DNA of 64,000 nt from Mycolicibacterium brumae (lineage in GTDB: Bacteria > Actinomycetota > Actinomycetes > Mycobacteriales > Mycobacteriaceae): contig NZ_CP104302.1 in NCBI RefSeq assembly GCF_025215495.1, forward strand, positions 868,001 to 932,000, given 5' to 3'. Each line of letters opens with the position of its first letter. Within the stretch, counting starts at the first letter, position 1. A program made the translations under genes and the position numbers. Shown here in pieces: positions 1-64,000 of the stretch. A model generated the notes under the pieces. That model had not been told where the DNA came from, searched no databases, and saw nothing but the letters and a program-made list of their open reading frames with translations.

Positions 1-28
1 TGGCGTCACCAAATCATGAGTTCTAGCC

Positions 29-697
29 TCACCAAATCGCCGGGATCAGCCGGGAACGGGTCTGGGTCGTGTACGCGTCGTATCCGGGGAGATCCTCGCG
101 CAGCATCGACTCCTCATCCAGAATCCGGGCGACCAGCGAGCCGAACAACGGCACGAGGAGCAGCAGCGCCCAGTAGGACCCCAGTCCCAACGCCATCCCC
201 GCGGCCATCGCCAGCGAGCCGCTGTACATCGGGTGGCGCACCACGCCGTAGAGCCCGGTGGTCACCAGTTCCTGGCCGCCTTCGACCCGAATGGTCGCCG
301 CCGCCCAGACGTTCTGCACCACCACCCACATCGTCAGCCACAGTGCGATCGCCGTCACCGCCAGCCCGACGACGCACAACCAGGTCGGCATATGCGACCA
401 GCCGAAGCGCCGGTCCAGCCCGCCGACGACGATGATCGCCAGGAAACTGAGCTGCAGCACACCCACCGCGACCTTCTGGGCCGGTCGGGTCTCGGCCCGC
501 GGGCCCGCGTGCATCCGCCGCTCCAGCACGTCGGGCGCCTTGGCGAGCAGGTAATAGGTGTACGGCAGTGACAGCACAACCATCACCGCGATCTCGGCCC
601 ACCCCTGCCAATAGTCCAGGGTGCCGGCCGATCCGAACAGTAGGGCGCCCAGCAGGACGAGGCCGCCGATGGTGGACAGCCACACTCGTAGCATCAT
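29..697 (-). CDS. ICMT/PEMT-family membrane methyltransferase (Rv1216c-like)
   Basis: Integral-membrane protein of 222 aa with about five hydrophobic segments (near residues 5-25, 34-52, 80-98, 105-130 and 165-192). The C-terminal half has the isoprenylcysteine carboxyl methyltransferase-type signature RHPMYSG (residues 154-160) and an EE pair at 195-196, which in this family form the SAM and substrate site. Family membership is well supported. The substrate is unknown, because mycobacteria have no known prenyl-CaaX pathway. The gene is last in the tetR-ATPase-permease-methyltransferase run, 22 bp after the permease stop, so it is probably co-transcribed. Position and length fit H37Rv Rv1216c as recalled. 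Start taken at the first of two adjacent ATG codons. Confidence 0.8.
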   Translation of the reverse strand: MMLRVWLSTIGGLVLLGALLFGSAGTLDYWQGWAEIAVMVVLSLPYTYYLLAKAPDVLERRMHAGPRAETRPAQKVAVGVLQLSFLAIIVVGGLDRRFGWSHMPTWLCVVGLAVTAIALWLTMWVVVQNVWAAATIRVEGGQELVTTGLYGVVRHPMYSGSLAMAAGMALGLGSYWALLLLVPLFGSLVARILDEESMLREDLPGYDAYTTQTRSRLIPAIW

Positions 698-719
698 CTC
701 GATCTCCTCACGGTTGTCG

Positions 720-2366
720 TTATTGACAGTTCACGTCGCGACGACGGAAAGCCGCTGCCCCCGCAGCGATCAGCGCGCCGTCGATCACCAGCAACCACAG
801 CAGCGGTTGTCCGGTGAAATGCCCGGCGCCGACCAGCGGCGCGTGCGAATAGGGTTCTAGATCCTTTACCCACCAGGGGAATTCACCGATGGACCCGAGC
901 AGGTGCAGCGCGACGAAGGCGACCAGCACCGCCCAGGCGGCCGGCGCGCACCGGGGCGCGAGGCCGATCAGGAACACGGTCACCGCGGCGAGCAGCCAGA
1001 CCCCTGGGAGCTGGACTGCCGCGGAGCCGATCACGGAGGGCGCCAGGCCGATGTCACCTGCGCTGACGGCGTAGATCGCGCCCGCGATGGCGCCCGCGAA
1101 GATCAGCGCCACCGCGGAGCCGGCGAGTGCGATCGCGAGATAGCTTGCCAGCCAACGGGTTCGCGGCACGGCGCCGGACAGCACCGTCTCCGCACGGCCG
1201 CTGATCTCATCCTGGTGTGCTCGCAGCGTCACCGACACGGCGAAAGCGGAGGTGAGCACCGCGATCATGCTGAACGCGACCGCGATGAAAGCCGATTCCA
1301 GAGCGGGTGTGCCGCCGAGGCGGGTGACGATGTCGTGGACGGCTTCCTGGTCTCCCAGCTCGTCGCCGATGCCGTGCGCCACCGAACCGATCATCAGGCC
1401 GTACAGGCACAATCCGGCCGTCCACAACAACACCGAACCACGGTTGACCCGCCACCCGAGGCCGAAGACACCGCCGAGCCCGGCGCCGGCGCGAGCCGGA
1501 CCGGGCCGCTCGGGCAGCAGACCGGCGCCGACATCGCGGCGGGACAACAACAGATAGGCCAGCCCGGTCAGCACCGCACCGGCGAGCATGTGCAGCGCGA
1601 ACACCCAGTACCGGTCCCCGGCGAACGCGCGCAGCTGCAGCGACCAGCCCAGCGGCGACAGCCAGGACAACGCGCTGGACCCGTCGGCGGCGGAAACATC
1701 GCCGGCGGCGCGCAACGTGAAGGCCGCCGCCAACAGTGAAAGGGACAGGGCGCGTGCGGTTCTCGCCGAGGTGGTCACCTGCGCGGCAAGTGCCGCGACG
1801 GCGCCGAACACCAGTCCGGCGCCGACCAGCCCCAGGCAGAAAGCCAGCGATCCGGCGGCGGGGATATCGGTGGTCAACAGCGCCAAGAAGCCGATCAGCC
1901 CGGTGGCCAGGGCAGCGCCGTAGGCCAGCGTCAGCGCAGCGGTGAGCTCGGCGAAGCGGCCCACCGCCGTCGAGCCGATCAGCTCCGCGCGCCCGGTCTC
2001 CTCCTCGGCGCGGGTGTGCCGAATGACGGTCAGGATGACCGCGACGGCCAGCAGGAGGGTGTAGGCGCCGGCCTTCCACAGTCCGACCGCGCCGAGATTG
2101 TCGGCGTAAATGTTGCCGTACATAGCGCGCTGGGCCGGGCTGGCCATGATGGTCGCCGCCATCGCGGCCCGGTCGTCCTCCGTCGGGTACAGCGCGGCGA
2201 TGCTGCCGACGTACACGCTGGCCAGCGGAACGGAGAGGATCAGGATCCATAGCGGCGCGATGATCCGGTCGCGGCGCAGACACAGCCGCAACAGCTTGCC
2301 GGTTCCGGCGAAGTTCGACGCCGCCGCGACCGGCGGGGGCGGAGACGGGGCGAGGGTGACGGTCAT
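720..2366 (-). CDS. ABC exporter permease (Rv1217c-like)
   Basis: 548-aa multi-spanning permease with about twelve hydrophobic segments and no ATPase motif. It looks like two related six-helix halves, each opening with a basic cytoplasmic stretch (near residues 28-35 and 300-310), as in the tetronasin/antibiotic ABC-2 exporter group. It overlaps the upstream ATPase gene by 4 bp (ATGA), which implies translational coupling. The partner ATPase and a TetR gene lie immediately upstream, a typical substrate-responsive drug or lipid exporter. In H37Rv the Rv1217c-Rv1218c pair has been linked to multidrug efflux. That function is inferred from family and synteny. Confidence 0.88.
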
Positions 2367-3262
2367 GCCCGCACCGGCTCGGCCCCGTAGTGGCGCAGGA
2401 ACAGGTCCTCCAGCGTCGGGGGGCGGCTGTCAAGGCTGCGCACTCCGACCTGACCGAGCACTCGGACCAGCTCGCCGAGTGCGTTGCCGTCGACCTGGGC
2501 GTGCAACACCGGGCCCTCGAACCGAATGTCCTGGACGCCGGGGATCCGGCGCAGGTCGCCGGGGTCGGCCAGCAACTCGGCGGTGATGGATGTGCGCGAC
2601 AGGTGCCGCAGCGACGCCAGCGATCCGGTCTCCACCGTTCGGCCGGCCCGGATGATGGTCAACCGATCACACAGCCGCTCGGTCTCGGCGAGGATGTGAC
2701 TGGACAGCAGCACGGTGACCCCGCGCTGCTTCGCTTCGGCCACGCACTGCTGAAAAACGTTCTCCATCAACGGGTCCAGTCCGGTGCTGGGCTCATCGAG
2801 GAGCAGCAGCCGGGCGTGCGAGGCGAAGGCCGAGACCAGCGCGACCTTTTGCCGATTGCCCTTCGAGTAGCTGCGCGCCCGCTTGCGCGGATCGAGGTCG
2901 AAGCGTTCGGTCAACTCCGCGCGACGGCGTTCGTCGAGACCGCCGCGCATCCGCGCCAGCAGGTCGATGATCTCGCCGCCGGTCAACGCGGGCCACAGCG
3001 TCACATCCCCGGGCACGTAGGCGATCTGACGGTGCAGCGCCACCGCGTCGGTCCACGGATCCGCGCCGAGCAGGCGAACATTGCCGCCGTCGGCGCGGGC
3101 CAGGCCCAGCAGGATCCGGATGGTGGTGGACTTTCCGGCGCCGTTGGGGCCGAGGAACCCGTGCACCTCGCCCGGCGCGACGCACAGGCTCAGTCCATCG
3201 AGCGCCGGGGTACGCCCGAATCGCTTTGTCAGACCCCGAATGTCGATGTCCGGCTGGTTCAT
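2363..3262 (-). CDS. ABC exporter ATP-binding protein (Rv1218c-like)
   Basis: 299-aa cytoplasmic ABC ATPase that powers the adjacent permease. Visible motifs are Walker [10 protein letters not shown] (about residues 38-46), a signature-like [11 protein letters not shown] stretch (about 132-142) and Walker [14 protein letters not shown] (about 152-164), followed by the H-loop SSH. The signature reads SKGNRQ rather than LSGGQ, a variant common in ABC-2 drug exporters. The C-terminal 80 residues are the accessory domain of this group. Its ATG shares one base with the tetR stop (TGATG) and its stop overlaps the permease start by 4 bp, so three genes are tightly coupled. Confidence 0.93.
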
Positions 3263-3918
3263 CAGAGCTCCTCGGGACGGGTGGGGATGGGCAGGCCCTG
3301 TTCACGGCGGGCCAGGAACGCTTCGTACATGCTGGAATCGGCGAGCAGGCCGTTGGAGTAGAGCTCCAATGCGGGCAGCATCATGTCCTGGGCGTAGTCG
3401 TGCAGCACGCGGCGCAGGTCGGTGGGGTCGTCGTGCAACTGGATGTAGAGCAGGAACCCGCCGCCGCCGGCCATAGACAGGAACTTGGCCCGCGCCTTCG
3501 GGTCGGGGCTGGGTTTGATGGTCCCGGACCGGACGCCTTCGTCCAGGTACTGCTCGGCGTTGTCGATCACCTGGCGCCACATGGCGCGGGCGAGGTCGCC
3601 GCCGGACTGCAGGCTGCGGACCAGGTAGGCGGTCAGCGGCGCGAACTCTTCGATCTCGGCGACGGCCGCCAGCCACGCCGCGGGGTCGTGCGTCTGCATG
3701 GTCTCGGATTTGGCGGCCCGGACGGTCTCGATGACGTAGTTGTCGCAGGCCGCGCGGAGCCCCTCCTTGGAGCCGAAGTGGTGGTTCACCAGGCCGGGGC
3801 TGACGCCGGCGGCGGTCGCGATGGCCCGCACGCCGACGCCGAATCCGTGCCGGCCAAACTGGTCGATCGCGGCGTCGCGGATGCGGGCTGCGGCGGTGAG
3901 ATCATCGACTGAACGCAT
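3262..3918 (-). CDS. TetR-family repressor of the exporter operon (Rv1219c-like)
   Basis: 218-aa TetR regulator. The N-terminal helix-turn-helix (about residues 10-55) contains the family pattern [20 protein letters not shown] followed by [11 protein letters not shown]. The C-terminal ligand domain resembles Rv1219c as recalled. The ATG at 3918 is chosen because the protein then begins MRSVDD, matching the recalled homologue. An upstream TTG at 3936 would add six residues encoded inside the operator. No Shine-Dalgarno precedes the ATG, and a promoter places transcription initiation at or next to the A of the ATG, so the mRNA is probably leaderless. First gene of the exporter operon and very likely autoregulatory. 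Confidence 0.92.
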
Positions 3919-3943
3919 GTTTAATACGTTAAACAAGCGTTCA
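3910..3943. promoter_or_regulatory. Nested palindromic TetR operator
   Basis: Two concentric inverted repeats share one centre. The inner arms are TGTTTAA (3918-3924) and TTAAACA (3929-3935) around TACG. The outer arms are TGAACGC (3910-3916) and GCGTTCA (3937-3943). Only the A/A pair at 3917/3936 breaks the symmetry. The element overlaps the -10 region and the first codons of the tetR gene, the expected place for autorepression. Assignment to this TetR is inferred from position. Confidence 0.8.
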
Positions 3944-3955
3944 GTGACGCGTCAA
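3918..3955 (-). promoter_or_regulatory. Probable promoter of the tetR-ABC exporter operon
   Basis: Read on the minus strand: a -35 hexamer TTGACG (3950-3955), an 18-bp spacer, a -10 hexamer TAACGT (3926-3931) fitting the mycobacterial TANNNT pattern, and 7 bp before the ATG at 3918. The layout predicts a leaderless transcript beginning at or within a base of the start codon. The -10 box sits inside the palindromic operator. Confidence 0.65.
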
Positions 3956-4007
3956 GGAATCACCCACGTGAAGAGTCGTACAACTTGCTGTGAGCGCGGC
4001 TGCGGAC

Positions 4008-4910
4008 TCAGCCGGCGCCGGTGTCGTGCTCCCGGGCCGCGGCCAGAATCCCGTCGCTCAACGGGATCAGCACCGGCGCCAACCGCTCGTCCTCGGCGAT
4101 CATCCGGGCGGCTTCGCGGACTGCGGCGACGGTGGCGTCGTTCGCGTTCGGGTCCCCGGCGCGCCCGCCGAGAGCGGCGCGATGCACCACGATCACCCCG
4201 CCCGGGCGCAGCAACCGGATGCCTTCGGCCACATAGTCGGGCTGGTCGGCGGGGTCGCCGTCGATGAACACCAGGTCATAGGACGCGTCCGCCAGACGGG
4301 TCAGCACCTCCTGGGCGCGGCCGCTGATCAGCCGGGTGCGCGACGGGCCGATCCCACCTTCGACGAACGCCTGCCGGGCGATGCGCTGGTACTCGGGCTC
4401 GATGTCGATGGTGGTCAGCACGCCGTCGGCGCGCATGCCGGACAGCAGCCACAGGCCGGACAGCCCGACGCCGGTGCCGACCTCGACGACGGCCTTGCCG
4501 CCGGACAGCCGGGCCAGCAGGCTGAGCAGCGCGCCGGCCGCGGCGCTGACCGCGCCGGCCCCGATGTCGTGCGCACGTTCGCGGACCGCGCCCAACACGG
4601 TGTCCTCGGAGATCGAGCCCTCGGCGTGGTAGAGCATCGCCTCGGCGGCCGACGGCGGCGCGGGCGCCGGATCGGCGAGCGTGGGTTCGGGCTCGGGCTC
4701 GGGCTCGGTAACCACGGGTTCCGGCTCGACGGGTTCGGCCTCGACGGGTTCCGGCTCGACGGACTCGGCCTCGACGGTGACCTGCTCGATGACCGGCTCC
4801 GGCTCCGGCTCAACCACCGGAGGTTCGGGGTCTGCCTTGCGGCTGGGAGGCGGCCCGAACAGCGCGTCCAATGGATCCGGACGATTGGAGGAGTCGTGAG
4901 AGCTGCCCAT
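4008..4910 (-). CDS. SAM-dependent O-methyltransferase (Rv1220c-like) with acidic N-terminal extension
   Basis: About 300 aa. The last ~215 residues form a class I methyltransferase of the caffeoyl-CoA O-methyltransferase group: motif [14 protein letters not shown], then [25 protein letters not shown] and a C-terminal GGVIVVHRA strand. This part closely matches H37Rv Rv1220c as recalled. Residues ~25-85 are an added Pro/Glu/Val-rich stretch (repeated EPEPV-type units) that the recalled homologue lacks. The ATG at 4910 is preferred over a TTG at 4964. The substrate is unknown. The gene is divergent from sigE and separated from the tetR operon by its promoter. Confidence 0.85.
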
Positions 4911-5086
4911 GTTCGCTGAGCGTACGGGTATCGGCGGCGCACCGGTCCCGACACGCCAGCCCAAAGTAACGGAATTATGAGGATTCGGCCAGATCGCCGC
5001 AGCTCAACGCGTTTTAGCCGGCTTTCTCAGGTTGGCCACATTGTCCTCACACAGCCCCCACACGCCGATGCACCACGGTATTGAGC

Positions 5087-5875
5087 ATGACCGACCGCGC
5101 AGTTGTCCCGACGCCCCGAGAGCAACGGAATACCGCCGTGCTTCCGGGTGTTGCCATGGTCGAGCAACCGATCGTGCGCGCAATGGACGCGCGGGTGGGG
5201 GATTGCTCCGAGAGCGGTCAGGAGATGACAACGACCATCGCAGCCCCGGTGACCATGTCCGGTTTGGAACAGGACTATGGCGACACCTGGATCGAGACGT
5301 CCGACCAGCCGTCGGGCACGGCGGTATTCGACGCCACCGGCGACAAGGCGGCCATGCCGTCGTGGGACGAGCTGGTCCGCCAGCACGCCGACCGCGTCTA
5401 CCGGTTGGCCTACCGACTGTCCGGCAACCCGCAGGACGCCGAGGATCTGACCCAGGAAACCTTCATCCGGGTGTTCCGCTCGCTGCAGAACTACCAGCCC
5501 GGCACCTTCGAAGGCTGGCTGCACCGCATCACCACCAACCTGTTCCTGGACATGGTGCGCCGCCGCGCCCGGATCCGGATGGAGGCGCTGCCCGAGGACT
5601 ACGACCGGGTGCCGGCCAACGACCCCGATCCGGAGCAGATCTACCACGACGCCCGGCTGGAGGCCGACCTACAGGCCGCGCTGGATTCGCTGGCGCCGGA
5701 GTTCCGCGCCGCCGTGGTGCTCTGTGACATCGAAGGTTTTTCCTACGAGGAGATCGGCGCGACGCTGGGCATCAAACTCGGCACCGTGCGCAGCCGGATC
5801 CACCGCGGACGCCAGGCCATCCGCGACCACTTGGCCGCGAACTCCGGACGTTCCGCCGTCGGCGGCGCCGCCTGA
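5087..5875 (+). CDS. sigE: ECF RNA polymerase sigma factor SigE
   Basis: ECF sigma factor of about 262 aa that directs the cell-envelope stress response. Sigma region 2 is very conserved ([42 protein letters not shown]). Sigma region 4 follows ([23 protein letters not shown], then [12 protein letters not shown]). From about residue 70 it matches M. tuberculosis SigE nearly residue for residue as recalled. The N-terminus is poorly conserved and the start uncertain: TTG 5081, ATG 5087 and later ATGs (for example 5225) are all in frame, and alternative starts have been reported for mycobacterial sigE. It is followed by its anti-sigma gene rseA and by htrA. Confidence 0.96.
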
Positions 5876-5958
5876 CCACCGGGCGGACTTCCGTGATTGC
5901 CGGCGCGCTGCGCGCTACCCTCGATACGGCGTGGACGCACACCGGAAGAGGAGTCGGG

Positions 5959-6378
5959 ATGGACGAGCAGGGACGGTTCTTCCGTCGCATCGCCTCCTGG
6001 CTGCCCAGTCACGGCGCCCACCTCGGATTCCAGCCGGTCCCCAACGCCCCCGGCCCACGCCGCTTCGGCTCCACCGAACACCTGTCGACGGAGGCGCTGG
6101 CGGCTTATGTCGACGGTGAGCTGCCGATGGGCGCGCAGGTCCGGGCCAACCAGCATCTGTCGCTGTGCCCGCAGTGCACCGCCGAGGTCGAGGCGCAGCG
6201 GCAGGCCCGCTCGGCGCTGCGCGACTCCAACCCCATCACTGCCCCCAGCACGCTGCTGGGCATGCTGTCCAAGATCCCGCTGGCCCCGCCGGTGCCGCCC
6301 GACGACCTGATTCAGGATTCTTCGGGCCACACGCCCGGCGACGACGATCCACGACGCAATCCGGGCCGACGTCGATAG
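5959..6378 (+). CDS. rseA: Anti-sigma-E factor RseA (zinc-associated anti-sigma)
   Basis: 139-aa protein with a zinc-associated anti-sigma (ZAS) core: LSTEALAAYVDGELPMG followed by the H-x3-C-x2-C motif in HLSLCPQCTAEVE (about residues 71-83). This class binds and inhibits its sigma factor and releases it on oxidation or phosphorylation-triggered proteolysis. The C-terminus is hydrophilic and disordered, with no membrane segment. The ATG at 5959 has a good ribosome-binding site (GAAGAGGAG, 5945-5953). An upstream in-frame GTG at 5893 would add residues unlike the recalled Rv1222. Placement directly after sigE fixes the partner. Confidence 0.92.
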   Translation: MDEQGRFFRRIASWLPSHGAHLGFQPVPNAPGPRRFGSTEHLSTEALAAYVDGELPMGAQVRANQHLSLCPQCTAEVEAQRQARSALRDSNPITAPSTLLGMLSKIPLAPPVPPDDLIQDSSGHTPGDDDPRRNPGRRR

Positions 6379-6461
6379 ACGTCAGGACGCTGCGACAACC
6401 GCCGGTAGGGTGGACCCGACGCAACCGAAGGTTTTTCCCTGACCAGCCGCGTCGCAGGTAG

Positions 6462-8009
<1,548 letters not shown>

Positions 8010-8010
8010 G

Positions 8011-8451
8011 ATGTTCGCCAACGTCGGCTGGGGCGAGATGATGCTGCTGGTGCTCATCGGCCTCGTGGTGCTCGGCCCGGAGCGGCTGCCGGGCGCCATC
8101 CGATGGACCTCCGGCGCGCTGCGCCAAGCCCGCGACTACCTGAACAACGCCACCACCCAGATCCGGCAGGACCTCGGACCGGAGTTCGACGATCTGCGCG
8201 AGCCGCTGGGAGAGCTGAACAAACTGCGCGGGATGACACCGCGGGCGGCGATCACCAAGCACCTGCTCGACGGTGACGAATCCGTCCTGAAGGCGTTGAC
8301 CGAGCCGCTGGACGGGCCGCCGATCGGTTCGGCGGTGCCTGCCGCGCCCGCAGTGCCCACCGCGGCCATGCCGTTGACGCCACCTGCGGACGACGACGGC
8401 GACGGACCGGCCAAACCTGCCGCGCCGCGGTTCGACCCCGACGCCACCTGA
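8011..8451 (+). CDS. tatB: Sec-independent protein translocase subunit TatB
   Basis: 146 aa. One N-terminal transmembrane helix ([20 protein letters not shown], about 11-30) carries the GPERLP hinge typical of TatA/TatB. An amphipathic helix follows (about 32-75), then a Pro/Ala-rich tail. The length, the acidic residue near the N-terminus (E9) and the position after htrA fit TatB rather than TatA. With TatC it forms the twin-arginine signal receptor. It starts 1 bp after the htrA stop and converges on mrp, 15 bp away. Confidence 0.93.
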
Positions 8452-8466
8452 TGTGAGACGTGTGAT

Positions 8467-9606
8467 TCAGAGGTGGCGGGTGGTGTCCAGCCCCAGCGAC
8501 ATGCCGGCCAGCCCGCGCTTCTTGGAGGCCAGCTTGTCGGCGACCCGATTGAGTTCGGCGCCGGCGCCGTCATCGAGCGCGGACAGCGCCAGGGGCACGC
8601 CGTCGTCGCCGGCGGCGACCAGCCGCGGATCCAGCGGCACCTGGCCGAGCAAGGGAACGTCGGCGCCGACGGTGCGGGTCAGATTCTCCGCGACCTGCCG
8701 GCCACCGCCTTCGCCGAACATCTTCAGCGTCGGGCTGTCGACCATGTTCTCCACCACGCCGGCGATGCGCTGACGGGTCTGGATGGCGATCGCGCCGGCC
8801 CGCTCGGCGACCTCGGCGGCGGCCAACTGCGGGGTGGTCACCACGATGATCTCGGCGTTCGGGACCAACTGCGCGATGGAGATCGCCACGTCACCGGTGC
8901 CCGGCGGCAGATCCATCAGCAACACATCCAGGTCACCCCAGTACACGTCGGCCAGGAACTGCTGCAGCGCGCGGTGCAGCATCGGGCCGCGCCACACCAC
9001 AGGGGTGTTGCCCTGGGTGAACTGGGCGATGGAGATGACCTTCACCTCGTGGGCCACCGGCGGCACGATCATCGAATCGACCTGGGTGGGTCGGTCGTTG
9101 GTGCCCATCATTCGCGGCACGGAATGCCCGTAGATGTCGGCGTCGAGCAGCCCGACGGACAGTCCGCGGGCGGCCAGCGCGGCCGCCAGATTGACCGTGA
9201 CGCTGGACTTTCCGACGCCGCCCTTGCCGGAGGCCACCGCGTAGACCCGCGTCAGTGAGCCGGGCTGGGCGAACGGGATCACCGGCTCGGGGGAGTCGCC
9301 GCGCAGCTGCTTGCGCAGCTCGGCGCGCTGCTCGTCGTTCATCACGTCCAGGCCGACGGTGACCGCGCCGGTGCCCGGCACGTCGGCGACCGCCTGGGTC
9401 ACCTTCTCCGAGATCTCGGACTTCTTCGGGCAGGCCGCGGTGGTCAGGTAGATCTCGACGTGGACGCTGGAGTCCGCGCGCACCTCGATGCTCTTGACCA
9501 TGCCCAGGTCGGTGATGGGTCGCCGCAACTCGGGGTCGATGACCTTGGTCAGCGCCGATCGGATGGCGGCGGTCAGATCATCTTCGGTGCGCGCGGAATC
9601 AGACAT
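8467..9606 (-). CDS. mrp: Mrp/ApbC-type P-loop ATPase, Fe-S cluster carrier
   Basis: 379 aa. The N-terminal ~95 residues are a MIP18/DUF59 domain. The remainder is a Mrp/NBP35 ATPase with the deviant Walker A GKGGVGKSS (about 129-137), a switch region LLDADIYGHSVP and a Walker B-like LLMDLPPGTGD. In this family the protein carries or transfers Fe-S clusters. A C-terminal CxxC is not visible, which is common in actinobacterial Mrp. Likely a stand-alone gene: the transglycosylase gene lies 45 bp upstream on the same strand and tatB converges from the other side. Confidence 0.93.
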   Translation of the reverse strand: MSDSARTEDDLTAAIRSALTKVIDPELRRPITDLGMVKSIEVRADSSVHVEIYLTTAACPKKSEISEKVTQAVADVPGTGAVTVGLDVMNDEQRAELRKQLRGDSPEPVIPFAQPGSLTRVYAVASGKGGVGKSSVTVNLAAALAARGLSVGLLDADIYGHSVPRMMGTNDRPTQVDSMIVPPVAHEVKVISIAQFTQGNTPVVWRGPMLHRALQQFLADVYWGDLDVLLMDLPPGTGDVAISIAQLVPNAEIIVVTTPQLAAAEVAERAGAIAIQTRQRIAGVVENMVDSPTLKMFGEGGGRQVAENLTRTVGADVPLLGQVPLDPRLVAAGDDGVPLALSALDDGAGAELNRVADKLASKKRGLAGMSLGLDTTRHL

Positions 9607-9651
9607 ATTGCGTCCGAGTCTATCTGCGCCCGGATGGACGTCGACGGGCCC

Positions 9652-11349
9652 TTAGTTGGCGGGGCCGGGCGCGGGCCCGAGGGCCGGCGCGGTGTTCGCC
9701 GGCGCCGTGTTCGCCGGGGCGGCCGGAGCTGTGGGCGCCGGGGCGGCGGGTGCGGGGGCAGCAGGCGCGGGAATGGCGGGGGCCGGAGCCGCCGGGGCCG
9801 GTGCGGGCGCCGCCGGTGCGAACGGGTTGAACGGGGCCGGCGCCGGGGCGGCGGGCGCGAACGGGTTGAACGGGGCCGGCGGGGCCATCGGATTGATCTG
9901 CTCGGCGGCCGGATTCACCGCGGCCGGCGTGGCGACGCTGTTCTCCAGGCAGAAGACCGCGCAACGACCGACGACCGGGGACTCCTCGCCCTCCTGGGCG
10001 GGTCCCGGCGGCACCACCATCTGGTTGGCGACGGCGGAATGCTGGTTGGCCAGCGGATCGATGGTCTCGCCATCGTCGTTCATATCGGGGCCGAGGCCGC
10101 GGGTGGCCGCTTCGGCCAGGTGCTGATCGGCGGTCCGCGGCGTGATGTTGTGCGTGTCCGCGCCGATGGCGGGCAACTCGCCCGGCTCCACGCCGGTGGC
10201 GTAGGCGGCCGACCAGCCCAGCACGTTCTGGGTGTAGGCCATCGAGTTGTTGTAGCGCAGGATCGCGGTGACGACCTGGCTCTGGTCCCGCAGGTTCATC
10301 CCGCCGCTGCACAGGTAGCGGGCTGCGGCGAGGGAGGCGTCGTAGACGTTCTGCGGATCGGCGACACCGTCGCTGTTGCCGTCGGAGGCATACCGCGACC
10401 AGGTGCCGGGCAGGAACTGCATCGGACCCATGGCGCGGGCGTAGACCACCCGGCCGGAGGTGACGCTCTGCACGATGACCTCGTTGCCGGCCAGCGAACC
10501 GTCCAGGGTCGGGCCGTAGATCGGGTTCACCGTGGTGCCGGCGCGGTCGGTCGCTCCGCTGCTGGCGTGCCCCGACTCGATCTTGCCGATACCGGCGAGC
10601 AGGTTCCAGCTCACTCCACAGTTCGGGGCGGACTGGGCCATGATCGCTTCGGCGTTGCGGTAGGAGTCCAGCGAGATCGCCGGGATGCGCAGCGATCCGA
10701 TGGCGGCCATCACCACCGCGGGCGGAGGCGCGGAAATCGCCTTGGTCGCGAAGTTGAACGTCTCCGGAGCCTTGGCCACCGAGACGACGCTCGGTCCGAC
10801 GGTGAGGTCCGGCGGCGCCGGCATCACCGCGGCCATCGGGCTGATGTCCACGCCGATCGCGGGGGCCTGACCGGGCAGCGGCGGGCCACTGCCCGCCACG
10901 GCGGCGGCCAGCATCAGGGGGGTGAGCACCGCGGCGCCGGCCAGCGGGCGCAGGAACCGCTTGGGCTTGCGCTCGTACACACCGGCGTCGACCAGCTCCG
11001 GCTCGGTCAGTTCGTCGGTGTCTTCGAGCTGGTCGGTGTCGTCGAGCTCGCCGACGGCTGTGAGTTCGACGGTTTCGTCGGCCTCGGCGTACGCCGGCTC
11101 GAGCACCTCGGGCTCGACAGCTTCGATGACGACGGTTTCGTCGGTCTCAGCTTCGGGTTTGATGACTTCATCGTCCTCAACGGTCTCGATGACGGTGGTG
11201 TCGTCCACTTCGGCGACGGGCTCCAGAGCTTCCACGGCGGTGGTCTCGTCGGTCTCGGCGTTGCCGGTGTAGGAGGTCACATCCGCGGTGTCGATCGCAT
11301 CGGGGCCCGACGGGGACGGTGCTGCGCCCTTGCGGCCCCAAATACGCAC
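9652..11349 (-). CDS. Membrane-anchored lytic murein transglycosylase (Rv1230c-like)
   Basis: 565 aa. An acidic cytoplasmic N-terminus (about 10-130, many Glu/Asp/Thr/Val) ends in RKPKRFLRP before a transmembrane helix (about 137-158). The periplasmic domain is a soluble lytic transglycosylase (SLT/MltB-like): catalytic Glu in GIGKIESGHASS, then GPMQFLPGTWSRYASDGNSDG and ILRYNNSMAYTQNVL. The last ~110 residues are Ala/Pro-rich with two copies of APFNPFAPAAPAPAP. The start is GTG at 11349 with GAGGAC upstream. It cleaves peptidoglycan glycan strands. Rv1230c is about 150 aa shorter as recalled, the difference lying in the low-complexity ends. Confidence 0.87.
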   Translation of the reverse strand: MRIWGRKGAAPSPSGPDAIDTADVTSYTGNAETDETTAVEALEPVAEVDDTTVIETVEDDEVIKPEAETDETVVIEAVEPEVLEPAYAEADETVELTAVGELDDTDQLEDTDELTEPELVDAGVYERKPKRFLRPLAGAAVLTPLMLAAAVAGSGPPLPGQAPAIGVDISPMAAVMPAPPDLTVGPSVVSVAKAPETFNFATKAISAPPPAVVMAAIGSLRIPAISLDSYRNAEAIMAQSAPNCGVSWNLLAGIGKIESGHASSGATDRAGTTVNPIYGPTLDGSLAGNEVIVQSVTSGRVVYARAMGPMQFLPGTWSRYASDGNSDGVADPQNVYDASLAAARYLCSGGMNLRDQSQVVTAILRYNNSMAYTQNVLGWSAAYATGVEPGELPAIGADTHNITPRTADQHLAEAATRGLGPDMNDDGETIDPLANQHSAVANQMVVPPGPAQEGEESPVVGRCAVFCLENSVATPAAVNPAAEQINPMAPPAPFNPFAPAAPAPAPFNPFAPAAPAPAPAAPAPAIPAPAAPAPAAPAPTAPAAPANTAPANTAPALGPAPGPAN

Positions 11350-11775
11350 TCGACTGTCCTCGCGTTCGTGCCGGGCAGAAACCCGGCGTCAAAACCTGTG
11401 AACAGCGTCACCTTACCGACTCAGTAGGCAGCTGTCGCCACAATGGTCACATTCCAGTAACGCGCGTCTCACACCGGGTAGCCCTTAAATCAACACCGAG
11501 CAGCCGCGGGCGCCCCTCATGAGCTTCCCGCTTGAACGGCGGTTGGCCCGCAGTATGGCTCAGCGGGTTCGTTGCCACTGAGCGGGCACCGACGTCCGGG
11601 ATTCGCCGTGAGCGTGCACTGAGGTTCGCGTTTCCCCAGGAGGGGGTGAACCTGGCTGCACCCTCGCGCCTGAATCCGAACCTGGCTGTACCTTCGCGCC
11701 TGAATCCGAACCCGAGCGCACGCTGGCGCGGCTTCGCTTCCCGAAGCGGAACCAGGATCATTCGCCGAACCGGCG
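11350..11775. repeat. Gene-free region with 30-bp periodic repeats
   Basis: No credible gene lies in these 426 bp. The right part (11350-11470) should hold the promoter of the transglycosylase gene. From about 11580 there are related units every 30 bp: GAGCGGGCAC at 11580, GAGCGTGCAC at 11610 and GAGGGGGTGA at 11640. A near-perfect 30-bp tandem pair starts AACCTGGCTG (11649-11678 and 11679-11708, two differences). A degenerate third unit begins at 11709. A minus-strand frame across this stretch (11447-11761) merely translates the repeats. Confidence 0.7.
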
Positions 11776-12360
11776 CTAATCCCCTTCGACGGACTCCGCC
11801 AGCGGCTGCTCGACCGGCCTGGGCTTCTTGCGGCGCTTCTTGCGGGGCGGCACGTGCGCGACGGGCGCGGTGGACCCGGGATCCGAGGGTGGCGTCAGCG
11901 CGTCCAGGCGCTCGTGCAGCTCCTCGAGCTCGCGGCGCAGGTAGTCACGGGTGGCCACCTCGCCGATCGCGACGCGCAACGCGGCGAGTTCGCGGGCCAG
12001 GAACTCGGTGTCGGCCTTGGTCTGGGCGGCGCGGCGGCGGTCCTCCTCCAGCGACACCCGGTCCCGGTTCTCCTGCCGGTTCTGGGCCAGCAGGATCAGC
12101 GGTGCGGCGTAGGCGGCCTGGGTGGAGAACGCCAGATTCAGCAGGATGAACGGGTACGGATCCCAGCGCAGGCTGACCGCGGCGAGGTTCAGTGTGATCC
12201 AGACGATCACGAAGATGGTCTGCCACATCAGGTAGCGGCCGGTGCCCAGGAACCGGGCCACCGATTCGCTGACCCGGCCGACCGCCTCGGTGTCCATGTT
12301 GAGCGTCGGCAGCCGGGGTCCGCGCGAAATGCGCGGCTGATCCAGCCTGCGGGGGCTCAC
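11776..12360 (-). CDS. DUF1003 membrane protein (Rv1231c-like)
   Basis: 194 aa. DUF1003 core with two transmembrane helices (about 43-63 and 72-92). The characteristic stretch is WQTIFVIVWITLNL followed by PFILLNLAFSTQAAYAAPLILLAQNRQ, ending in a charged coiled-coil (about 100-150) and a Lys/Arg-rich tail. The role of DUF1003 is not established. The start overlaps the end of the upstream PRC-barrel/CBS gene by 4 bp, so the two are co-translated. With MgtE-type domains in its partner, a link to divalent-cation handling is possible but only inferred. Confidence 0.85.
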   Translation of the reverse strand: MSPRRLDQPRISRGPRLPTLNMDTEAVGRVSESVARFLGTGRYLMWQTIFVIVWITLNLAAVSLRWDPYPFILLNLAFSTQAAYAAPLILLAQNRQENRDRVSLEEDRRRAAQTKADTEFLARELAALRVAIGEVATRDYLRRELEELHERLDALTPPSDPGSTAPVAHVPPRKKRRKKPRPVEQPLAESVEGD

Positions 12361-13631
12361 GACGCCATCTCGGGGTCGTCGCTGGCGCGCCAGTCGGTCG
12401 GGAGTAGGTGGTCGAGTAGATCGTCGACCGACACCGCGCCCAGCAGGTGGCCCTCGGCGTCGATCACCGGCCCGCAGACCAGGTTGTAGGCCGCGAAATA
12501 GCGGGTCACCGAGGTCAGTGACTGCCCGGGTGACAGGGTCGGCATCTCGTTGTCGAGCAGACCGCCGACCAGTTCGGCCGGCGGTTCGCGCAGCAGCCGC
12601 TGTAGGTGGACACAGCCCAGATAACGTCCGGTCGGGGTGGCCGTGGGGGAGCGGACGACGAACGCCAGCGACGCCAGGGCGGGGGTCAGGTCCGGGTCGC
12701 GCACCCGGGCCAGCGCCTCGGCGACGGTGGTGTCGGGGTTCATCGTCACCGGGTTCGTCGTCATCAGACCGCCGGCGGTGTCCGGGGAGTGCGAGAGCAG
12801 CCGCCGGACCGGGTCGGAGTCCTCCGGGTCCATCCGGGTCAACAGCTTCTCGGCCAACGTCGGGTTCAGCACGCCGAGCAGGTCGGCGGCGTCGTCGGGG
12901 TCCATCTCCTCGAGCACCGCGACGGCGCGGTCGGTCGGCAGGGTCAGCAGCAGTTCGGTCTGCTCGTCCTCGGAAAGCTCCTGCAGGATGTCGGCGAGCC
13001 GCTCGTCGTCGAGGGCGTTGATCACCTCCACGCGGCGCTTGGCGGGCAGGTCGCGCACCGCGTCGGCGACCTCGATCGGCTTTCGGCCCTCGAACTGGTG
13101 CAGCAGCTGCGCCACGCCCTGGTCCGGCATCGCCAGCCCCGACGGGGTCAGGCCGTGGACGTTCTGCCAGCTCACCACGTGCAGAGAGTTGCGCCGCAGC
13201 CGCCGGTAGCTGCGCACCGCCACCCGGTTCACCATCCAGTCCCGGGCCCGGTTCTGCTCCAGGCCCAGATCCACCACGGTGGAGTCGACCGCGGCCAGTT
13301 CCGGCAGCTCGGGATCGTCGACCCGCACCCGGGTGTCGAGCACCTGCCCGAGCACCAACACCTCACCGGGCCGCTGGGAGAACCGGGTCAGCGACACCGT
13401 CCCGGTGTTGAGCGTGATGGCGTGCGGCTCGATCGCGGTGATCCGCAGAATCGGCACGAAGATCCGGCGTCGGGTGAGCAGCTCGATGACCAGCCCCAGC
13501 ACCCGCGGTTGCTGGCGGACGATGCTCATGCTGATCACCACGTCACGCACCCGGCCCAGCGACTCACCGTCGGGGCCGAGCACCACCAGGCCGGCGAGTT
13601 GCGCCGCGAACACCCTGTTGACCGCCGCCAT
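12357..13631 (-). CDS. PRC-barrel / MgtE-N / CBS domain protein (Rv1232c-like)
   Basis: 424 aa, soluble. The N-terminal ~100 residues (LVVLGPDGESLGRVRDVVIS) look like a PRC-barrel. Residues ~165-280 are the MgtE N-terminal superhelical domain (EVADAVRDLPAKRRVEVINAL, LLLTLPTDRAVAVLEEMDPDDAADLL). Residues ~285-410 form a CBS pair (GGLMTTNPVTMNPDTTVAEAL, and GPVIDAEGHLLGAVSVDDLLDHL). The MgtE membrane channel is absent, so this is a sensor-like protein without the pore. It matches Rv1232c at the N-terminus as recalled. The ATG lies only 12 bp from the start of the divergent lyase gene. Confidence 0.86.
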   Translation of the reverse strand: MAAVNRVFAAQLAGLVVLGPDGESLGRVRDVVISMSIVRQQPRVLGLVIELLTRRRIFVPILRITAIEPHAITLNTGTVSLTRFSQRPGEVLVLGQVLDTRVRVDDPELPELAAVDSTVVDLGLEQNRARDWMVNRVAVRSYRRLRRNSLHVVSWQNVHGLTPSGLAMPDQGVAQLLHQFEGRKPIEVADAVRDLPAKRRVEVINALDDERLADILQELSEDEQTELLLTLPTDRAVAVLEEMDPDDAADLLGVLNPTLAEKLLTRMDPEDSDPVRRLLSHSPDTAGGLMTTNPVTMNPDTTVAEALARVRDPDLTPALASLAFVVRSPTATPTGRYLGCVHLQRLLREPPAELVGGLLDNEMPTLSPGQSLTSVTRYFAAYNLVCGPVIDAEGHLLGAVSVDDLLDHLLPTDWRASDDPEMAS

Positions 13632-13643
13632 AGGTCACAGGGT

Positions 13644-14660
13644 ATGAGTGAAACCGTGAACGGCGCGTATCGACCCCACGGAAATGCCGACGACGACCGT
13701 TATCTGCGGCCGCGGCGCACCTGCCTGTCGGTTCCGGGCAGCAGCCGCAAGATGATCGACAAGGCCAAGGGGCTGGCCGCCGACGAGATCTTCCTGGACC
13801 TCGAGGACGCCGTCGCCGTCGACGCCAAACCGGGCGCGCGGCAGACGGTGGCCGCCGCGCTTACCGAACCGGGCTGGGACGACGTCGGGCTGCTGGGCGT
13901 GCGGGTCAACGATTGGACCACCCCGTGGACGTATCTGGACGTCATGGAGGTCATCGACCCGGTGCTCGCCGCCGGCGGCCGGATCGACGTGGTGGTGCTG
14001 CCGAAGGTCGCCGAGGTCAGCCACATCCACGCGCTGGATCTGCTGCTGAACCAGCTGGAGGTCCGGCACGGACGGCCGGTCCGGGGCATCGGCGTCGACG
14101 CGCAGATCGAGACCGCCGGGGGACTGACCCAACTCGACGCGATCGCCGCGCACCCGCGGGTCGCGGCCCTGGTGCTGGGGCCGGCCGACATGATGGCCAG
14201 CCTGAACACCCGGACCCTGGTGGTCGGGGAGCAGCCGGAGGGCTATGACGTCGGCGACGCCTACCACCACGTGCTGATGTCGATCCTGATCGCCGCGCGG
14301 GCCCACGGCGTCGCCGCGATCGACGGCCCGTACCTCAAGGTCCGCGACGTCGAGGCGTTCCGCCGGGTGGCCGGCCGGTCGGCGGCGCTGGGCTACGACG
14401 GCAAGTGGGTGCTGCACCCGGACCAGATCGCCGCGGGCAACGAGATCTTCAGTCCCCGCCAGGCCGACTACGACCGGGCCGAACTGATTCTGGACGCCTA
14501 CGCGTGGCACACCTCCCAAGCCGGGGGCGCGCGCGGGGCGGTGATGCTCGGCGACGAGATGCTCGACGAGGCCAGCCGCAAAATGGCGCTGGTGATCGCC
14601 GGGAAGGGCCGCGCGGCCGCAATGGCGCGAACCGGAGAGCGGTTCGTCCCGCCGGCCTAG
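13644..14660 (+). CDS. HpcH/HpaI-CitE family CoA-ester lyase
   Basis: 338 aa. The fold is of the CitE/malyl-CoA lyase type: RRTCLSVPGSSRKMIDKAKG, the metal and CoA region EIFLDLEDAVAVDAK, the conserved Glu-containing IGVDAQIETAGGL, and LGPADMMASL followed by DGKWVLHPDQ. Likely reactions are cleavage or formation of malyl-CoA, methylmalyl-CoA or citramalyl-CoA. The exact substrate cannot be read from sequence. The ATG at 13644 is preferred over a long upstream extension antisense to the divergent gene. In H37Rv Rv1232c and Rv1233c are adjacent as recalled, so this gene looks like an insertion. Its stop shares a CTAG with the convergent gene. Confidence 0.84.
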   Translation: MSETVNGAYRPHGNADDDRYLRPRRTCLSVPGSSRKMIDKAKGLAADEIFLDLEDAVAVDAKPGARQTVAAALTEPGWDDVGLLGVRVNDWTTPWTYLDVMEVIDPVLAAGGRIDVVVLPKVAEVSHIHALDLLLNQLEVRHGRPVRGIGVDAQIETAGGLTQLDAIAAHPRVAALVLGPADMMASLNTRTLVVGEQPEGYDVGDAYHHVLMSILIAARAHGVAAIDGPYLKVRDVEAFRRVAGRSAALGYDGKWVLHPDQIAAGNEIFSPRQADYDRAELILDAYAWHTSQAGGARGAVMLGDEMLDEASRKMALVIAGKGRAAAMARTGERFVPPA

Positions 14661-15223
14661 GTCCAGGTGCCGGAGGTGCCGAAACTGGCGGCCATCACGA
14701 TCGCCCACAGCACGTAGAGCACCCACACGCCGATCCACAGGAAGCCGATGATGGTGCCGGCCAGCGCGAGGCCGTAGCCGTCCTGGCCGGTGCGCTTGGT
14801 CTCGTTCATGCCGAGGAAACCCAGGATGATCCCGACGATGGAGGTGATCCCGCAGAACAGGCCGAGCAGTGAGCAGACCAGCGAGGCGATCGCCTTTCCG
14901 TTGGTTCCCATCGGGACCCCCGGGGCGCCGTACGGGTCGTAGCCGCCGTAGTAGGGGCTCGGCATGGGCGGCGGGGCGTAGCCCGGCGGGTACGACGGCC
15001 CGACCTGACCCTGCGGGTGCGACGGCGGCGCCGCGAACGGCGCCTGCTGCGGGTAGGACGACGGGTTGTACGCCGGCGGGGCGATCTGGGTGGCGTCGCC
15101 CGGATAGTCCGTCGCCGGGTACTCCACCGCCGGGTACTCCACCGGCGCGAAACCCTGCGGCGGTTGCGATGCGGGGTCCTGCGGATGGCCGGACGGCGGA
15201 TGCGGAAACGTCATGGGCGTCAT
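14657..15223 (-). CDS. Pro-rich DUF4190-type small membrane protein (Rv1233c-like)
   Basis: 188 aa. Residues 1-100 are Pro/Tyr/Gln-rich and disordered (repeats like PAVEYPATDYP). Two transmembrane helices follow (about 110-135 and 150-178) in the DUF4190 arrangement: GKAIASLVCSLLGLFCGITSIVGIILGF and GLALAGTIIGFLWIGVWVLY. Function unknown. Such proteins are common in actinobacterial envelopes. The start is ATG 15223 or, three codons in, ATG 15214. It is divergent from the 15302 gene and convergent with the CoA-ester lyase, overlapping by 4 bp. Confidence 0.78.
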   Translation of the reverse strand: MTPMTFPHPPSGHPQDPASQPPQGFAPVEYPAVEYPATDYPGDATQIAPPAYNPSSYPQQAPFAAPPSHPQGQVGPSYPPGYAPPPMPSPYYGGYDPYGAPGVPMGTNGKAIASLVCSLLGLFCGITSIVGIILGFLGMNETKRTGQDGYGLALAGTIIGFLWIGVWVLYVLWAIVMAASFGTSGTWT

Positions 15224-15301
15224 TATCCCCGCCCGGCGCGCCGCGGCGGGTTGCGCGGGTCACTGTGACATTCGGCTGGGTATGCAGGACAATGGGCGGC
15301 G

Positions 15302-15829
15302 ATGACCAGTCCTTTTCAATCCGGCTCGCCGATGGGCGCCGCCCCGGGCGGCCCCGGTGGATCCCGCCGCGCCCCGGTGGGGTTGCCGACTCCGCCCCGC
15401 GGCTGGCCGATCGGCTCCTATCCCACCTACGCGGAGGCGCAGAAGGCCGTCGACTACCTGTCCGACCAGCAGTTCCCGGTCCAGCAGGTGACCATCGTGG
15501 GTGTCGACCTGATGCAGGTCGAGCGGGTGACCGGCCGGCTGACCTGGCCGAAGGTGCTCGGCGGTGGGGTGCTCACCGGCGCCTGGCTGGGTGTGTTCAT
15601 CGGGTTGGTGCTGGGCATCTTCAGCAACAACCTGGCCGGATCGCTGACCGCCGGCGTGCTCGCCGGAGTGGTGTTCGGCCTGATCACCTCGGCGGTGCCC
15701 TACGCGATGGCCCGCGGCACCCGCGATTTCAGTTCGACCATGCAGCTGGTCGCCGGACGCTACGACGTGCTGTGCGACCCGCAGAACGCCGAACGCGCCC
15801 GTGACATGCTCGCCCGTCTGAGCATCTAA
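15302..15829 (+). CDS. General-stress-protein-17M-like membrane protein (Rv1234-like)
   Basis: 175 aa. After a Gly/Pro-rich start, residues ~38-75 (IGSYPTYAEAQKAVDYLSDQQFPVQQVTIVGVDL) have the look of the general stress protein 17M domain. A glycine-rich membrane hairpin follows (about 88-140, GGGVLTGAWLGVFIGLVLGIF and GVVFGLITSAVPYAM), then a soluble C-terminus. Function unknown. It is located just upstream of lpqY as in H37Rv but separated from it by 91 bp containing a palindrome, so it is probably a separate transcription unit. Confidence 0.8.
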   Translation: MTSPFQSGSPMGAAPGGPGGSRRAPVGLPTPPRGWPIGSYPTYAEAQKAVDYLSDQQFPVQQVTIVGVDLMQVERVTGRLTWPKVLGGGVLTGAWLGVFIGLVLGIFSNNLAGSLTAGVLAGVVFGLITSAVPYAMARGTRDFSSTMQLVAGRYDVLCDPQNAERARDMLARLSI

Positions 15830-15886
15830 AGGACGCGCCGGGGCGACCCGAGTGTTGCGCGGCCCACACCAGCCCTCTAGCGTTCT

Positions 15887-15900
15887 GGCCTGAACAGGCC
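15887..15900. promoter_or_regulatory. 14-bp palindrome upstream of lpqY
   Basis: GGCCTG (15887-15892), AA, CAGGCC (15895-15900) form a perfect inverted repeat 20 bp before the lpqY start. It could be an operator for the trehalose-import operon or a short hairpin in the leader. No regulator can be assigned from sequence. Confidence 0.4.
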
Positions 15901-15905
15901 TGTGA

Positions 15906-18261
<2,356 letters not shown>

Positions 18262-18265
<4 letters not shown>

Positions 18266-19101
18266 GCCGCAACGTTGCCCCGGCCCGGGTGGCCGGCTGG
18301 TCGATCGTCAACATCCTGGTGCTGATCTACGCGCTGCTGCCGGTGCTGTGGATCCTGTCGCTGTCGCTGAAACCGACCTCGTCGGTCAAGGACGGCAAAC
18401 TGATCCCGACCTCGATCACCTTCGACAACTACAAGTCGATCTTCGCCGGCGGATCGGGATTCGGGTCGGCGCTGATCAACTCGCTCGGCGTCGGGCTGAT
18501 CACCACCGTCGTCGCCGTGCTGATCGGCGGGATGGCCGCCTACGCGGTGGCCCGGTTAGAATTCCGTGGCAAGAAACTGCTGATCGGGATGGCACTGCTG
18601 ATCGCGATGTTCCCGCAGATCTCGCTGGTGACGCCGCTGTTCAACATGTGGCGCCAGATCGGGTTGTTCGACACCTGGCTCGGCCTGATCATCCCCTACA
18701 TCACCTTCGCGCTGCCGCTGGCGATCTACGTGCTCTCGGCGTTCTTCCGGGAGATCCCGTGGGAGCTGGAGAAGGCCGCCAAGATGGACGGCGCCACCCC
18801 GGCGCAGGCGTTCCGCCGGGTGATCGCGCCGCTGGCCGCCCCGGGCATCGTCACCGCCGCGATCCTGGTGTTCATCTTCGCCTGGAACGACCTGCTGCTG
18901 GCCCTGTCGCTGACGGCCACGGAGCGGTCCATCACCGCCCCGGTGGCGATCGCGAACTTCACCGGCAGCTCGCAGTTCGAGGAGCCGACCGGGTCCATCG
19001 CCGCCGGCGCGATGGTCATCACGGTCCCGATCATCATCTTTGTTCTGATATTCCAGCGGCGGATCGTCGCCGGACTGACCTCCGGCGCGGTGAAAGGGTA
19101 G
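18262..19101 (+). CDS. sugB: Trehalose ABC importer permease SugB
   Basis: 279-aa MalG-type permease with six transmembrane helices. The EAA loop is [30 protein letters not shown] (about 170-200). The start ATG at 18262 overlaps the sugA stop (ATGA), and the reading frame is the expected length of SugB. sugC begins 2 bp after the stop. The second permease half of the trehalose recycling system. Confidence 0.95.
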
Positions 19102-19103
19102 CG

Positions 19104-20276
19104 ATGGCAGAGATTGTGCTCTCGCATGTGACCAAGAGCTATCCCGACGGGGACGGCGTGCGGGAAGTGGTCCGCGACCTGTCGCTGACCATCGCCGACG
19201 GCGAGTTCCTGATCCTGGTGGGCCCGTCGGGCTGCGGGAAATCCACCACGCTGAACATGATCGCGGGCCTGGACGACATCAGCTCCGGGGATCTGCTCAT
19301 CGACGGTGAGCGGGTCAACGAGAAGGCGCCCAAGGATCGCGACATCGCGATGGTGTTCCAGTCGTATGCGCTATACCCGCATATGACCGTTCGGCAGAAC
19401 ATCGCGTTCCCGCTGACGTTGGCCAAGTTGGGCAAGGAGGAGATCGCCGCCAAGGTCGATGACACCGCGCGCATCCTCGGACTGACCGAACTGCTCGACC
19501 GCCGCCCCGCCCAGCTTTCCGGTGGCCAGCGGCAGCGGGTGGCGATGGGGCGGGCGATCGTGCGAAACCCCAAGGCGTTCCTGATGGATGAGCCGCTGTC
19601 GAATCTGGACGCGAAGTTGCGCGTGCAGATGCGCGGCGAGATCGCGGCGCTGCAGCAGCGCCTCGGCACCACCACCGTCTACGTCACCCATGACCAGACC
19701 GAGGCGATGACCCTCGGGGACCGGGTGGTGGTGATGCTCGGTGGCGTCGCCCAGCAGATCGGATCCCCGACCGAACTCTACGAACGGCCGGCCAACCTGT
19801 TCGTCGCCGGCTTCATCGGCTCCCCGGCGATGAACTTCTTCCCGGCCAAGCTCACCGAGGTCGGCGTCGAACTGGCCGTCGGTGAGATCACCCTCACCCC
19901 GGACCAGATGAAAATCGTTGAGCAGCACCCGACTCCGCGCAATGTGATCGTCGGGATCCGTCCCGAGCACTTCGAGGACGCCGCCCTGATCGACGGGTAC
20001 CAGCGGATTCAGGCGCTGACGTTCACCGTCGCCGCCGACCGGGTGGAATCCCTCGGCGCGGACAAGTACCTGCACTTCCACACCCCCGGCGCGGGCGCCG
20101 CGCGGGCGGCGCAGCTGGCCGAGCTGGAGAACGGCGGCGGCGAGAGTTTCGTCGCGCGACTGTCCGCGGACTCGGCGGCCGTCACCGGCGCGCAGGTCGA
20201 ATTGGCTTTGGACACCTCGAAACTCGCGGTGTTCGACGCCGACACCGGGGTGAATCTGTCCATCCCGCCGTCATGA
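19104..20276 (+). CDS. sugC: Trehalose ABC importer ATPase SugC
   Basis: 390 aa. MalK-type ATPase with Walker [10 protein letters not shown] (about 36-44), Q-loop [13 protein letters not shown], signature [14 protein letters not shown] and Walker [16 protein letters not shown], then the C-terminal TOBE/regulatory domain (about 240-390). The ATG at 19104 follows the sugB stop by 2 bp. It energises SugAB. It is the last gene of the import operon. The next gene starts 9 bp after the stop and may be read through. Confidence 0.95.
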
Positions 20277-20285
20277 TGCGCTGAC

Positions 20286-20873
20286 GTGGACGTCCTCGCG
20301 CGGGTCAGGGCGCATCTGCGGGCGCACTTCGGGCAGGATCCGGACCAGGCGAGCGTCACGTTCCTGGGTCTGGAGCCCATCGCCATCCAGCGATTCGGTC
20401 CCGATCCGGAGAACCTGCTGCACTACGTCTCGGTGGGCTGTTCGAAGTATCCGATGGCCGATCCCGGTGCGGCGGTGGCGGATTCGGTGCGCGGCCCACG
20501 CGCCGAAGTGGTGGTCCGATTGCGCGCCGGCGTCCCCACCAGGGGGCTGGCGCGGGCGGTCGCGCTGCTGGCCGCGACCCCGGCCGTCGAAGGGGTGGTG
20601 CTGCGCTCCGGCGCGCTGATCGACGTCGGCGCCGCACTATGGGAGTCGCCGCCGGGCTCGGGAGTGTTCAGCGCATTCCTGTTGGGCCCCAGCGATATCG
20701 GCGACCTGGAACTGGACCCGCCGGCCGATCCGGTGGTGTTCCTTGCGGCCACCCCGATCACCGCCAACGAGGCGGCCTGGGTGCGGCTCAAGGGCGCCGA
20801 CGCGCTCGCCGAGGCATGGGCGCAGGACGAGGTGGACCCCACCGATCCGGCGCGGCCGGCCTGGGCGCCGTAG
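20286..20873 (+). CDS. Suppressor-of-fused (SUFU)-like domain protein
   Basis: 195 aa, soluble, starting with GTG at 20286. The sequence LHYVSVGCSKYPMADP followed by RGPRAEVVVRLRAG, and the later IGDLELDPPADPVVFLAATPITANEAAWVRLKGADALAEAW, resemble the bacterial SUFU (suppressor of fused) domain. Those proteins are often linked to polymorphic toxin immunity, but function in mycobacteria is unknown. It lies 9 bp downstream of sugC and may be its distal operon member. H37Rv has no gene between sugC and corA as recalled. Confidence 0.7.
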   Translation: MDVLARVRAHLRAHFGQDPDQASVTFLGLEPIAIQRFGPDPENLLHYVSVGCSKYPMADPGAAVADSVRGPRAEVVVRLRAGVPTRGLARAVALLAATPAVEGVVLRSGALIDVGAALWESPPGSGVFSAFLLGPSDIGDLELDPPADPVVFLAATPITANEAAWVRLKGADALAEAWAQDEVDPTDPARPAWAP

Positions 20874-20878
20874 CCGGG

Positions 20879-20911
20879 TTCGACGAGCGAGGAACGAGCG
20901 AGGAAGAGGCC
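20879..20911 (+). repeat. Dispersed 3'-end element (GACGAGC / GAGGAACGAG type)
   Basis: Directly after the SUFU-like gene, TCGACGAGCGAGGAACGAG followed by CGAGGAAGAGG matches, apart from one-base insertions, the core of the 56-bp tandem repeat after lprC at 49014-49045. Both copies lie immediately 3' of a stop codon and between convergent genes. Confidence 0.6.
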
Positions 20912-20933
20912 CGGCGCAAAAGCCCCTAGCCAG

Positions 20934-22052
20934 CTAGAGCCAGTGGTTGTGCCGGAAAATCCGGTGCAGGGTCAGGCACACCAGCAGCATTCCGAGCAGC
21001 ACCATCGGATACGCCATCGGATGGCTCAGTTCGGGCATGAATTCGAAGTTCATTCCGTAGATGCCGGCGATCATGGTCGGCACCGCGGCGATCGCCACCC
21101 ACGCGGAGATCTTGCGCATATCGGCGTTCTGCTGCATCCCGACCTTCGCCAGCGCTGCCTGCACCAGGGAGGTCAGCTGCTCGTCGTAGGACGCGATCTG
21201 CTCGGCGGCGTGGAGTTGATGGTCCAGCACATCGCGCATGTAGCGCCGAACCTCCTTGGGATAGAGGTCACGGTATTCGTTCTGGAGCTTCTCCAGCGCG
21301 TCGGTCAACGGCGTCACCGCCCGACGCAGTTCCACCACCTCCCGTTTGAGCAGGTAGATGGCGGCGATGTCGGTCTTGCTGCCGGGGGAGAAGGTGTCCT
21401 CCTCGATCTTGTCGACATCCACCTCCATCAGCGCGGTGACGTCCAGATAGTTGTCGACGACGTGGTCGGCGATGGCGTGCATGACGGCGAACGGGCCGAG
21501 CCGGAGCTGATTCTGGTCCTGTTCGAGCTGCCTGCGGATGGCGGCCAGGCCGCTGTGCTCGCCGTGCCGAACGGTCACCACGAAATCGATGCCGACGAAC
21601 ACCATGATCTCGCCGGTTTCGACGATCTCATGGGCCTGCTCGACGGACTGGTGCGGAATGTAGACCACCGTTTTGAGCACCAGGAACATGGTGTTGTCGT
21701 ACAGCTCCAGCTTGGGTCGCTGGTAGGCGTGCACGGCGTCCTCCACCGCGAGCGCGTGCAGGCCGAAGGCGTCGGCCACCGACTGCATCTGGTGCTCGTC
21801 GGGCTCGTGCAGGCCGATCCACACGAACGCCGAGCGCCCCTCGGCGCGCAGCTCGCGCAGTTTGGCCACCCCGGACTCATGGGTGAACCGGCCCGGCAGC
21901 CGCTTCCCGTCGACGTAGACCGCGCAATCCACCGTCGCCCGGGCGACGGGAACCGGAACCTTGGACGGGTGGCTCGGCTGATGCCCGAGCATTTCGCGCG
22001 CCAGCATTTCGCGCGCCAGTCGTTGCGGGGACATCGGGCGGAACTGGGACAT
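20934..22052 (-). CDS. corA: CorA-family Mg2+/Co2+ transporter
   Basis: 372 aa. A large cytoplasmic funnel domain is followed by two C-terminal transmembrane helices. The CorA signature GMN is in GIYGMNFEFMPEL (about residues 312-324), at the periplasmic end of TM1. The ATG at 22052 is preceded by a strong GGAGGGAGG. An upstream frame extension would run into the divergent promoter. Near the N-terminus a 15-bp tandem duplication (about 21989-22018) repeats the residues AREML. Divergent from the lpqZ-like gene. Confidence 0.94.
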   Translation of the reverse strand: MSQFRPMSPQRLAREMLAREMLGHQPSHPSKVPVPVARATVDCAVYVDGKRLPGRFTHESGVAKLRELRAEGRSAFVWIGLHEPDEHQMQSVADAFGLHALAVEDAVHAYQRPKLELYDNTMFLVLKTVVYIPHQSVEQAHEIVETGEIMVFVGIDFVVTVRHGEHSGLAAIRRQLEQDQNQLRLGPFAVMHAIADHVVDNYLDVTALMEVDVDKIEEDTFSPGSKTDIAAIYLLKREVVELRRAVTPLTDALEKLQNEYRDLYPKEVRRYMRDVLDHQLHAAEQIASYDEQLTSLVQAALAKVGMQQNADMRKISAWVAIAAVPTMIAGIYGMNFEFMPELSHPMAYPMVLLGMLLVCLTLHRIFRHNHWL

Positions 22053-22176
22053 GGTGACGAACCTCCCTCCCACGGCGCCGCAGGTGTTGAGCCGAACAGC
22101 GCAGATGCTACGCGCGGCCGGGCGATCCCGCCGATGGATCGCCGTCCGCCCGCGCCCGCTGCAGTACCCTGGCGCC

Positions 22177-23028
22177 GTGGTAGCGCGCTGGGTCCGTCTC
22201 GTGTTCGCCGCGGTGCTGGCCGTGTCGATGAGCGCCTGCGCGGCCAGCCCGGGACCGCCGCCGGAGGTGGTGATCGCCGCGTCCGGCGAGCCGGATTCGG
22301 TGCTGCTGGCCAACCTCTACGGCGCCGCCCTGCGCTACTACGGCACCCCGGTGCGGGTGCAGGAATTCGATGATCCGTTGGCGGCGCTCGATTCCGGGGA
22401 GGCGCTGATCGCCCCGGGTTTGACCGGTGAGCTGCTGGACCGGTTGTCCCCGGACACCGCCGGTCGCAGCGATGAGGCGGTGTACAAGGCGCTGCTGGGG
22501 GTGCTGCCCGAGGGCGTGACCGCCGGCGACTACGCCACCGCCGCCGAGGACAAACCGGCCGTCGCGGTCACCGAGGACACGGTGGACGCCTGGGGCGGAC
22601 ACACTCTCACCCAGCTGGTGAGCAAATGCGAGCAGCTGCGTTTCGGCAGGGTCGCCGGAGCCCAGACCCCCTCGGCCGTCGGCGCCTGCCGGGCTTCGAA
22701 GCCCCGCGAGTTCCCCGACAGCGCGGCGATGTTCGCCGCCCTGCGGTCGAATCAGATCAACGCCGCGTGGAGCAGCAGCGCGGACCCGGCCGTCCCGGTC
22801 GGGGTGGTGCTGCTCGACGATCGCAAGCCCGCGCTGATCCGCGGGGAGAACGCCTTGCCGCTGTACCGCCGCAACGAGCTGGACCCCCAGCAGATGGTGG
22901 CGCTCAATGAGGTTGCCGGTGTGCTGGACACCGCGGCGCTCAAGGGCATGCGCGCGCAGCTGGCCGACGGCGCGGACCCACGGGCGCTGGCCGACGCCTG
23001 GCTGGCCGAGAACCCGATCGGCAATTGA
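22177..23028 (+). CDS. lpqZ: LpqZ-like lipoprotein, OpuAC-type solute-binding fold
   Basis: 283 aa. The GTG at 22177 opens a short lipoprotein signal peptide ending MSAC (Cys near residue 22). An in-frame start at 22051 would overlap the corA start and add a non-signal extension. The mature protein looks like an OpuAC glycine-betaine/choline-type binding domain (VIAASGEPDSVLLANLYGAAL, LIAPGLTGELLDRL). Length and position before the SDR gene agree with LpqZ (Rv1244) as recalled. No permease or ATPase genes are adjacent, so ligand and partner are unknown. A tetR gene follows after 35 bp. Confidence 0.72.
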   Translation: MVARWVRLVFAAVLAVSMSACAASPGPPPEVVIAASGEPDSVLLANLYGAALRYYGTPVRVQEFDDPLAALDSGEALIAPGLTGELLDRLSPDTAGRSDEAVYKALLGVLPEGVTAGDYATAAEDKPAVAVTEDTVDAWGGHTLTQLVSKCEQLRFGRVAGAQTPSAVGACRASKPREFPDSAAMFAALRSNQINAAWSSSADPAVPVGVVLLDDRKPALIRGENALPLYRRNELDPQQMVALNEVAGVLDTAALKGMRAQLADGADPRALADAWLAENPIGN

Positions 23029-23063
23029 CCGGGTGGGAACGCGACGCTTGTAGGCTGTCCGGA

Positions 23064-23792
23064 ATGACGACGTCCCCGGCCCTCAGCGGTTATGAGGAGC
23101 GTTGGCGTGAGCACAACGACGAGCGTCGGACGCAGGTCCTGGAGGCGACGATCGAGCTGATCGAGCAGAGCCCGCCGGACGTCGCGGTGTCCGTGGCCGA
23201 CATCGCCCGGCGCGCCGGGCTGGCGAAATCGGTGGTGTATCGCCAGTTCGGTGGCAAGGAGGAGCTGGAGCGCCGGGCGCGATCGTTGATCGTCGAAGAC
23301 TTCGCGCAGGTGCTCGACGCCAGCCTCGATCTGGAAGCGGGGTCGCTGCGTGACATCCTGACCCGCACCGTTGCCGCCGTGGCCGACTGGATGCTGGAGC
23401 ATCCGCGGCTCAACACCTTCGTGCGCTCCGGTCCCACCTTCGAAGGCGACGGCGCCCTCGACGCGGTCAGCGAGCTGAAGAACCGGATGATCGTCGTCGG
23501 GCATGAGTTGATCGATTCGGTCGCGCAGTTGGTCGGCGCCGATCCCGCGCCGTTCCAGACGGTGCCGTTCGCGGTGATCACCATGGTCGAGGCCACCCTG
23601 TACGGCTGGGTGCGCGGAGTCGCGCCGAACAGCACCCGCGAGGAGATCGTGGCCGACCTGGCCGACTACGTGTGGTGCGTGATCGACGGTCGAGCGCGGA
23701 TGGGCGGCGTCGTGTTGCAGCCCGATGAACCGTTCGCCGAGCTGCTCGTCGGACTGACCGCGGGTCGATCGTCAGACGGGCGCGCCGAGTAG
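23064..23792 (+). CDS. TetR-family transcriptional regulator
   Basis: 242 aa. The N-terminal HTH (about 20-65) contains VLEATIELIEQSPPDVAVSVADIARRAGLAKSVVYRQFGGKEEL, a clear TetR_N motif with the YRQFGGKEEL tail. The C-terminal domain gives no ligand clue. The ATG at 23064 is the first plausible start. The 3' end overlaps the convergent ferredoxin-reductase gene by 21 bp. Possible targets are the adjacent reductase/AurF-like pair, which has a palindrome in its promoter, or lpqZ. Unproven. Confidence 0.85.
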   Translation: MTTSPALSGYEERWREHNDERRTQVLEATIELIEQSPPDVAVSVADIARRAGLAKSVVYRQFGGKEELERRARSLIVEDFAQVLDASLDLEAGSLRDILTRTVAAVADWMLEHPRLNTFVRSGPTFEGDGALDAVSELKNRMIVVGHELIDSVAQLVGADPAPFQTVPFAVITMVEATLYGWVRGVAPNSTREEIVADLADYVWCVIDGRARMGGVVLQPDEPFAELLVGLTAGRSSDGRAE

Positions 23793-25202
23793 CCGACCGG
23801 CGTTGTACTCGTCGACCAGGCTGCGCACCGTCTCCTGGGCGCACGACTTGTTCGTTCCGATGAACCCATTCGCGCCGCGTTTGATCCAGCCCGTCACGTA
23901 GGTGCGCCGCATCCCCTGCACCCGGCCGGAGGTGTTCGGCACCGTCGCGCTTGCCTCATCGAACGGCAGCCCGGGCACCGGGACCCCTCGATAGCCGATG
24001 GAGGTCAGCACCAGACCGGCGTCGATGGCGTGCTCGTCGGCGGTGGGTTTGACCCGCATGGATCCATCCGGAGCGGGAACGAGCTCGTTGCGGACGAAAC
24101 GCACCGAACCGGCGTCGATGGCGGTTGGGGACAGCAGGTAGTCCAGAACCACGCGCCGATTGCGGCTTCCGGCGCGAGGTGTCGCGCCGCGCAGAATGTC
24201 GGCGCGCGGATCGGAGTCCGGCAGGCTGTCGAGGTGCTCGTCGGCGACCACCACGTCGACACCCGGCGTGGAGCACAGGCCGATGAGCTCTCCGACGGTG
24301 AACGCGGACTGTTCGGCGCCCCGCCGGCCGACGACGGTGACTTCCTCGATCTTGCTGCGGCGCAGGGCGTCCAGCGCATACCCAGCGATGTCGGTGCCGG
24401 CCAGCGCCTCGGGGTCCATGGTCAGGATGCGCGCCACGTCCAGGGCGACGTTGCCGTTGCCGATCACGACGGCGTTCGGCTGTGACAGGTCGAAGGCGCG
24501 GTCGGCGAAGTCGGGGTGCCCGTTGTACCACGCCACGAATTCCGTTGCCGAGCAGGAAGACTCGGCCCCCGGGATATCGAGGCGGCGGTCGGTGGAGGCG
24601 CCGACGGCGTAGACGACCGCGTGATGTGACGCCAGCAGTTCCTCGTGGGTGACGTCGACGCCGACCTGAGTCCCGAGGATCAGCTCCAGCCGGGGATCCT
24701 CGCGGATCGTGTCGAACTGGCGGGTGACGCGGCGGGTGCGCTGGTGATCCGGCGCCACGCCGAACCGCGCCAGGCCGTAGGGCTCGGACAACCGCTCGTA
24801 CATCCGCACCCGGGCGCCGGGGATGGTCAGGATCTCGTCGGCGGCGTACATCGCGGCCGGTCCGGAGCCGACGATGGCGACCCGCAGATCCGCGCCGGAG
24901 CGCACCTGCAGCGCCGGGACCGGGGGCGCCAGCAGCGGCCGTGGGCGCGGCTCCCGGTAGAAGTCCGCGTTCAAGTCGGCGAACACCGACTCCTGCGCGG
25001 TCAGCGTGCTGTAGTGCTTGATCGCGTCCACCGGGCAGGCCGACACGCAGGCGCCGCAGTCGACACAGTCGACCGGATCGATGTAGAGCATCTCGGCGGT
25101 GTGGAAGTCCGGTTCATCCGGGGTCGGATGGATGCAGTTCACCGGACATGCGTACGTGCAGGAGGCGTCGCTGCAACACGACTGCGTGACGACGTGCGGC
25201 AT
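23772..25202 (-). CDS. fprB: Ferredoxin domain fused to NADPH:ferredoxin reductase (FprB-like)
   Basis: 476 aa. Residues 1-80 are a bacterial ferredoxin with two cluster motifs: CSDASCTYACPVNCIHP and CVDCGACVSACPVDAIKH. The rest is an adrenodoxin-reductase-type flavoprotein: FAD motif VAIVGSGPAAMYAADEIL (about 107-124), NADP motif VVIGNGNVALDVARIL, and a C-terminal GWIKRGANGFIGTNKSCA. It transfers electrons from NADPH to ferredoxin-dependent oxygenases. Its ATG shares a base with the stop of the upstream diiron gene (TGATG). The same pair (Rv0885-Rv0886/fprB) lies elsewhere in H37Rv as recalled, so the block is at a different locus here. Confidence 0.9.
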   Translation of the reverse strand: MPHVVTQSCCSDASCTYACPVNCIHPTPDEPDFHTAEMLYIDPVDCVDCGACVSACPVDAIKHYSTLTAQESVFADLNADFYREPRPRPLLAPPVPALQVRSGADLRVAIVGSGPAAMYAADEILTIPGARVRMYERLSEPYGLARFGVAPDHQRTRRVTRQFDTIREDPRLELILGTQVGVDVTHEELLASHHAVVYAVGASTDRRLDIPGAESSCSATEFVAWYNGHPDFADRAFDLSQPNAVVIGNGNVALDVARILTMDPEALAGTDIAGYALDALRRSKIEEVTVVGRRGAEQSAFTVGELIGLCSTPGVDVVVADEHLDSLPDSDPRADILRGATPRAGSRNRRVVLDYLLSPTAIDAGSVRFVRNELVPAPDGSMRVKPTADEHAIDAGLVLTSIGYRGVPVPGLPFDEASATVPNTSGRVQGMRRTYVTGWIKRGANGFIGTNKSCAQETVRSLVDEYNAGRLLGAPV

Positions 25203-26200
25203 CAGGCGATCGCGATCGCTTCGCGGTCCGGCTCGCCGCGGTAACGCGCCTCTTCACCGGATATCCGCGCGAGCTTCCACATCCGGCGGCCGAGCGGTGT
25301 CATGATCCCGAGTTCGTGGCTCAGCGCCCGCATCTCCGGGAAATACCCGGCCATGACCTTGCGCGCGTGCGGGCCGCGCCAAAACGCTTCCTTCCACACC
25401 TTGCGCGGGATGCCGAGCTCACGGGCCATCGACTTCGGCGGTGTCATGATCTCGGTGGCCAGCCAGCGCAGGGTGAGCGGGAACGCGAACGTCGCGAAGA
25501 GTTTGAACCCCCGGGACCGCTTGGCCATGTGCGTCTTGAGGAACTCGTTGGCCCACGAGATGTGCCTGGCCTCCTCGGCGATGTGTATCTGCATGGTGCG
25601 CAGCACCGCCGGCGGCACGTTCGCGCCTTCGCGGATCACGCCCTTCTGGAAGTGGTCGATGGGCTCTTCACCGGCCAGGATGCCGGCCATGAACGCGGTG
25701 GGGGAGTAATGCCCCACGAGCCCGATGTAGGGCGACAGCTTCCGGAACAGCGGCCGCATCCCGGGCACGTCGGTGCCGGAGCGGTTCACCAACTCCTGGA
25801 ACATCTGGATGTGGTTGCACTCCTCGGTCATCTCGTGCAACGCGTAGCGGAACTCCGGGGAGTTGTTCGGCAGCTTCATGATGAACGCCATCAACCCGCG
25901 GATCAGGATGCTCTCGAAGGCCGCGCCCACCTTGACGCTGTTGAGCGTGCGCCAGCGGCCGATCTCGATCTGCCGTTCCAGGGGCTGATTCCGGTACCAC
26001 TCGGTGCCGCCCAGGGTGTCCAGCGTCGGCGACAGCACCCAGCGTGGGTCGCCCGGGTCCATCTGCATGTCCGGGGCGTCCCAGTCGATGTCGGCGTACG
26101 GGTCGAAGTGCCGGCGCACCGAGCCTTCGGACAGCATCGCCAGCGTCGCCGCGTACTGCGGGTTGCGCGCTGTGGTCGTGGTGGCGGCTACCGAAGACAT
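25202..26200 (-). CDS. AurF-like diiron oxygenase (Rv0885-like)
   Basis: 332 aa. It carries carboxylate-bridged diiron motifs: ALHEMTEECNHIQMFQELV and, later, MQIHIAEEARHISWANEF (EARH). These fit the AurF p-aminobenzoate N-oxygenase family. Members hydroxylate amines or act on fatty-acid-like substrates; the substrate here is unknown. Translationally coupled to the ferredoxin/reductase gene (1-bp overlap), which is a natural electron donor. The start at 26200 has a GGGGCGAG ribosome-binding site. A palindromic operator candidate lies 48 bp upstream. Confidence 0.85.
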   Translation of the reverse strand: MSSVAATTTTARNPQYAATLAMLSEGSVRRHFDPYADIDWDAPDMQMDPGDPRWVLSPTLDTLGGTEWYRNQPLERQIEIGRWRTLNSVKVGAAFESILIRGLMAFIMKLPNNSPEFRYALHEMTEECNHIQMFQELVNRSGTDVPGMRPLFRKLSPYIGLVGHYSPTAFMAGILAGEEPIDHFQKGVIREGANVPPAVLRTMQIHIAEEARHISWANEFLKTHMAKRSRGFKLFATFAFPLTLRWLATEIMTPPKSMARELGIPRKVWKEAFWRGPHARKVMAGYFPEMRALSHELGIMTPLGRRMWKLARISGEEARYRGEPDREAIAIA

Positions 26201-26247
26201 TCTCGCCCCTTCGCTCGGTTGGCAAACTCATGGCGCATGTCACACAG

Positions 26248-26274
26248 TTTACCGGGACTATGCATCCCAGTAAA
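26248..26274. promoter_or_regulatory. Palindromic operator candidate upstream of the AurF-like/fprB pair
   Basis: Arms TTTACCGGGA (26248-26257) and TCCCAGTAAA (26265-26274), spaced by 7 bp, match at 9 of 10 positions. The position in the promoter of the AurF-like gene suggests a dimeric repressor such as a TetR protein. The nearby tetR at 23064 is one candidate. Confidence 0.6.
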
Positions 26275-26366
26275 TAGTTGACGGCCGTCCAGTCCGAGGG
26301 GGGCGGCAGGCGGTGCCTATTGGTGACGGAGCTCTTCGCGGTTCGCAAGCTCACCGCTCGACTCCG

Positions 26367-27197
26367 TCAGTGCGAGCCGGGGACGAGCTTGCCCATCATT
26401 GTGGAGAACAACCGCTGGTAGCCCGAGCCGGTGATCCGCACGATGAGATCGAGGATCTTGGCGTCGGCGCCGACGAGAACTCGGGCGTGCTTCTTCTGCA
26501 CCCCGGTCAGGATGATCTCCGCGGCCCGCTCGGCGGTGGTGTTGGCCAGCTTGCTGTCGAACTGCTTGGCCAGTTCCTTGGGGTCCAGGCCCTCCACCGC
26601 GGTGGCGTTGCGTGCGATCGCGGTCTTGATGCCGCCGGGATGCACGCAGGTCACCGCGACCGGGCGCTGCTTGGTCAGCATCTCCTGGCGCAGCGCCTCG
26701 GTGAAGCCGCGGACGGCGAACTTGGCCGAGTTGTACGCCGACTGACCCGGCACCGCCAGCAGGCCGAACAGGCTCGACACGTTGATCACGTGTCCGTCGC
26801 CGGAGGCGATCAGATACGGCAGGAATGCCTTGGTGCCGTTGACCACGCCCCAGTAGTCGACGTCCATCACCTTCTCGATGTCCTTGAAGGCCATGTCCTC
26901 GACGTCGCCGGTGAACGCGATGCCGGCGTTGTTGTAGATCTGGTGGACGATGCCGAAGTGCGCCTGCACCGCGTCGGCGTAGAGCAGGAAGGCCTCGCGC
27001 TCGGCGACGTCGAGGCGATCCGCCTTCACCGGGGCGCCGATCTGCTTCAGCTGGGCCTCGGTCTCGGCGAGGCCCTGGACGTCGACGTCACTGATGGCCA
27101 ACAGCGCGCCGGACCGGCCCAGCTCCAGCGCCAGGGCCCGGCCGATGCCCGATCCCGCGCCGGTGACCACCGCGACTTTGCCCTCGAAACCTCGCAT
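26367..27197 (-). CDS. Short-chain dehydrogenase/reductase (Rv1245c-like)
   Basis: 276 aa classical SDR. NAD(P)-binding TGAGSGIGRA (about 13-22), NNAG (about 89-92), catalytic Ser in INVSSLFGLLAVPGQ, and Tyr/Lys in SAYNSAKFAV. All catalytic residues are present. The substrate is unknown. The acidic residue after the second strand (ISDVDVQG) suggests NAD(H) preference. It lies downstream of kgd on the same strand but is separated by a strong hairpin, so it is probably transcribed on its own. Confidence 0.9.
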   Translation of the reverse strand: MRGFEGKVAVVTGAGSGIGRALALELGRSGALLAISDVDVQGLAETEAQLKQIGAPVKADRLDVAEREAFLLYADAVQAHFGIVHQIYNNAGIAFTGDVEDMAFKDIEKVMDVDYWGVVNGTKAFLPYLIASGDGHVINVSSLFGLLAVPGQSAYNSAKFAVRGFTEALRQEMLTKQRPVAVTCVHPGGIKTAIARNATAVEGLDPKELAKQFDSKLANTTAERAAEIILTGVQKKHARVLVGADAKILDLIVRITGSGYQRLFSTMMGKLVPGSH

Positions 27198-27252
27198 GGC
27201 TGCTCCTCACATTGGACGTGTGTCAAGAAGCGTAAATCAGGCCCGTCGCAGC

Positions 27253-27290
27253 CCGCCGCCCCGGGTACGCGGGTGTACCCGGGGCGGCGG
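27253..27290 (-). terminator. Perfect 16-bp hairpin terminator downstream of kgd
   Basis: The arm at 27253-27268 (CCGCCGCCCCGGGTAC) pairs perfectly with 27275-27290, with a 6-nt loop. It begins 8 bp after the kgd stop. There is no T-tract in either direction, which is usual for mycobacterial intrinsic-like terminators. It insulates the SDR gene from kgd. Confidence 0.8.
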
Positions 27291-27297
27291 CGACGAC

Positions 27298-30200
27298 TCA
27301 GCCGAACGCGGCGTCGAGAATCTCCTGCTGTTCGACGGCATGCACCTTCGACGAACCCGAGGACGGCGCGCTCATCGCGCGGCGCGAGATCCGCTTGATA
27401 CCGGACAGCTTGTCCGGCAGCAGTTCGGGAAGCTCCAGGCCGAACGTCGGCCACGGCCCCTGGTTGGCCGGCTCGTCCTGCACCCAGAAGAACTCCCGGG
27501 CGTTCGGGTACTGGTCCAGGGTGCGGCCGAGGCGGCGCGGCGGCAGCGGGTAGAGCTGCTCGATCCGCACGATCGCGACGTCCTCGCGCTTCTCCTTGGC
27601 CTTGCGCGCCGCCAGGTCGTAGTAGATCTTGCCGGAGCACATCAGCACCCGGGTGACCTTGCTGCGGTCGCCGATGCCGTCCTCGTAGGTCGGCTCCTCC
27701 AGCACCGAGCGGAACTTCACCTCGGTGAAGTCCTTCACGTCGCTGACCGCCGCCTTGTTCCGCAGCATCGACTTCGGGGTGAAGACGATCAGCGGCCGGT
27801 GGATGCCACCGAGCGCGTGCCGCCGCAGCAGGTGGAAGTAGTTCGCCGGGGTCGACGGCTGGGCGACGGTCATCGACCCTTCCGCGCACAGCTGCAGGAA
27901 TCGCTCGATGCGCCCGGAGGTGTGGTCGGGACCCTGGCCCTCGTGGCCGTGCGGCAGCAGCAGCACCACATCGGAGGTTTGGCCCCACTTGGCCTCGCCA
28001 GAGCTGACGAACTCGTCGATCACCGACTGCGCGCCGTTGACGAAGTCGCCGAACTGCGCCTCCCACAGCACCACGGCCTCGCGGTTGCCGACGGCGTAGC
28101 CGTACTCGAACCCAACCGCGGCGAACTCGCTCAGCGCCGAGTTGTAGATCAGGAACTTCCCACCGGTGGAGGTGCCGTCCTCATTGGCCGCCAGCAGCTG
28201 CAGCGGGGTGAACTCCTCGCCGGTCTTGCGGTCGATGATCACCGCGTGCCGCTGGGTGAACGTGCCGCGGCGGGTGTCCTGGCCGGAGAACCGGATCAGC
28301 TTGCCGTCGGCGATCAGCGACCCCAGCGCCAGCAGCTCGCCGAAAGCCCAGTCGACCTTGCCCTCGTAGGCCATCTCGCGACGCTTGTCCAGCACCGGCT
28401 TGACCCGCGGGTGCACGGAGAAGCCCTCCGGCACCGCCAGGTGCGCGTCGCCGATCCGGGCCAGCATGGCCTTGTCCACGGCGGTGTTCAGCCCGTGGGT
28501 GATGGTCTGCTCGGTCTCCACCGACTCGCTGGGCTCCGGAACGAACTTCTCCAGCTCGCGGACCTCGTTGAACACCTGCTCCAGCTGGCCCTGGAAGTCG
28601 CGCAGCGCGGCCTCGGCCTCCTGGATCGAGATGTCGCCGCGGCCGATCAGCGCCTCGGTGTAGGTCTTGCGGACGCCGCGCTTGTGATCGATCACGTCGT
28701 ACATCGCCGGCTGGGTCATCGACGGGTCATCGCCCTCGTTGTGCCCGCGGCGGCGGTAGCACAGCATGTCGATGACGACGTCCTTCTTGAACTTCTGCCT
28801 GAAGTCCACCGCGAGCCGGGACACCCAGTCGCAGGCCTCCGGGTCGTCGCCGTTGACGTGGAAGATCGGCGCGCCGATCATCTTCGCCACGTCGGTGCAG
28901 TACTCGCTGGACCGCGAGTTCTCCGGCGAGGTGGTGAAGCCGATCTGGTTGTTCACCACCATGTGGATGGTGCCGCCGACGCGGTAGCCGCGCAGCATCG
29001 CCAGGTTCAGCGTCTCGGCCACCACGCCCTGGCCGGCGAACGCCGCGTCGCCGTGCAGCATCAGCGGCATCACGGTGAACCCGTCGGGCCCGTCGCCCTT
29101 GTTCAGCAGGTCCTGCTTGGCGCGGACGATGCCCTCCAGCACCGGGTCGACGGCCTCCAGGTGGCTCGGGTTGGCCGTCAGCGACACCTCGATCTCGTTG
29201 TCGCCGAACATCTGCAGGTAGTTGCCGGAGGCGCCCAGGTGGTACTTCACGTCACCGGAGCCGTGCGCCTGCGACGGGTTCAGGTTGCCCTCGAATTCGG
29301 TGAAGATCTGCGCGTACGGCTTGCCGACGATATTGGCCAGCACGTTGAGCCGGCCGCGGTGCGGCATGGCGATGACGACCTCGTCCAGGCCGTGCTCGGC
29401 GGCCTGGTCGATGGCCGCGTCCATCATCGGGATGATGGTCTCCGCGCCCTCCAGGGAGAACCGCTTCTGTCCGACGTACTTGGTCTGCAGGAACGTCTCG
29501 AACGCCTCGGCGGCGTTGAGCCGGCTCAGGATGTACTTCTGCTGCGCGACCGTCGGCTTGTCGTGACGCACCTCGATGCGCTCCTGCAGCCACTTCTGCT
29601 GCTCGGGCTCCAGGATGTGGGTGTACTCCACGCCGACGTGCCGGCAGTAGGCGTCGCGCAGCACCGAGAGCACGTCGCGCAACTTCTTGTGCTGCTGGCC
29701 GGCGAACCCGTCGACCCGGAAGACCCGGTCCAGATCCCACAGCGTCAGGCCGTGGGTGTTGACGTCCAGGTCCGGGTGGCTGCGGAACCGGGTGGCGTCC
29801 AGGCGCAGCGGGTCGATGTCGGCCATCAGGTGGCCGCGGTTGCGGTAGGCCGCGATCAGCTCGATGACGCGGGCGTTCTTCTGCTCGATCGAATCGGGGT
29901 TGTCGATCCGCCAGCGCACCGGCTCATAGGGGATGCCGAGTTCGAAGAAGATCTCGTCCCAGAAGCCGTCGTCGAGCAGGTGCCGGTGGACGGTGCGCAG
30001 GAAGTCCCCGGACTCCGCGCCCTGGATGATGCGGTGGTCATACGTCGAGGTCAGGGTGATCAGCTTGCCGATACCCAGCTCGGCGATCCGCTCCTCACTG
30101 GCGCCCTGGAACTCCGCCGGGTACTCCATGGCCCCGGCGCCGATGATCGCGCCCTGGCCGGCCATCAGCCGGGGCACCGAGTGCACGGTGCCCAGCGTGC

Positions 30201-31038
30201 CCGGGTTGGTCAGCGAGATGGTCACACCGGCGAAGTCCTCAGCGGTCAGCTTGCCGTCGCGGGCGCGCCGCACGATGTCTTCGTAGGCGGCGATGAACTC
30301 GCCGAACTTCATCGTCTCGCAGCCCTTGATCGCCGCGACGACCAGGGAACGATTGCCGTTCTTGCCCGGCAGGTCGATGGCCAGGCCCAGGTTGGTGTGC
30401 GCCGGGGTGACCGCATTCGGCTTGCCGTCGATCTCGGCGAAGTGCCGGTTCATGTTCGGGAACGCCTTGACGCCCTGCACGATCGCGTACCCCAGCAGGT
30501 GGGTGAAGCTGATCTTGCCGCCGCGGGTGCGCTTGAGGTGATTGTTGATGACCGTCCGGTTGTCGATCATCAGCTTGGCCGGGATGGCCCGGACACTGGT
30601 CGCCGTCGGCACCTCCAGCGAGGTGTTCATGTTCTTGACGACGGCGGCGGCGACACCGCGCAGCACCTGGGTCTGCTCTTCGCCGGCGGGGGAGTCCGAC
30701 GCGGCCTTCGGCGCCGGCGCGGGCTTGGTCGCCGGCGGCGCCATATCGGGCGCCGAGGCGCCGGTGCTGGTCGGCGGGGTCTTGGCGGGCAACGCGGCCT
30801 CCGGCGACGGCTTGGTTTCCGCGGGCGCCGGCTTCGATTCGGGGGCCGGCTTCTGGGCCGCCGGCTTCTCGGCCTGCTGGCCGTTGTCGACGATGCCTTC
30901 GCTCAGCTTCCCGGGGTTGTAATCGACCAGGAACTCATGCCAGCTCGGGTCGACCGACTTGGGGTCCTCGCGGAACTTGCGGTACATCTCCTCGACCAGC
31001 CACTCGTTCTGGCCGAATGGTGAACTCGTACTGCTCAC
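27298..31038 (-). CDS. kgd: Multifunctional 2-oxoglutarate dehydrogenase E1/E2 (KGD)
   Basis: 1246 aa, the expected size of mycobacterial Kgd (H37Rv Rv1248c, about 1231 aa). An N-terminal flexible segment starts [20 protein letters not shown] Pro/Ala-rich linker (about 55-120) follows, then an E2o-like acyltransferase domain (about 130-350: [39 protein letters not shown]). Then come the ThDP-dependent E1 region ([51 protein letters not shown]) and the transketolase-like C-terminus. The enzyme decarboxylates 2-oxoglutarate and can feed the dehydrogenase complex. In mycobacteria it is inhibited by unphosphorylated GarA. A large antisense open frame exists only because of GC-rich codon bias. Confidence 0.97.
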
Positions 31039-31174
31039 GGCCGCTGCTCGCCTCGCTTCGTGTCAAAAGGTCTCAGGCAAGCGCATCGGGGCTCGCTTGC
31101 CGCGTTCCGGCGTGACCGCCGAGTCTCAGGCTAGCGCCTAACCGGCAACCCGGTGGTGGCAAGCGGGAGTTCGC

Positions 31175-31990
31175 TCACTCCGCCCGGTTCACCGGCGAAT
31201 TGTGGGCCGCTTCGAGCTCGGGCAGCGCCCGCAGCGTCCCGGGCCAGCGCGTCGGGGCGGGCCCGAAGGCGTCCTCGGCGTTCTGGGTGAACTTCCGGCC
31301 GATCAACCAGTTGCCGATCCCGCCGATCACCGCGCCCAAACCCAACGGAAGCAGCTTGCCCGCGGCCACCGCGGTGCGCTTGACCGCCCATTTCTTGGCG
31401 AAGTAGCGCACCGCGCGGGAGTTGATCTGGGAGACGCCGGCCATCGGGATCGCCGCGGCGCCCTCGGAGAGCCAGCCGCCCTGGATGCGCCCGGACCCGA
31501 TCACATTGGCCACCGCGTGCTTGCCGTCCTCACCGCCGGCCAGCACCGCCAGCACCAGAGCCCGCCGACGGCGGTGGTCGGTGGGCTCCACACCGTGCAC
31601 CTCGGCGACGGCGAGCACGTACAGCGTCGTCGCCTCCAGGAACACCAGCGTCTCGCCACTGATGGCGGCCAGCGCCGCCAGGGTGCCGATGCCGGGGAGG
31701 ATCGCCGCCGCGCCGACGGCGGCGCCGCTGCCGACCACCGACGCCAGATACATCCGCCGCATCCGCTTGATCACGTCGGCCGGGGTGGCCTCGGGATGCT
31801 TGCGCCGCACCCGGGCCACATAGGCGCGGATCGCCGGACCCTGCAGCCGCGAGCTGGTCTCCAGCAGGTAGGACAGAATTTTGGCGGAGCTGCCGGCGTT
31901 CTCGGCGCTGCTCACCGGATCCACGCTGCGACTGTCGGCGTTTCGATCCGGCAGGTTGGCGGGCGTTCCAGCGGCCATGCGGTTCTCCAT
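31175..31990 (-). CDS. Conserved membrane protein (Rv1249c-like)
   Basis: 271 aa. The ATG at 31990 or the ATG at 31979 are plausible; frames further upstream are antisense to the MFS gene. A hydrophobic stretch lies near residues 90-125 (LASVVGSGAAVGAAAILPGIGTLAALAAISGETLVFLEATTLYVLA), and a glycine-rich segment GKLLPLGLGAVIGGIGNWLIGRK lies near 215-237. There is weak similarity in style to EcsC-type proteins, but no function can be assigned. It lies upstream of kgd on the same strand with a 136-bp gap, and is divergent from the MFS gene. Confidence 0.75.
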   Translation of the reverse strand: MENRMAAGTPANLPDRNADSRSVDPVSSAENAGSSAKILSYLLETSSRLQGPAIRAYVARVRRKHPEATPADVIKRMRRMYLASVVGSGAAVGAAAILPGIGTLAALAAISGETLVFLEATTLYVLAVAEVHGVEPTDHRRRRALVLAVLAGGEDGKHAVANVIGSGRIQGGWLSEGAAAIPMAGVSQINSRAVRYFAKKWAVKRTAVAAGKLLPLGLGAVIGGIGNWLIGRKFTQNAEDAFGPAPTRWPGTLRALPELEAAHNSPVNRAE

Positions 31991-32101
31991 CCGTTTCGCT
32001 CCTGCGACTTTTGCCCAGGCTAACCCGGTGTCAACGATCAGCGGCCGGTAAAGGTTTGCGGCGGGCTCGCTGTCGGCCCGCGCGACTACAGTCGTGTGGC
32101 G

Positions 32102-34048
32102 ATGACGACATCTGTGAGAGCGCCGCGGCGTCCGACGGACAACCCGTGGTACGCGCTGTGGGCGATGATGGTCGGCTTTTTCATGATCCTGGTCGACTCG
32201 ACCATCGTGGCCGTCGCCAACGACACCCTGATGGAGTCGTTCGGGGTGCAGGGCCACTACGACCGGGTGATCTGGGTGACCAGCGCCTACCTGCTGGCCT
32301 ACGCGGTGCCGCTGCTGGTCGCCGGCCGGCTCGGAGACCGCTACGGCCCGAAAAACCTGTACCTGCTGGGACTGTTCGTGTTCACCGCCGCCTCGCTGTG
32401 GTGCGGTCTGGCCGATTCGCTGGGGGAGCTGATCGCCGCCCGCGTCGTGCAGGGCCTGGGTGCGGCCATGCTGACCCCGCAGACCCTGTCGACCATCACC
32501 AAGATCTTCCCGGCGCACCGACGCGGGGTGGCGATGAGCGTCTGGGGCGCGACCGCCGGGGTGGCGACCCTGGTCGGTCCGCTGGCCGGCGGGGTCATCA
32601 TCGACCACCTCGGTTGGAGCTGGATCTTCTTCGTCAACGTCCCGATCGGCGTGATCGGCCTGGCGGTCGGCCTCTGGCTGATCCCGACGTTGCCGACCGA
32701 ACGGCACCGGCTGGACCTTCTTGGCGTGCTGCTGAGTGGGCTGGGCATGTTCCTGATGGTGTTCGGTCTGCAGGAAGGCCAGGCCTGGGGCTGGTCGCCG
32801 GTGATCTGGCTGATGATCCTCGGCGGCATCGCGGTGCTGGGGCTGTTCGTCTACTGGCAGTCGATCAATCAGAACGAGCCGTTGATGCCGTTGCGGGTGT
32901 TCCGCGACCCGGACTTCAGCCTGTCGGCGGTCGGCGTCGCGATCATCGGGTTCGCCGTGACGGCGATGGTGCTGCCGGTGTACTTCTATGCCCAGCAGGT
33001 GCTCGGCCTGTCACCGACCGGATCGGCGCTGTTGACCGCGCCGATGGCGGTGGTCAGCGGCCTGCTGGCGCCCTGGGTCGGCCGGATCATCGACCGCGCC
33101 CACCCGACGCCGGTCATCGGCTTCGGGTTCGCGGCGCTGGCCGTCGGGCTGACCTGGCTGTCGATCGAGATGACCGCGACCACGCCGCCGTGGCGGCTGG
33201 TGCCGCCGTTCATCCTGCTCGGCGCCGGGATGGCGTTCATCTGGGCGCCGCTGGCGGCCACCGCCACCCGTCGGCTCCCGCCGGACGTCGCCGGCGCCGG
33301 ATCCGGTGTGTACAACGCGACCCGGCAGGTGGGCTCGGTGCTGGGCAGCGCGGCGATGGCGGCGCTGATCAGCGCGCGCATCCACGCCGAGCTGCCGCGC
33401 GGACTGCCGCCGATGCCCAGCGACGGACGCGCTCAGCAGCTGCCGGAGATGCTGCGCGAGCCGTTCGCGGCGGCTTATGCGCAGTCGCTGCTGTTGCCGG
33501 CGTTCATCGCGCTGTTCGGCGTGGTGGCCGCGCTGTTCCTGGCCGACGGGATCAAGGTGCTGCGCAGCGAGCCCGACGAGCGGATCGGCGCGCCTGTCGG
33601 GCACGACACCGACGAGATGGCGCCGCTGCGGGTGTTCGACGACGCCGTCGCGTTCTGGCGCGACCCGGCCGGCGCGGGCCGGCCCGGCCCCGAGCCCGAC
33701 CCGCACGGACCGGGCCGCTACGTCGCCGAGTACGGCGAGATCGACGACGACGACGGCTACATCGAGTATCTGCTGGCCGCCGGGCGTCGCAGCGCCGAGC
33801 CGGAGCAGGCCCGGCCGCTGCCGGAGCAGTCCGGCTTCGACTTGGCTCCGCAGGCTCCGCCAAGCCTCGCTAACCCGCAGGATCTGCCGCGCGGGCCCAG
33901 CTTCGACTTGGCTCCGCAGGCTCCGCCAAGCCTCGCTAACCCGCAGGATCTGCCGCGCGGGCCCAGCTTCGACTTGGCTCCGCAGGCTCCGCCAAGCCTC
34001 GCTAACCCGCAGAGTTCTGGGCGTCATCACAAGGTCGAGTGGGACTGA
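32102..34048 (+). CDS. 14-TM MFS drug:H+ antiporter (DHA2 type, Rv1250-like) with repeat tail
   Basis: About 648 aa. The first ~500 residues are a 14-helix DHA2/EmrB-type transporter: the motif-A-like [15 protein letters not shown] and the motif-C region [20 protein letters not shown] are visible. Residues ~515-575 are a hydrophilic, disordered linker. From residue 579 a 22-residue unit starting [15 protein letters not shown] is repeated 2.7 times, encoded by identical 66-bp DNA repeats, before a short [11 protein letters not shown] end. Rv1250 is shorter (579 aa as recalled) and presumably lacks the repeat. Substrate unknown. The start is ATG 32102 or GTG 32096. Confidence 0.9.
33836..34012 (+). 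repeat. 66-bp in-frame tandem repeat, 2.7 copies
   Basis: Copies start at 33836, 33902 and 33968, each opening TTCGACTTGGCTCCGCAGG, with no differences seen by eye. The length is a multiple of three, so the frame is kept. The third copy stops after 45 bp. DNA-level identity, including third codon positions, implies recent expansion. Confidence 0.95.
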
Positions 34049-34066
34049 CGAAGGCGCGCTGACCCT

Positions 34067-34165
34067 CACGAGCGCCACTTTTTGCACGAGCGCCACTTCT
34101 GGTACGTGAATGCCCAGGACGGGGTGTGCGAAAACCGGCGCTGGTGCAGAAAGTGGCGCTCGCGG
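34067..34165. repeat. GAGCGCCACTT repeats, two direct and one inverted
   Basis: CACGAGCGCCACTT occurs at 34067 and 34085 (18 bp apart). An inverted copy, AAGTGGCGCTCG, sits at about 34150-34162. The set lies between the convergent MFS and FAD-oxidase genes, so a transcript could fold into a hairpin with either direct copy, possibly as a bidirectional terminator. Confidence 0.6.
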
Positions 34166-34171
34166 CCATGC

Positions 34172-34259
34172 CTCAGCCGAACAGCACCCAGGCCTCAGCC
34201 GAACAGCACCCAGGCCTCAGCCGAACAGCACCAGCCCTCAGCCGAACAGCACCGCAGCG
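34172..34259 (-). repeat. ~22-bp tandem repeat duplicating the end of the FAD-oxidase gene
   Basis: CTCAGCCGAACAGCACC occurs at 34172, 34194, 34216 and 34237 (periods 22, 22 and 21). On the minus strand each copy encodes VLFG followed by TGA. The innermost copy is the real gene end and the other three lie beyond the stop. This is tandem amplification of a gene terminus. Confidence 0.9.
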
Positions 34260-35593
34260 TTGAGGTAACCCGTCGGGTCCAGCGCGGCCTTGACCGCGCG
34301 CATGGCGTCGATGTCCGCGGGCTCGCGGGCCATCGACAGGTACTCGCGTTTGCGGCTGCCCACGCCGTGCTCGGAGCTGACATTGCCGCCGTGCTCGGCG
34401 ATCAGCGACATCATCTGCGCGTAGCACTCGCGCTCGGCCGCCGGGGCGCAGCGCAGCACGTTCAGGTGAAGATTGCCCTCGCCGATGTGGCCGAACAGCA
34501 CCGGGATCGCTTCCGGGGCGTGCGCCGCCAGCAGCTCGCCGGCCGCGGACTGGAAATCCTCGACCTGCGAAAGTGGCAGTGACACATCGAATTTCAGCGG
34601 CGGCCCGTACGCGCCGAGGATTTCGTTGACCGACTCGCGGACCCGCCACAGCCGCTGCTGGCCGGCCGGGTCCACCCCGACCGCGGGTTCGCCGTCCAGG
34701 TCCAGCGCGTCCAACAACTCCGCCAGTCGTCCGGTCTGATCGTCGTCACCGGCCAGTTCGATGAGCAGCATCCAGCGGGCGGTCGTCGGCGCGGCGACGC
34801 CCAGGAGCCGCTCGGCGACCGCGGTCCCGCGGGCGTCAACGAGTTCGAGGGCGGCGATGGTCTCCACATCGCGCAGCACCCGGCCGGCGGCCACCACGTC
34901 CGCCAGTCGGGCGAACCCGGCGATGGCGGTCACCCGGTGCCGCGGGGTGGGGTGTAACCGGATGTCCAGTTCAGTGATCACCCCGAGGGTGCCCTCGGCG
35001 CCGACGAACAGCGCGGTCAGGTCGTAGCCGGTGTTGTCGCGTCGCACCCGGGAATGCCGCCGCAGCAGGGCGCCGTCGGGGAGCGCGAGATCCAGGCCCA
35101 GCACCTGTTCTCCCATGTTGCCGTAGCGCACAGTGCGCAGCCCGCCGGCGTTGGTCGACGCCATCCCGCCGACGGTGGCGCTGTCCCGGGCGGCCAGGTC
35201 CACCCCGAACACCAGGCCGGCGGCGCGCGCCGCGTCGGCCAGTGCGGCGGCGGTGACCCCGGCGCCGACGCGAACCCGCCGCTCGGCGGTGTCGACCTCG
35301 CCGATTGTGGTGAGCCGCTCGGTGGACAGCAGCACGTCGTCGTGTTCCGGGACGGTGCCGGCCACCAGCGAGGTGCGACCGCCCTGCACGGTGACGTGCG
35401 CTCCGGCGTCGCGGCAGATCCGCAGCACCGCGGCCACCTCGGCGGAGTCGGCGGGACGGACCAGCGCGCCGGCTCGGCCCGAATAGCGGCCGGTGTGGTC
35501 GACGCTGCGGGCGGCCAGCACGTCGGCGTCAGTGCTGACGAACGGCGCGCCGACCACACCGGCCAGCGCGTCCCGCGTCGACGCGTCGATCAC
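34238..35593 (-). CDS. FAD-linked oxidase, GlcD/D-lactate dehydrogenase family
   Basis: 451 aa. An N-terminal PCMH-type FAD domain (about 35-215: RPADSAEVAAVLRICRDAGAHVTVQGGRTSLVAG, TVGGMASTNAGGLRTVRYGNM) is followed by the FAD-oxidase C-terminal domain with LFGHIGEGNLHLNVL and EHGVGSRKREYL near the end. It probably oxidises a 2-hydroxy acid such as D-lactate or glycolate. The acceptor is unknown. It overlaps lprE by 4 bp, so the two are co-translated. A second, distinct family member lies at 40099-41466. The stop lies inside a 22-bp repeat. Confidence 0.88.
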   Translation of the reverse strand: MIDASTRDALAGVVGAPFVSTDADVLAARSVDHTGRYSGRAGALVRPADSAEVAAVLRICRDAGAHVTVQGGRTSLVAGTVPEHDDVLLSTERLTTIGEVDTAERRVRVGAGVTAAALADAARAAGLVFGVDLAARDSATVGGMASTNAGGLRTVRYGNMGEQVLGLDLALPDGALLRRHSRVRRDNTGYDLTALFVGAEGTLGVITELDIRLHPTPRHRVTAIAGFARLADVVAAGRVLRDVETIAALELVDARGTAVAERLLGVAAPTTARWMLLIELAGDDDQTGRLAELLDALDLDGEPAVGVDPAGQQRLWRVRESVNEILGAYGPPLKFDVSLPLSQVEDFQSAAGELLAAHAPEAIPVLFGHIGEGNLHLNVLRCAPAAERECYAQMMSLIAEHGGNVSSEHGVGSRKREYLSMAREPADIDAMRAVKAALDPTGYLNAAVLFG

Positions 35594-36144
35594 GGCGTGT
35601 TGGCGACCAGCTCGACCGCCGAGCCGTTCCAGCGGTACTTCACCATGCTGGTCAGGCCGGGGGCCTGGCTGGTGAAGGTCAGCGCGACGGTGTCACCGGT
35701 GGTCTGCGAGGCGTCGATGCCGTTGAACCCGAACGTTTCCGGGGCGCCTTTGGAGATGTATTTGCCCTGGTGGAACAACACCGCTCGGGTGTTGGGGTTC
35801 GGCGAGTTGGTGTTGGCCTTCACGATCACCGCGGACAGTTGCGCGCACTCGTTGTAATTGCCGGCCAGCGGCTCGGGGTTCCAGCCCTGCCCACTGCGCG
35901 GGTCCTTCTTCAGTTCGGAGACGGCGCGGGCGATCGCGGGGGCGGCCAGATCGACCGGGCACGGGTCGTCGGCGTCGGGTTCGGGCGTCGGCTCGGCCGG
36001 CGCCGGGGACTGCGCGTTCGGCGCGGCCGGGGTGGCGGCGGAGATAGGGTCCGGCGTCATGGTGACGGTGGACTCACCCGACCCGCAGGCGGTCAGCGTC
36101 GCCAGCAACACCGCGAACGCGGCCGGAATCAGGGATCTGCGCAC
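35590..36144 (-). CDS. lprE: LprE-like lipoprotein (LppP/LprE family)
   Basis: 184 aa. The signal peptide ends TLTAC (Cys near residue 20). A Pro/Ala/Asp-rich linker (about 30-60) follows, then a small globular domain with paired Cys (CPVDL and YNECAQLSAVIVKAN), HQGKYISKGAPETFGFNGI and MVKYRWNGSAVELV, typical of the LppP/LprE family. Function unknown. H37Rv lprE (Rv1252c) also lies just before and divergent from deaD. The start is GTG at 36144. Confidence 0.84.
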   Translation of the reverse strand: MRRSLIPAAFAVLLATLTACGSGESTVTMTPDPISAATPAAPNAQSPAPAEPTPEPDADDPCPVDLAAPAIARAVSELKKDPRSGQGWNPEPLAGNYNECAQLSAVIVKANTNSPNPNTRAVLFHQGKYISKGAPETFGFNGIDASQTTGDTVALTFTSQAPGLTSMVKYRWNGSAVELVANTP

Positions 36145-36255
36145 GCCCGCAGGCTACCGGCCCCGGGGCGCGTGGGCCTTCTGCGGTGCTCGGCGCGCCT
36201 CCTCCACGAGTTCGGCCGAGCGTCGTCGATCCGCCCGATTAGACTGGCAGCCCTG

Positions 36256-38100
36256 ATGAGCGAGCCCGAGCCGGAGCAGACCGGCGCCCCTGACACCACC
36301 GCCTCCGAGCAGGCTGACCTGGACGCGCCCGGGTTCGCCGACCTGGGGGTGCACCCGGACGTGCTGCGCGCACTGGCCGAGGTGGGCTACGAGACCCCGT
36401 CGCCGATCCAGGCCGCGACCATTCCGGCGCTGATGGACGGCTCCGACGTGGTCGGGCTGGCCCAGACCGGCACCGGCAAGACCGCGGCGTTCGCGCTGCC
36501 GATCCTGTCCAAGATCGACCCGGCGAACTCCGCCACCCAGGCGCTGGTGCTGGCCCCGACGCGGGAGCTGGCGCTGCAGGTCGCCGAGGCGTTCGGCCGC
36601 TACAGCGCGCACCTGCCGCGGCTGACAGTGCTGCCGATCTACGGCGGTTCGTCCTACACCGTGCAGCTCAACGGCCTGCGCCGCGGCGCCCAGGTCGTCG
36701 TCGGCACCCCGGGCCGGGTGATCGACCACCTGGAGCGCGGCACCCTGGACCTGTCCAAACTGGACTACCTGGTGCTCGACGAGGCCGACGAGATGCTGCA
36801 GATGGGCTTCGCCGAGGACGTCGAGCGGATCCTGGCCGACACCCCGGAGTACAAGCAGGTCGCGCTGTTCTCGGCGACCATGCCGTCGGGCATCCGCAAG
36901 CTGACCTCGAAGTACCTGCACGACCCCGTCGAGGTCACCGTGAAGGCCAAGACGGCCACCGCGGAGAACATCTCCCAGCGCTACATCCAGGTCGCCGGCC
37001 CGCGGAAGATGGACGCGCTGACCCGGATCCTGGAGACCGAGCCGTTCGAGGCGATGATCGTCTTCGTCCGCACCAAGCAGGCCACCGAGGAGGTCGCCGA
37101 GCGGCTGCGGGCCCGCGGCTTCAACGCCGCCGCCATCAACGGCGACATCCCGCAGAGCATGCGGGAACGCACCATCGCCGCGCTCAAGGAAGGCGGCGCC
37201 AAGGGCCTGGACATCCTGGTCGCCACCGACGTCGCCGCCCGCGGACTGGACGTCGAGCGGATCAGCCACGTGCTCAACTACGACATCCCGCACGACACCG
37301 AGTCCTACGTGCACCGGATCGGGCGCACCGGCCGGGCCGGCCGCTCCGGCGCGGCGGTGCTGTTCGTCTCGCCGCGGGAACGACACCTGCTCAAGGCGAT
37401 CGAGAAGGCCACCCGCTCGCGGCTGGTCGAGGCCGAGCTGCCGACCGTCGACGACGTCAACGCCCAGCGGGTGGCCAAGTTCCGCGACTCCATCACCTCC
37501 GGGCTGGGCAAACCCGGGCTGGAGATGTTCCGCCGGTTGATCGAGGACTACGAGCGCGACGCCGACGTGCCGATGGCCGACATCGCCGCCGCGCTGGCGC
37601 TGCAGACCCGCGACGGCGAGGAATTCCTGATGGCGCCCGAGCCGCCGCCGGACGCCCGCCGTGAGCGCCGGGAGCGCCGCGACCGGGATGACCGCGGACC
37701 GATCCGCCGGCCGGGTGAAGGCTTCGCGACGTACCGCATCGACGTCGGTAAGAAGCACAAGGTGGTGCCGGGCGCGATCGTCGGGGCCATCGCCAACGAG
37801 GGCGGCCTGCACCGCAGCGACTTCGGGCACATCAGCATCCGGCCGGACTTCTCGCTGGTCGAACTGCCGCCGAAGCTGCCGGCCGAGACGATGAAGGCGT
37901 TGTCGCACACCAAGATTCAGGGTGTGCCGATCAACCTGCGGCTCGACACCGGTGGCCGCGGCTCATCCGGCGAACGGGGTTCCTACGGCGACCGGAGCTA
38001 CGGTGACCGGAGCTACGGTGACCGGGGTGACCGGGGCGGCAAGCGGCCGCAGGGCGGCGGCGCCCGGCCGAAGAAGCCGTTTAAGAAGAAGTCTTGGTGA
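36256..38100 (+). CDS. deaD: DEAD-box RNA helicase DeaD/CsdA
   Basis: 614 aa. Q motif GFADLGVHPDVLRALAEVGYETPSPIQ, Walker A AQTGTGKT (about 77-84), PTRELA, DEAD in YLVLDEADEM, SAT in LFSATMP, and the helicase C motifs VATDVAARGLD and HRIGRTGRAGR. The C-terminal RNA-binding (DbpA-like) domain (about 485-560) is followed by a Gly/Arg/Tyr/Asp tail with repeats of SYGDR. It unwinds RNA duplexes in ribosome assembly and cold adaptation. The ATG at 36256 is the first start giving the canonical Q motif. It overlaps the acyltransferase gene by 4 bp. Confidence 0.95.
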   Translation: MSEPEPEQTGAPDTTASEQADLDAPGFADLGVHPDVLRALAEVGYETPSPIQAATIPALMDGSDVVGLAQTGTGKTAAFALPILSKIDPANSATQALVLAPTRELALQVAEAFGRYSAHLPRLTVLPIYGGSSYTVQLNGLRRGAQVVVGTPGRVIDHLERGTLDLSKLDYLVLDEADEMLQMGFAEDVERILADTPEYKQVALFSATMPSGIRKLTSKYLHDPVEVTVKAKTATAENISQRYIQVAGPRKMDALTRILETEPFEAMIVFVRTKQATEEVAERLRARGFNAAAINGDIPQSMRERTIAALKEGGAKGLDILVATDVAARGLDVERISHVLNYDIPHDTESYVHRIGRTGRAGRSGAAVLFVSPRERHLLKAIEKATRSRLVEAELPTVDDVNAQRVAKFRDSITSGLGKPGLEMFRRLIEDYERDADVPMADIAAALALQTRDGEEFLMAPEPPPDARRERRERRDRDDRGPIRRPGEGFATYRIDVGKKHKVVPGAIVGAIANEGGLHRSDFGHISIRPDFSLVELPPKLPAETMKALSHTKIQGVPINLRLDTGGRGSSGERGSYGDRSYGDRSYGDRGDRGGKRPQGGGARPKKPFKKKSW

Positions 38101-39245
38101 GCGCGCCCGTCCCTAATCGCACCGCCTCCCTCACCGGCATCCGGGCGCTGGCCGCGCTGCTCGTCGTGGCCACCCACGCCGCGTACACGACGGGCCACTA
38201 CACCCCGGATTACTGGGGATTGATGGCGTCGCGGATGGAGATCGGCGTGCCGATCTTCTTCGCGCTGTCCGGGTATCTGCTGTTTCGGCCGTGGGTCAAG
38301 TCGGCGGCCACCGGCGGCCCCGAGCCGTCGCTGCGCCGCTACGCCTGGCACCGGTTCCGGCGGATCATGCCGGCCTACGTCGTCGTCGTGCTGGCCGCCT
38401 ACGTCGTCTACCACTTCCGCACCGATGTGCAGCCCAACCCCGGCCACCATTGGGTCGGGCTGCTGCGGAACCTGACGATGACCCAGATCTACACCGACAA
38501 CTACATGTACTCCTATCTGCATCAGGGGCTGACGCAGATGTGGAGCCTGGCGGTGGAGGTCGGTTTCTATATCCTGCTGCCGGCGATCGCGTACCTGCTG
38601 TTGGTGCTGCTGTGCCGCCGGGAGTGGCGGCCGTACCGGCTGCTCGGCGGTATTTTCGCGCTGATGCTGGTCTCACCGGCCTGGATCGTGTTCTTCCACT
38701 CGGTGGACTGGCTGCCGGATTCGGCGCGGCTGTGGCCGCCGACGTACCTGATCTGGTTCCTGGGCGGGATGACGCTGACGGTGCTGGCCCAGATGGGGGA
38801 GCGGGCCTACGGATTCCTGGCCATCCCGCTGGCGGTGCTGTGCTTCCTCATCGTCTCCACCCCGATCGCCGGGGAGCCGACGACTTCGCCCAAGGAGCTC
38901 TACGAGGCGCTGTTCAAGACCATCTTCTACACCATCATCGCGGTGCTGCTGCTGGCTCCGCTGGCGCTGGGCAACCGCGGTTGGTACGCGACGCTGATGG
39001 GCAGCCGACCGATGGTGTGGGTCGGCGAGATCTCCTATGAGATCTTCCTGGTGCACCTGATCCTGATGGAAATCGCGATGGTCGAGATCATGCACCAGCC
39101 GGTGTACTCCGGCTCCGGGATCGAGCTGTTCTTCTGGACCATGGTGTTGACGATTCCGGTGTCCTGGCTGCTGCACCGACTCACCCGGGTGCGCGACGAG
39201 CCGCCGGCCACGGCTGCGCCTGCGGCGCGGCCCGCCTCGGCCTGA
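38097..39245 (+). CDS. Acyltransferase-3 (OafA/YrhL-like) membrane protein (Rv1254-like)
   Basis: 382 aa. An integral-membrane O-acyltransferase with about ten hydrophobic segments. The family-3 N-terminus is present (SLTGIRALAALLVVATHAAY, with the catalytic-type His in THA), then IFFALSGYLLFRPW, HRFRRIMPAYVVVVLAAY and MWSLAVEVGFYILLP. It transfers an acyl group to a carbohydrate or lipid acceptor at the envelope; the target is unknown. The GTG start overlaps the deaD stop (GTGA), giving translational coupling. A dispersed repeat follows the stop. Confidence 0.88.
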   Translation: MSAPVPNRTASLTGIRALAALLVVATHAAYTTGHYTPDYWGLMASRMEIGVPIFFALSGYLLFRPWVKSAATGGPEPSLRRYAWHRFRRIMPAYVVVVLAAYVVYHFRTDVQPNPGHHWVGLLRNLTMTQIYTDNYMYSYLHQGLTQMWSLAVEVGFYILLPAIAYLLLVLLCRREWRPYRLLGGIFALMLVSPAWIVFFHSVDWLPDSARLWPPTYLIWFLGGMTLTVLAQMGERAYGFLAIPLAVLCFLIVSTPIAGEPTTSPKELYEALFKTIFYTIIAVLLLAPLALGNRGWYATLMGSRPMVWVGEISYEIFLVHLILMEIAMVEIMHQPVYSGSGIELFFWTMVLTIPVSWLLHRLTRVRDEPPATAAPAARPASA

Positions 39246-39249
39246 CTCC

Positions 39250-39330
39250 ATCGATTGAGCTCTCACGTGCGTCCGTGATTTCTCAAACGGCTCCGTGACG
39301 TCTCAGTCGATGGGCCACCCCAACACCCCG
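39250..39330. repeat. Partial copy of the GTGAG/TCTCA phased repeat
   Basis: TCTCA occurs at 39261, 39281 and 39301, exactly 20 bp apart. The last copy continues into GTCGATGGGCCACCCC. A single direct ATTGAG sits at 39254-39259. The three-unit block aligns well with 49381-49443 in the large array (TCTCAAACG, CTCA-TCGATG and CCACCCC shared at the same spacing). It lies between the acyltransferase and the iron-regulated gene. Confidence 0.75.
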
Positions 39331-39335
39331 TTCGG

Positions 39336-39354
39336 TCGAGTTAGGCTTACCTAA
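39336..39354 (+). promoter_or_regulatory. IdeR/DtxR-type iron box upstream of the siderophore-interacting protein
   Basis: The 19 bp contain TTAGGCTTACCTAA and match the IdeR consensus TTAGGTTAGGCTAACCTAA at 15 of 19 positions by hand alignment. The box ends 20 bp before the ATG of the next gene, a repressing position. Iron-dependent repression by IdeR is the expected regulation. Confidence 0.8.
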
Positions 39355-39374
39355 CATCGATCGGAAGGTGGAAC

Positions 39375-40091
39375 ATGGCCGACACGTCACGCGGGCTGAC
39401 CGGAACGCTGGTCAAACTCTTCGGCGGCGCCGATTACCAGCTCACCGTCACCGGACGCACCGAGCTCACCCCGCACTACCTGCGACTGCACTTCGACGCC
39501 GGGACGCTGCTGGCGGACCGCCCAGTGCACCCGACGATGTGGGTCCGCGGCTGGTTCCCGGACGGCGCCAAGGCCCACCAGCGGGGATACACCCTGGTCA
39601 ACCCCGACCCGGCGGCCGGGACCGTCGACATCGACTTCGCCCTGCACGACGGGCTCGCCACCCGCTGGGCCGAGAACGCCCAGCCCGGCGACATCCTGGG
39701 CGTGACGGTGCTGGGCAGCAACTTCACGCTGCCCACCCCGGACCCGGCCGGCTACCTGATCGTCGGCGACCCCGCGTCGCTGCCCGCGATCAACTCGCTG
39801 CTCGACGCCATCGGCCCGATCCCCGCCTGGGTGTTCCTGGAGGCCGCCCACGACGACGACAAGCAGCTGCCGGTGAACATCACCGGCGACAGCGAACTGT
39901 TCTGGGTGGACCGCACCGGTGGCGGGCAGGGCCTGATCGACACGGTTCGGGAGAGCGCCTTCGACGCCGCCGATCACTTCGCCTGGGTGGCCTGCGACAA
40001 CCGCACCACCCGCACGGTGGCCAAGGTGCTGCGCGAGCAGTACGGCGTGCCGAAGGGGCAGCTCAAAGCCCAGGGTTACTGGGCCGCCTGA
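39375..40091 (+). CDS. Siderophore-interacting protein (FAD/NAD(P)H ferric-siderophore reductase)
   Basis: 238 aa of the SIP/ViuB family. The FAD-binding barrel has the conserved RGYTLVNPDP (about 72-81), followed by GTVDIDFALHDGLATRWAENAQPGD. The NAD(P)H half contains YLIVGDPASLPAINSLLDAI and ends in LREQYGVPKGQLKAQGYW. Such proteins reduce Fe(III)-siderophores in the cytoplasm to release iron. The IdeR-type box just upstream supports an iron-starvation role. H37Rv has other genes at this position as recalled (a tetR and cyp130). Confidence 0.88.
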   Translation: MADTSRGLTGTLVKLFGGADYQLTVTGRTELTPHYLRLHFDAGTLLADRPVHPTMWVRGWFPDGAKAHQRGYTLVNPDPAAGTVDIDFALHDGLATRWAENAQPGDILGVTVLGSNFTLPTPDPAGYLIVGDPASLPAINSLLDAIGPIPAWVFLEAAHDDDKQLPVNITGDSELFWVDRTGGGQGLIDTVRESAFDAADHFAWVACDNRTTRTVAKVLREQYGVPKGQLKAQGYWAA

Positions 40092-40099
40092 GCGGCCTT
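40082..40099. terminator. Hairpin between convergent genes
   Basis: GGCCGC (40082-40087), CTGA, GCGGCC (40092-40097), then TT. This 6-bp GC stem overlaps the stop of the siderophore-interacting protein gene and ends 2 bp before the stop of the convergent FAD-oxidase gene. It could terminate transcription from the left. Confidence 0.45.
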
Positions 40100-41466
40100 C
40101 AGTACGCCACCCCGGGGTTGAGGATCCCGTCCGGGTCCAGCGCGGCCTTGATTCGGCGGTTGAGTTCCATCGCCTCCGGGCCGATCTGGGCGGCTAGCCA
40201 GGGCCTCTTCAGCCGTCCGACGCCGTGCTCCCCGGTGATGGTGCCGCCCAGGCTGATCGCCAGGTCCATGATCTCGCCAAACGCGCGCTGCGCCCGGGCG
40301 GCCATCTCCGCGTCGTCGGGGTCGAACACGATCAGCGGGTGGGTGTTGCCGTCTCCGGCGTGGGCGATCACCGCGATCATCAGGTCGCGGCGCCGGGCCA
40401 GATCCTCGACTCCGGCGACCAGATCGGCCAGCAGTGGCAGCGGCACGCCGACGTCCTCGAGCAGCAGCGACCCCTTGGCCTCGACCGCCGGGATCGCGAA
40501 GCGGCGGGCCGCGGCGAACGCCTCACCCTCGTCGGGGTCGGAGGTGCAGAACACCTCGGTGGCGCCGTGCCGGGTGAACGCCTCGGCCATGAACTCCGCG
40601 TCGGCCGTCCCGGAACCACCGCGCTCATCGGAGGCGGCGACCATCATCGCCGCCGCTGAACGGTCCAATCCCATCCGCAGCTGATCCTCGACGGCGTTGA
40701 TCGAGGCCCGGTCCATGAACTCCATCAGCGACGGCCGGATCTTGCCGGTGATGGTCACCACCGAATCGCACGCCGCGCGCACCGAGTCGAAGGTCGCCAC
40801 CACGGTGGCGGCCGGCGGCTGGGCGGGCACCAGGCGCAGCGTCACCTCGGTGACCACACCGAGCGTGCCTTCGCTGCCGACGAACAGTTTGGTCAGCGGC
40901 AGCCCGGCGACGTCCTTGAGCCGCGGCCCGCCGAGGCGCACCGCGGTCCCGTCGGCCAGCACCACCTGCAGGCCCAGCACATAGTCGGTGGTGACGCCGT
41001 ATTTCACGCAGCACAGCCCGCCGGCGTTGGTGGCGATATTGCCGCCGATAGTGCAGATCTGGAACGACGACGGGTCCGGCGGATACCAGAGTCCGTGCTT
41101 GGCGGCTTCGGCCTTGACCTCGGCGTTGAACAGTCCGGGCTGTGCGACGGCGGTGCGGGTGACCGGGTCGACGGTGATCTCCCGCATCCGCTCGGTGGAC
41201 AGCGTGATGCCGCCATCGACGGCGGTGGATCCACCGGACAGGCTGGTGCCCGCGCCGCGGGGCACCACCGGCACCCGGTGCGCGCTGGCCCAACGCAGGG
41301 TGGCCTGCACCTGCTCGGTGGTCTGCGGCCGCACCACGGCCAGCGGCATACCGGCGTCCGGGTCGGCGGCCCGGTCCTGGCGATAGCCGGCGATGATGTC
41401 CGGGTCGGTGACGACGGCGCCGTCGGGCAGTTCGGCGATCAGGGCGTCCAGCGGCGGGGTCGGCAC
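40099..41466 (-). CDS. FAD-linked oxidase, GlcD family (Rv1257c-like)
   Basis: 455 aa. PCMH FAD domain (VVRPQTTEQVQATLRWASAHRVPVVPRGAGTSLSGG, then CTIGGNIATNAGGLCCVKYGVT) and C-terminal FAD-oxidase domain (AVIAHAGDGNTHPLIVF, GGTITGEHGVGRLKRPWL). This looks like a glycolate/D-lactate-type dehydrogenase subunit acting with a separate electron acceptor. It is a paralogue of the 34238-35593 gene but not a recent duplicate. The start is GTG at 41466, 25 bp downstream of the Tap-like gene on the same strand. Confidence 0.9.
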   Translation of the reverse strand: MPTPPLDALIAELPDGAVVTDPDIIAGYRQDRAADPDAGMPLAVVRPQTTEQVQATLRWASAHRVPVVPRGAGTSLSGGSTAVDGGITLSTERMREITVDPVTRTAVAQPGLFNAEVKAEAAKHGLWYPPDPSSFQICTIGGNIATNAGGLCCVKYGVTTDYVLGLQVVLADGTAVRLGGPRLKDVAGLPLTKLFVGSEGTLGVVTEVTLRLVPAQPPAATVVATFDSVRAACDSVVTITGKIRPSLMEFMDRASINAVEDQLRMGLDRSAAAMMVAASDERGGSGTADAEFMAEAFTRHGATEVFCTSDPDEGEAFAAARRFAIPAVEAKGSLLLEDVGVPLPLLADLVAGVEDLARRRDLMIAVIAHAGDGNTHPLIVFDPDDAEMAARAQRAFGEIMDLAISLGGTITGEHGVGRLKRPWLAAQIGPEAMELNRRIKAALDPDGILNPGVAY

Positions 41467-41491
41467 GAACTCCGATATTACGGGCCGCGGT

Positions 41492-42721
41492 CTACAGCGG
41501 TTGCGGCGTGCGGTCCAGGTCGCGCAGCGCCGGCAACCCGATCGACACCAGCCCGATCAGCACCATCGGCGCGCCCAACGCCAGGAAGGCGACCGTCAGC
41601 CCGGCGGCGTCGGCCAGCGGCCCGACCACGATCAATCCAACCGGCCCGGCGGCGTAGGCCAGCGAACTCATCACGCCGACCACTCGTCCGCGCAGGTGCG
41701 CCGGCGCGCGGGTCTGCATGACGTAGTTGTAGATCGGGCCGAGCGGCCCGAACACCAGGCCGACGACGAAACTCAGCCCCAGGATCAGCGGCAGCGGCGG
41801 CAGGAACGCGATCACCGTCGTCGTCACCCCCAGCGTGACGGCCGCGACGATCAGCGTGTGGCGCCGGTTCAGGTATTGCGACGTGACCGCGTAGCCGAGC
41901 GCGCCGAGCAACCCGCCGGCCGACAGCGCCATCAGCACCCAGCCCAGTTGCTGCGGCTGGTCGAGGTCGGTGAAGTACTTCGGGAACAGCACCGATTCGA
42001 TCGGCACGTAGAGCCCGTTGAGCAGCAGGTCCACCACGGCCAGGGTGCGCAGCACCGGGTTGGACCAGACGAATTTCAGGCCCTCCACGATCCCCGGCCA
42101 CACCTTCTCCTGCAGCTCGGCGCGATCGGGGCGCCCGGCGCCGGCGAGTCGGATCAGCGCGGCGGCGCCGATCGCCACTCCGAAGAGGGCGGTGGTCACC
42201 CACATGGTCTGCACGCCGCCGAGCGTCGCGATCAACAGACCGCCGACGCCCGGCCCGACGATGTAGGCCAGGTTGAAGTTCGCCTGGTACAGGCTGTTGG
42301 CGCGGTCCAGGCTCCAGCCGGTCGCTTCGGCGGCCTCCGGCACCATGGAGATCCGGGCGGTCATGCCGGCCGGATCGAAGAACGCGCCGAGCGCGGCCAA
42401 CACCGACAGCGTCCACACGTTCACCGCCCCGGTGCCGAACCCCAGCGCCAGCAGCGGCACCATCGCCACCGACAGCCCGGACAGAGCGTCGGAGAGCATC
42501 GACACCCGGCGCCGGCCCAGGTAGTCCACCGCCGCGCCGGCGAGCACCGTCGCGACCAGCAGCGGCACGGTTCCGGCGGTGGCGACGATGGCGGCGTCCG
42601 AGGCGGAACCGTTGTGCTGCAAGGCCAACCACGGGAACGCGACGATCGAGATGCCGTTGCCCGCGCCGGCGGTGAGGGTGGCCACCATCAGCAGCAGCAT
42701 CGGGCGGCGGGAGGTGTTCAT
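41492..42721 (-). CDS. Tap-like MFS drug efflux protein (Rv1258c-like)
   Basis: 409 aa with about twelve transmembrane helices, of the MFS_3/enterobactin-exporter-like group that includes mycobacterial Tap. Visible features are [15 protein letters not shown], the motif-A-type [23 protein letters not shown] and the motif-C-type VGPGVGGLL. The ATG at 42721 removes an upstream frame extension with no membrane character. In H37Rv Rv1258c (Tap) exports tetracycline and aminoglycosides. The specificity here is inferred from synteny and length (H37Rv 419 aa). Divergent from udgB. Confidence 0.85.
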
Positions 42722-42813
42722 GGCCGGTCGAGCGTACGTCCGCGGAGCGCCCGGCAGCCACCGATTTTTCTGCCCCCGCCGATGGCCGTGGGGCCCCGGG
42801 AGCAGAATCGGCG

Positions 42814-43638
42814 GTGATGACGACGGAGATGCTGCCGCACCCGCGGACCGGCCAATTGTTCGCCTCGCCGGCCCCGGCCGGGGCGGGCTGGCCCGGCGAC
42901 CCCGCGACGGCGCTGACGCCGGTGGCGGCAACCGCGCCCGCGGTGCGCCGATTGGCGAAACCTGCCACCCTCGGCGAGTTGGACGCCCGGATCAGCGTCT
43001 GCCGGGCGTGTCCGCGCCTGGTCGACTGGCGCGAGCAGGTGGCCGTGCAGAAACGCCGGGCCTTCGCCGGCCAGCCGTACTGGGGTCGGCCGGTTCCGGG
43101 CTGGGGCGACGAGCGGCCCCGGATCTTCGTCGTCGGGCTGGCCCCGGCCGCGCACGGCGCCAACCGGACCGGTCGGATCTTCACCGGCGACCGGTCCGGG
43201 GACCAACTGTTCGCGGCGCTGTACCGGGCCGGGCTGGTCAGCGCGCCGGACAGCGTCGACGCCGCGGACGGGTTGACCGCCCATGGCGTGCGGATCAGCT
43301 CACCGGTGCGCTGCGCGCCGCCGGCGAACGCGCCGACGCCGGCCGAGCGTCAGACCTGCGCTCCGTGGCTGGCGGCCGAATGGCAGCTGATCAGCGCCGA
43401 TGTGCGGGTGGTGGTGCCCCTCGGCGGATTCGCCTGGGGTGTCGCGCTGAACCTGCTGGCCGATCGACGCAGCGGCCCCAAACCGAAATTCGGCCACGGC
43501 GTCGTCGCCGAATTGGATCCGGGGCTGAGTCTGCTCGGCTGCTACCACCCCAGCCAGCAGAACATGTTCACCGGCCGGCTCACCCCCGCCATGCTCGACG
43601 ACGTGTTCGCCACCGGCAAACAACTCGCCGGCTGGTGA
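42814..43638 (+). CDS. udgB: Family 5 uracil-DNA glycosylase UdgB
   Basis: 274 aa. The Fe-S ligands [12 protein letters not shown] (about 63-74) and the later [20 protein letters not shown] are present. The active-site motif [19 protein letters not shown] lacks the polar residue of family 4, and the substrate-binding motif [13 protein letters not shown] is near the C-terminus. Together these define family 5 UDG, which removes uracil and some oxidised or deaminated bases. The start is GTG 42814 or ATG 42817. Synteny with Rv1259 agrees. Confidence 0.93.
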
Positions 43639-43681
43639 GCGAGCCGGGAAGCGCAGCGGCCCCCGCGGCGTTGCACCGCTA

Positions 43682-44731
43682 ATGCGCCTTTCTGTCCTCG
43701 ACCTGGTTCCAGTGCGCTCCGATCAGCGCAGCGCCGACGCGCTGGCGGCCACCGTCACGCTGGCTCGCGCCGCCGACGAACTCGGCTACACCCGGTACTG
43801 GCTCGCCGAGCACCACAACATGGCGCCGGTGGCGGCCACCAGCCCGCCGGTGCTGATCGGCTACCTGGCCGCCCAGACGTCGCGGATCCGGTTGGGGTCC
43901 GGCGGGGTGATGCTGCCCAACCACGCCCCGCTGGCCGTCGCCGAGCAGTTCGCCCTGCTCGAGGCCGCGGCTCCGGGCCGCATCGACCTCGGCATCGGCC
44001 GCCCCCCCGGCTCGGACCCGGTGACCTCGGCGGCGATGCGCGGGTGGAGCCTGGACGCACACGCCGAACGACGCCACCTGGAGGCGTTCCCGGAGTACGT
44101 CGACGAGGTCGACGCGCTGATGAGCCCGAACGGCGCCCGCGTCGAGCTCACCGGCGGCCGGGACTACACCCTGCGCGCCACCCCGGTCGCCGACGGCCGC
44201 CCCCGCATCTGGCTGCTCGGGTCCTCGCTGTACTCGGCGCGGCTGGCCGCGGCCAAGGGGCTGCCGTACGTGTTCGCCCATCACTTCGCGGGCCGGGGCA
44301 CCGCGGAGGCGCTGGCGGTCTATCGCGAGGAGTTCACACCCAGCGCGCACACCCCGGCGCCGCAGACCTTCCTGACCGTCAACGCTTCGGTCGCCCCCAC
44401 CCGCGCGGAGGCCGAGCGGCTGGCCCTGCCGAACCGGCTGATGATGGCCTGGCTGCGCGGCGGCAAGCCGATCCCGCAACTGCTGCTGGTCGAAGACGCC
44501 GAACAGGTGGAGATCAGCGCCGCCGAACGCGCGGCGATCCAGGCCGGTGGCGCCGCGGGGGTCGTCGGCACACCGGCCGAAGCCGCCGATCAGCTGCGCG
44601 CGCTGGCCGAGACGTTCGGCGTCGACGAGGTGATGATCAACCCGGTCGGCTCCGCGCTGCGCGGCACACCCGCCGACAGCGCGCCGGCGCGGACGCAGAC
44701 CCTCGCGCTGTTGGCGCAGGAACTGTTGTGA
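43682..44731 (+). CDS. LLM-class flavin-dependent oxidoreductase (MsnO8-type)
   Basis: 349 aa luciferase-like monooxygenase fold. It starts MRLSVLDLVPVRSDQRSADAL, followed by ADELGYTRYWLAEHHNMAPVAATSPPVLIGYLA and IRLGSGGVMLPNHAPLAVAEQFALLE, the usual pattern of the MsnO8 subfamily. It probably uses FMNH2 or F420H2. The substrate is unknown. It starts 43 bp after udgB and may share its transcript. It is not part of the H37Rv order here as recalled (Rv1260/Rv1261c are absent). Confidence 0.88.
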   Translation: MRLSVLDLVPVRSDQRSADALAATVTLARAADELGYTRYWLAEHHNMAPVAATSPPVLIGYLAAQTSRIRLGSGGVMLPNHAPLAVAEQFALLEAAAPGRIDLGIGRPPGSDPVTSAAMRGWSLDAHAERRHLEAFPEYVDEVDALMSPNGARVELTGGRDYTLRATPVADGRPRIWLLGSSLYSARLAAAKGLPYVFAHHFAGRGTAEALAVYREEFTPSAHTPAPQTFLTVNASVAPTRAEAERLALPNRLMMAWLRGGKPIPQLLLVEDAEQVEISAAERAAIQAGGAAGVVGTPAEAADQLRALAETFGVDEVMINPVGSALRGTPADSAPARTQTLALLAQELL

Positions 44732-44742
44732 GACAATCGGAT

Positions 44743-45162
44743 TCAGAGACCCTCGATCGCCTCGCGGAGCAGCCGGCCGTGCCGTTCGCGATCGGGGTCG
44801 CGGCGTAACAGCACGCCCTTGGCGAAGCTCAGCTTGTCCCCACGGCGGCGCGGGGCGACGTGCAGATGGATGTGGAACACCGTCTGAAACGCCGCCTTGC
44901 CGTCATTGATGACGAGGTTGCTGCCGTCGGCGTGCAATCCGGAGGCGCGCGCAGCCAACGCGACCCGCTGCCCGATGGCCATCATCCCGGCCAGCGTCTG
45001 CGCCGGGGTGTCGGTCATGTCCACGCTGTGCGCCTTGGGGATGACCAGGGTGTGCCCGCGCACCATCGGACGGATATCGAGGAAGGCCAGGTGGGCGTCG
45101 TCCTCGTACACCCGGATGGCCGGGGCGTCTCCGGCGACGATCTCGCAGAACACACACGACAT
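44743..45162 (-). CDS. HIT-family nucleotide hydrolase/transferase (Rv1262c-like)
   Basis: 139 aa. Zn-binding MSCVFCEIVAGD at the N-terminus and the catalytic triad FHIHLHVAPRRRGD (HxHxHxx). The ATG at 45162 gives the canonical start. HIT proteins act on AMP-linked substrates such as adenosine 5'-phosphoramidates. Divergent from amiB2 with 34 bp between starts, and convergent with the LLM gene (11 bp apart). Confidence 0.93.
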   Translation of the reverse strand: MSCVFCEIVAGDAPAIRVYEDDAHLAFLDIRPMVRGHTLVIPKAHSVDMTDTPAQTLAGMMAIGQRVALAARASGLHADGSNLVINDGKAAFQTVFHIHLHVAPRRRGDKLSFAKGVLLRRDPDRERHGRLLREAIEGL

Positions 45163-45196
45163 GGCCTCACCGTAGCCTCCGGTTAAAGTTGCGACG

Positions 45197-46594
45197 GTGG
45201 ACTCCATCGACCTGGCATTCGCCGGAGCAGCCGAGCAGGCGCGGTTGCTGCGAAGCGGCGCTGTCACCGCGCCGGCGCTGACCGAGCTGTACCTGGAGCG
45301 CATCGCGCGGCTGGAGCCCGAACTGCGGTCCTACCGGGTGGTGATGGCCGACGAAGCCCGACGCGCCGCCGCGCAGGCGCAGCAGCGGATCGACGACGGG
45401 GAGACCGCGCCGCTGTTGGGCGTGCCCATCGCGATCAAGGACGACACCGACGTCGCGGGACAGCTCACCACCTACGGCAGCAATGCCGCCGGGCCGGCGG
45501 TCACCGCCGACGCCGAGGTGGTGACGCGGTTGCGGGCCGCGGGCGCGATCATCCTCGGCAAGACCGCGGTCCCGGAGATGATGGTCTGGCCGTTCACCGA
45601 ATCGGTGTCCTTCGGCGCCACCCGCAACCCCTGGGACGCCAGCCGCACCCCCGGCGGCAGCAGCGGCGGCAGCGGAGCCGCGGTGGCCGCGGGCCTGGCC
45701 CCGTTCGCGCTCGGCTCCGACGGGGCCGGCTCCATCCGGATCCCGGCGACCTGGTGTGGGCTCTACGGCATCAAACCGCAGCGCGACCGGGTCCCCACCG
45801 CGCCGATGGTCGACGGCTGGTGCGGACTGGCGACGCTCGGACCGTTGACCCGGACCGTCGAGGACGCCGCATTGTTCCTCGACGTCACCGGCGACACCGC
45901 GATGCCCCGCCCGAAGGGCGGATTCCTGGCTGCCACCGCGCATCCTCCGCAGCGGCTGCGGATCGCGTTGAGCTTCAAGGCGCCGCCGACGATCACCGCG
46001 CACCGCGACCCCGAGCAGCGCGCCGCCGTGCGTCAGGCCGGCGACCTGCTGCGCGAACTCGGCCACCAGGTCATCGAACGCGAGATCGACTACCCGACGA
46101 CCGCCGCCTACGGGCATCTGCTGCCGCGGATGTACCGAGGCGTCTACGACGCCGTGCAGGCATTGCCGCACCCCGAGCGGCTGGACACCCGGACCCGCGG
46201 GGTGGCGCGCATCGGCGGACTGGTCTCCGACGCCCGGCTGGCGAAAATCCTTGCCGGAGAAGAACGCATCTCCGCGCGGATCAACGCGATCTTCGACGAC
46301 GTCGATGTGGTCATCACACCCGGAACCGCCACCGGACCGTCGAAGGTGGGCGCTTACCGCCGGCTCGGGGCGGTCACCACGATGGCGATGGTCTCCGCGC
46401 GCGTTCCGTTCCAGGCCATGTTCAACGTGACCGGCCAGCCCGCCGCGGTGTTGCCGTGGGGTCTGGATCGGGCCGGGTTGCCGATGTCGATCCAGCTTGT
46501 CGGCCGGCCCTACGACGAAGCCACCCTGCTGTCTCTCAGCGCCGAGATCGAAGCTGACCGGCCGTGGGCGCGCCGACGGCCGACGATCAGCTGA
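45197..46594 (+). CDS. amiB2: Amidase-signature enzyme AmiB2
   Basis: 465 aa. The amidase signature is complete: catalytic Lys in LLGVPIAIKDDTDVAG, and the Gly/Ser-rich core TPGGSSGGSGAAVAAGLAPFALGSDGAGSIRIPA carrying the cis-Ser and nucleophile Ser. It hydrolyses a carboxylic amide to acid and ammonia; the physiological substrate is unknown. The start is GTG at 45197. Length and position fit H37Rv amiB2 (Rv1263). Confidence 0.92.
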   Translation: MDSIDLAFAGAAEQARLLRSGAVTAPALTELYLERIARLEPELRSYRVVMADEARRAAAQAQQRIDDGETAPLLGVPIAIKDDTDVAGQLTTYGSNAAGPAVTADAEVVTRLRAAGAIILGKTAVPEMMVWPFTESVSFGATRNPWDASRTPGGSSGGSGAAVAAGLAPFALGSDGAGSIRIPATWCGLYGIKPQRDRVPTAPMVDGWCGLATLGPLTRTVEDAALFLDVTGDTAMPRPKGGFLAATAHPPQRLRIALSFKAPPTITAHRDPEQRAAVRQAGDLLRELGHQVIEREIDYPTTAAYGHLLPRMYRGVYDAVQALPHPERLDTRTRGVARIGGLVSDARLAKILAGEERISARINAIFDDVDVVITPGTATGPSKVGAYRRLGAVTTMAMVSARVPFQAMFNVTGQPAAVLPWGLDRAGLPMSIQLVGRPYDEATLLSLSAEIEADRPWARRRPTIS

Positions 46595-46627
46595 TTCGCG
46601 GCCGGTGGGACCGCCGTCGGCGGTAAC

Positions 46628-47788
46628 TTGGGCGACGTGCAGGTGGATCCGCGGATCGAGAACTCAACGCTGCTCGACGGGTTGAGCGGCAAGGCTCGCG
46701 AGGAGCGCGCCGAGTTGATCAGCTGGCTGCTGGACAACGGCGAGACCATCGAGTCGATCGGCGCGACCGCGTCGCCGGTGCTGCTGCCGGCGCGCCGGGT
46801 GATCGGCGACGACGGGCAACGGGTCAGTCTGCGCGAGCTCGCCGAATCCACCGGCCTGGACATGGAGTTCCAGGAGCGGATGATGCGGGCGATGGGCCTG
46901 CCGCACGCGCTGGACCCGGATGCGAAGGCGTATCTGCGCGCCGACGGCGAAACCACCGCCATCGTGCGCTTCTATCTCGATTCGGGCTACGACCCCGACG
47001 AGTTGGTGCGGATCACCCGGGTGCTGTCCGAGGCGCTGACCGCGGTCGCCGAGCAGATGCGCAATGCCTCGCTGGGACTGATCATGCACCCGGGCGCCAC
47101 CGAACTGGATATCGCGCAGCGCGGCCGGCAGACCATGCAGGCGGCCGAACCCACCCTCGGCCCGATGATCACCGGCCTGGTCATGCTGAAGCTGCGGCAC
47201 TCCCTGGAGATCGAGGCCGTCACCGAGGCCGAACGCGCCCAGGGCGCCCGGCCGGGGGCGCGGGAGATCGCGGTCGCCTTCGCCGACCTCGTCGACTTCA
47301 CCCGGTTCGGGGAGGCCCGATCGCCGGAGGATGTCGAGCAGATCGCGCTGCGCCTGGCGGATCTGGTCCGCGAGGTCATCGAACCGCCGGTCCGGCTGGT
47401 CAAGACCATCGGGGACGCGGTGATGCTGGTCAGCCCCGATCCCGAGGCCCTGCTGCACGTATTGATGGAGTTCGTCGAACGGGCCGAGGCCGAACCCGAG
47501 TTGCCGCAGTTGCGGGTCGGGATGGCCTGGGGGCCGGCGGTCGGCCGCTCGGGGGACTGGTTCGGCAGTCCGGTCAATCTGGCCAGTCGCGTCACCGCGG
47601 TGGCCCGGCCCGGATCGGTGCTGGTGGCCGAGACACTGCGGGACCGGCTCGCGCATCTGCAGGACTACGCCTGGACCTACGTCGGACACCGCAAGCTCAA
47701 GGGCATCCGGGGCGAAACGCGGCTGCACCGGGTGCGCCGCCAGGGGGTGGGCGGCGGCGACGTCGCCGCGCCAGAGCGGACCGCCTGA
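46628..47788 (+). CDS. Class III adenylyl cyclase with autoinhibitory N-domain (Rv1264-like)
   Basis: 386 aa. The N-terminal ~205 residues are all-helical and correspond to the pH-sensing autoinhibitory domain of Rv1264. The catalytic domain contains the metal-binding Asp in VAFADLVDFTRFGE, the Lys and second Asp in LVKTIGDAVML, and the adenine/transition-state region GDWFGSPVNLASRVTAVARPG. Essential residues appear intact, so an active cyclase making cAMP is expected, stimulated by acid in the homologue. The start is TTG 46628 or GTG 46637. There are 33 bp between the amiB2 stop and this start. Confidence 0.93.
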   Translation: MGDVQVDPRIENSTLLDGLSGKAREERAELISWLLDNGETIESIGATASPVLLPARRVIGDDGQRVSLRELAESTGLDMEFQERMMRAMGLPHALDPDAKAYLRADGETTAIVRFYLDSGYDPDELVRITRVLSEALTAVAEQMRNASLGLIMHPGATELDIAQRGRQTMQAAEPTLGPMITGLVMLKLRHSLEIEAVTEAERAQGARPGAREIAVAFADLVDFTRFGEARSPEDVEQIALRLADLVREVIEPPVRLVKTIGDAVMLVSPDPEALLHVLMEFVERAEAEPELPQLRVGMAWGPAVGRSGDWFGSPVNLASRVTAVARPGSVLVAETLRDRLAHLQDYAWTYVGHRKLKGIRGETRLHRVRRQGVGGGDVAAPERTA

Positions 47789-47912
47789 TTCGACACGGCA
47801 ACGTGGCTGGTCAGTGGGACTTCTGCTGGTTGCGCACCGGGGCTGCGGCTACAGTGACTGCTGTGACCAACGCATCAAGGCCGCAGCGCGTGCTGACCAC
47901 TGGACACCCGCG

Positions 47913-48443
47913 GTGACCGTCGGGAAGGCGCTGGCCGTCGCGGCGCTGGCCGTGCTGCCGATGATCGCGGCGTGCTCGCCGGACAATTCCGGCGGTGAGG
48001 ACCCCGGATCCGGGCCGGCCGAGGAACAAACCGAGATGCAGTCCGGTCCGATGTTCCCCGAATGCGGCGGCGTCAGCGACGAGACCGTCGGGCAGCTCAC
48101 CGAGGTGGCCGGCCTGGTCAACACCGCCAAGACCTCCGTCGGCTGCCAGTGGCTGCAGGGCGGCGGCATCCTCGGCCCGCACTTCTCCTTCAGCTGGTTC
48201 CGCAACAGCCCGATCGGGCGGGAACGCAAGACCGAAGAACTGTCGCGCGACAGCGTCGAAGACATCACCATCGAGGGCTACGACGGGTTCATCGCGATCG
48301 GCGGCACCAGCCTGTGCGAGATCGGCATCCAGTTCGACGACGACTTCATCGAGTGGTCGGTCAGCTTCGCCGCCGAACCATTCCCCGACCCCTGCGAAGT
48401 GGCGAAAGAACTGACCGCACAATCGATTCGGAACTCGCAATGA
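47913..48443 (+). CDS. lprB: LprB-like DUF3558 lipoprotein
   Basis: 176 aa. The signal peptide ends MIAAC (Cys near residue 20). The DUF3558-type body has the Cys pattern PECGGVSD, VGCQWLQGG and SLCEIGI and a mixed alpha/beta makeup. Lipid-anchored, extracytoplasmic; function unknown. The GTG at 47913 is preferred because the frame upstream to 47814 has no signal-peptide logic. It overlaps the following lipoprotein gene by 4 bp. The pair matches H37Rv lprB-lprC (Rv1274-Rv1275) as recalled. Confidence 0.82.
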   Translation: MTVGKALAVAALAVLPMIAACSPDNSGGEDPGSGPAEEQTEMQSGPMFPECGGVSDETVGQLTEVAGLVNTAKTSVGCQWLQGGGILGPHFSFSWFRNSPIGRERKTEELSRDSVEDITIEGYDGFIAIGGTSLCEIGIQFDDDFIEWSVSFAAEPFPDPCEVAKELTAQSIRNSQ

Positions 48444-49012
48444 GCGCCTCGCAGACGACCCGCCCGAGCGCGGGCAAGAAGATCGCCGTCGGGGCGGCCG
48501 TCGTGCTGTCGGCCGCCGCCCTGGTCACCGGCTGCACCCGCGCGGTGGACGGAACCGCGAACAAGGCAGGCGCCGGGCCGCGGAACAACACCGCCGAGGA
48601 GACCTACCCGAACCTGCTCAAAGAGTGCGATGTGCTGACCTCCGACGTGCTGGCCACCTCGGTCGAAGCCGACCCGCTGAACATCATGAGCACCTTCGTC
48701 GGCGCGATCTGCCGCTGGCAGGCGCTGAACAACAGCGGCGTGCTGATCGACATCACCCGGTTCTGGTTCGAGCAGGGCAACCTGGACCACGAGCAGGACG
48801 TCGCCGACTTCCTGAACTATCAGGTCGAATCGCGTTCGGTGGCCGGGGTCGCCTCGATCGTCATGCGCCCCAATGACCCCAATGGTTCCTGCGGTGTCGC
48901 CAGCGACGCCGGCGGCGTGGTCGGCTGGTGGGTCAGCCCGCAGGCGCCGGGCGTGGACGCGTGCGCGCAGGCGCTCAAGCTGATGGAGCTCACCCTCCAG
49001 ACCTCCGCCTGA
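48440..49012 (+). CDS. lprC: LprC-like DUF3558 lipoprotein
   Basis: 190 aa. Signal peptide with lipobox LVTGC (Cys near residue 32), then a DUF3558-type domain with LLKECDVLTSDVLATS, GAICRWQALNNSG and NGSCGVASDAGGVVGWWV. It is probably a diverged tandem paralogue of lprB, and their 4-bp overlap implies co-expression. The final Ala codon and TGA fall inside the first unit of a 56-bp tandem repeat. Confidence 0.82.
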   Translation: MSASQTTRPSAGKKIAVGAAVVLSAAALVTGCTRAVDGTANKAGAGPRNNTAEETYPNLLKECDVLTSDVLATSVEADPLNIMSTFVGAICRWQALNNSGVLIDITRFWFEQGNLDHEQDVADFLNYQVESRSVAGVASIVMRPNDPNGSCGVASDAGGVVGWWVSPQAPGVDACAQALKLMELTLQTSA

Positions 49013-49150
49013 CTCGACGAGCCGAGGAACGAGGCGAGGAAGAGGTCAGGCGCGTCAGCACCGCCTGACTCGACGAGCCGAGGAACGAGGCGAGGAAGAG
49101 GTCAGGCGCGTCAGCACCGCCTGACTCGACGAGCAAGCGAGGAACGAGCG
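49005..49150 (+). repeat. 56-bp tandem repeat that includes the lprC stop codon
   Basis: Units start CCGCCTGACTCGACGAGC at 49005, 49061 and 49117. The first two look identical over 56 bp and the third decays after about 18 bp. The first unit contains the last codon and stop of lprC. The core (GAGGAACGAG...CGAGGAAGAGG) recurs once at 20879-20911. Confidence 0.9.
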
Positions 49151-49180
49151 CGCGACGCGTTCCTGGTCGAGGGTCACCGC

Positions 49181-49481
49181 ATTGAGTGAGACCTCTTGGA
49201 CGTCAGTGAGACGTGAGGGCGGGGGCGCTCATCGAGTGAGGAACCAGGTACGTCAGTGAGACGTCAGGGATGCGAGTGAGACACCAGGGCGGCGTTCTGC
49301 ATCGAGTGAGAATCTAGGGACACGTTGTTCGAGTAACCCCCACCCGTATGTCTCACTCAATGAAGCTCACCGCCCTCACGTCTCACCGAGCTACCTCAGT
49401 TCTCAAACGCCTACCTGACGCCTCACTCGATGAACCACCCCGCCACCAGCTCTCACAAGCCGCCACAGGTTCTCACTCGAT
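49181..49481. repeat. 300-bp mirrored array of phased GTGAG motifs (long imperfect palindrome)
   Basis: GTGAG occurs at 49186, 49206, 49236, 49256, 49276 and 49306. The inverted partners (CTCAC, once CTCAA) start at 49352, 49382, 49402, 49422, 49452 and 49472. Each pair is symmetric about 49331 with no net offset, and every spacing is 20 or 30 bp. The outer motifs are extended (ATYGAGTGAG and its complement). Hand comparison gives about 65% arm identity over 140 bp. The array lies between the convergent lprC and SixA-like genes. No gene is present between 49013 and 49535. Confidence 0.85.
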
Positions 49482-49535
49482 GCGCCGGCGATGCGCCGAC
49501 GACCCTCCGGCCGGCTTCTGCCGATTCAGGAGGCC

Positions 49536-50066
49536 TCAGCGGGGGATGTGGAAGCCGACCAGGGCGGCCGAGTGCGGCTCCAGGGCGGACCATTCACCGG
49601 TGAAGCGCAGCACCGCCATGGCCGAGGTCGGGTACTTCACCGTGATCCGGTCGACCGCCGCCGCGCTGGTGCCGGGAGCGCCGGACAGGATCAGCGCCAC
49701 TGAGCTCATCGCTGGTTCGTGCCCGACGACCAGCAGGGTCTGCGGGTCACCGCCGAGGGCGTCGGCGTCGAGTTCATTGATCACCTGGATCACCGCGCCG
49801 GGGCCGGCGCCGTAGAGCTCGTCGACGAACTCCACCGGAGCGGCGACGCCGGTTCGTTCCAGCGTCTGCCGCGTTCGGGTGGCCGTCGAACAGAGCACGC
49901 CCTGAACCGGCGGGTGCGGTCCGGCGGGCGAGCGCAGCCAATCGCCGGCCAGTCCGGCTTCCCGGATCCCCCGCGCGGCCAGCGGCCGCTGGTGGTCGGG
50001 CACCCCGATCGGGTAGTCCGACTTGGCGTGCCGCAGCAGGACGAGGGTGCGTTGTTGGTCGCTCAC
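49536..50066 (-). CDS. SixA-like histidine phosphatase (Rv1276c-like)
   Basis: 176 aa. Histidine phosphatase signature LVLLRHAKSDYP (RHA at about 12-14), the second catalytic His in LLVVGHEPAMSS, and CSTATRTRQTLERTG between them. It resembles SixA phosphohistidine phosphatases; the substrate is unknown. The GTG at 50066 starts the protein just before the catalytic strand; frames further upstream are antisense to the promoter of the nuclease gene. Confidence 0.88.
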   Translation of the reverse strand: MSDQQRTLVLLRHAKSDYPIGVPDHQRPLAARGIREAGLAGDWLRSPAGPHPPVQGVLCSTATRTRQTLERTGVAAPVEFVDELYGAGPGAVIQVINELDADALGGDPQTLLVVGHEPAMSSVALILSGAPGTSAAAVDRITVKYPTSAMAVLRFTGEWSALEPHSAALVGFHIPR

Positions 50067-50171
50067 CCGGTCAGGGTAGACGGCGCCGGGGCGCGGCACC
50101 CGGGACTTGTCGGTATGGAGTTTTAGACTCGCCAGGCAAGTGAAACAGATCAGCCAGGGGAGGGACGGCAC

Positions 50172-51323
50172 GTGACGCGGTTTCTGCACACCGCCGACTG
50201 GCAACTCGGCATGACCAGGCATTTCCTGGCCGGAGAGGCGCAGCCCCGGTACTCCGCGGCCCGCCGCGACGTGGTCGCCGGACTGGGCGCGCTGGCCGCG
50301 CAGACCGGCGCCGAGTTCATCGTCGTCTCCGGCGACGTGTTCGAGTCCAACCAGCTCGACGCGAGCGTGGTGAGCAAGTCGTTGGAGGCTATCCGCGGCA
50401 TCGGCGTGCCGGTGTATCTGCTGCCCGGCAACCACGATCCGCTGGACGCCGCGTCGGTGTACACCAGCGGGCTGTTCAGCGCCGAACGCCCGGACAATGT
50501 CACCGTTCTGGACCGCAGCGGGGTGTTCGAGGTGCGGCCGGGCCTGCAGATCGTCGCCGCGCCGTGGCGCTCCAAGCGCCCCACCGCGGACCTAGCCGCC
50601 GCGGCGCTGGCCGGTCTGCCCGACGAGCCGGCGGTGCGGATCCTGGTGGCCCACGGTGGGGTGGACCGGCTCGACCCCGATCCGAACAACCCGGCGCTGA
50701 TCCGGCTCGGCCCGCTCGAAGACGCGCTGTCCCGCGGCGACATCCACTACGTTGCGTTGGGGGACAAGCACTCCCGCACTCGGGTCGGTGACAGTGGCCG
50801 GGTTTGGTACTCGGGCGCCCCCGAGGTGACCAACTTCGACGACATCGAACCCGATCCCGGGCACGTGCTGCTGGTCGATGTCGATGACGACGATCCGGCT
50901 CATCCGGTGGCGGTGACCAACCACCGGGTGGGATCGTGGCGGTTCATCACCCTGCGCCGCGAGATGGACGGTGTCCGCGATATCACCGACCTCGGCATCG
51001 AGCTCGACAATCTGGCGGACAAGGAACGTACGGTGGTGCGCCTGGAGCTGACCGGCACCCTCGGTGTCAGCGAGCGCGCCGACCTCGACGATCTGGTGTA
51101 CCGCCGCGGTCGGTTGTTCGCCTGGTTGGACCTGTGGGACACGCACTGCGATCTGGCGGTGCTGCCGGCCGACGGGGAGTTCTCCGACCTCGGATTCGGC
51201 GGGTTCGCGGTTGACGCGGTCGATGAGCTGGTCGCCACCGCGCGCTCCGGTGACCCGGCGGCCGCGCACACCGCCCAGGGCGCGTTGGCGCTGCTGCTCC
51301 GGCTGGCCAAGGGCGCGGCGTGA
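50172..51323 (+). CDS. SbcD/Mre11-like DNA exonuclease (Rv1277-like)
   Basis: 383 aa calcineurin-like metallophosphoesterase. The metal motifs are in order: FLHTADWQLGM, VSGDVFESN, LPGNHDPLD, LVAHGGVDR and ALGDKHSRT. The last is GDKH where SbcD usually has GHxH, a small variant. It is followed by a capping domain and by the SMC-like ATPase gene 10 bp downstream, so the pair probably forms an SbcCD-like repair complex separate from canonical sbcCD. The start is GTG at 50172 after a strong GGGGAGGG. Confidence 0.9.
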   Translation: MTRFLHTADWQLGMTRHFLAGEAQPRYSAARRDVVAGLGALAAQTGAEFIVVSGDVFESNQLDASVVSKSLEAIRGIGVPVYLLPGNHDPLDAASVYTSGLFSAERPDNVTVLDRSGVFEVRPGLQIVAAPWRSKRPTADLAAAALAGLPDEPAVRILVAHGGVDRLDPDPNNPALIRLGPLEDALSRGDIHYVALGDKHSRTRVGDSGRVWYSGAPEVTNFDDIEPDPGHVLLVDVDDDDPAHPVAVTNHRVGSWRFITLRREMDGVRDITDLGIELDNLADKERTVVRLELTGTLGVSERADLDDLVYRRGRLFAWLDLWDTHCDLAVLPADGEFSDLGFGGFAVDAVDELVATARSGDPAAAHTAQGALALLLRLAKGAA

Positions 51324-51333
51324 GGGCCCCCCG

Positions 51334-54009
51334 ATGAGACTCCACCGACTGACCCTGACCGACTACCGCGGCGTCGACCACCGCGACATCGAGTTCGCCG
51401 ACCGTGGCGTCACCGTGGTGACCGGCGCCAACGAGGTCGGCAAGTCCTCGCTGATCGAGGCGCTGGACCTGCTGCTGGAGTACAAGGACCGCTCGGCGAG
51501 CAAGGACGTCAAGGCCGTCAAGCCCACCCACGCCGACGTCGGCGCCCAGGTCGAAGCCGAAATCAGCACCGGCCCTTACCGTTTCGTGTACCGCAAGCGG
51601 TTCCACAAGAAACCCGAAACCGTGCTGACCGTGCTGGAGCCGGCGCGTGAGCAGCTCACCGGCGACGAGGCGCACGAGCGGGTGCAGACCATGCTCGCCC
51701 AGACCATGGACACCGGACTGTGGCGGGCGCAGCGGGTGCTGCAGGCGACCTCGACCACCCCGGTGGACCTGTCGGACTGCGACGCGCTGTCCCGGGCACT
51801 CGACCTGGCGGCGGGCCGCGGCGACGACGGGCAATCATCGACGGTGAATCCGGCGCTGATCGAGCAGATCGACGCCGAGTACCGCCGCTACTTCACCGGC
51901 ACCGGCCGGCCCACCGGCGAATGGGCCGCCGCGATCAGCGCGCTGGCCGACGCCGAGCAGCAGGAGGCCCGCTGTCGGGCCGCCGTCGACGAGGTCGAGC
52001 AACGCCTGGACACCCACACCGAGCGCAGCGCGCAACTCGCCGAACTGGAGGCCGCCCGGCCCGCCGCCGAGCGGCGAGCCGCCGCGGCGCAGGCCGCCGC
52101 CGAACAGGTCGCCGAAATCGTCGACGGGCTCGACACCGCCGAGCGCGAGGCCAAGGACGCGCGGCTGACCGCGGCGACCGCCGCAGCCGCGGCCGCCGAG
52201 CGCGCCGCGCTGCGGGACGAGCTGACCCGCCGGGAAGCCGCGGTGGCCGCCGCCGAGGCCGCCGTGGCCGAAGCCGCGGCGCTGACCGCACCCGCCCGGG
52301 CGGCCGCCGAAGCCGCCCTGGCGGACCTCGAATCCGCCGAGCAGTCCCGGATCGCCGCGACCGCCGCCGCCGAATCGGCCCGCGCGGTCACCGAGGCGCT
52401 ACGCCGGCGCGACGAGCACCGTCGGCTGACCGAGCGGCTGCGCCGGATCGACGCCGCCGAGGCCGACCTGGCCGCCGTCACCGCCGAACTGTCGGCCATC
52501 ACACTGACCGACTCCGATGTCCGCCGGATTCGCGACGCCGACGCCGAGGTCCGGATCGCGCGCGCCGCCGCCGACCTGGCCGCCACCGTCGTGCAGGTGA
52601 GCGCCGAAGCCGACATCGAGTTGCTGATCGCCGGGCAGCCGGCGCGGCTGACGGCCGGTGAGACCCGCGAGTTCGCGGTCGCCGACGCCGCCGACCTGCG
52701 GGCGCCCGGTGTGCTGACCGCCCGGATCATCCCCGGCGGTTCGGCCGCCGACAGCCACGCCGAACTGCTCGCCGCGCAAGCCCGGCTGGCCGAACTGCTG
52801 AGCACGGCCGGAGTCGCCGACCTGGCGGCGGCCACCGAGCTGGACGCCCGCCGCCGGGAGTGCCGCGCCCGCGCCGACGCGCTGCGCGCGACCCTGGACG
52901 GGTTGCGGTCCGGCGATCACGTCGATGAGCTGCGCCGACGGCGCGCCGAGCTGGACGCCGAGTGCGCGGCGTCTCACGACGACCTGAGCCTGGCGGCCGC
53001 CCGCGCCGCCGAGACCGCCGCCGCCGACGCGCTGGCCGCGGCGAACCGGGCCGTCGACACCGCCCGCCGGGCGGCCGATCAGGCCGTGGCGGGGCGCGCC
53101 GCGTGTGAGCAGCGCAGCGCCACCACCCAGGAGCGCCGCACCGCCGCCCGCGACGAACGCGACGCGGCCGCCGCCCGATTGGCCGCCGCCCGGTCCACGA
53201 CGGCCGACGAACAACTGGCCGCGGCCGCAGCCGCCGCCGCGTCGGAGTCGCAGCGCGCCGCGGCGCGCGTCACCGCGCTACAGCAGCAGCTGGCCGAGGC
53301 GGGCCCGGCGCGGGTCGCCGAGGAACTGCGGACCGCGCGCGACGCGGTCGACGGGCTGGACCGCCGGATCGCCGAGCTGCGGCAGGCGCTGCGCGACATC
53401 ACCGTCGAACTCGCCGTGTTCGGTGGGGAGGGCCGCACCAGCCGGCTGGACGAGGCGGCGACCGCCGCCGCGCATGCCCGCTCCGCGCATGCCCGCACCC
53501 GGGACCGGGCGCTGGCCGTGCAGACGTTGCGGTCGGTGATGGGCAGACACCGGGACAACACCCGGGCGCGCTACGTGGAGCCCTTCCGCGCCGAGGTGCA
53601 GCGGTTGGGCCGCGGAGTGTTCGGCGAATCCTTCGAGGTCGAGGTGGACAGCGACCTGCGGATCCGCAGCCGCACCCTGGACGGGCGCACCGTCGGCTAC
53701 GAGTCGCTGTCCGGCGGCGCGAAGGAACAGCTCGGGATCATCGCCCGGCTGGCGGTGGCCGCGCTGGTCGCCGCCGACGACACCGTGCCGGTCCTCATCG
53801 ACGACGCGTTGGGATTCAGCGATCCGGGCCGACTGGCGCGGATGGCCGAGGTCTTCGATCTGGTGGGCGCCGACGGCCAGGTGATCGTGCTGACCTGCTC
53901 ACCGGAGCGGTTCGCGGGCATCGCCGCCGCGCACCGGATCGACTTGACGCCGGAGCGCCATCCCGACGCCGAGGACGCGGACTACTTGAGGAAGCCGATC
54001 TTGGTGTAG
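51334..54009 (+). CDS. SMC/SbcC-like ATPase of the nuclease pair (Rv1278-like)
   Basis: 891 aa. N-terminal ABC half with Walker A TGANEVGKSSLIEAL (about 29-43). About 550 residues of Ala/Arg/Glu-rich coiled-coil follow (about 200-750) with a non-coil hinge-like centre near 420-480 (LLIAGQPARLTAG). The C-terminal ABC half has the signature YESLSGGAKEQLGI and Walker B VPVLIDDALGFSD. No zinc-hook CxxC is visible, unlike SbcC/Rad50. The ATG at 51334 is chosen at the first strand of the ATPase. The 3' end overlaps the convergent oppA gene by 28 bp. Confidence 0.9.
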   Translation: MRLHRLTLTDYRGVDHRDIEFADRGVTVVTGANEVGKSSLIEALDLLLEYKDRSASKDVKAVKPTHADVGAQVEAEISTGPYRFVYRKRFHKKPETVLTVLEPAREQLTGDEAHERVQTMLAQTMDTGLWRAQRVLQATSTTPVDLSDCDALSRALDLAAGRGDDGQSSTVNPALIEQIDAEYRRYFTGTGRPTGEWAAAISALADAEQQEARCRAAVDEVEQRLDTHTERSAQLAELEAARPAAERRAAAAQAAAEQVAEIVDGLDTAEREAKDARLTAATAAAAAAERAALRDELTRREAAVAAAEAAVAEAAALTAPARAAAEAALADLESAEQSRIAATAAAESARAVTEALRRRDEHRRLTERLRRIDAAEADLAAVTAELSAITLTDSDVRRIRDADAEVRIARAAADLAATVVQVSAEADIELLIAGQPARLTAGETREFAVADAADLRAPGVLTARIIPGGSAADSHAELLAAQARLAELLSTAGVADLAAATELDARRRECRARADALRATLDGLRSGDHVDELRRRRAELDAECAASHDDLSLAAARAAETAAADALAAANRAVDTARRAADQAVAGRAACEQRSATTQERRTAARDERDAAAARLAAARSTTADEQLAAAAAAAASESQRAAARVTALQQQLAEAGPARVAEELRTARDAVDGLDRRIAELRQALRDITVELAVFGGEGRTSRLDEAATAAAHARSAHARTRDRALAVQTLRSVMGRHRDNTRARYVEPFRAEVQRLGRGVFGESFEVEVDSDLRIRSRTLDGRTVGYESLSGGAKEQLGIIARLAVAALVAADDTVPVLIDDALGFSDPGRLARMAEVFDLVGADGQVIVLTCSPERFAGIAAAHRIDLTPERHPDAEDADYLRKPILV

Positions 54010-55649
54010 TCCAGGTCGCCCAGGCCGGCCGGGCCGTAGTTGGCCAGGTTGTCCCGGACGGCCATGTTCCCGGGCGTCTGGGTCAGCGGCAGGCTGAATC
54101 CTTCGGCCCAGATCAGCTGGTCGAGCTCGTTGGCCAGCACCCGCGCCTTGGCGGGATCCAGCTCGTCGAGGATCTCCTCGATCTTGGCGTCGATCGCCGG
54201 GCTGCCGATCTTGCCGAAGTTGGACTCGCCACCCGCGGCGAAGATCTGGTTCAGGCTGGCGTACGGGAACGCGTCACCCACCCAACTGAACTGGGCCAGG
54301 TCGAAGTCGCCGGGGATGACGAACTTGGAGAAGAAGCCGTTGCCCGGTTTGGGCCGCAATTCGACCTTCACCCCGATCTGGGCCAGGCTGTTCTGCACGA
54401 TCTGTGCGACGTTCTTGGGGCCCTGGGCGTCGTAGATGACGTTGCGCAACACCAGCTGCTTGCCGTCCTTCTCCCGGAACTGGCCGTTGAGCATCCAGCC
54501 GAGCGCGTCGAGTTCGGCGCGGGCCTGCTCCGGGTTGAACGCCGCCACCTCGCTGTTGTCCTGATAGCCCTCCTGGCCGCGGACGAAGACGTGGTTGTTC
54601 AACGGCTGCGGGTCGTCGGTGAGCCCGCGCTGGGTGACATTGGCGATCAGGGTGCGGTCGATGCCCTTGGAGACGGCCAATCGCAGCGCCCTGTCGGCCA
54701 GGATCGACCCGGGCGCGCCGTTGAAGGTCAGGTGGTACCACTGCGGCGCCGGGGCCCGGCGGATCGCGACGCCCGCGGTGTTGCGGGCGATGGTCATCTC
54801 ATCGAGGTCGCCGAGGCCGGTCGCGTCGATGGTGTTGTTCTGCAGCGCCGGCAGCCGCGCCGCGTCATCGAGGACCAGATAGGTGATGGACTCCAGCACC
54901 GGCTGCGGTCCCCACCACTTCGGGTTGCGGGTCAAGGTGATCCGCTGAGCGGTCTGATCGATGCCGGAGACGATGAACGGCCCGGCCGACACCGGCGGCT
55001 TGGTCAGGAACCCGGTGTTGAACACTTCCGGGTCCGAGGTCGCCGATTTGGGCAGCAGCGAGGAGTTGCCGGCGAACATGCCGCGCCAGTCGGAATGGTG
55101 GCTGGCGAAGGTGATGACGGCCTGGCGGTCGTCGACGCCCCGGGTGACGGTGGCGACCCGCTCGTTGCCGTTGGTGCTGGCGATGTTGAACGCCTTGTTC
55201 TTCCCGCTGGTCGCCTCGACCTGGGATTTGATGTCTTCCCAGGTGATCGGCGTGTCGTCGGACCAGACCGCCTTCGGGTTGATCGTGTAAGTGACCACCT
55301 GCGGGTCGGTGCTGGTCAGCTCGACGCTGGTGAAGTAGTTGGTGTCGACCTCGGCGGACCCGTCCGGGCCGAGCCGGAACGCCCGCGGCATGGTGGGCCG
55401 CAGAATCTTGTTGACATCGGCGTTGTTGCCGTCGAGCTGCAGGGTGTTGAAGTTCTCCGGGTATCCGGTCAGCGCGAGCCGCAGTTGGCCGCCGGGGGCC
55501 AACTCGGACACCTCGTGCGGGTTGATGTCGCCGGTGCTGCCCACCTCGGCGGTCCCGCCGGCCGACAACGGGTCGGTCGAGCCGCCCGAGCACCCGGTCA
55601 GCACCAGCGAGCTGAGGACAATCGCGTACAACCCCCGTCGTAGCCACAT
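53982..55649 (-). CDS. oppA: Oligopeptide-binding lipoprotein OppA
   Basis: 555 aa SBP_bac_5 family. The signal peptide ends LTGC (Cys near residue 20). Typical family segments are present: TYTINPKAVWSDDTPITWEDIKSQ, LAVSKGIDRTLIANVTQRG and a C-terminal LAQFSWVGDAFPYASLNQIF. It captures peptides or related solutes for the Opp ABC importer. It is separated from oppDCB by ku and ligD, whereas in H37Rv the four opp genes are consecutive as recalled. The ku stop lies 11 bp upstream on the same strand, so oppA is probably read from the ku promoter. Confidence 0.9.
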   Translation of the reverse strand: MWLRRGLYAIVLSSLVLTGCSGGSTDPLSAGGTAEVGSTGDINPHEVSELAPGGQLRLALTGYPENFNTLQLDGNNADVNKILRPTMPRAFRLGPDGSAEVDTNYFTSVELTSTDPQVVTYTINPKAVWSDDTPITWEDIKSQVEATSGKNKAFNIASTNGNERVATVTRGVDDRQAVITFASHHSDWRGMFAGNSSLLPKSATSDPEVFNTGFLTKPPVSAGPFIVSGIDQTAQRITLTRNPKWWGPQPVLESITYLVLDDAARLPALQNNTIDATGLGDLDEMTIARNTAGVAIRRAPAPQWYHLTFNGAPGSILADRALRLAVSKGIDRTLIANVTQRGLTDDPQPLNNHVFVRGQEGYQDNSEVAAFNPEQARAELDALGWMLNGQFREKDGKQLVLRNVIYDAQGPKNVAQIVQNSLAQIGVKVELRPKPGNGFFSKFVIPGDFDLAQFSWVGDAFPYASLNQIFAAGGESNFGKIGSPAIDAKIEEILDELDPAKARVLANELDQLIWAEGFSLPLTQTPGNMAVRDNLANYGPAGLGDLDYTKIGFLK

Positions 55650-55660
55650 GGCACCCGATG

Positions 55661-56458
55661 TTACTTCGCGCCCCGCTTCTTGACGCTCGCCTCCAGTTTC
55701 GCCAGCAGATCCGACACGTCGTCGCTCTCGTCGAGGTCGGTGGTGTGCTCCTCGATGGTGAACGATTCGCCGCTGGAAAGCTTGGCGGCCACCAGCTCAC
55801 GCAGTTGCTCCTGATAGTCGTCGTGGAACTGCTCCGGCTCGAAGTCCGCGGCCATCGAGTCGACCACCTGACCGGCCATCTTCAGCTCCGCGGGTTTGAC
55901 CTCCGGCGGCGTGTCCAGCGCCGGGAAGTCCGGGTCGCGGATCTCGTCGGGCCACAGCAAGGTGTGCACCACCATCACCTCGCGCTTGGAGAAGTCCATC
56001 ACCCGCAGCGCCGCCAACCGGGTCTTGTTGCGCAGCGAGAAATGCACGATCGCCACCCGCTCGGCCTCGGCCAGCGTCCGGGCCAGCAGCGTGTAGGACT
56101 TCGTCGACTTGCTGTCGGGCTCCAGGAAGTAGCTGCGGTCATAGAGGATCGGGTCGATCTGGCTGGCCGGCACGAACTCCAGCACCTCGATCTCGCGGCT
56201 GCGCTCCTCGGGCAGGTTCGCCAGATCCTCGTCGGTGATCACCACCGACTGGCCGTCCTCGGCGGTGTAGGCGCGCGCGATGTCGCGGAACTCGACCACC
56301 TCGCCGCATTCCTCGCAGACCCGCTTGTAGCGGATGCGGCCGTTGTCCTTGCCGTGCACCTGGTGGAACTTCAGGTCGTGGTCCTCGGTCGCCGAGTACA
56401 CCTTCACCGGCACGTTGACCAGGCCGAAGGCGATCGAGCCCTTCCAAATGGACCGCAT
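55661..56458 (-). CDS. ku: Bacterial Ku, NHEJ DNA-end-binding protein
   Basis: 265 aa. The canonical start is MRSIWKGSIAFGLVNVPVKVY, followed by RVCEECGEVVEFRDIARAYT, REIEVLEFVPASQIDPILYD and DDYQEQLRELVAAK. The C-terminus is a short charged tail. Homodimeric Ku binds double-strand ends and recruits LigD. Divergent from ligD with a 45-bp shared promoter region and followed by oppA after 11 bp. Confidence 0.96.
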   Translation of the reverse strand: MRSIWKGSIAFGLVNVPVKVYSATEDHDLKFHQVHGKDNGRIRYKRVCEECGEVVEFRDIARAYTAEDGQSVVITDEDLANLPEERSREIEVLEFVPASQIDPILYDRSYFLEPDSKSTKSYTLLARTLAEAERVAIVHFSLRNKTRLAALRVMDFSKREVMVVHTLLWPDEIRDPDFPALDTPPEVKPAELKMAGQVVDSMAADFEPEQFHDDYQEQLRELVAAKLSSGESFTIEEHTTDLDESDDVSDLLAKLEASVKKRGAK

Positions 56459-56503
56459 AACACCAGTATTGCAGCGGAGAGGGGAGGTATAGGTTTGATC
56501 GCA

Positions 56504-58753
56504 ATGGGTTCACAGGAGCCGAAGGTCACGCTGACCAACGCCGAGAAGGTGCTGTATCCGGAGACCGGCGCCGATAAGGCCGCGGTCTACCGCTATTACA
56601 CGACCGTCGCCGAGGTGATGCTGCCGCACATCGCCGGCCGGCCCGCCACCCGCAAACGCTGGCCCAACGGCGTCGATCATCCGGCGTTCTTCGAGAAGCA
56701 GCTGGCCTCCTCGGCGCCGGCCTGGCTGCATCGCGGGTCGCTGAACCATCGCAGCGGTGTGACGGTGTACCCGATCATCGACAGCGTCGACGCGCTGGCG
56801 TGGATCGCTCAGCAGGCAGCGCTGGAAGTCCATGTGCCGCAATGGAGATTCGTCGACACCGTGCACGGGCCGGCGACCCGGCTGGTGTTCGACCTGGACC
56901 CGGGCGAGGACGTCGACATGGCGCAGTTGGCGACGGTCGCCCGCGCGGTGCGGGCGATGTTGTCCGATATCGGATTGACCGCCTACCCGGTGACCAGCGG
57001 CAGCAAGGGCCTGCACCTCTACGCGCCGTTCGCCGAACCGGTCAGCTCACACGGCGCGACGGTGCTGGCCAAACGCATTGCCCAGCAATTGGAATCCGAT
57101 ATGCCGTCGCAGGTCACCGCGGTGATGGCCAAGAGTCAGCGGGCCGGCAAGGTGTTCCTGGACTGGAGCCAGAACAGCGGATCGAAAACCACCGTCGCGC
57201 CGTACTCGCTGCGCGGTCGGCCCACCCCGACCGTCGCGGCCCCGCGCACCTGGGACGAACTCGACGATCCGGGCCTGCGGCAGTTGCGTTTCGACGAGGT
57301 GCTCGAACGCGTGGCCCGCGACGGAGACCTGCTGGAGGGCCTGGACAGCGACATTCAAGGCGACCGGCTCAGCGTCTACCGTTCCATGCGCGACGGGACC
57401 CGCACCCCAGAACCGGTTCCGCAGCAGCCACCCACCCCGGGCGCGGGGAACAGCTTCGTCATCCACGAACACCACGCCCGCCGGCTGCACTTCGATTTCC
57501 GGCTGGAGCGCGACGGGGTGCTGGTGAGCTGGGCCATCCCGAAGAATCTGCCGATGACCCCGGCGGTCAACCACCTGGCGGTGCACACCGAGGACCACCC
57601 GCTGGAGTACGGCGGCTTCGAAGGCGACATCCCCAAGGGCGAGTACGGCGCCGGGAAGGTGATCATCTGGGACTCCGGAACCTATGACACCGAGAAGTTC
57701 CGCGACGACGGCGAGGGCGGGGAGGTGATCGTCAACCTGCACGGCTCGAAGGTCACCGGGCGCTACGCGCTGATTCAAACCGGCGGCAAGAACTGGCTGG
57801 CGCACCGCACCAAGGACCAGCCGCAACCCGCGCCCGCCGACCTCGCGCCGATGCTCGCCACCCCCGGCTCGGTGGCCAAACTCAAAGCGGCACAGTGGGC
57901 TTTCGAAGGCAAGTGGGACGGCCACCGGATGCTGGTGGACGCCGACCACGGCACGGTGACATTGCGGTCGCGCACCGGCCGGATGGTCACCGCCGAATTC
58001 CCCCAGCTGCGGGACCTGGCCGCCGACCTGACCGAGCACCACGTGCTGCTCGACGGTGAGGTGGTGGCTCTGGGCGACGACGGGACACCGTCGCTGGGCG
58101 CGCTGCAGAACCGGACCGCCGCGACACCAATCGCGTTCTGGGCCTTCGACATTCTCTACCTGGACGGACGATCGCTGCTGAAAGCGAAACTGCGGGACCG
58201 CCGAAAGCTGCTGGAAACCCTGACCCAGGGCACGACTCTGGTTGTGCCCCCGCAACTCGACGGGGACGGGGCGCAGGCGCTGGAGGTGTCCCGGGACCGC
58301 GGTTGGGAAGGCGTCATCGCCAAGAAGTGGGATTCGACGTATCAGCCGGGCCGGCGGTCGGCGTCCTGGCTCAAGGACAAGAACTGGAAGACCCAGGACG
58401 TGGTGATCGGTGGCTGGCGGGTGGGCGACAACGGCCGGGCCGGGCGGATCGGCGCGCTGCTGATGGGCATCCCGGACGACGAAGGACTGGCCTACGCCGG
58501 ACGGGTGGGCACCGGGTTCACCGAGAAGGACCTGAGCCGGCTCTCCGAACTGCTGGACCCGCTGAGCGCCCAGGAGAACCCGTTCAGCACCGAGCTCACC
58601 GGACCCGAGGCGGTCGGGGTGACGTTCGTGACGCCGACGCTGGTCGGGGAGGTGCGCTACGGCGAGCGCACCGCCGATGGCCGGTTGCGGCACTCCAGCT
58701 GGCGCGGCCTGCGCCCGGACAAACCGGCCGCCGAGGTCCGCTACGAAGGCTGA
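56504..58753 (+). CDS. ligD: ATP-dependent DNA ligase LigD (polymerase-phosphoesterase-ligase)
   Basis: About 749 aa with all three NHEJ modules. The AEP-type polymerase (about 1-285) has catalytic DLD in [12 protein letters not shown] and the [11 protein letters not shown]is. The 3'-phosphoesterase (about 310-430) has [17 protein letters not shown] and [13 protein letters not shown] HTEDHPLEY. The ligase (about 450-749) has motif [21 protein letters not shown] and [11 protein letters not shown]. Module order is POL-PE-LIG as in M. tuberculosis LigD. The ATG at 56504 follows TAGGTT at 8 bp, consistent with a leaderless start. A TTG at 56495 with GGGGAGG is the alternative. It converges on oppD with a 13-bp overlap. 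Confidence 0.96.
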
Positions 58754-60588
58754 CCGCGCTCGCCGCCCGGCACCGCCGCCAGCAGCTTGCGGGTGTAGTC
58801 GTGCTGGGGGTCGGCGTAGACCCGCTCGGCCGGGCCCTGCTCGACGATCACCCCGCGATGCATCACCACCACATCGTGGGCGAGGTGCTTGACCACCGAA
58901 AGATCGTGCGAGACAAACAGATACGACAGCCCCAGGCGGTGCTGCAGATCCAGCAGCAGATTCAGGATGCCAGCCTGGATCGACACGTCCAGCGCCGACA
59001 CCGGCTCGTCGAGCACCAGGATCTGCGGCTGCAGCGCCAACGCCCGCGCGATGCCGATCCGCTGCTTCTGGCCGCCGGAGAATTCGGCCGGGTAGCGCCC
59101 GGCGTCGCGGCGATTCAGACCCACCAGCTCCAGCAGCTCGGCCACCCGATAGACCGTGTCGGCCTTCGAATAGCCGTGCGCCGCCAGCGGTTCGGCCAGC
59201 ACGTCGGAGACCGGCAGCCGCGGGTCCAGCGCCGCCACCGGGTCCTGGAACACCACTTGGATATCCTTGCGCAGCGCGCGGCGGCCGGCGTTGGTCAGTT
59301 CCGCGACATCGTGGCCGAGCACCGTGATGGAACCCGATTGTGGCGCTTGCAGTTCCAGGATCTGGTGCAGGGTCGTCGACTTGCCGGACCCGGATTCGCC
59401 GACGATGCCGAGCGTGCGGCCGCGGCGCAACGCGAAGCTGATGCCGTCGACGGCGCGGACCTCCCCGACGGTGCGGCGCAGCACGGCGCCCTTGGTCACC
59501 GGATAGGACTTCACCAGGTCGGCCACCTCGATGACGACGTCGTGTTCGGCGGTGACCGGGCGGTCGTCGGGCGCGGTCGCCACCCCGTAGATATCGGCGG
59601 CGCTGCGGCCGGCGACCTCCTCGGTGCGGATGCACGCGGCGCCGTGGTCGGGGCCCACCGGCAGAAGGTCAGGTTCAGCGCTGCGGCAGTCGTCGATCGC
59701 CAGCGGGCAGCGCGGCTCGAACGGGCAGCCGATCAGCGGCTCGGACAGGTTCGGCGGCGCCCCGGGGATGGGCACCAACCGGGTGCCCTGCGGGGCGTCC
59801 AGCCGTGGCGCGGACCCGAGCAGTCCGGCGGTGTAGGGCATCCGCCGGGTGGGGTAGAGCTCGGCCACCGGGGCGGTCTCCACCGCGCGCCCGGCGTACA
59901 TCACCACCGCCCGGTCGGCGAATTCGGAGACCACGCCCAGGTCGTGGGTGATGATCAGCACCCCGGCGCCGGTGACATCGCGCGCGGTCTTGAGCACGTC
60001 GAGGATCTGGGCCTGCACGGTGACGTCGAGCGCGGTGGTCGGCTCGTCGCAGATCAGCAGGTCGGGGTCGTTGGCGATGGCGATGGCGATCACCACCCGC
60101 TGCCGCTCACCGCCGGAGAGCTCGTGCGGGAAGGCCCGGGCGCGCCGCTCCGGATCGTTGATGCCGACCAGCTCCAGCAGTTCCACCGCGCGCCGCCGGG
60201 CCGCCCGCCGCGACTCCCGGCGGGGCAGATCGCTATGGGTCCAGATGGCCTCGGCGATCTGCTCGCCGACCGGGTAGACCGGCGTCAGCGCCGACATCGG
60301 ATCCTGGAACACGGTGCCGATGGCCTTGCCGCGAATCGCCGACATGGCGGCGTCGTCGAGCCCAAGCAACTCCTCGCCGCGCAGCCGGACCGAGCCGCTG
60401 ACCTCGGCGTACTCCGGCAGTAGGCCGATCACCGCCATCGCCGACGCGGATTTCCCCGACCCGGATTCACCGACCACGGCCACCACCTCGCCGGGGGCCA
60501 CGCTCAGGTCCACCCCGCGCACCGCCGCCACCGCGGCGCCGTCGGTCGGGAAGGTGACCGCCAAGTCCCGGACATCCAGCAGGCTCAC
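58741..60588 (-). CDS. oppD: Oligopeptide ABC importer ATPase OppD (fused OppD-OppF)
   Basis: 615 aa with two complete ABC domains. The first has Walker [13 protein letters not shown] (about 38-49), signature [12 protein letters not shown] and Walker [16 protein letters not shown]. The second has Walker [13 protein letters not shown], signature [14 protein letters not shown] and Walker [15 protein letters not shown]. Between them lies the oligopeptide-type Cys-rich segment ([16 protein letters not shown]) that can bind an Fe-S cluster in Opp/Dpp ATPases. The start is GTG at 60588, overlapping oppC by 4 bp. It drives OppBC import. Confidence 0.94.
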
Positions 60589-61493
60589 CGGCGGCCTCCC
60601 GCGCGGGCCCGGCGCAGCTGCTGCGATCCCGGGTCGACGGCGTCGCGCAGCCCGTCGCCGATCAGATTGGCGCACAGCACGATCGCCACCAGCACCCCGG
60701 CCGGGAAGAGGAACACCCACGGGAAGGTGGTGGCCGATCGGGTGCCGTCGGCGATCAGCGTGCCCAGCGAGATGTCGGGCGGTTGGATGCCGAAGCCGAG
60801 ATAGCTCAGCCCGGTTTCGGCCAGGATCGCCAGTCCGACGTTCAGCGCGGTGTCGATGATCAGGATGGAGGCGACGTTGGGCAGGATGTGACGCACGATG
60901 ATCTGCCGGTTCGGCACCCCCAGATAGCGGGCGGCGGTGACGAATTCGCGCTCCCGCAGGCTCATCGTCATCCCGCGGACCATCCGCGAACTGATCATCC
61001 AGCTGAACGCCGACAACAGCACGATCAGCGCGAGCATGGTCGAACCGCCGTGGATCCGGGGTGTGACGATGGCGATCAGGATGAAGCTCGGCACCACCAG
61101 CAGCAGGTCCACGATCCACATCAGCGTGCGGTCCCGCCAGCCGCCGAAATAGCCGGCGATCGCGCCGACGGTGGCGGCGATGACGGTGGAGATGACCGCC
61201 ACGCACAACCCGATCAGCATCGATTTCTGCATGCCGCGCAGCGTCAGCGCCAGGATGTCCTGGCCGAGGGCGTTGGTGCCGAACCAGTGCGTCGCGCTCG
61301 GTGGTTGCTGCAGGTTGTAGTAGTCCAGGTCGGTGTGGCTGTAGGGCAGCACCGACGGCAGCGCGTAGCAGGCGATGAACATCGCGACCAGCAGCACCAG
61401 CGACACCACCGCCGGCCGGTTGCGCAGGAACCGGCGGCGCACCAGCGCGCGGCGGGAGGTGAAGCCCTCCTCGGCGGGTTCGGTGACGGTCAT
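60585..61493 (-). CDS. oppC: Oligopeptide ABC importer permease OppC
   Basis: 302 aa with six transmembrane helices and an N-terminal OppC-type segment ([21 protein letters not shown]). The EAA loop is [27 protein letters not shown] (about 175-201), the ATPase contact. The ATG at 61493 overlaps oppB by 4 bp; oppD follows with another 4-bp overlap. Confidence 0.94.
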
Positions 61494-62467
61494 CGCACCC
61501 GCACCCGGGGATCCAGCGCGGCGTAGACGATGTCGGACAGCAGCCCGGCGGCCAGGATGGCCGCGCCGGAGAAGACCGTGATCGCCGCGATGATGTTGGT
61601 GTCCTGGGTGGCCACGCCCTGCACCACCCATTCGCCCATGCCGTGCCAGCCGAAGATCTTCTCGACGAACACCGCGCCGGTGACCAGGCCGCCGACGCTG
61701 TAGGCGAACAGCGTGGCCATCGGGATCAGCGCGGTGCGCAGCCCATGCTTGAACAGCGCCTGACGCCGGGTCAGGCCCTTGGCGCGCGCGGTGCGGATGA
61801 AGTCCTGGCCTAGCACGTCGAGCATCGCGTTGCGCTGATAGCGGCTGTAACCGGCGGCCGCCACCAGCGCCAGGGTCAGCGACGGCAGCACCAGGTGCTG
61901 CGCCCGGTCCACGAACTGCGGCCACCAGCCACCGCCGACCGTCGGGGAGGTCTCGCCGATGTACTCGAAGATCTGCACGCCGGCCACCGAGTTCACCTGC
62001 AGCGCGGCCAGGATCAGCAGGTTCGCGATGACGAAGGTGGGCGCGGACAGCAACAGCAGCGACACGATGGTGATCACCCGGTCCGAGAGCCGGTACTGGC
62101 GCACCGCGCCCCACGCGCCCAGCAGCACCCCGGTGACGGTCCCCAGCACGCTGCCGATGACCAGCAGCCGCAGGCTCACCCCGATCCGCCGGCCCAGTTC
62201 ATCGGCCACCGGGTGCCCGGCGACCGTGGTGCCGAAGTCGCCGTGGGTCACCCCGGTCACCCAATGCAGGTAGCGCATCGGGATCGGCCGGTCCAGCAGC
62301 AGTTCGGCGGCCTTGGCGTCGATGACGTCCTGCGGTGGCCGCGGATTGCGCTGCAGCAGCGCGTCCAGCGGGGAGAAGGTCAGCGAGGTCAGGCAATAGG
62401 TCAGAAACGACGCCAGCACCAGCAGCAACAGGTAGTTGAGGAGTCGGCGCAGCAGGAACCGCGTCAT
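61490..62467 (-). CDS. oppB: Oligopeptide ABC importer permease OppB
   Basis: 325 aa. The OppB family start [26 protein letters not shown] is followed by the conserved [16 protein letters not shown] and the EAA loop [29 protein letters not shown]. About six transmembrane helices. First gene of the oppBCD run, so the opp promoter should lie in 62468-62560 on the minus strand. The ATG at 62467 removes a non-hydrophobic upstream extension. Confidence 0.94.
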
Positions 62468-62550
62468 CGGCGGCCGCCCTCTCCGGATCCCTGCACCCGG
62501 ACCAGGGTAGGAGATGTCGGCGCGGACCCCGTGCCGACCGGCCGCAGCGG

Positions 62551-62590
62551 GCATATATCATTAATCAGGTAAATCTGACCAACATTGTCG
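62551..62590 (+). promoter_or_regulatory. AT-rich cysDN promoter region
   Basis: A 30-40 bp AT-rich island in otherwise GC-rich DNA lies between the divergent oppB and cysD genes. It contains ATATATCATTAATCAGG and a short inverted pair TCAG/CTGA (TCAGGTAAATCTGA). It probably carries the cysDN promoter and a regulator site. No specific factor can be named. Confidence 0.4.
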
Positions 62591-62606
62591 GAGATTGATT
62601 GTCGCC

Positions 62607-63536
62607 ATGAATGCGCCCGCCACCGCACCCCCGCAGACCGAGCCGCGTGAACTGAGCCACCTGCGCGCCCTGGAAGCCGAAGCCATCCACATCATCCGGG
62701 AGGTGGCCGCCGAATTCGAACGCCCCGTCCTGCTGTTCTCCGGGGGCAAGGACTCCATCGTCATGCTGCACCTGGCCATCAAGGCGTTCGCGCCGGGCCG
62801 GCTGCCGTTCCCGGTGATGCACGTGGACACCGGGCACAACTTCGAAGAGGTCATCGCCACCCGCGACGCGCTGGTCGCCCAGCACGGTATCCGCCTCGTG
62901 GTCGCCAGCGTGCAGGACGACATCGACGCCGGCCGGGTGGTCGACAACGGCCCGTCGCGCAACCCCCTGCAGACCGTCACCCTGCTGCGCGGCATCGCCG
63001 AGAACGCCTTCGACGCCGCGTTCGGCGGGGCGCGGCGCGACGAGGAGAAGGCCCGCGCCAAGGAACGGGTGTTCAGCTTCCGCGACGAGTTCGGCCAGTG
63101 GGACCCCAAGGCGCAGCGCCCCGAACTGTGGAACCTCTACAACGGCCGGCACCGCAAGGGCGAGCACATCCGCGCGTTCCCGCTGTCGAACTGGACCGAA
63201 TACGACATCTGGGCCTACATCGGCGCGGAGGACATCACCCTGCCGTCGATCTACTACGCGCACAACCGCACGGTGTTCGAGCGCGACGGCATGCTGCTGG
63301 CCGTGCACGAGTACCTGCAGCCCCGCGAGGGGGAGCGGGTCTTCGAGACCTCGGTGCGCTTCCGCACCGTCGGCGACGTCACCTGCACCGGCTGCGTGGA
63401 ATCCACCGCGGCCACCGTCGAGGAAGTCATCGCAGAGACCGCCGTGTCGCGGCTGACCGAACGCGGCGCCACCCGCGCCGACGACCGGATCTCCGAAGCC
63501 GGCATGGAAGACCGCAAACGAGAGGGCTACTTCTGA
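62607..63536 (+). CDS. cysD: Sulfate adenylyltransferase subunit 2 CysD
   Basis: 309 aa. The PP-loop pyrophosphatase motif [20 protein letters not shown] (about 38-57) is followed by [13 protein letters not shown] and [31 protein letters not shown], and near the C-terminus [12 protein letters not shown] and [16 protein letters not shown], all hallmark CysD segments. With CysN it makes adenosine 5'-phosphosulfate from sulfate and ATP. The ATG at 62607 fits the recalled homologue; a TTG at 62595 has poor ribosome-binding-site spacing. Its stop overlaps the cysN start (TGATG). Confidence 0.95.
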
Positions 63537-64000
63537 TGAGCGCCCCCACCACCACCGCGCCCACCACCCTGCTGCGGATTGCCACCGCCGGGTCGGTCGA
63601 CGACGGCAAGTCCACCCTGATCGGCCGGCTGCTGTATGACTCCAAGGCCGTCATGGAGGACCAACTCGCCGCCGTCGAACGCACCTCCAAGGAACGCGGC
63701 AACGACTACACCGACCTGGCGCTGGTCACCGACGGCCTGCGCGCCGAACGCGAGCAGGGCATCACCATCGATGTCGCGTACCGCTACTTCGCCACCGCCA
63801 CAAGAAAATTCATCATCGCCGACACGCCCGGCCACCTCCAGTACACCCGCAACATGGTGACCGGGACGTCCACCGCGCAGCTGGCGATCGTGCTGGTCGA
63901 CGCCCGCCACGGCCTGCTGGAGCAGTCCCGCCGGCACGCGTTCCTGGCGTCGCTGCTGGGCGTGCAGCACATCGTGCTCGCGGTCAACAAGATGGACCTG
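63536..64000 (+). CDS. cysN: Sulfate adenylyltransferase GTPase subunit CysN (5' part, continues past window)
   Basis: The first 155 codons are visible and the gene runs off the right edge. The EF-Tu-like GTPase core shows G1 [18 protein letters not shown] (about 19-36), a G2-region [16 protein letters not shown]3 [13 protein letters not shown] and G4 VNKMDL at the edge. It couples GTP hydrolysis to APS synthesis by CysD. Whether an APS kinase domain is fused at the C-terminus (CysNC), as in M. tuberculosis, cannot be seen here. The ATG shares one base with the cysD stop. Confidence 0.94.

What the first reader, a model, noticed from the sequence alone, without database searches (positions are those of the whole stretch)
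49181..49481. Mirrored, helically phased array of GTGAG motifs forming a 300-bp imperfect palindrome
Six GTGAG motifs are followed by six inverted partners. The spacings are 20-30-20-20-30 bp on the left and 30-20-20-30-20 on the right, and every pair is exactly symmetric about 49331. All twelve motifs therefore fall near the same DNA face, with no net indel between the arms, while the sequence between motifs is only moderately conserved. That pattern suggests selection on motif position. It could be a cooperative protein-binding array, a nucleoid or segregation site, a structured RNA between convergent genes, or a non-autonomous mobile element. It matches no element class I know.
Basis: seen in the sequence. 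Interest (0 to 1): 0.85.

Follow-up and report, generated by a model that had tools for sequence, protein, structure and literature searches.

The report
Palindrome array of a selfish nuclease
The mirrored 300-bp array is real and repeated around this mycobacterial chromosome, and it looks like the gene-less relative of a widespread, apparently undescribed mobile unit in which a homing-type nuclease gene is bracketed by 63-bp palindromes.

Summary
In detail: a mirrored GTGAG array on an exact 20/30-bp lattice, 11 of 12 motifs perfect. It is one of 27 loci in this genome and there are 11 in relative G410; strong full-length matches were confined to these 2 of 396 genus genomes. Its core is homologous to a 63-bp palindrome (23-bp arm, 17-bp asymmetric centre, 23-bp arm) present in other mycobacteria. 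Such palindromes bracket, in direct orientation, genes for a 280-aa protein family: 64 of 79 loci against 1 of 72 distal controls. The protein joins an AbiEi-like DNA-binding part to a nuclease domain resembling homing endonuclease I-Bth0305I. One spacer is empty, solo-palindrome or full in different genomes. The window site is near-empty in 9 of 12 relatives, 3 unresolved. Arms do not covary, which speaks against a structured RNA. Best reading: a non-autonomous, amplified target-site array of a homing-like nuclease system. Binding, cleavage and movement are inferred. Nine searches of open-access papers found no description; subscription papers and bioRxiv were not covered.

The parts
49180..49482 (+). 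The whole mirrored array (outer ends CATTGAGTGAG ... CTCACTCGATG)
   Evidence: Sequence; repeat search; genome copies
49186..49310 (+). Left arm: six GTGAG half-sites at steps 20, 30, 20, 20, 30
   Evidence: lattice statistics over 31 arrays
49300..49362 (+). Core: 63-bp palindrome with asymmetric centre (ACACGTTGTTCGAGTAACC), homologous to the simple element of other mycobacteria
   Evidence: Model R2, built without any G000 or G410 sequence, hits 49293-49369 with 57.7 bits, E 2.2e-14; positions 8-70 of the 77-position model are the dyad
49352..49476 (-). Right arm: five CTCAC and one CTCAA at steps 30, 20, 20, 30, 20
39242..39319 (+). A second, short element of the same family in the window, without extended arms
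   Evidence: R2 24.4 bits, E 6.8e-5; sequence
48062..49012 (+). Open frame that ends just upstream (its end resembles mycobacterial lipoprotein LprC; name recalled, start uncertain)
49536..50435 (-). Open frame that ends just downstream, convergent (resembles a SixA-type phosphatase; name recalled, start uncertain)

Best explanation
The array is a non-autonomous, intergenic copy of the recognition sequence of a homing-like nuclease system. The autonomous unit in Mycobacterium is palindrome - gene of about 280 codons - palindrome. Each palindrome is about 63 bp: two 23-bp inverted arms around a 17-bp asymmetric centre. Proposed mechanism: two protein molecules bind the mirrored arms with their AbiEi-like winged-helix parts, and their homing-type nuclease domains meet over the centre and cut there. 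Repair from a palindrome-nuclease-palindrome copy would turn a solo site into a full one; recombination between the two direct palindromes would turn a full site back into a solo one. In the lineage of this genome and G410 the arms have gained further half-sites outwards, kept on a 20/30-bp lattice because half-sites must lie in helical phase to be occupied together. Shown: anatomy, copies, lattice, flanking of the nuclease, fold similarity, three site states at one spacer, lack of the array at the window site in relatives. Inferred: binding, cleavage, homing, the reason for the lattice. Not explained: how solo copies reach new places.
For: 27 loci in this genome, 11 in G410. Core recognised by a model built only from 27 simple palindromes of other genomes. 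Direct palindrome repeats bracket the nuclease gene in 64 of 79 named loci against 1 of 72 distal controls, 16 of 38 regions and 11 of 16 further genus loci; these sets overlap in part. Palindrome similarity follows protein identity across 1448 pairs of loci in different contexts (Mantel 0.44, 0 of 500 permutations). In 110 of 128 palindromes scored, complementarity runs from 9 to 31 bp from the centre and drops sharply on both sides. Protein: AbiEi profile E 7e-11; confident model, pLDDT 94, pTM 0.89; Foldseek hits 1zel Rv2827c (E 3.7e-4) and 3r3p I-Bth0305I catalytic domain (E 0.034, probability 1.00, TM 0.71 by target length); E181 36 of 36, D214, H231 and D241 each 35 of 36; dN/dS 0.12-0.28 in 6 of 6 pairs. 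Array lies at the end of the nuclease gene in G410, and at the orthologous place here behind an inserted transposase-like gene. Empty, solo and full states at one spacer. Published AbiEi proteins bind 23-bp inverted repeats 3 or 13 bp apart (PMC7319586, passages) and I-Bth0305I dimerises on nearly 60 bp (PMC3943268, passages).
Against: No biochemistry. The Pfam nuclease families match below their cut-offs, and the I-Bth0305I fold match has only a modest E-value. In G000 and G410 an array flanks the nuclease on the 3' side only; no array was seen upstream, and in a tree the two nucleases form their own branch (support 1.0) whose next node holds 34 members at support 0.77. No insertion footprint or target duplication could be established. 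A classical homing gene interrupts its own target; here the target stands on both sides, so self-cutting must be avoided somehow. 22 of 38 and 15 of 79 nuclease loci did not pass the flank test. One other nuclease of this genome has flanking palindromes of which only 2 weak fragments occur elsewhere, so not every unit has a dispersed family. Full-length relatives were not seen in plasmids or phages, so the route between cells is unknown.
Confidence: 0.6

Rival explanations
1. REP/RAYT-like dispersal: the palindromes are copied as single-stranded hairpins by another enzyme, and the nuclease only uses them as operators or is a passenger.
For: Many short dispersed palindromes with one associated gene is the REPtron layout (PMC6006769, passages). 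The 5' palindrome ends a median 55 bp before the gene match, where an operator could lie.
Against: The 3' palindrome (median 5 bp after the gene match) is not explained by an operator role. The gene is a PD-(D/E)xK/Vsr-type nuclease by fold, not an HUH enzyme. I did not search this genome for a RAYT.
Confidence: 0.2
2. An ordinary miniature transposon (MITE) moved by a standard transposase, with the lattice as its transposase-binding sites.
For: Inverted ends, many copies, change of place between relatives.
Against: No target-site duplication seen (inconclusive). The gene bracketed by homologous palindromes is a nuclease, and the repeats around it are direct copies of a palindrome rather than one inverted pair. 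Arm length varies by whole units.
Confidence: 0.08
3. A host protein-binding array (nucleoid, segregation or regulation) unrelated to mobility.
For: Position of motifs is conserved while much of the spacer sequence varies.
Against: 2 of 27 array sites match an array site in G410; the window site is near-empty in 9 of 12 relatives; strong matches in 2 of 396 genomes.
Confidence: 0.07
4. A structured RNA or a two-way transcription terminator between convergent genes.
For: Single strands fold strongly (z -8.6 and -10.1), and this copy lies between convergent genes. The simple 63-bp elements do exceed shuffles in pairing and covariation (81.8% against 77.8%; 0.206 against 0.140).
Against: In 19 arrays pairing is 68.1% against 68.7% shuffled, spacers alone 53.4% against 55.0%. 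No Rfam match in the window. Terminators would not be expected upstream of the nuclease gene as well.
Confidence: 0.05

Closest known systems
EDxHD (Vsr-like) homing endonucleases, type I-Bth0305I
   Same: Similar catalytic-domain fold and conserved E, D, H, D residues (mapping to the EDxHD motif is mine); a long target of about 60 bp bound by a dimer (PMC3943268, passages)
   Different: DNA-binding part is AbiEi-like; gene is bracketed by two copies of a palindrome instead of splitting its target; dispersed solo palindromes and arrays
REPtrons (TnpA-REP/RAYT with REP palindromes)
   Same: A gene flanked by palindromes whose relatives are dispersed between genes (PMC6006769, passages)
   Different: Nuclease of another fold and chemistry; palindromes of 63 bp with an asymmetric centre; units occur at different places with their own palindromes
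AbiEi antitoxins, e.g. Rv2827c, and their operators
   Same: Similar N-terminal parts; operators are 23-bp inverted repeats 3 or 13 bp apart (PMC7319586, passages)
   Different: Nuclease domain at the C-terminus; I did not look for a partner toxin gene; palindromes on both sides and dispersed
Stem-loop family Myt-1 of M. tuberculosis (2008 survey)
   Same: 72-bp structured repeat, 75 copies, in a mycobacterium (PMC2267715, table passages)
   Different: Its sequence was not seen here, so identity is open; no nuclease link in the passages read

Membership tests
Homing endonuclease element (EDxHD type) | Vsr/EDxHD nuclease domain | tested here: met
   Fold match to 3r3p (E 0.034, probability 1.00) and nearly invariant E181, D214, H231, D241; modest E-value, residues not superposed
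Homing endonuclease element (EDxHD type) | Cuts an allele that lacks the gene, at a long specific site | not testable with these tools
   Needs biochemistry
Homing endonuclease element (EDxHD type) | The gene interrupts its own target | tested here: not met
   Complete palindromes stand on both sides in 64 of 79 loci
Homing endonuclease element (EDxHD type) | Presence and absence at one locus in related genomes | tested here: met
   RDD/DUF4191 spacer: 5 full, 2 solo, 4 short empty, 12 other or unresolved, of 23 genomes
REPtron (RAYT with REP) | HUH/Y1 transposase | tested here: not met
   Profiles and fold of the associated protein show AbiEi-like plus nuclease parts
REPtron (RAYT with REP) | Palindromes flank the gene and are dispersed | tested here: met
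   for a second nuclease of this genome dispersal was not found
MITE | Target-site duplication and matching ends of an autonomous transposon | tested here: inconclusive
   Two reciprocal empty sites too diverged to place the junctions
Structured RNA | Compensatory changes between the arms of the arrays | tested here: not met
   Observed equals shuffled in 19 arrays

The most novel reading that the evidence does not exclude
A new class of chromosomal mobile element: a one-gene unit in which an AbiEi-like DNA-binding part fused to a homing-type nuclease is bracketed by two direct copies of its own 63-bp dimer target. Solo targets spread through intergenic DNA as a REP-like family, several different nuclease/palindrome pairs coexist in one genome, and in one lineage the target has grown into a phased array of about a dozen half-sites.
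Probability: 0.55. Interest if true: 0.9.

Novelty: new variant of a known kind. Interest (0 to 1): 0.82.

Why it matters
It would explain many palindromic repeats and multi-copy 'DUF559/AbiEi-like' genes of mycobacteria by one selfish system, tie homing endonucleases to REP-like repeat families, and offer many natural nuclease/target pairs for studying how DNA specificity changes. The arrays make it directly testable why half-sites are kept in helical phase.

Tried and rejected
RNA reading: folding, Rfam, covariation. Nucleoid or segregation site: places not conserved. Target-site duplications: sought at two reciprocal empty sites, inconclusive. Dispersal of a second nuclease's palindrome (L121) here: the source plus 2 weak fragments. 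Plasmids and phages: 2 and 1 partial matches, none covering 80% of the query; one 'plasmid' record is 11.85 Mb long. A TAL-effector hit in the PDB sequence search rests on ten tiny matches and was discarded. Outside the genus 3 of 11 testable loci were flagged: L286 is low-complexity, L289 partial, L291 a clear palindrome pair. Literature: searches (open-access PMC papers) showed nothing that links such a nuclease with flanking palindromes; for five papers I saw passages (PMC2267715, PMC6582537, PMC10117815, PMC7319586, PMC3943268) and for PMC6006769 too; the original I-Bth0305I paper is not held. The notebook's entries 7 and 9 hold two miscounts (18 of 38 should be 16 of 38; 12 of 16 should be 11 of 16).

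Full report
What is there. Window 49180-49482 holds the described lattice: GTGAG at steps 20, 30, 20, 20, 30, a centre, and mirror partners at 30, 20, 20, 30, 20, one of which reads CTCAA. Chance does not give this. 'Same face' holds for neighbours; at exactly 10 bp per step the outermost motifs drift.

It is a family. BLAST in the own genome (3,988,920 bp, one contig) finds 62 matching pieces, both strands counted, the best other copies at 91-92% identity. A sequence-only model from 19 aligned copies gives 27 loci here and 11 in G410. Of 396 genus genomes 36 had a match at E <= 0.01, with stricter filters and few candidates scored per genome; matches below 1e-20 were confined to G000 and G410, the next best being 1.2e-7. 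In the 19 copies 52 of 159 columns are invariant. Arms differ by whole units, and one copy has a 50-bp unit in tandem; that copy is split by a transposase-like gene (IS256 type is recalled). Over 31 arrays 267 of 370 gaps are exactly 20 or 30 bp. Some copies (L026, L027, L030, L031, L034) have another centre and were not among the 31.

The weak matches in other genomes are a simpler element. It is a palindrome of rigid spacing. Twenty-seven of them, none from G000 or G410, align without gaps in 77 columns. Pairing over the dyad is 81.8%, against 77.8% after shuffling partners among sequences and 30-40% when partners are slid. A model of these 27 has matches at E <= 0.01 in 14 of 15 genomes, 5 to 37 rows each, none in G002 (rows often count both strands of one site, and the printed list was cut).

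The nuclease. In G277 two such palindromes about 960 bp apart enclose a 281-aa gene. Homologs occur in 12 of 12 genomes searched, 2 to 15 matches each. Of 20 homolog regions, 8 have an R2 palindrome next to the gene, and some others have palindromes of other sequence. Comparing 5' with 3' flanks, 16 of 38 regions show significant direct repeats. In 80 named loci from one scan, capped at the best 80, 79 could be tested and 64 pass a score of 22, against 1 of 72 distal controls. Of 16 further genus loci 11 pass. Palindrome similarity follows protein identity between loci in different contexts (Mantel 0.44, 0 of 500 permutations, 64 loci, 1448 pairs). In 110 of 128 flanking palindromes that could be scored, complementarity is high from 9 to 31 bp either side of the centre and near background inside 7 and beyond 31, that is about 23-17-23, median span 61 bp; the centre was chosen to maximise complementarity, so the sharp edges carry more weight than the heights. 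Where the centre's direction could be read on both sides, 22 of 27 pairs run one way with the gene, 1 the other way, and 4 disagree. Fifty-two of the 110 have CTCG or CGAG in the centre, so the centre is shared by part of the subfamilies only.

The protein. PADLOC's AbiEi profiles match the N-terminal two thirds (E 7e-11); Pfam's DUF559 and MTES_1575 match the C-terminus below cut-off in nearly all proteins tried; by sequence, PDB entry 3hrl, an endonuclease-like protein, matches residues 210-276 (E 0.0044). The AlphaFold model is confident; Foldseek ranks Rv2827c (1zel) first and finds the I-Bth0305I catalytic domain (3r3p) fourth. Four acidic or histidine residues are nearly invariant. dN/dS is 0.12-0.28 in 6 pairs by a simple count. 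Relatives at E <= 1e-15 occur in 96 of 296 genomes of the class.

Link to the window array. In G410 the nearest nuclease ends where an array begins; at the orthologous place here a transposase-like gene (IS110 type, recalled) lies between nuclease and array. The array cores are hit by the model of the simple palindromes. Against a simple picture, an array stands only on the 3' side in both genomes, and the two nucleases form their own branch in the tree.

Mobility. The window spacer is 0-31 bp in 9 of 12 relatives; G002, G016 and G022 were not resolved. Two of 27 array sites have an array at the matching place in G410. At the RDD/DUF4191 spacer 23 genomes give 5 full units, 2 solo R2 palindromes, 3 with another palindrome by eye, 1 with another palindrome and a 40%-identical nuclease, 4 spacers of 11-38 bp without element, and 8 other or unresolved.

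Mechanism. AbiEi-type antitoxins bind 23-bp inverted repeats 3 or 13 bp apart (PMC7319586, passages), and I-Bth0305I is said to dimerise on nearly 60 bp (PMC3943268, passages). A 23-17-23 palindrome is what a dimer joining these two parts would be expected to bind, nuclease domains over the asymmetric centre. This is inference from geometry. That the array arms do not covary while motif positions are fixed suggests that each arm is read as double-stranded sequence. How solo elements enter new places is not explained.

Where this stands. That the array belongs to a palindrome family tied to the nuclease is well supported; the homing mechanism is a proposal. Novelty is rated against homing endonucleases and REPtrons, whose tested defining features it meets only in part. 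Whether it has been described could be checked only in open-access papers.

Noticed in passing
window 49005-49148: A 56-bp tandem repeat (2.5 copies) stands beside the array in the same spacer; related stretches occur at several other places in G410 and a few in other genomes.
   Followed up: partly
L026, L027, L030, L031, L034 (G000): Some arrays share a different centre (TGGAACGTGGTGGCG ... GTGTTCCAC), perhaps a separate subfamily.
   Followed up: no
L314 (G000:C1:1422862-1423433): The RDD/DUF4191 spacer of this genome holds another tandem repeat, over 500 bp, unrelated to the array by eye.
   Followed up: no
L017 (G000:C1:2693806-2695753): One array is split by a transposase-like gene of about 450 codons.
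   Followed up: partly
   Followed up: no
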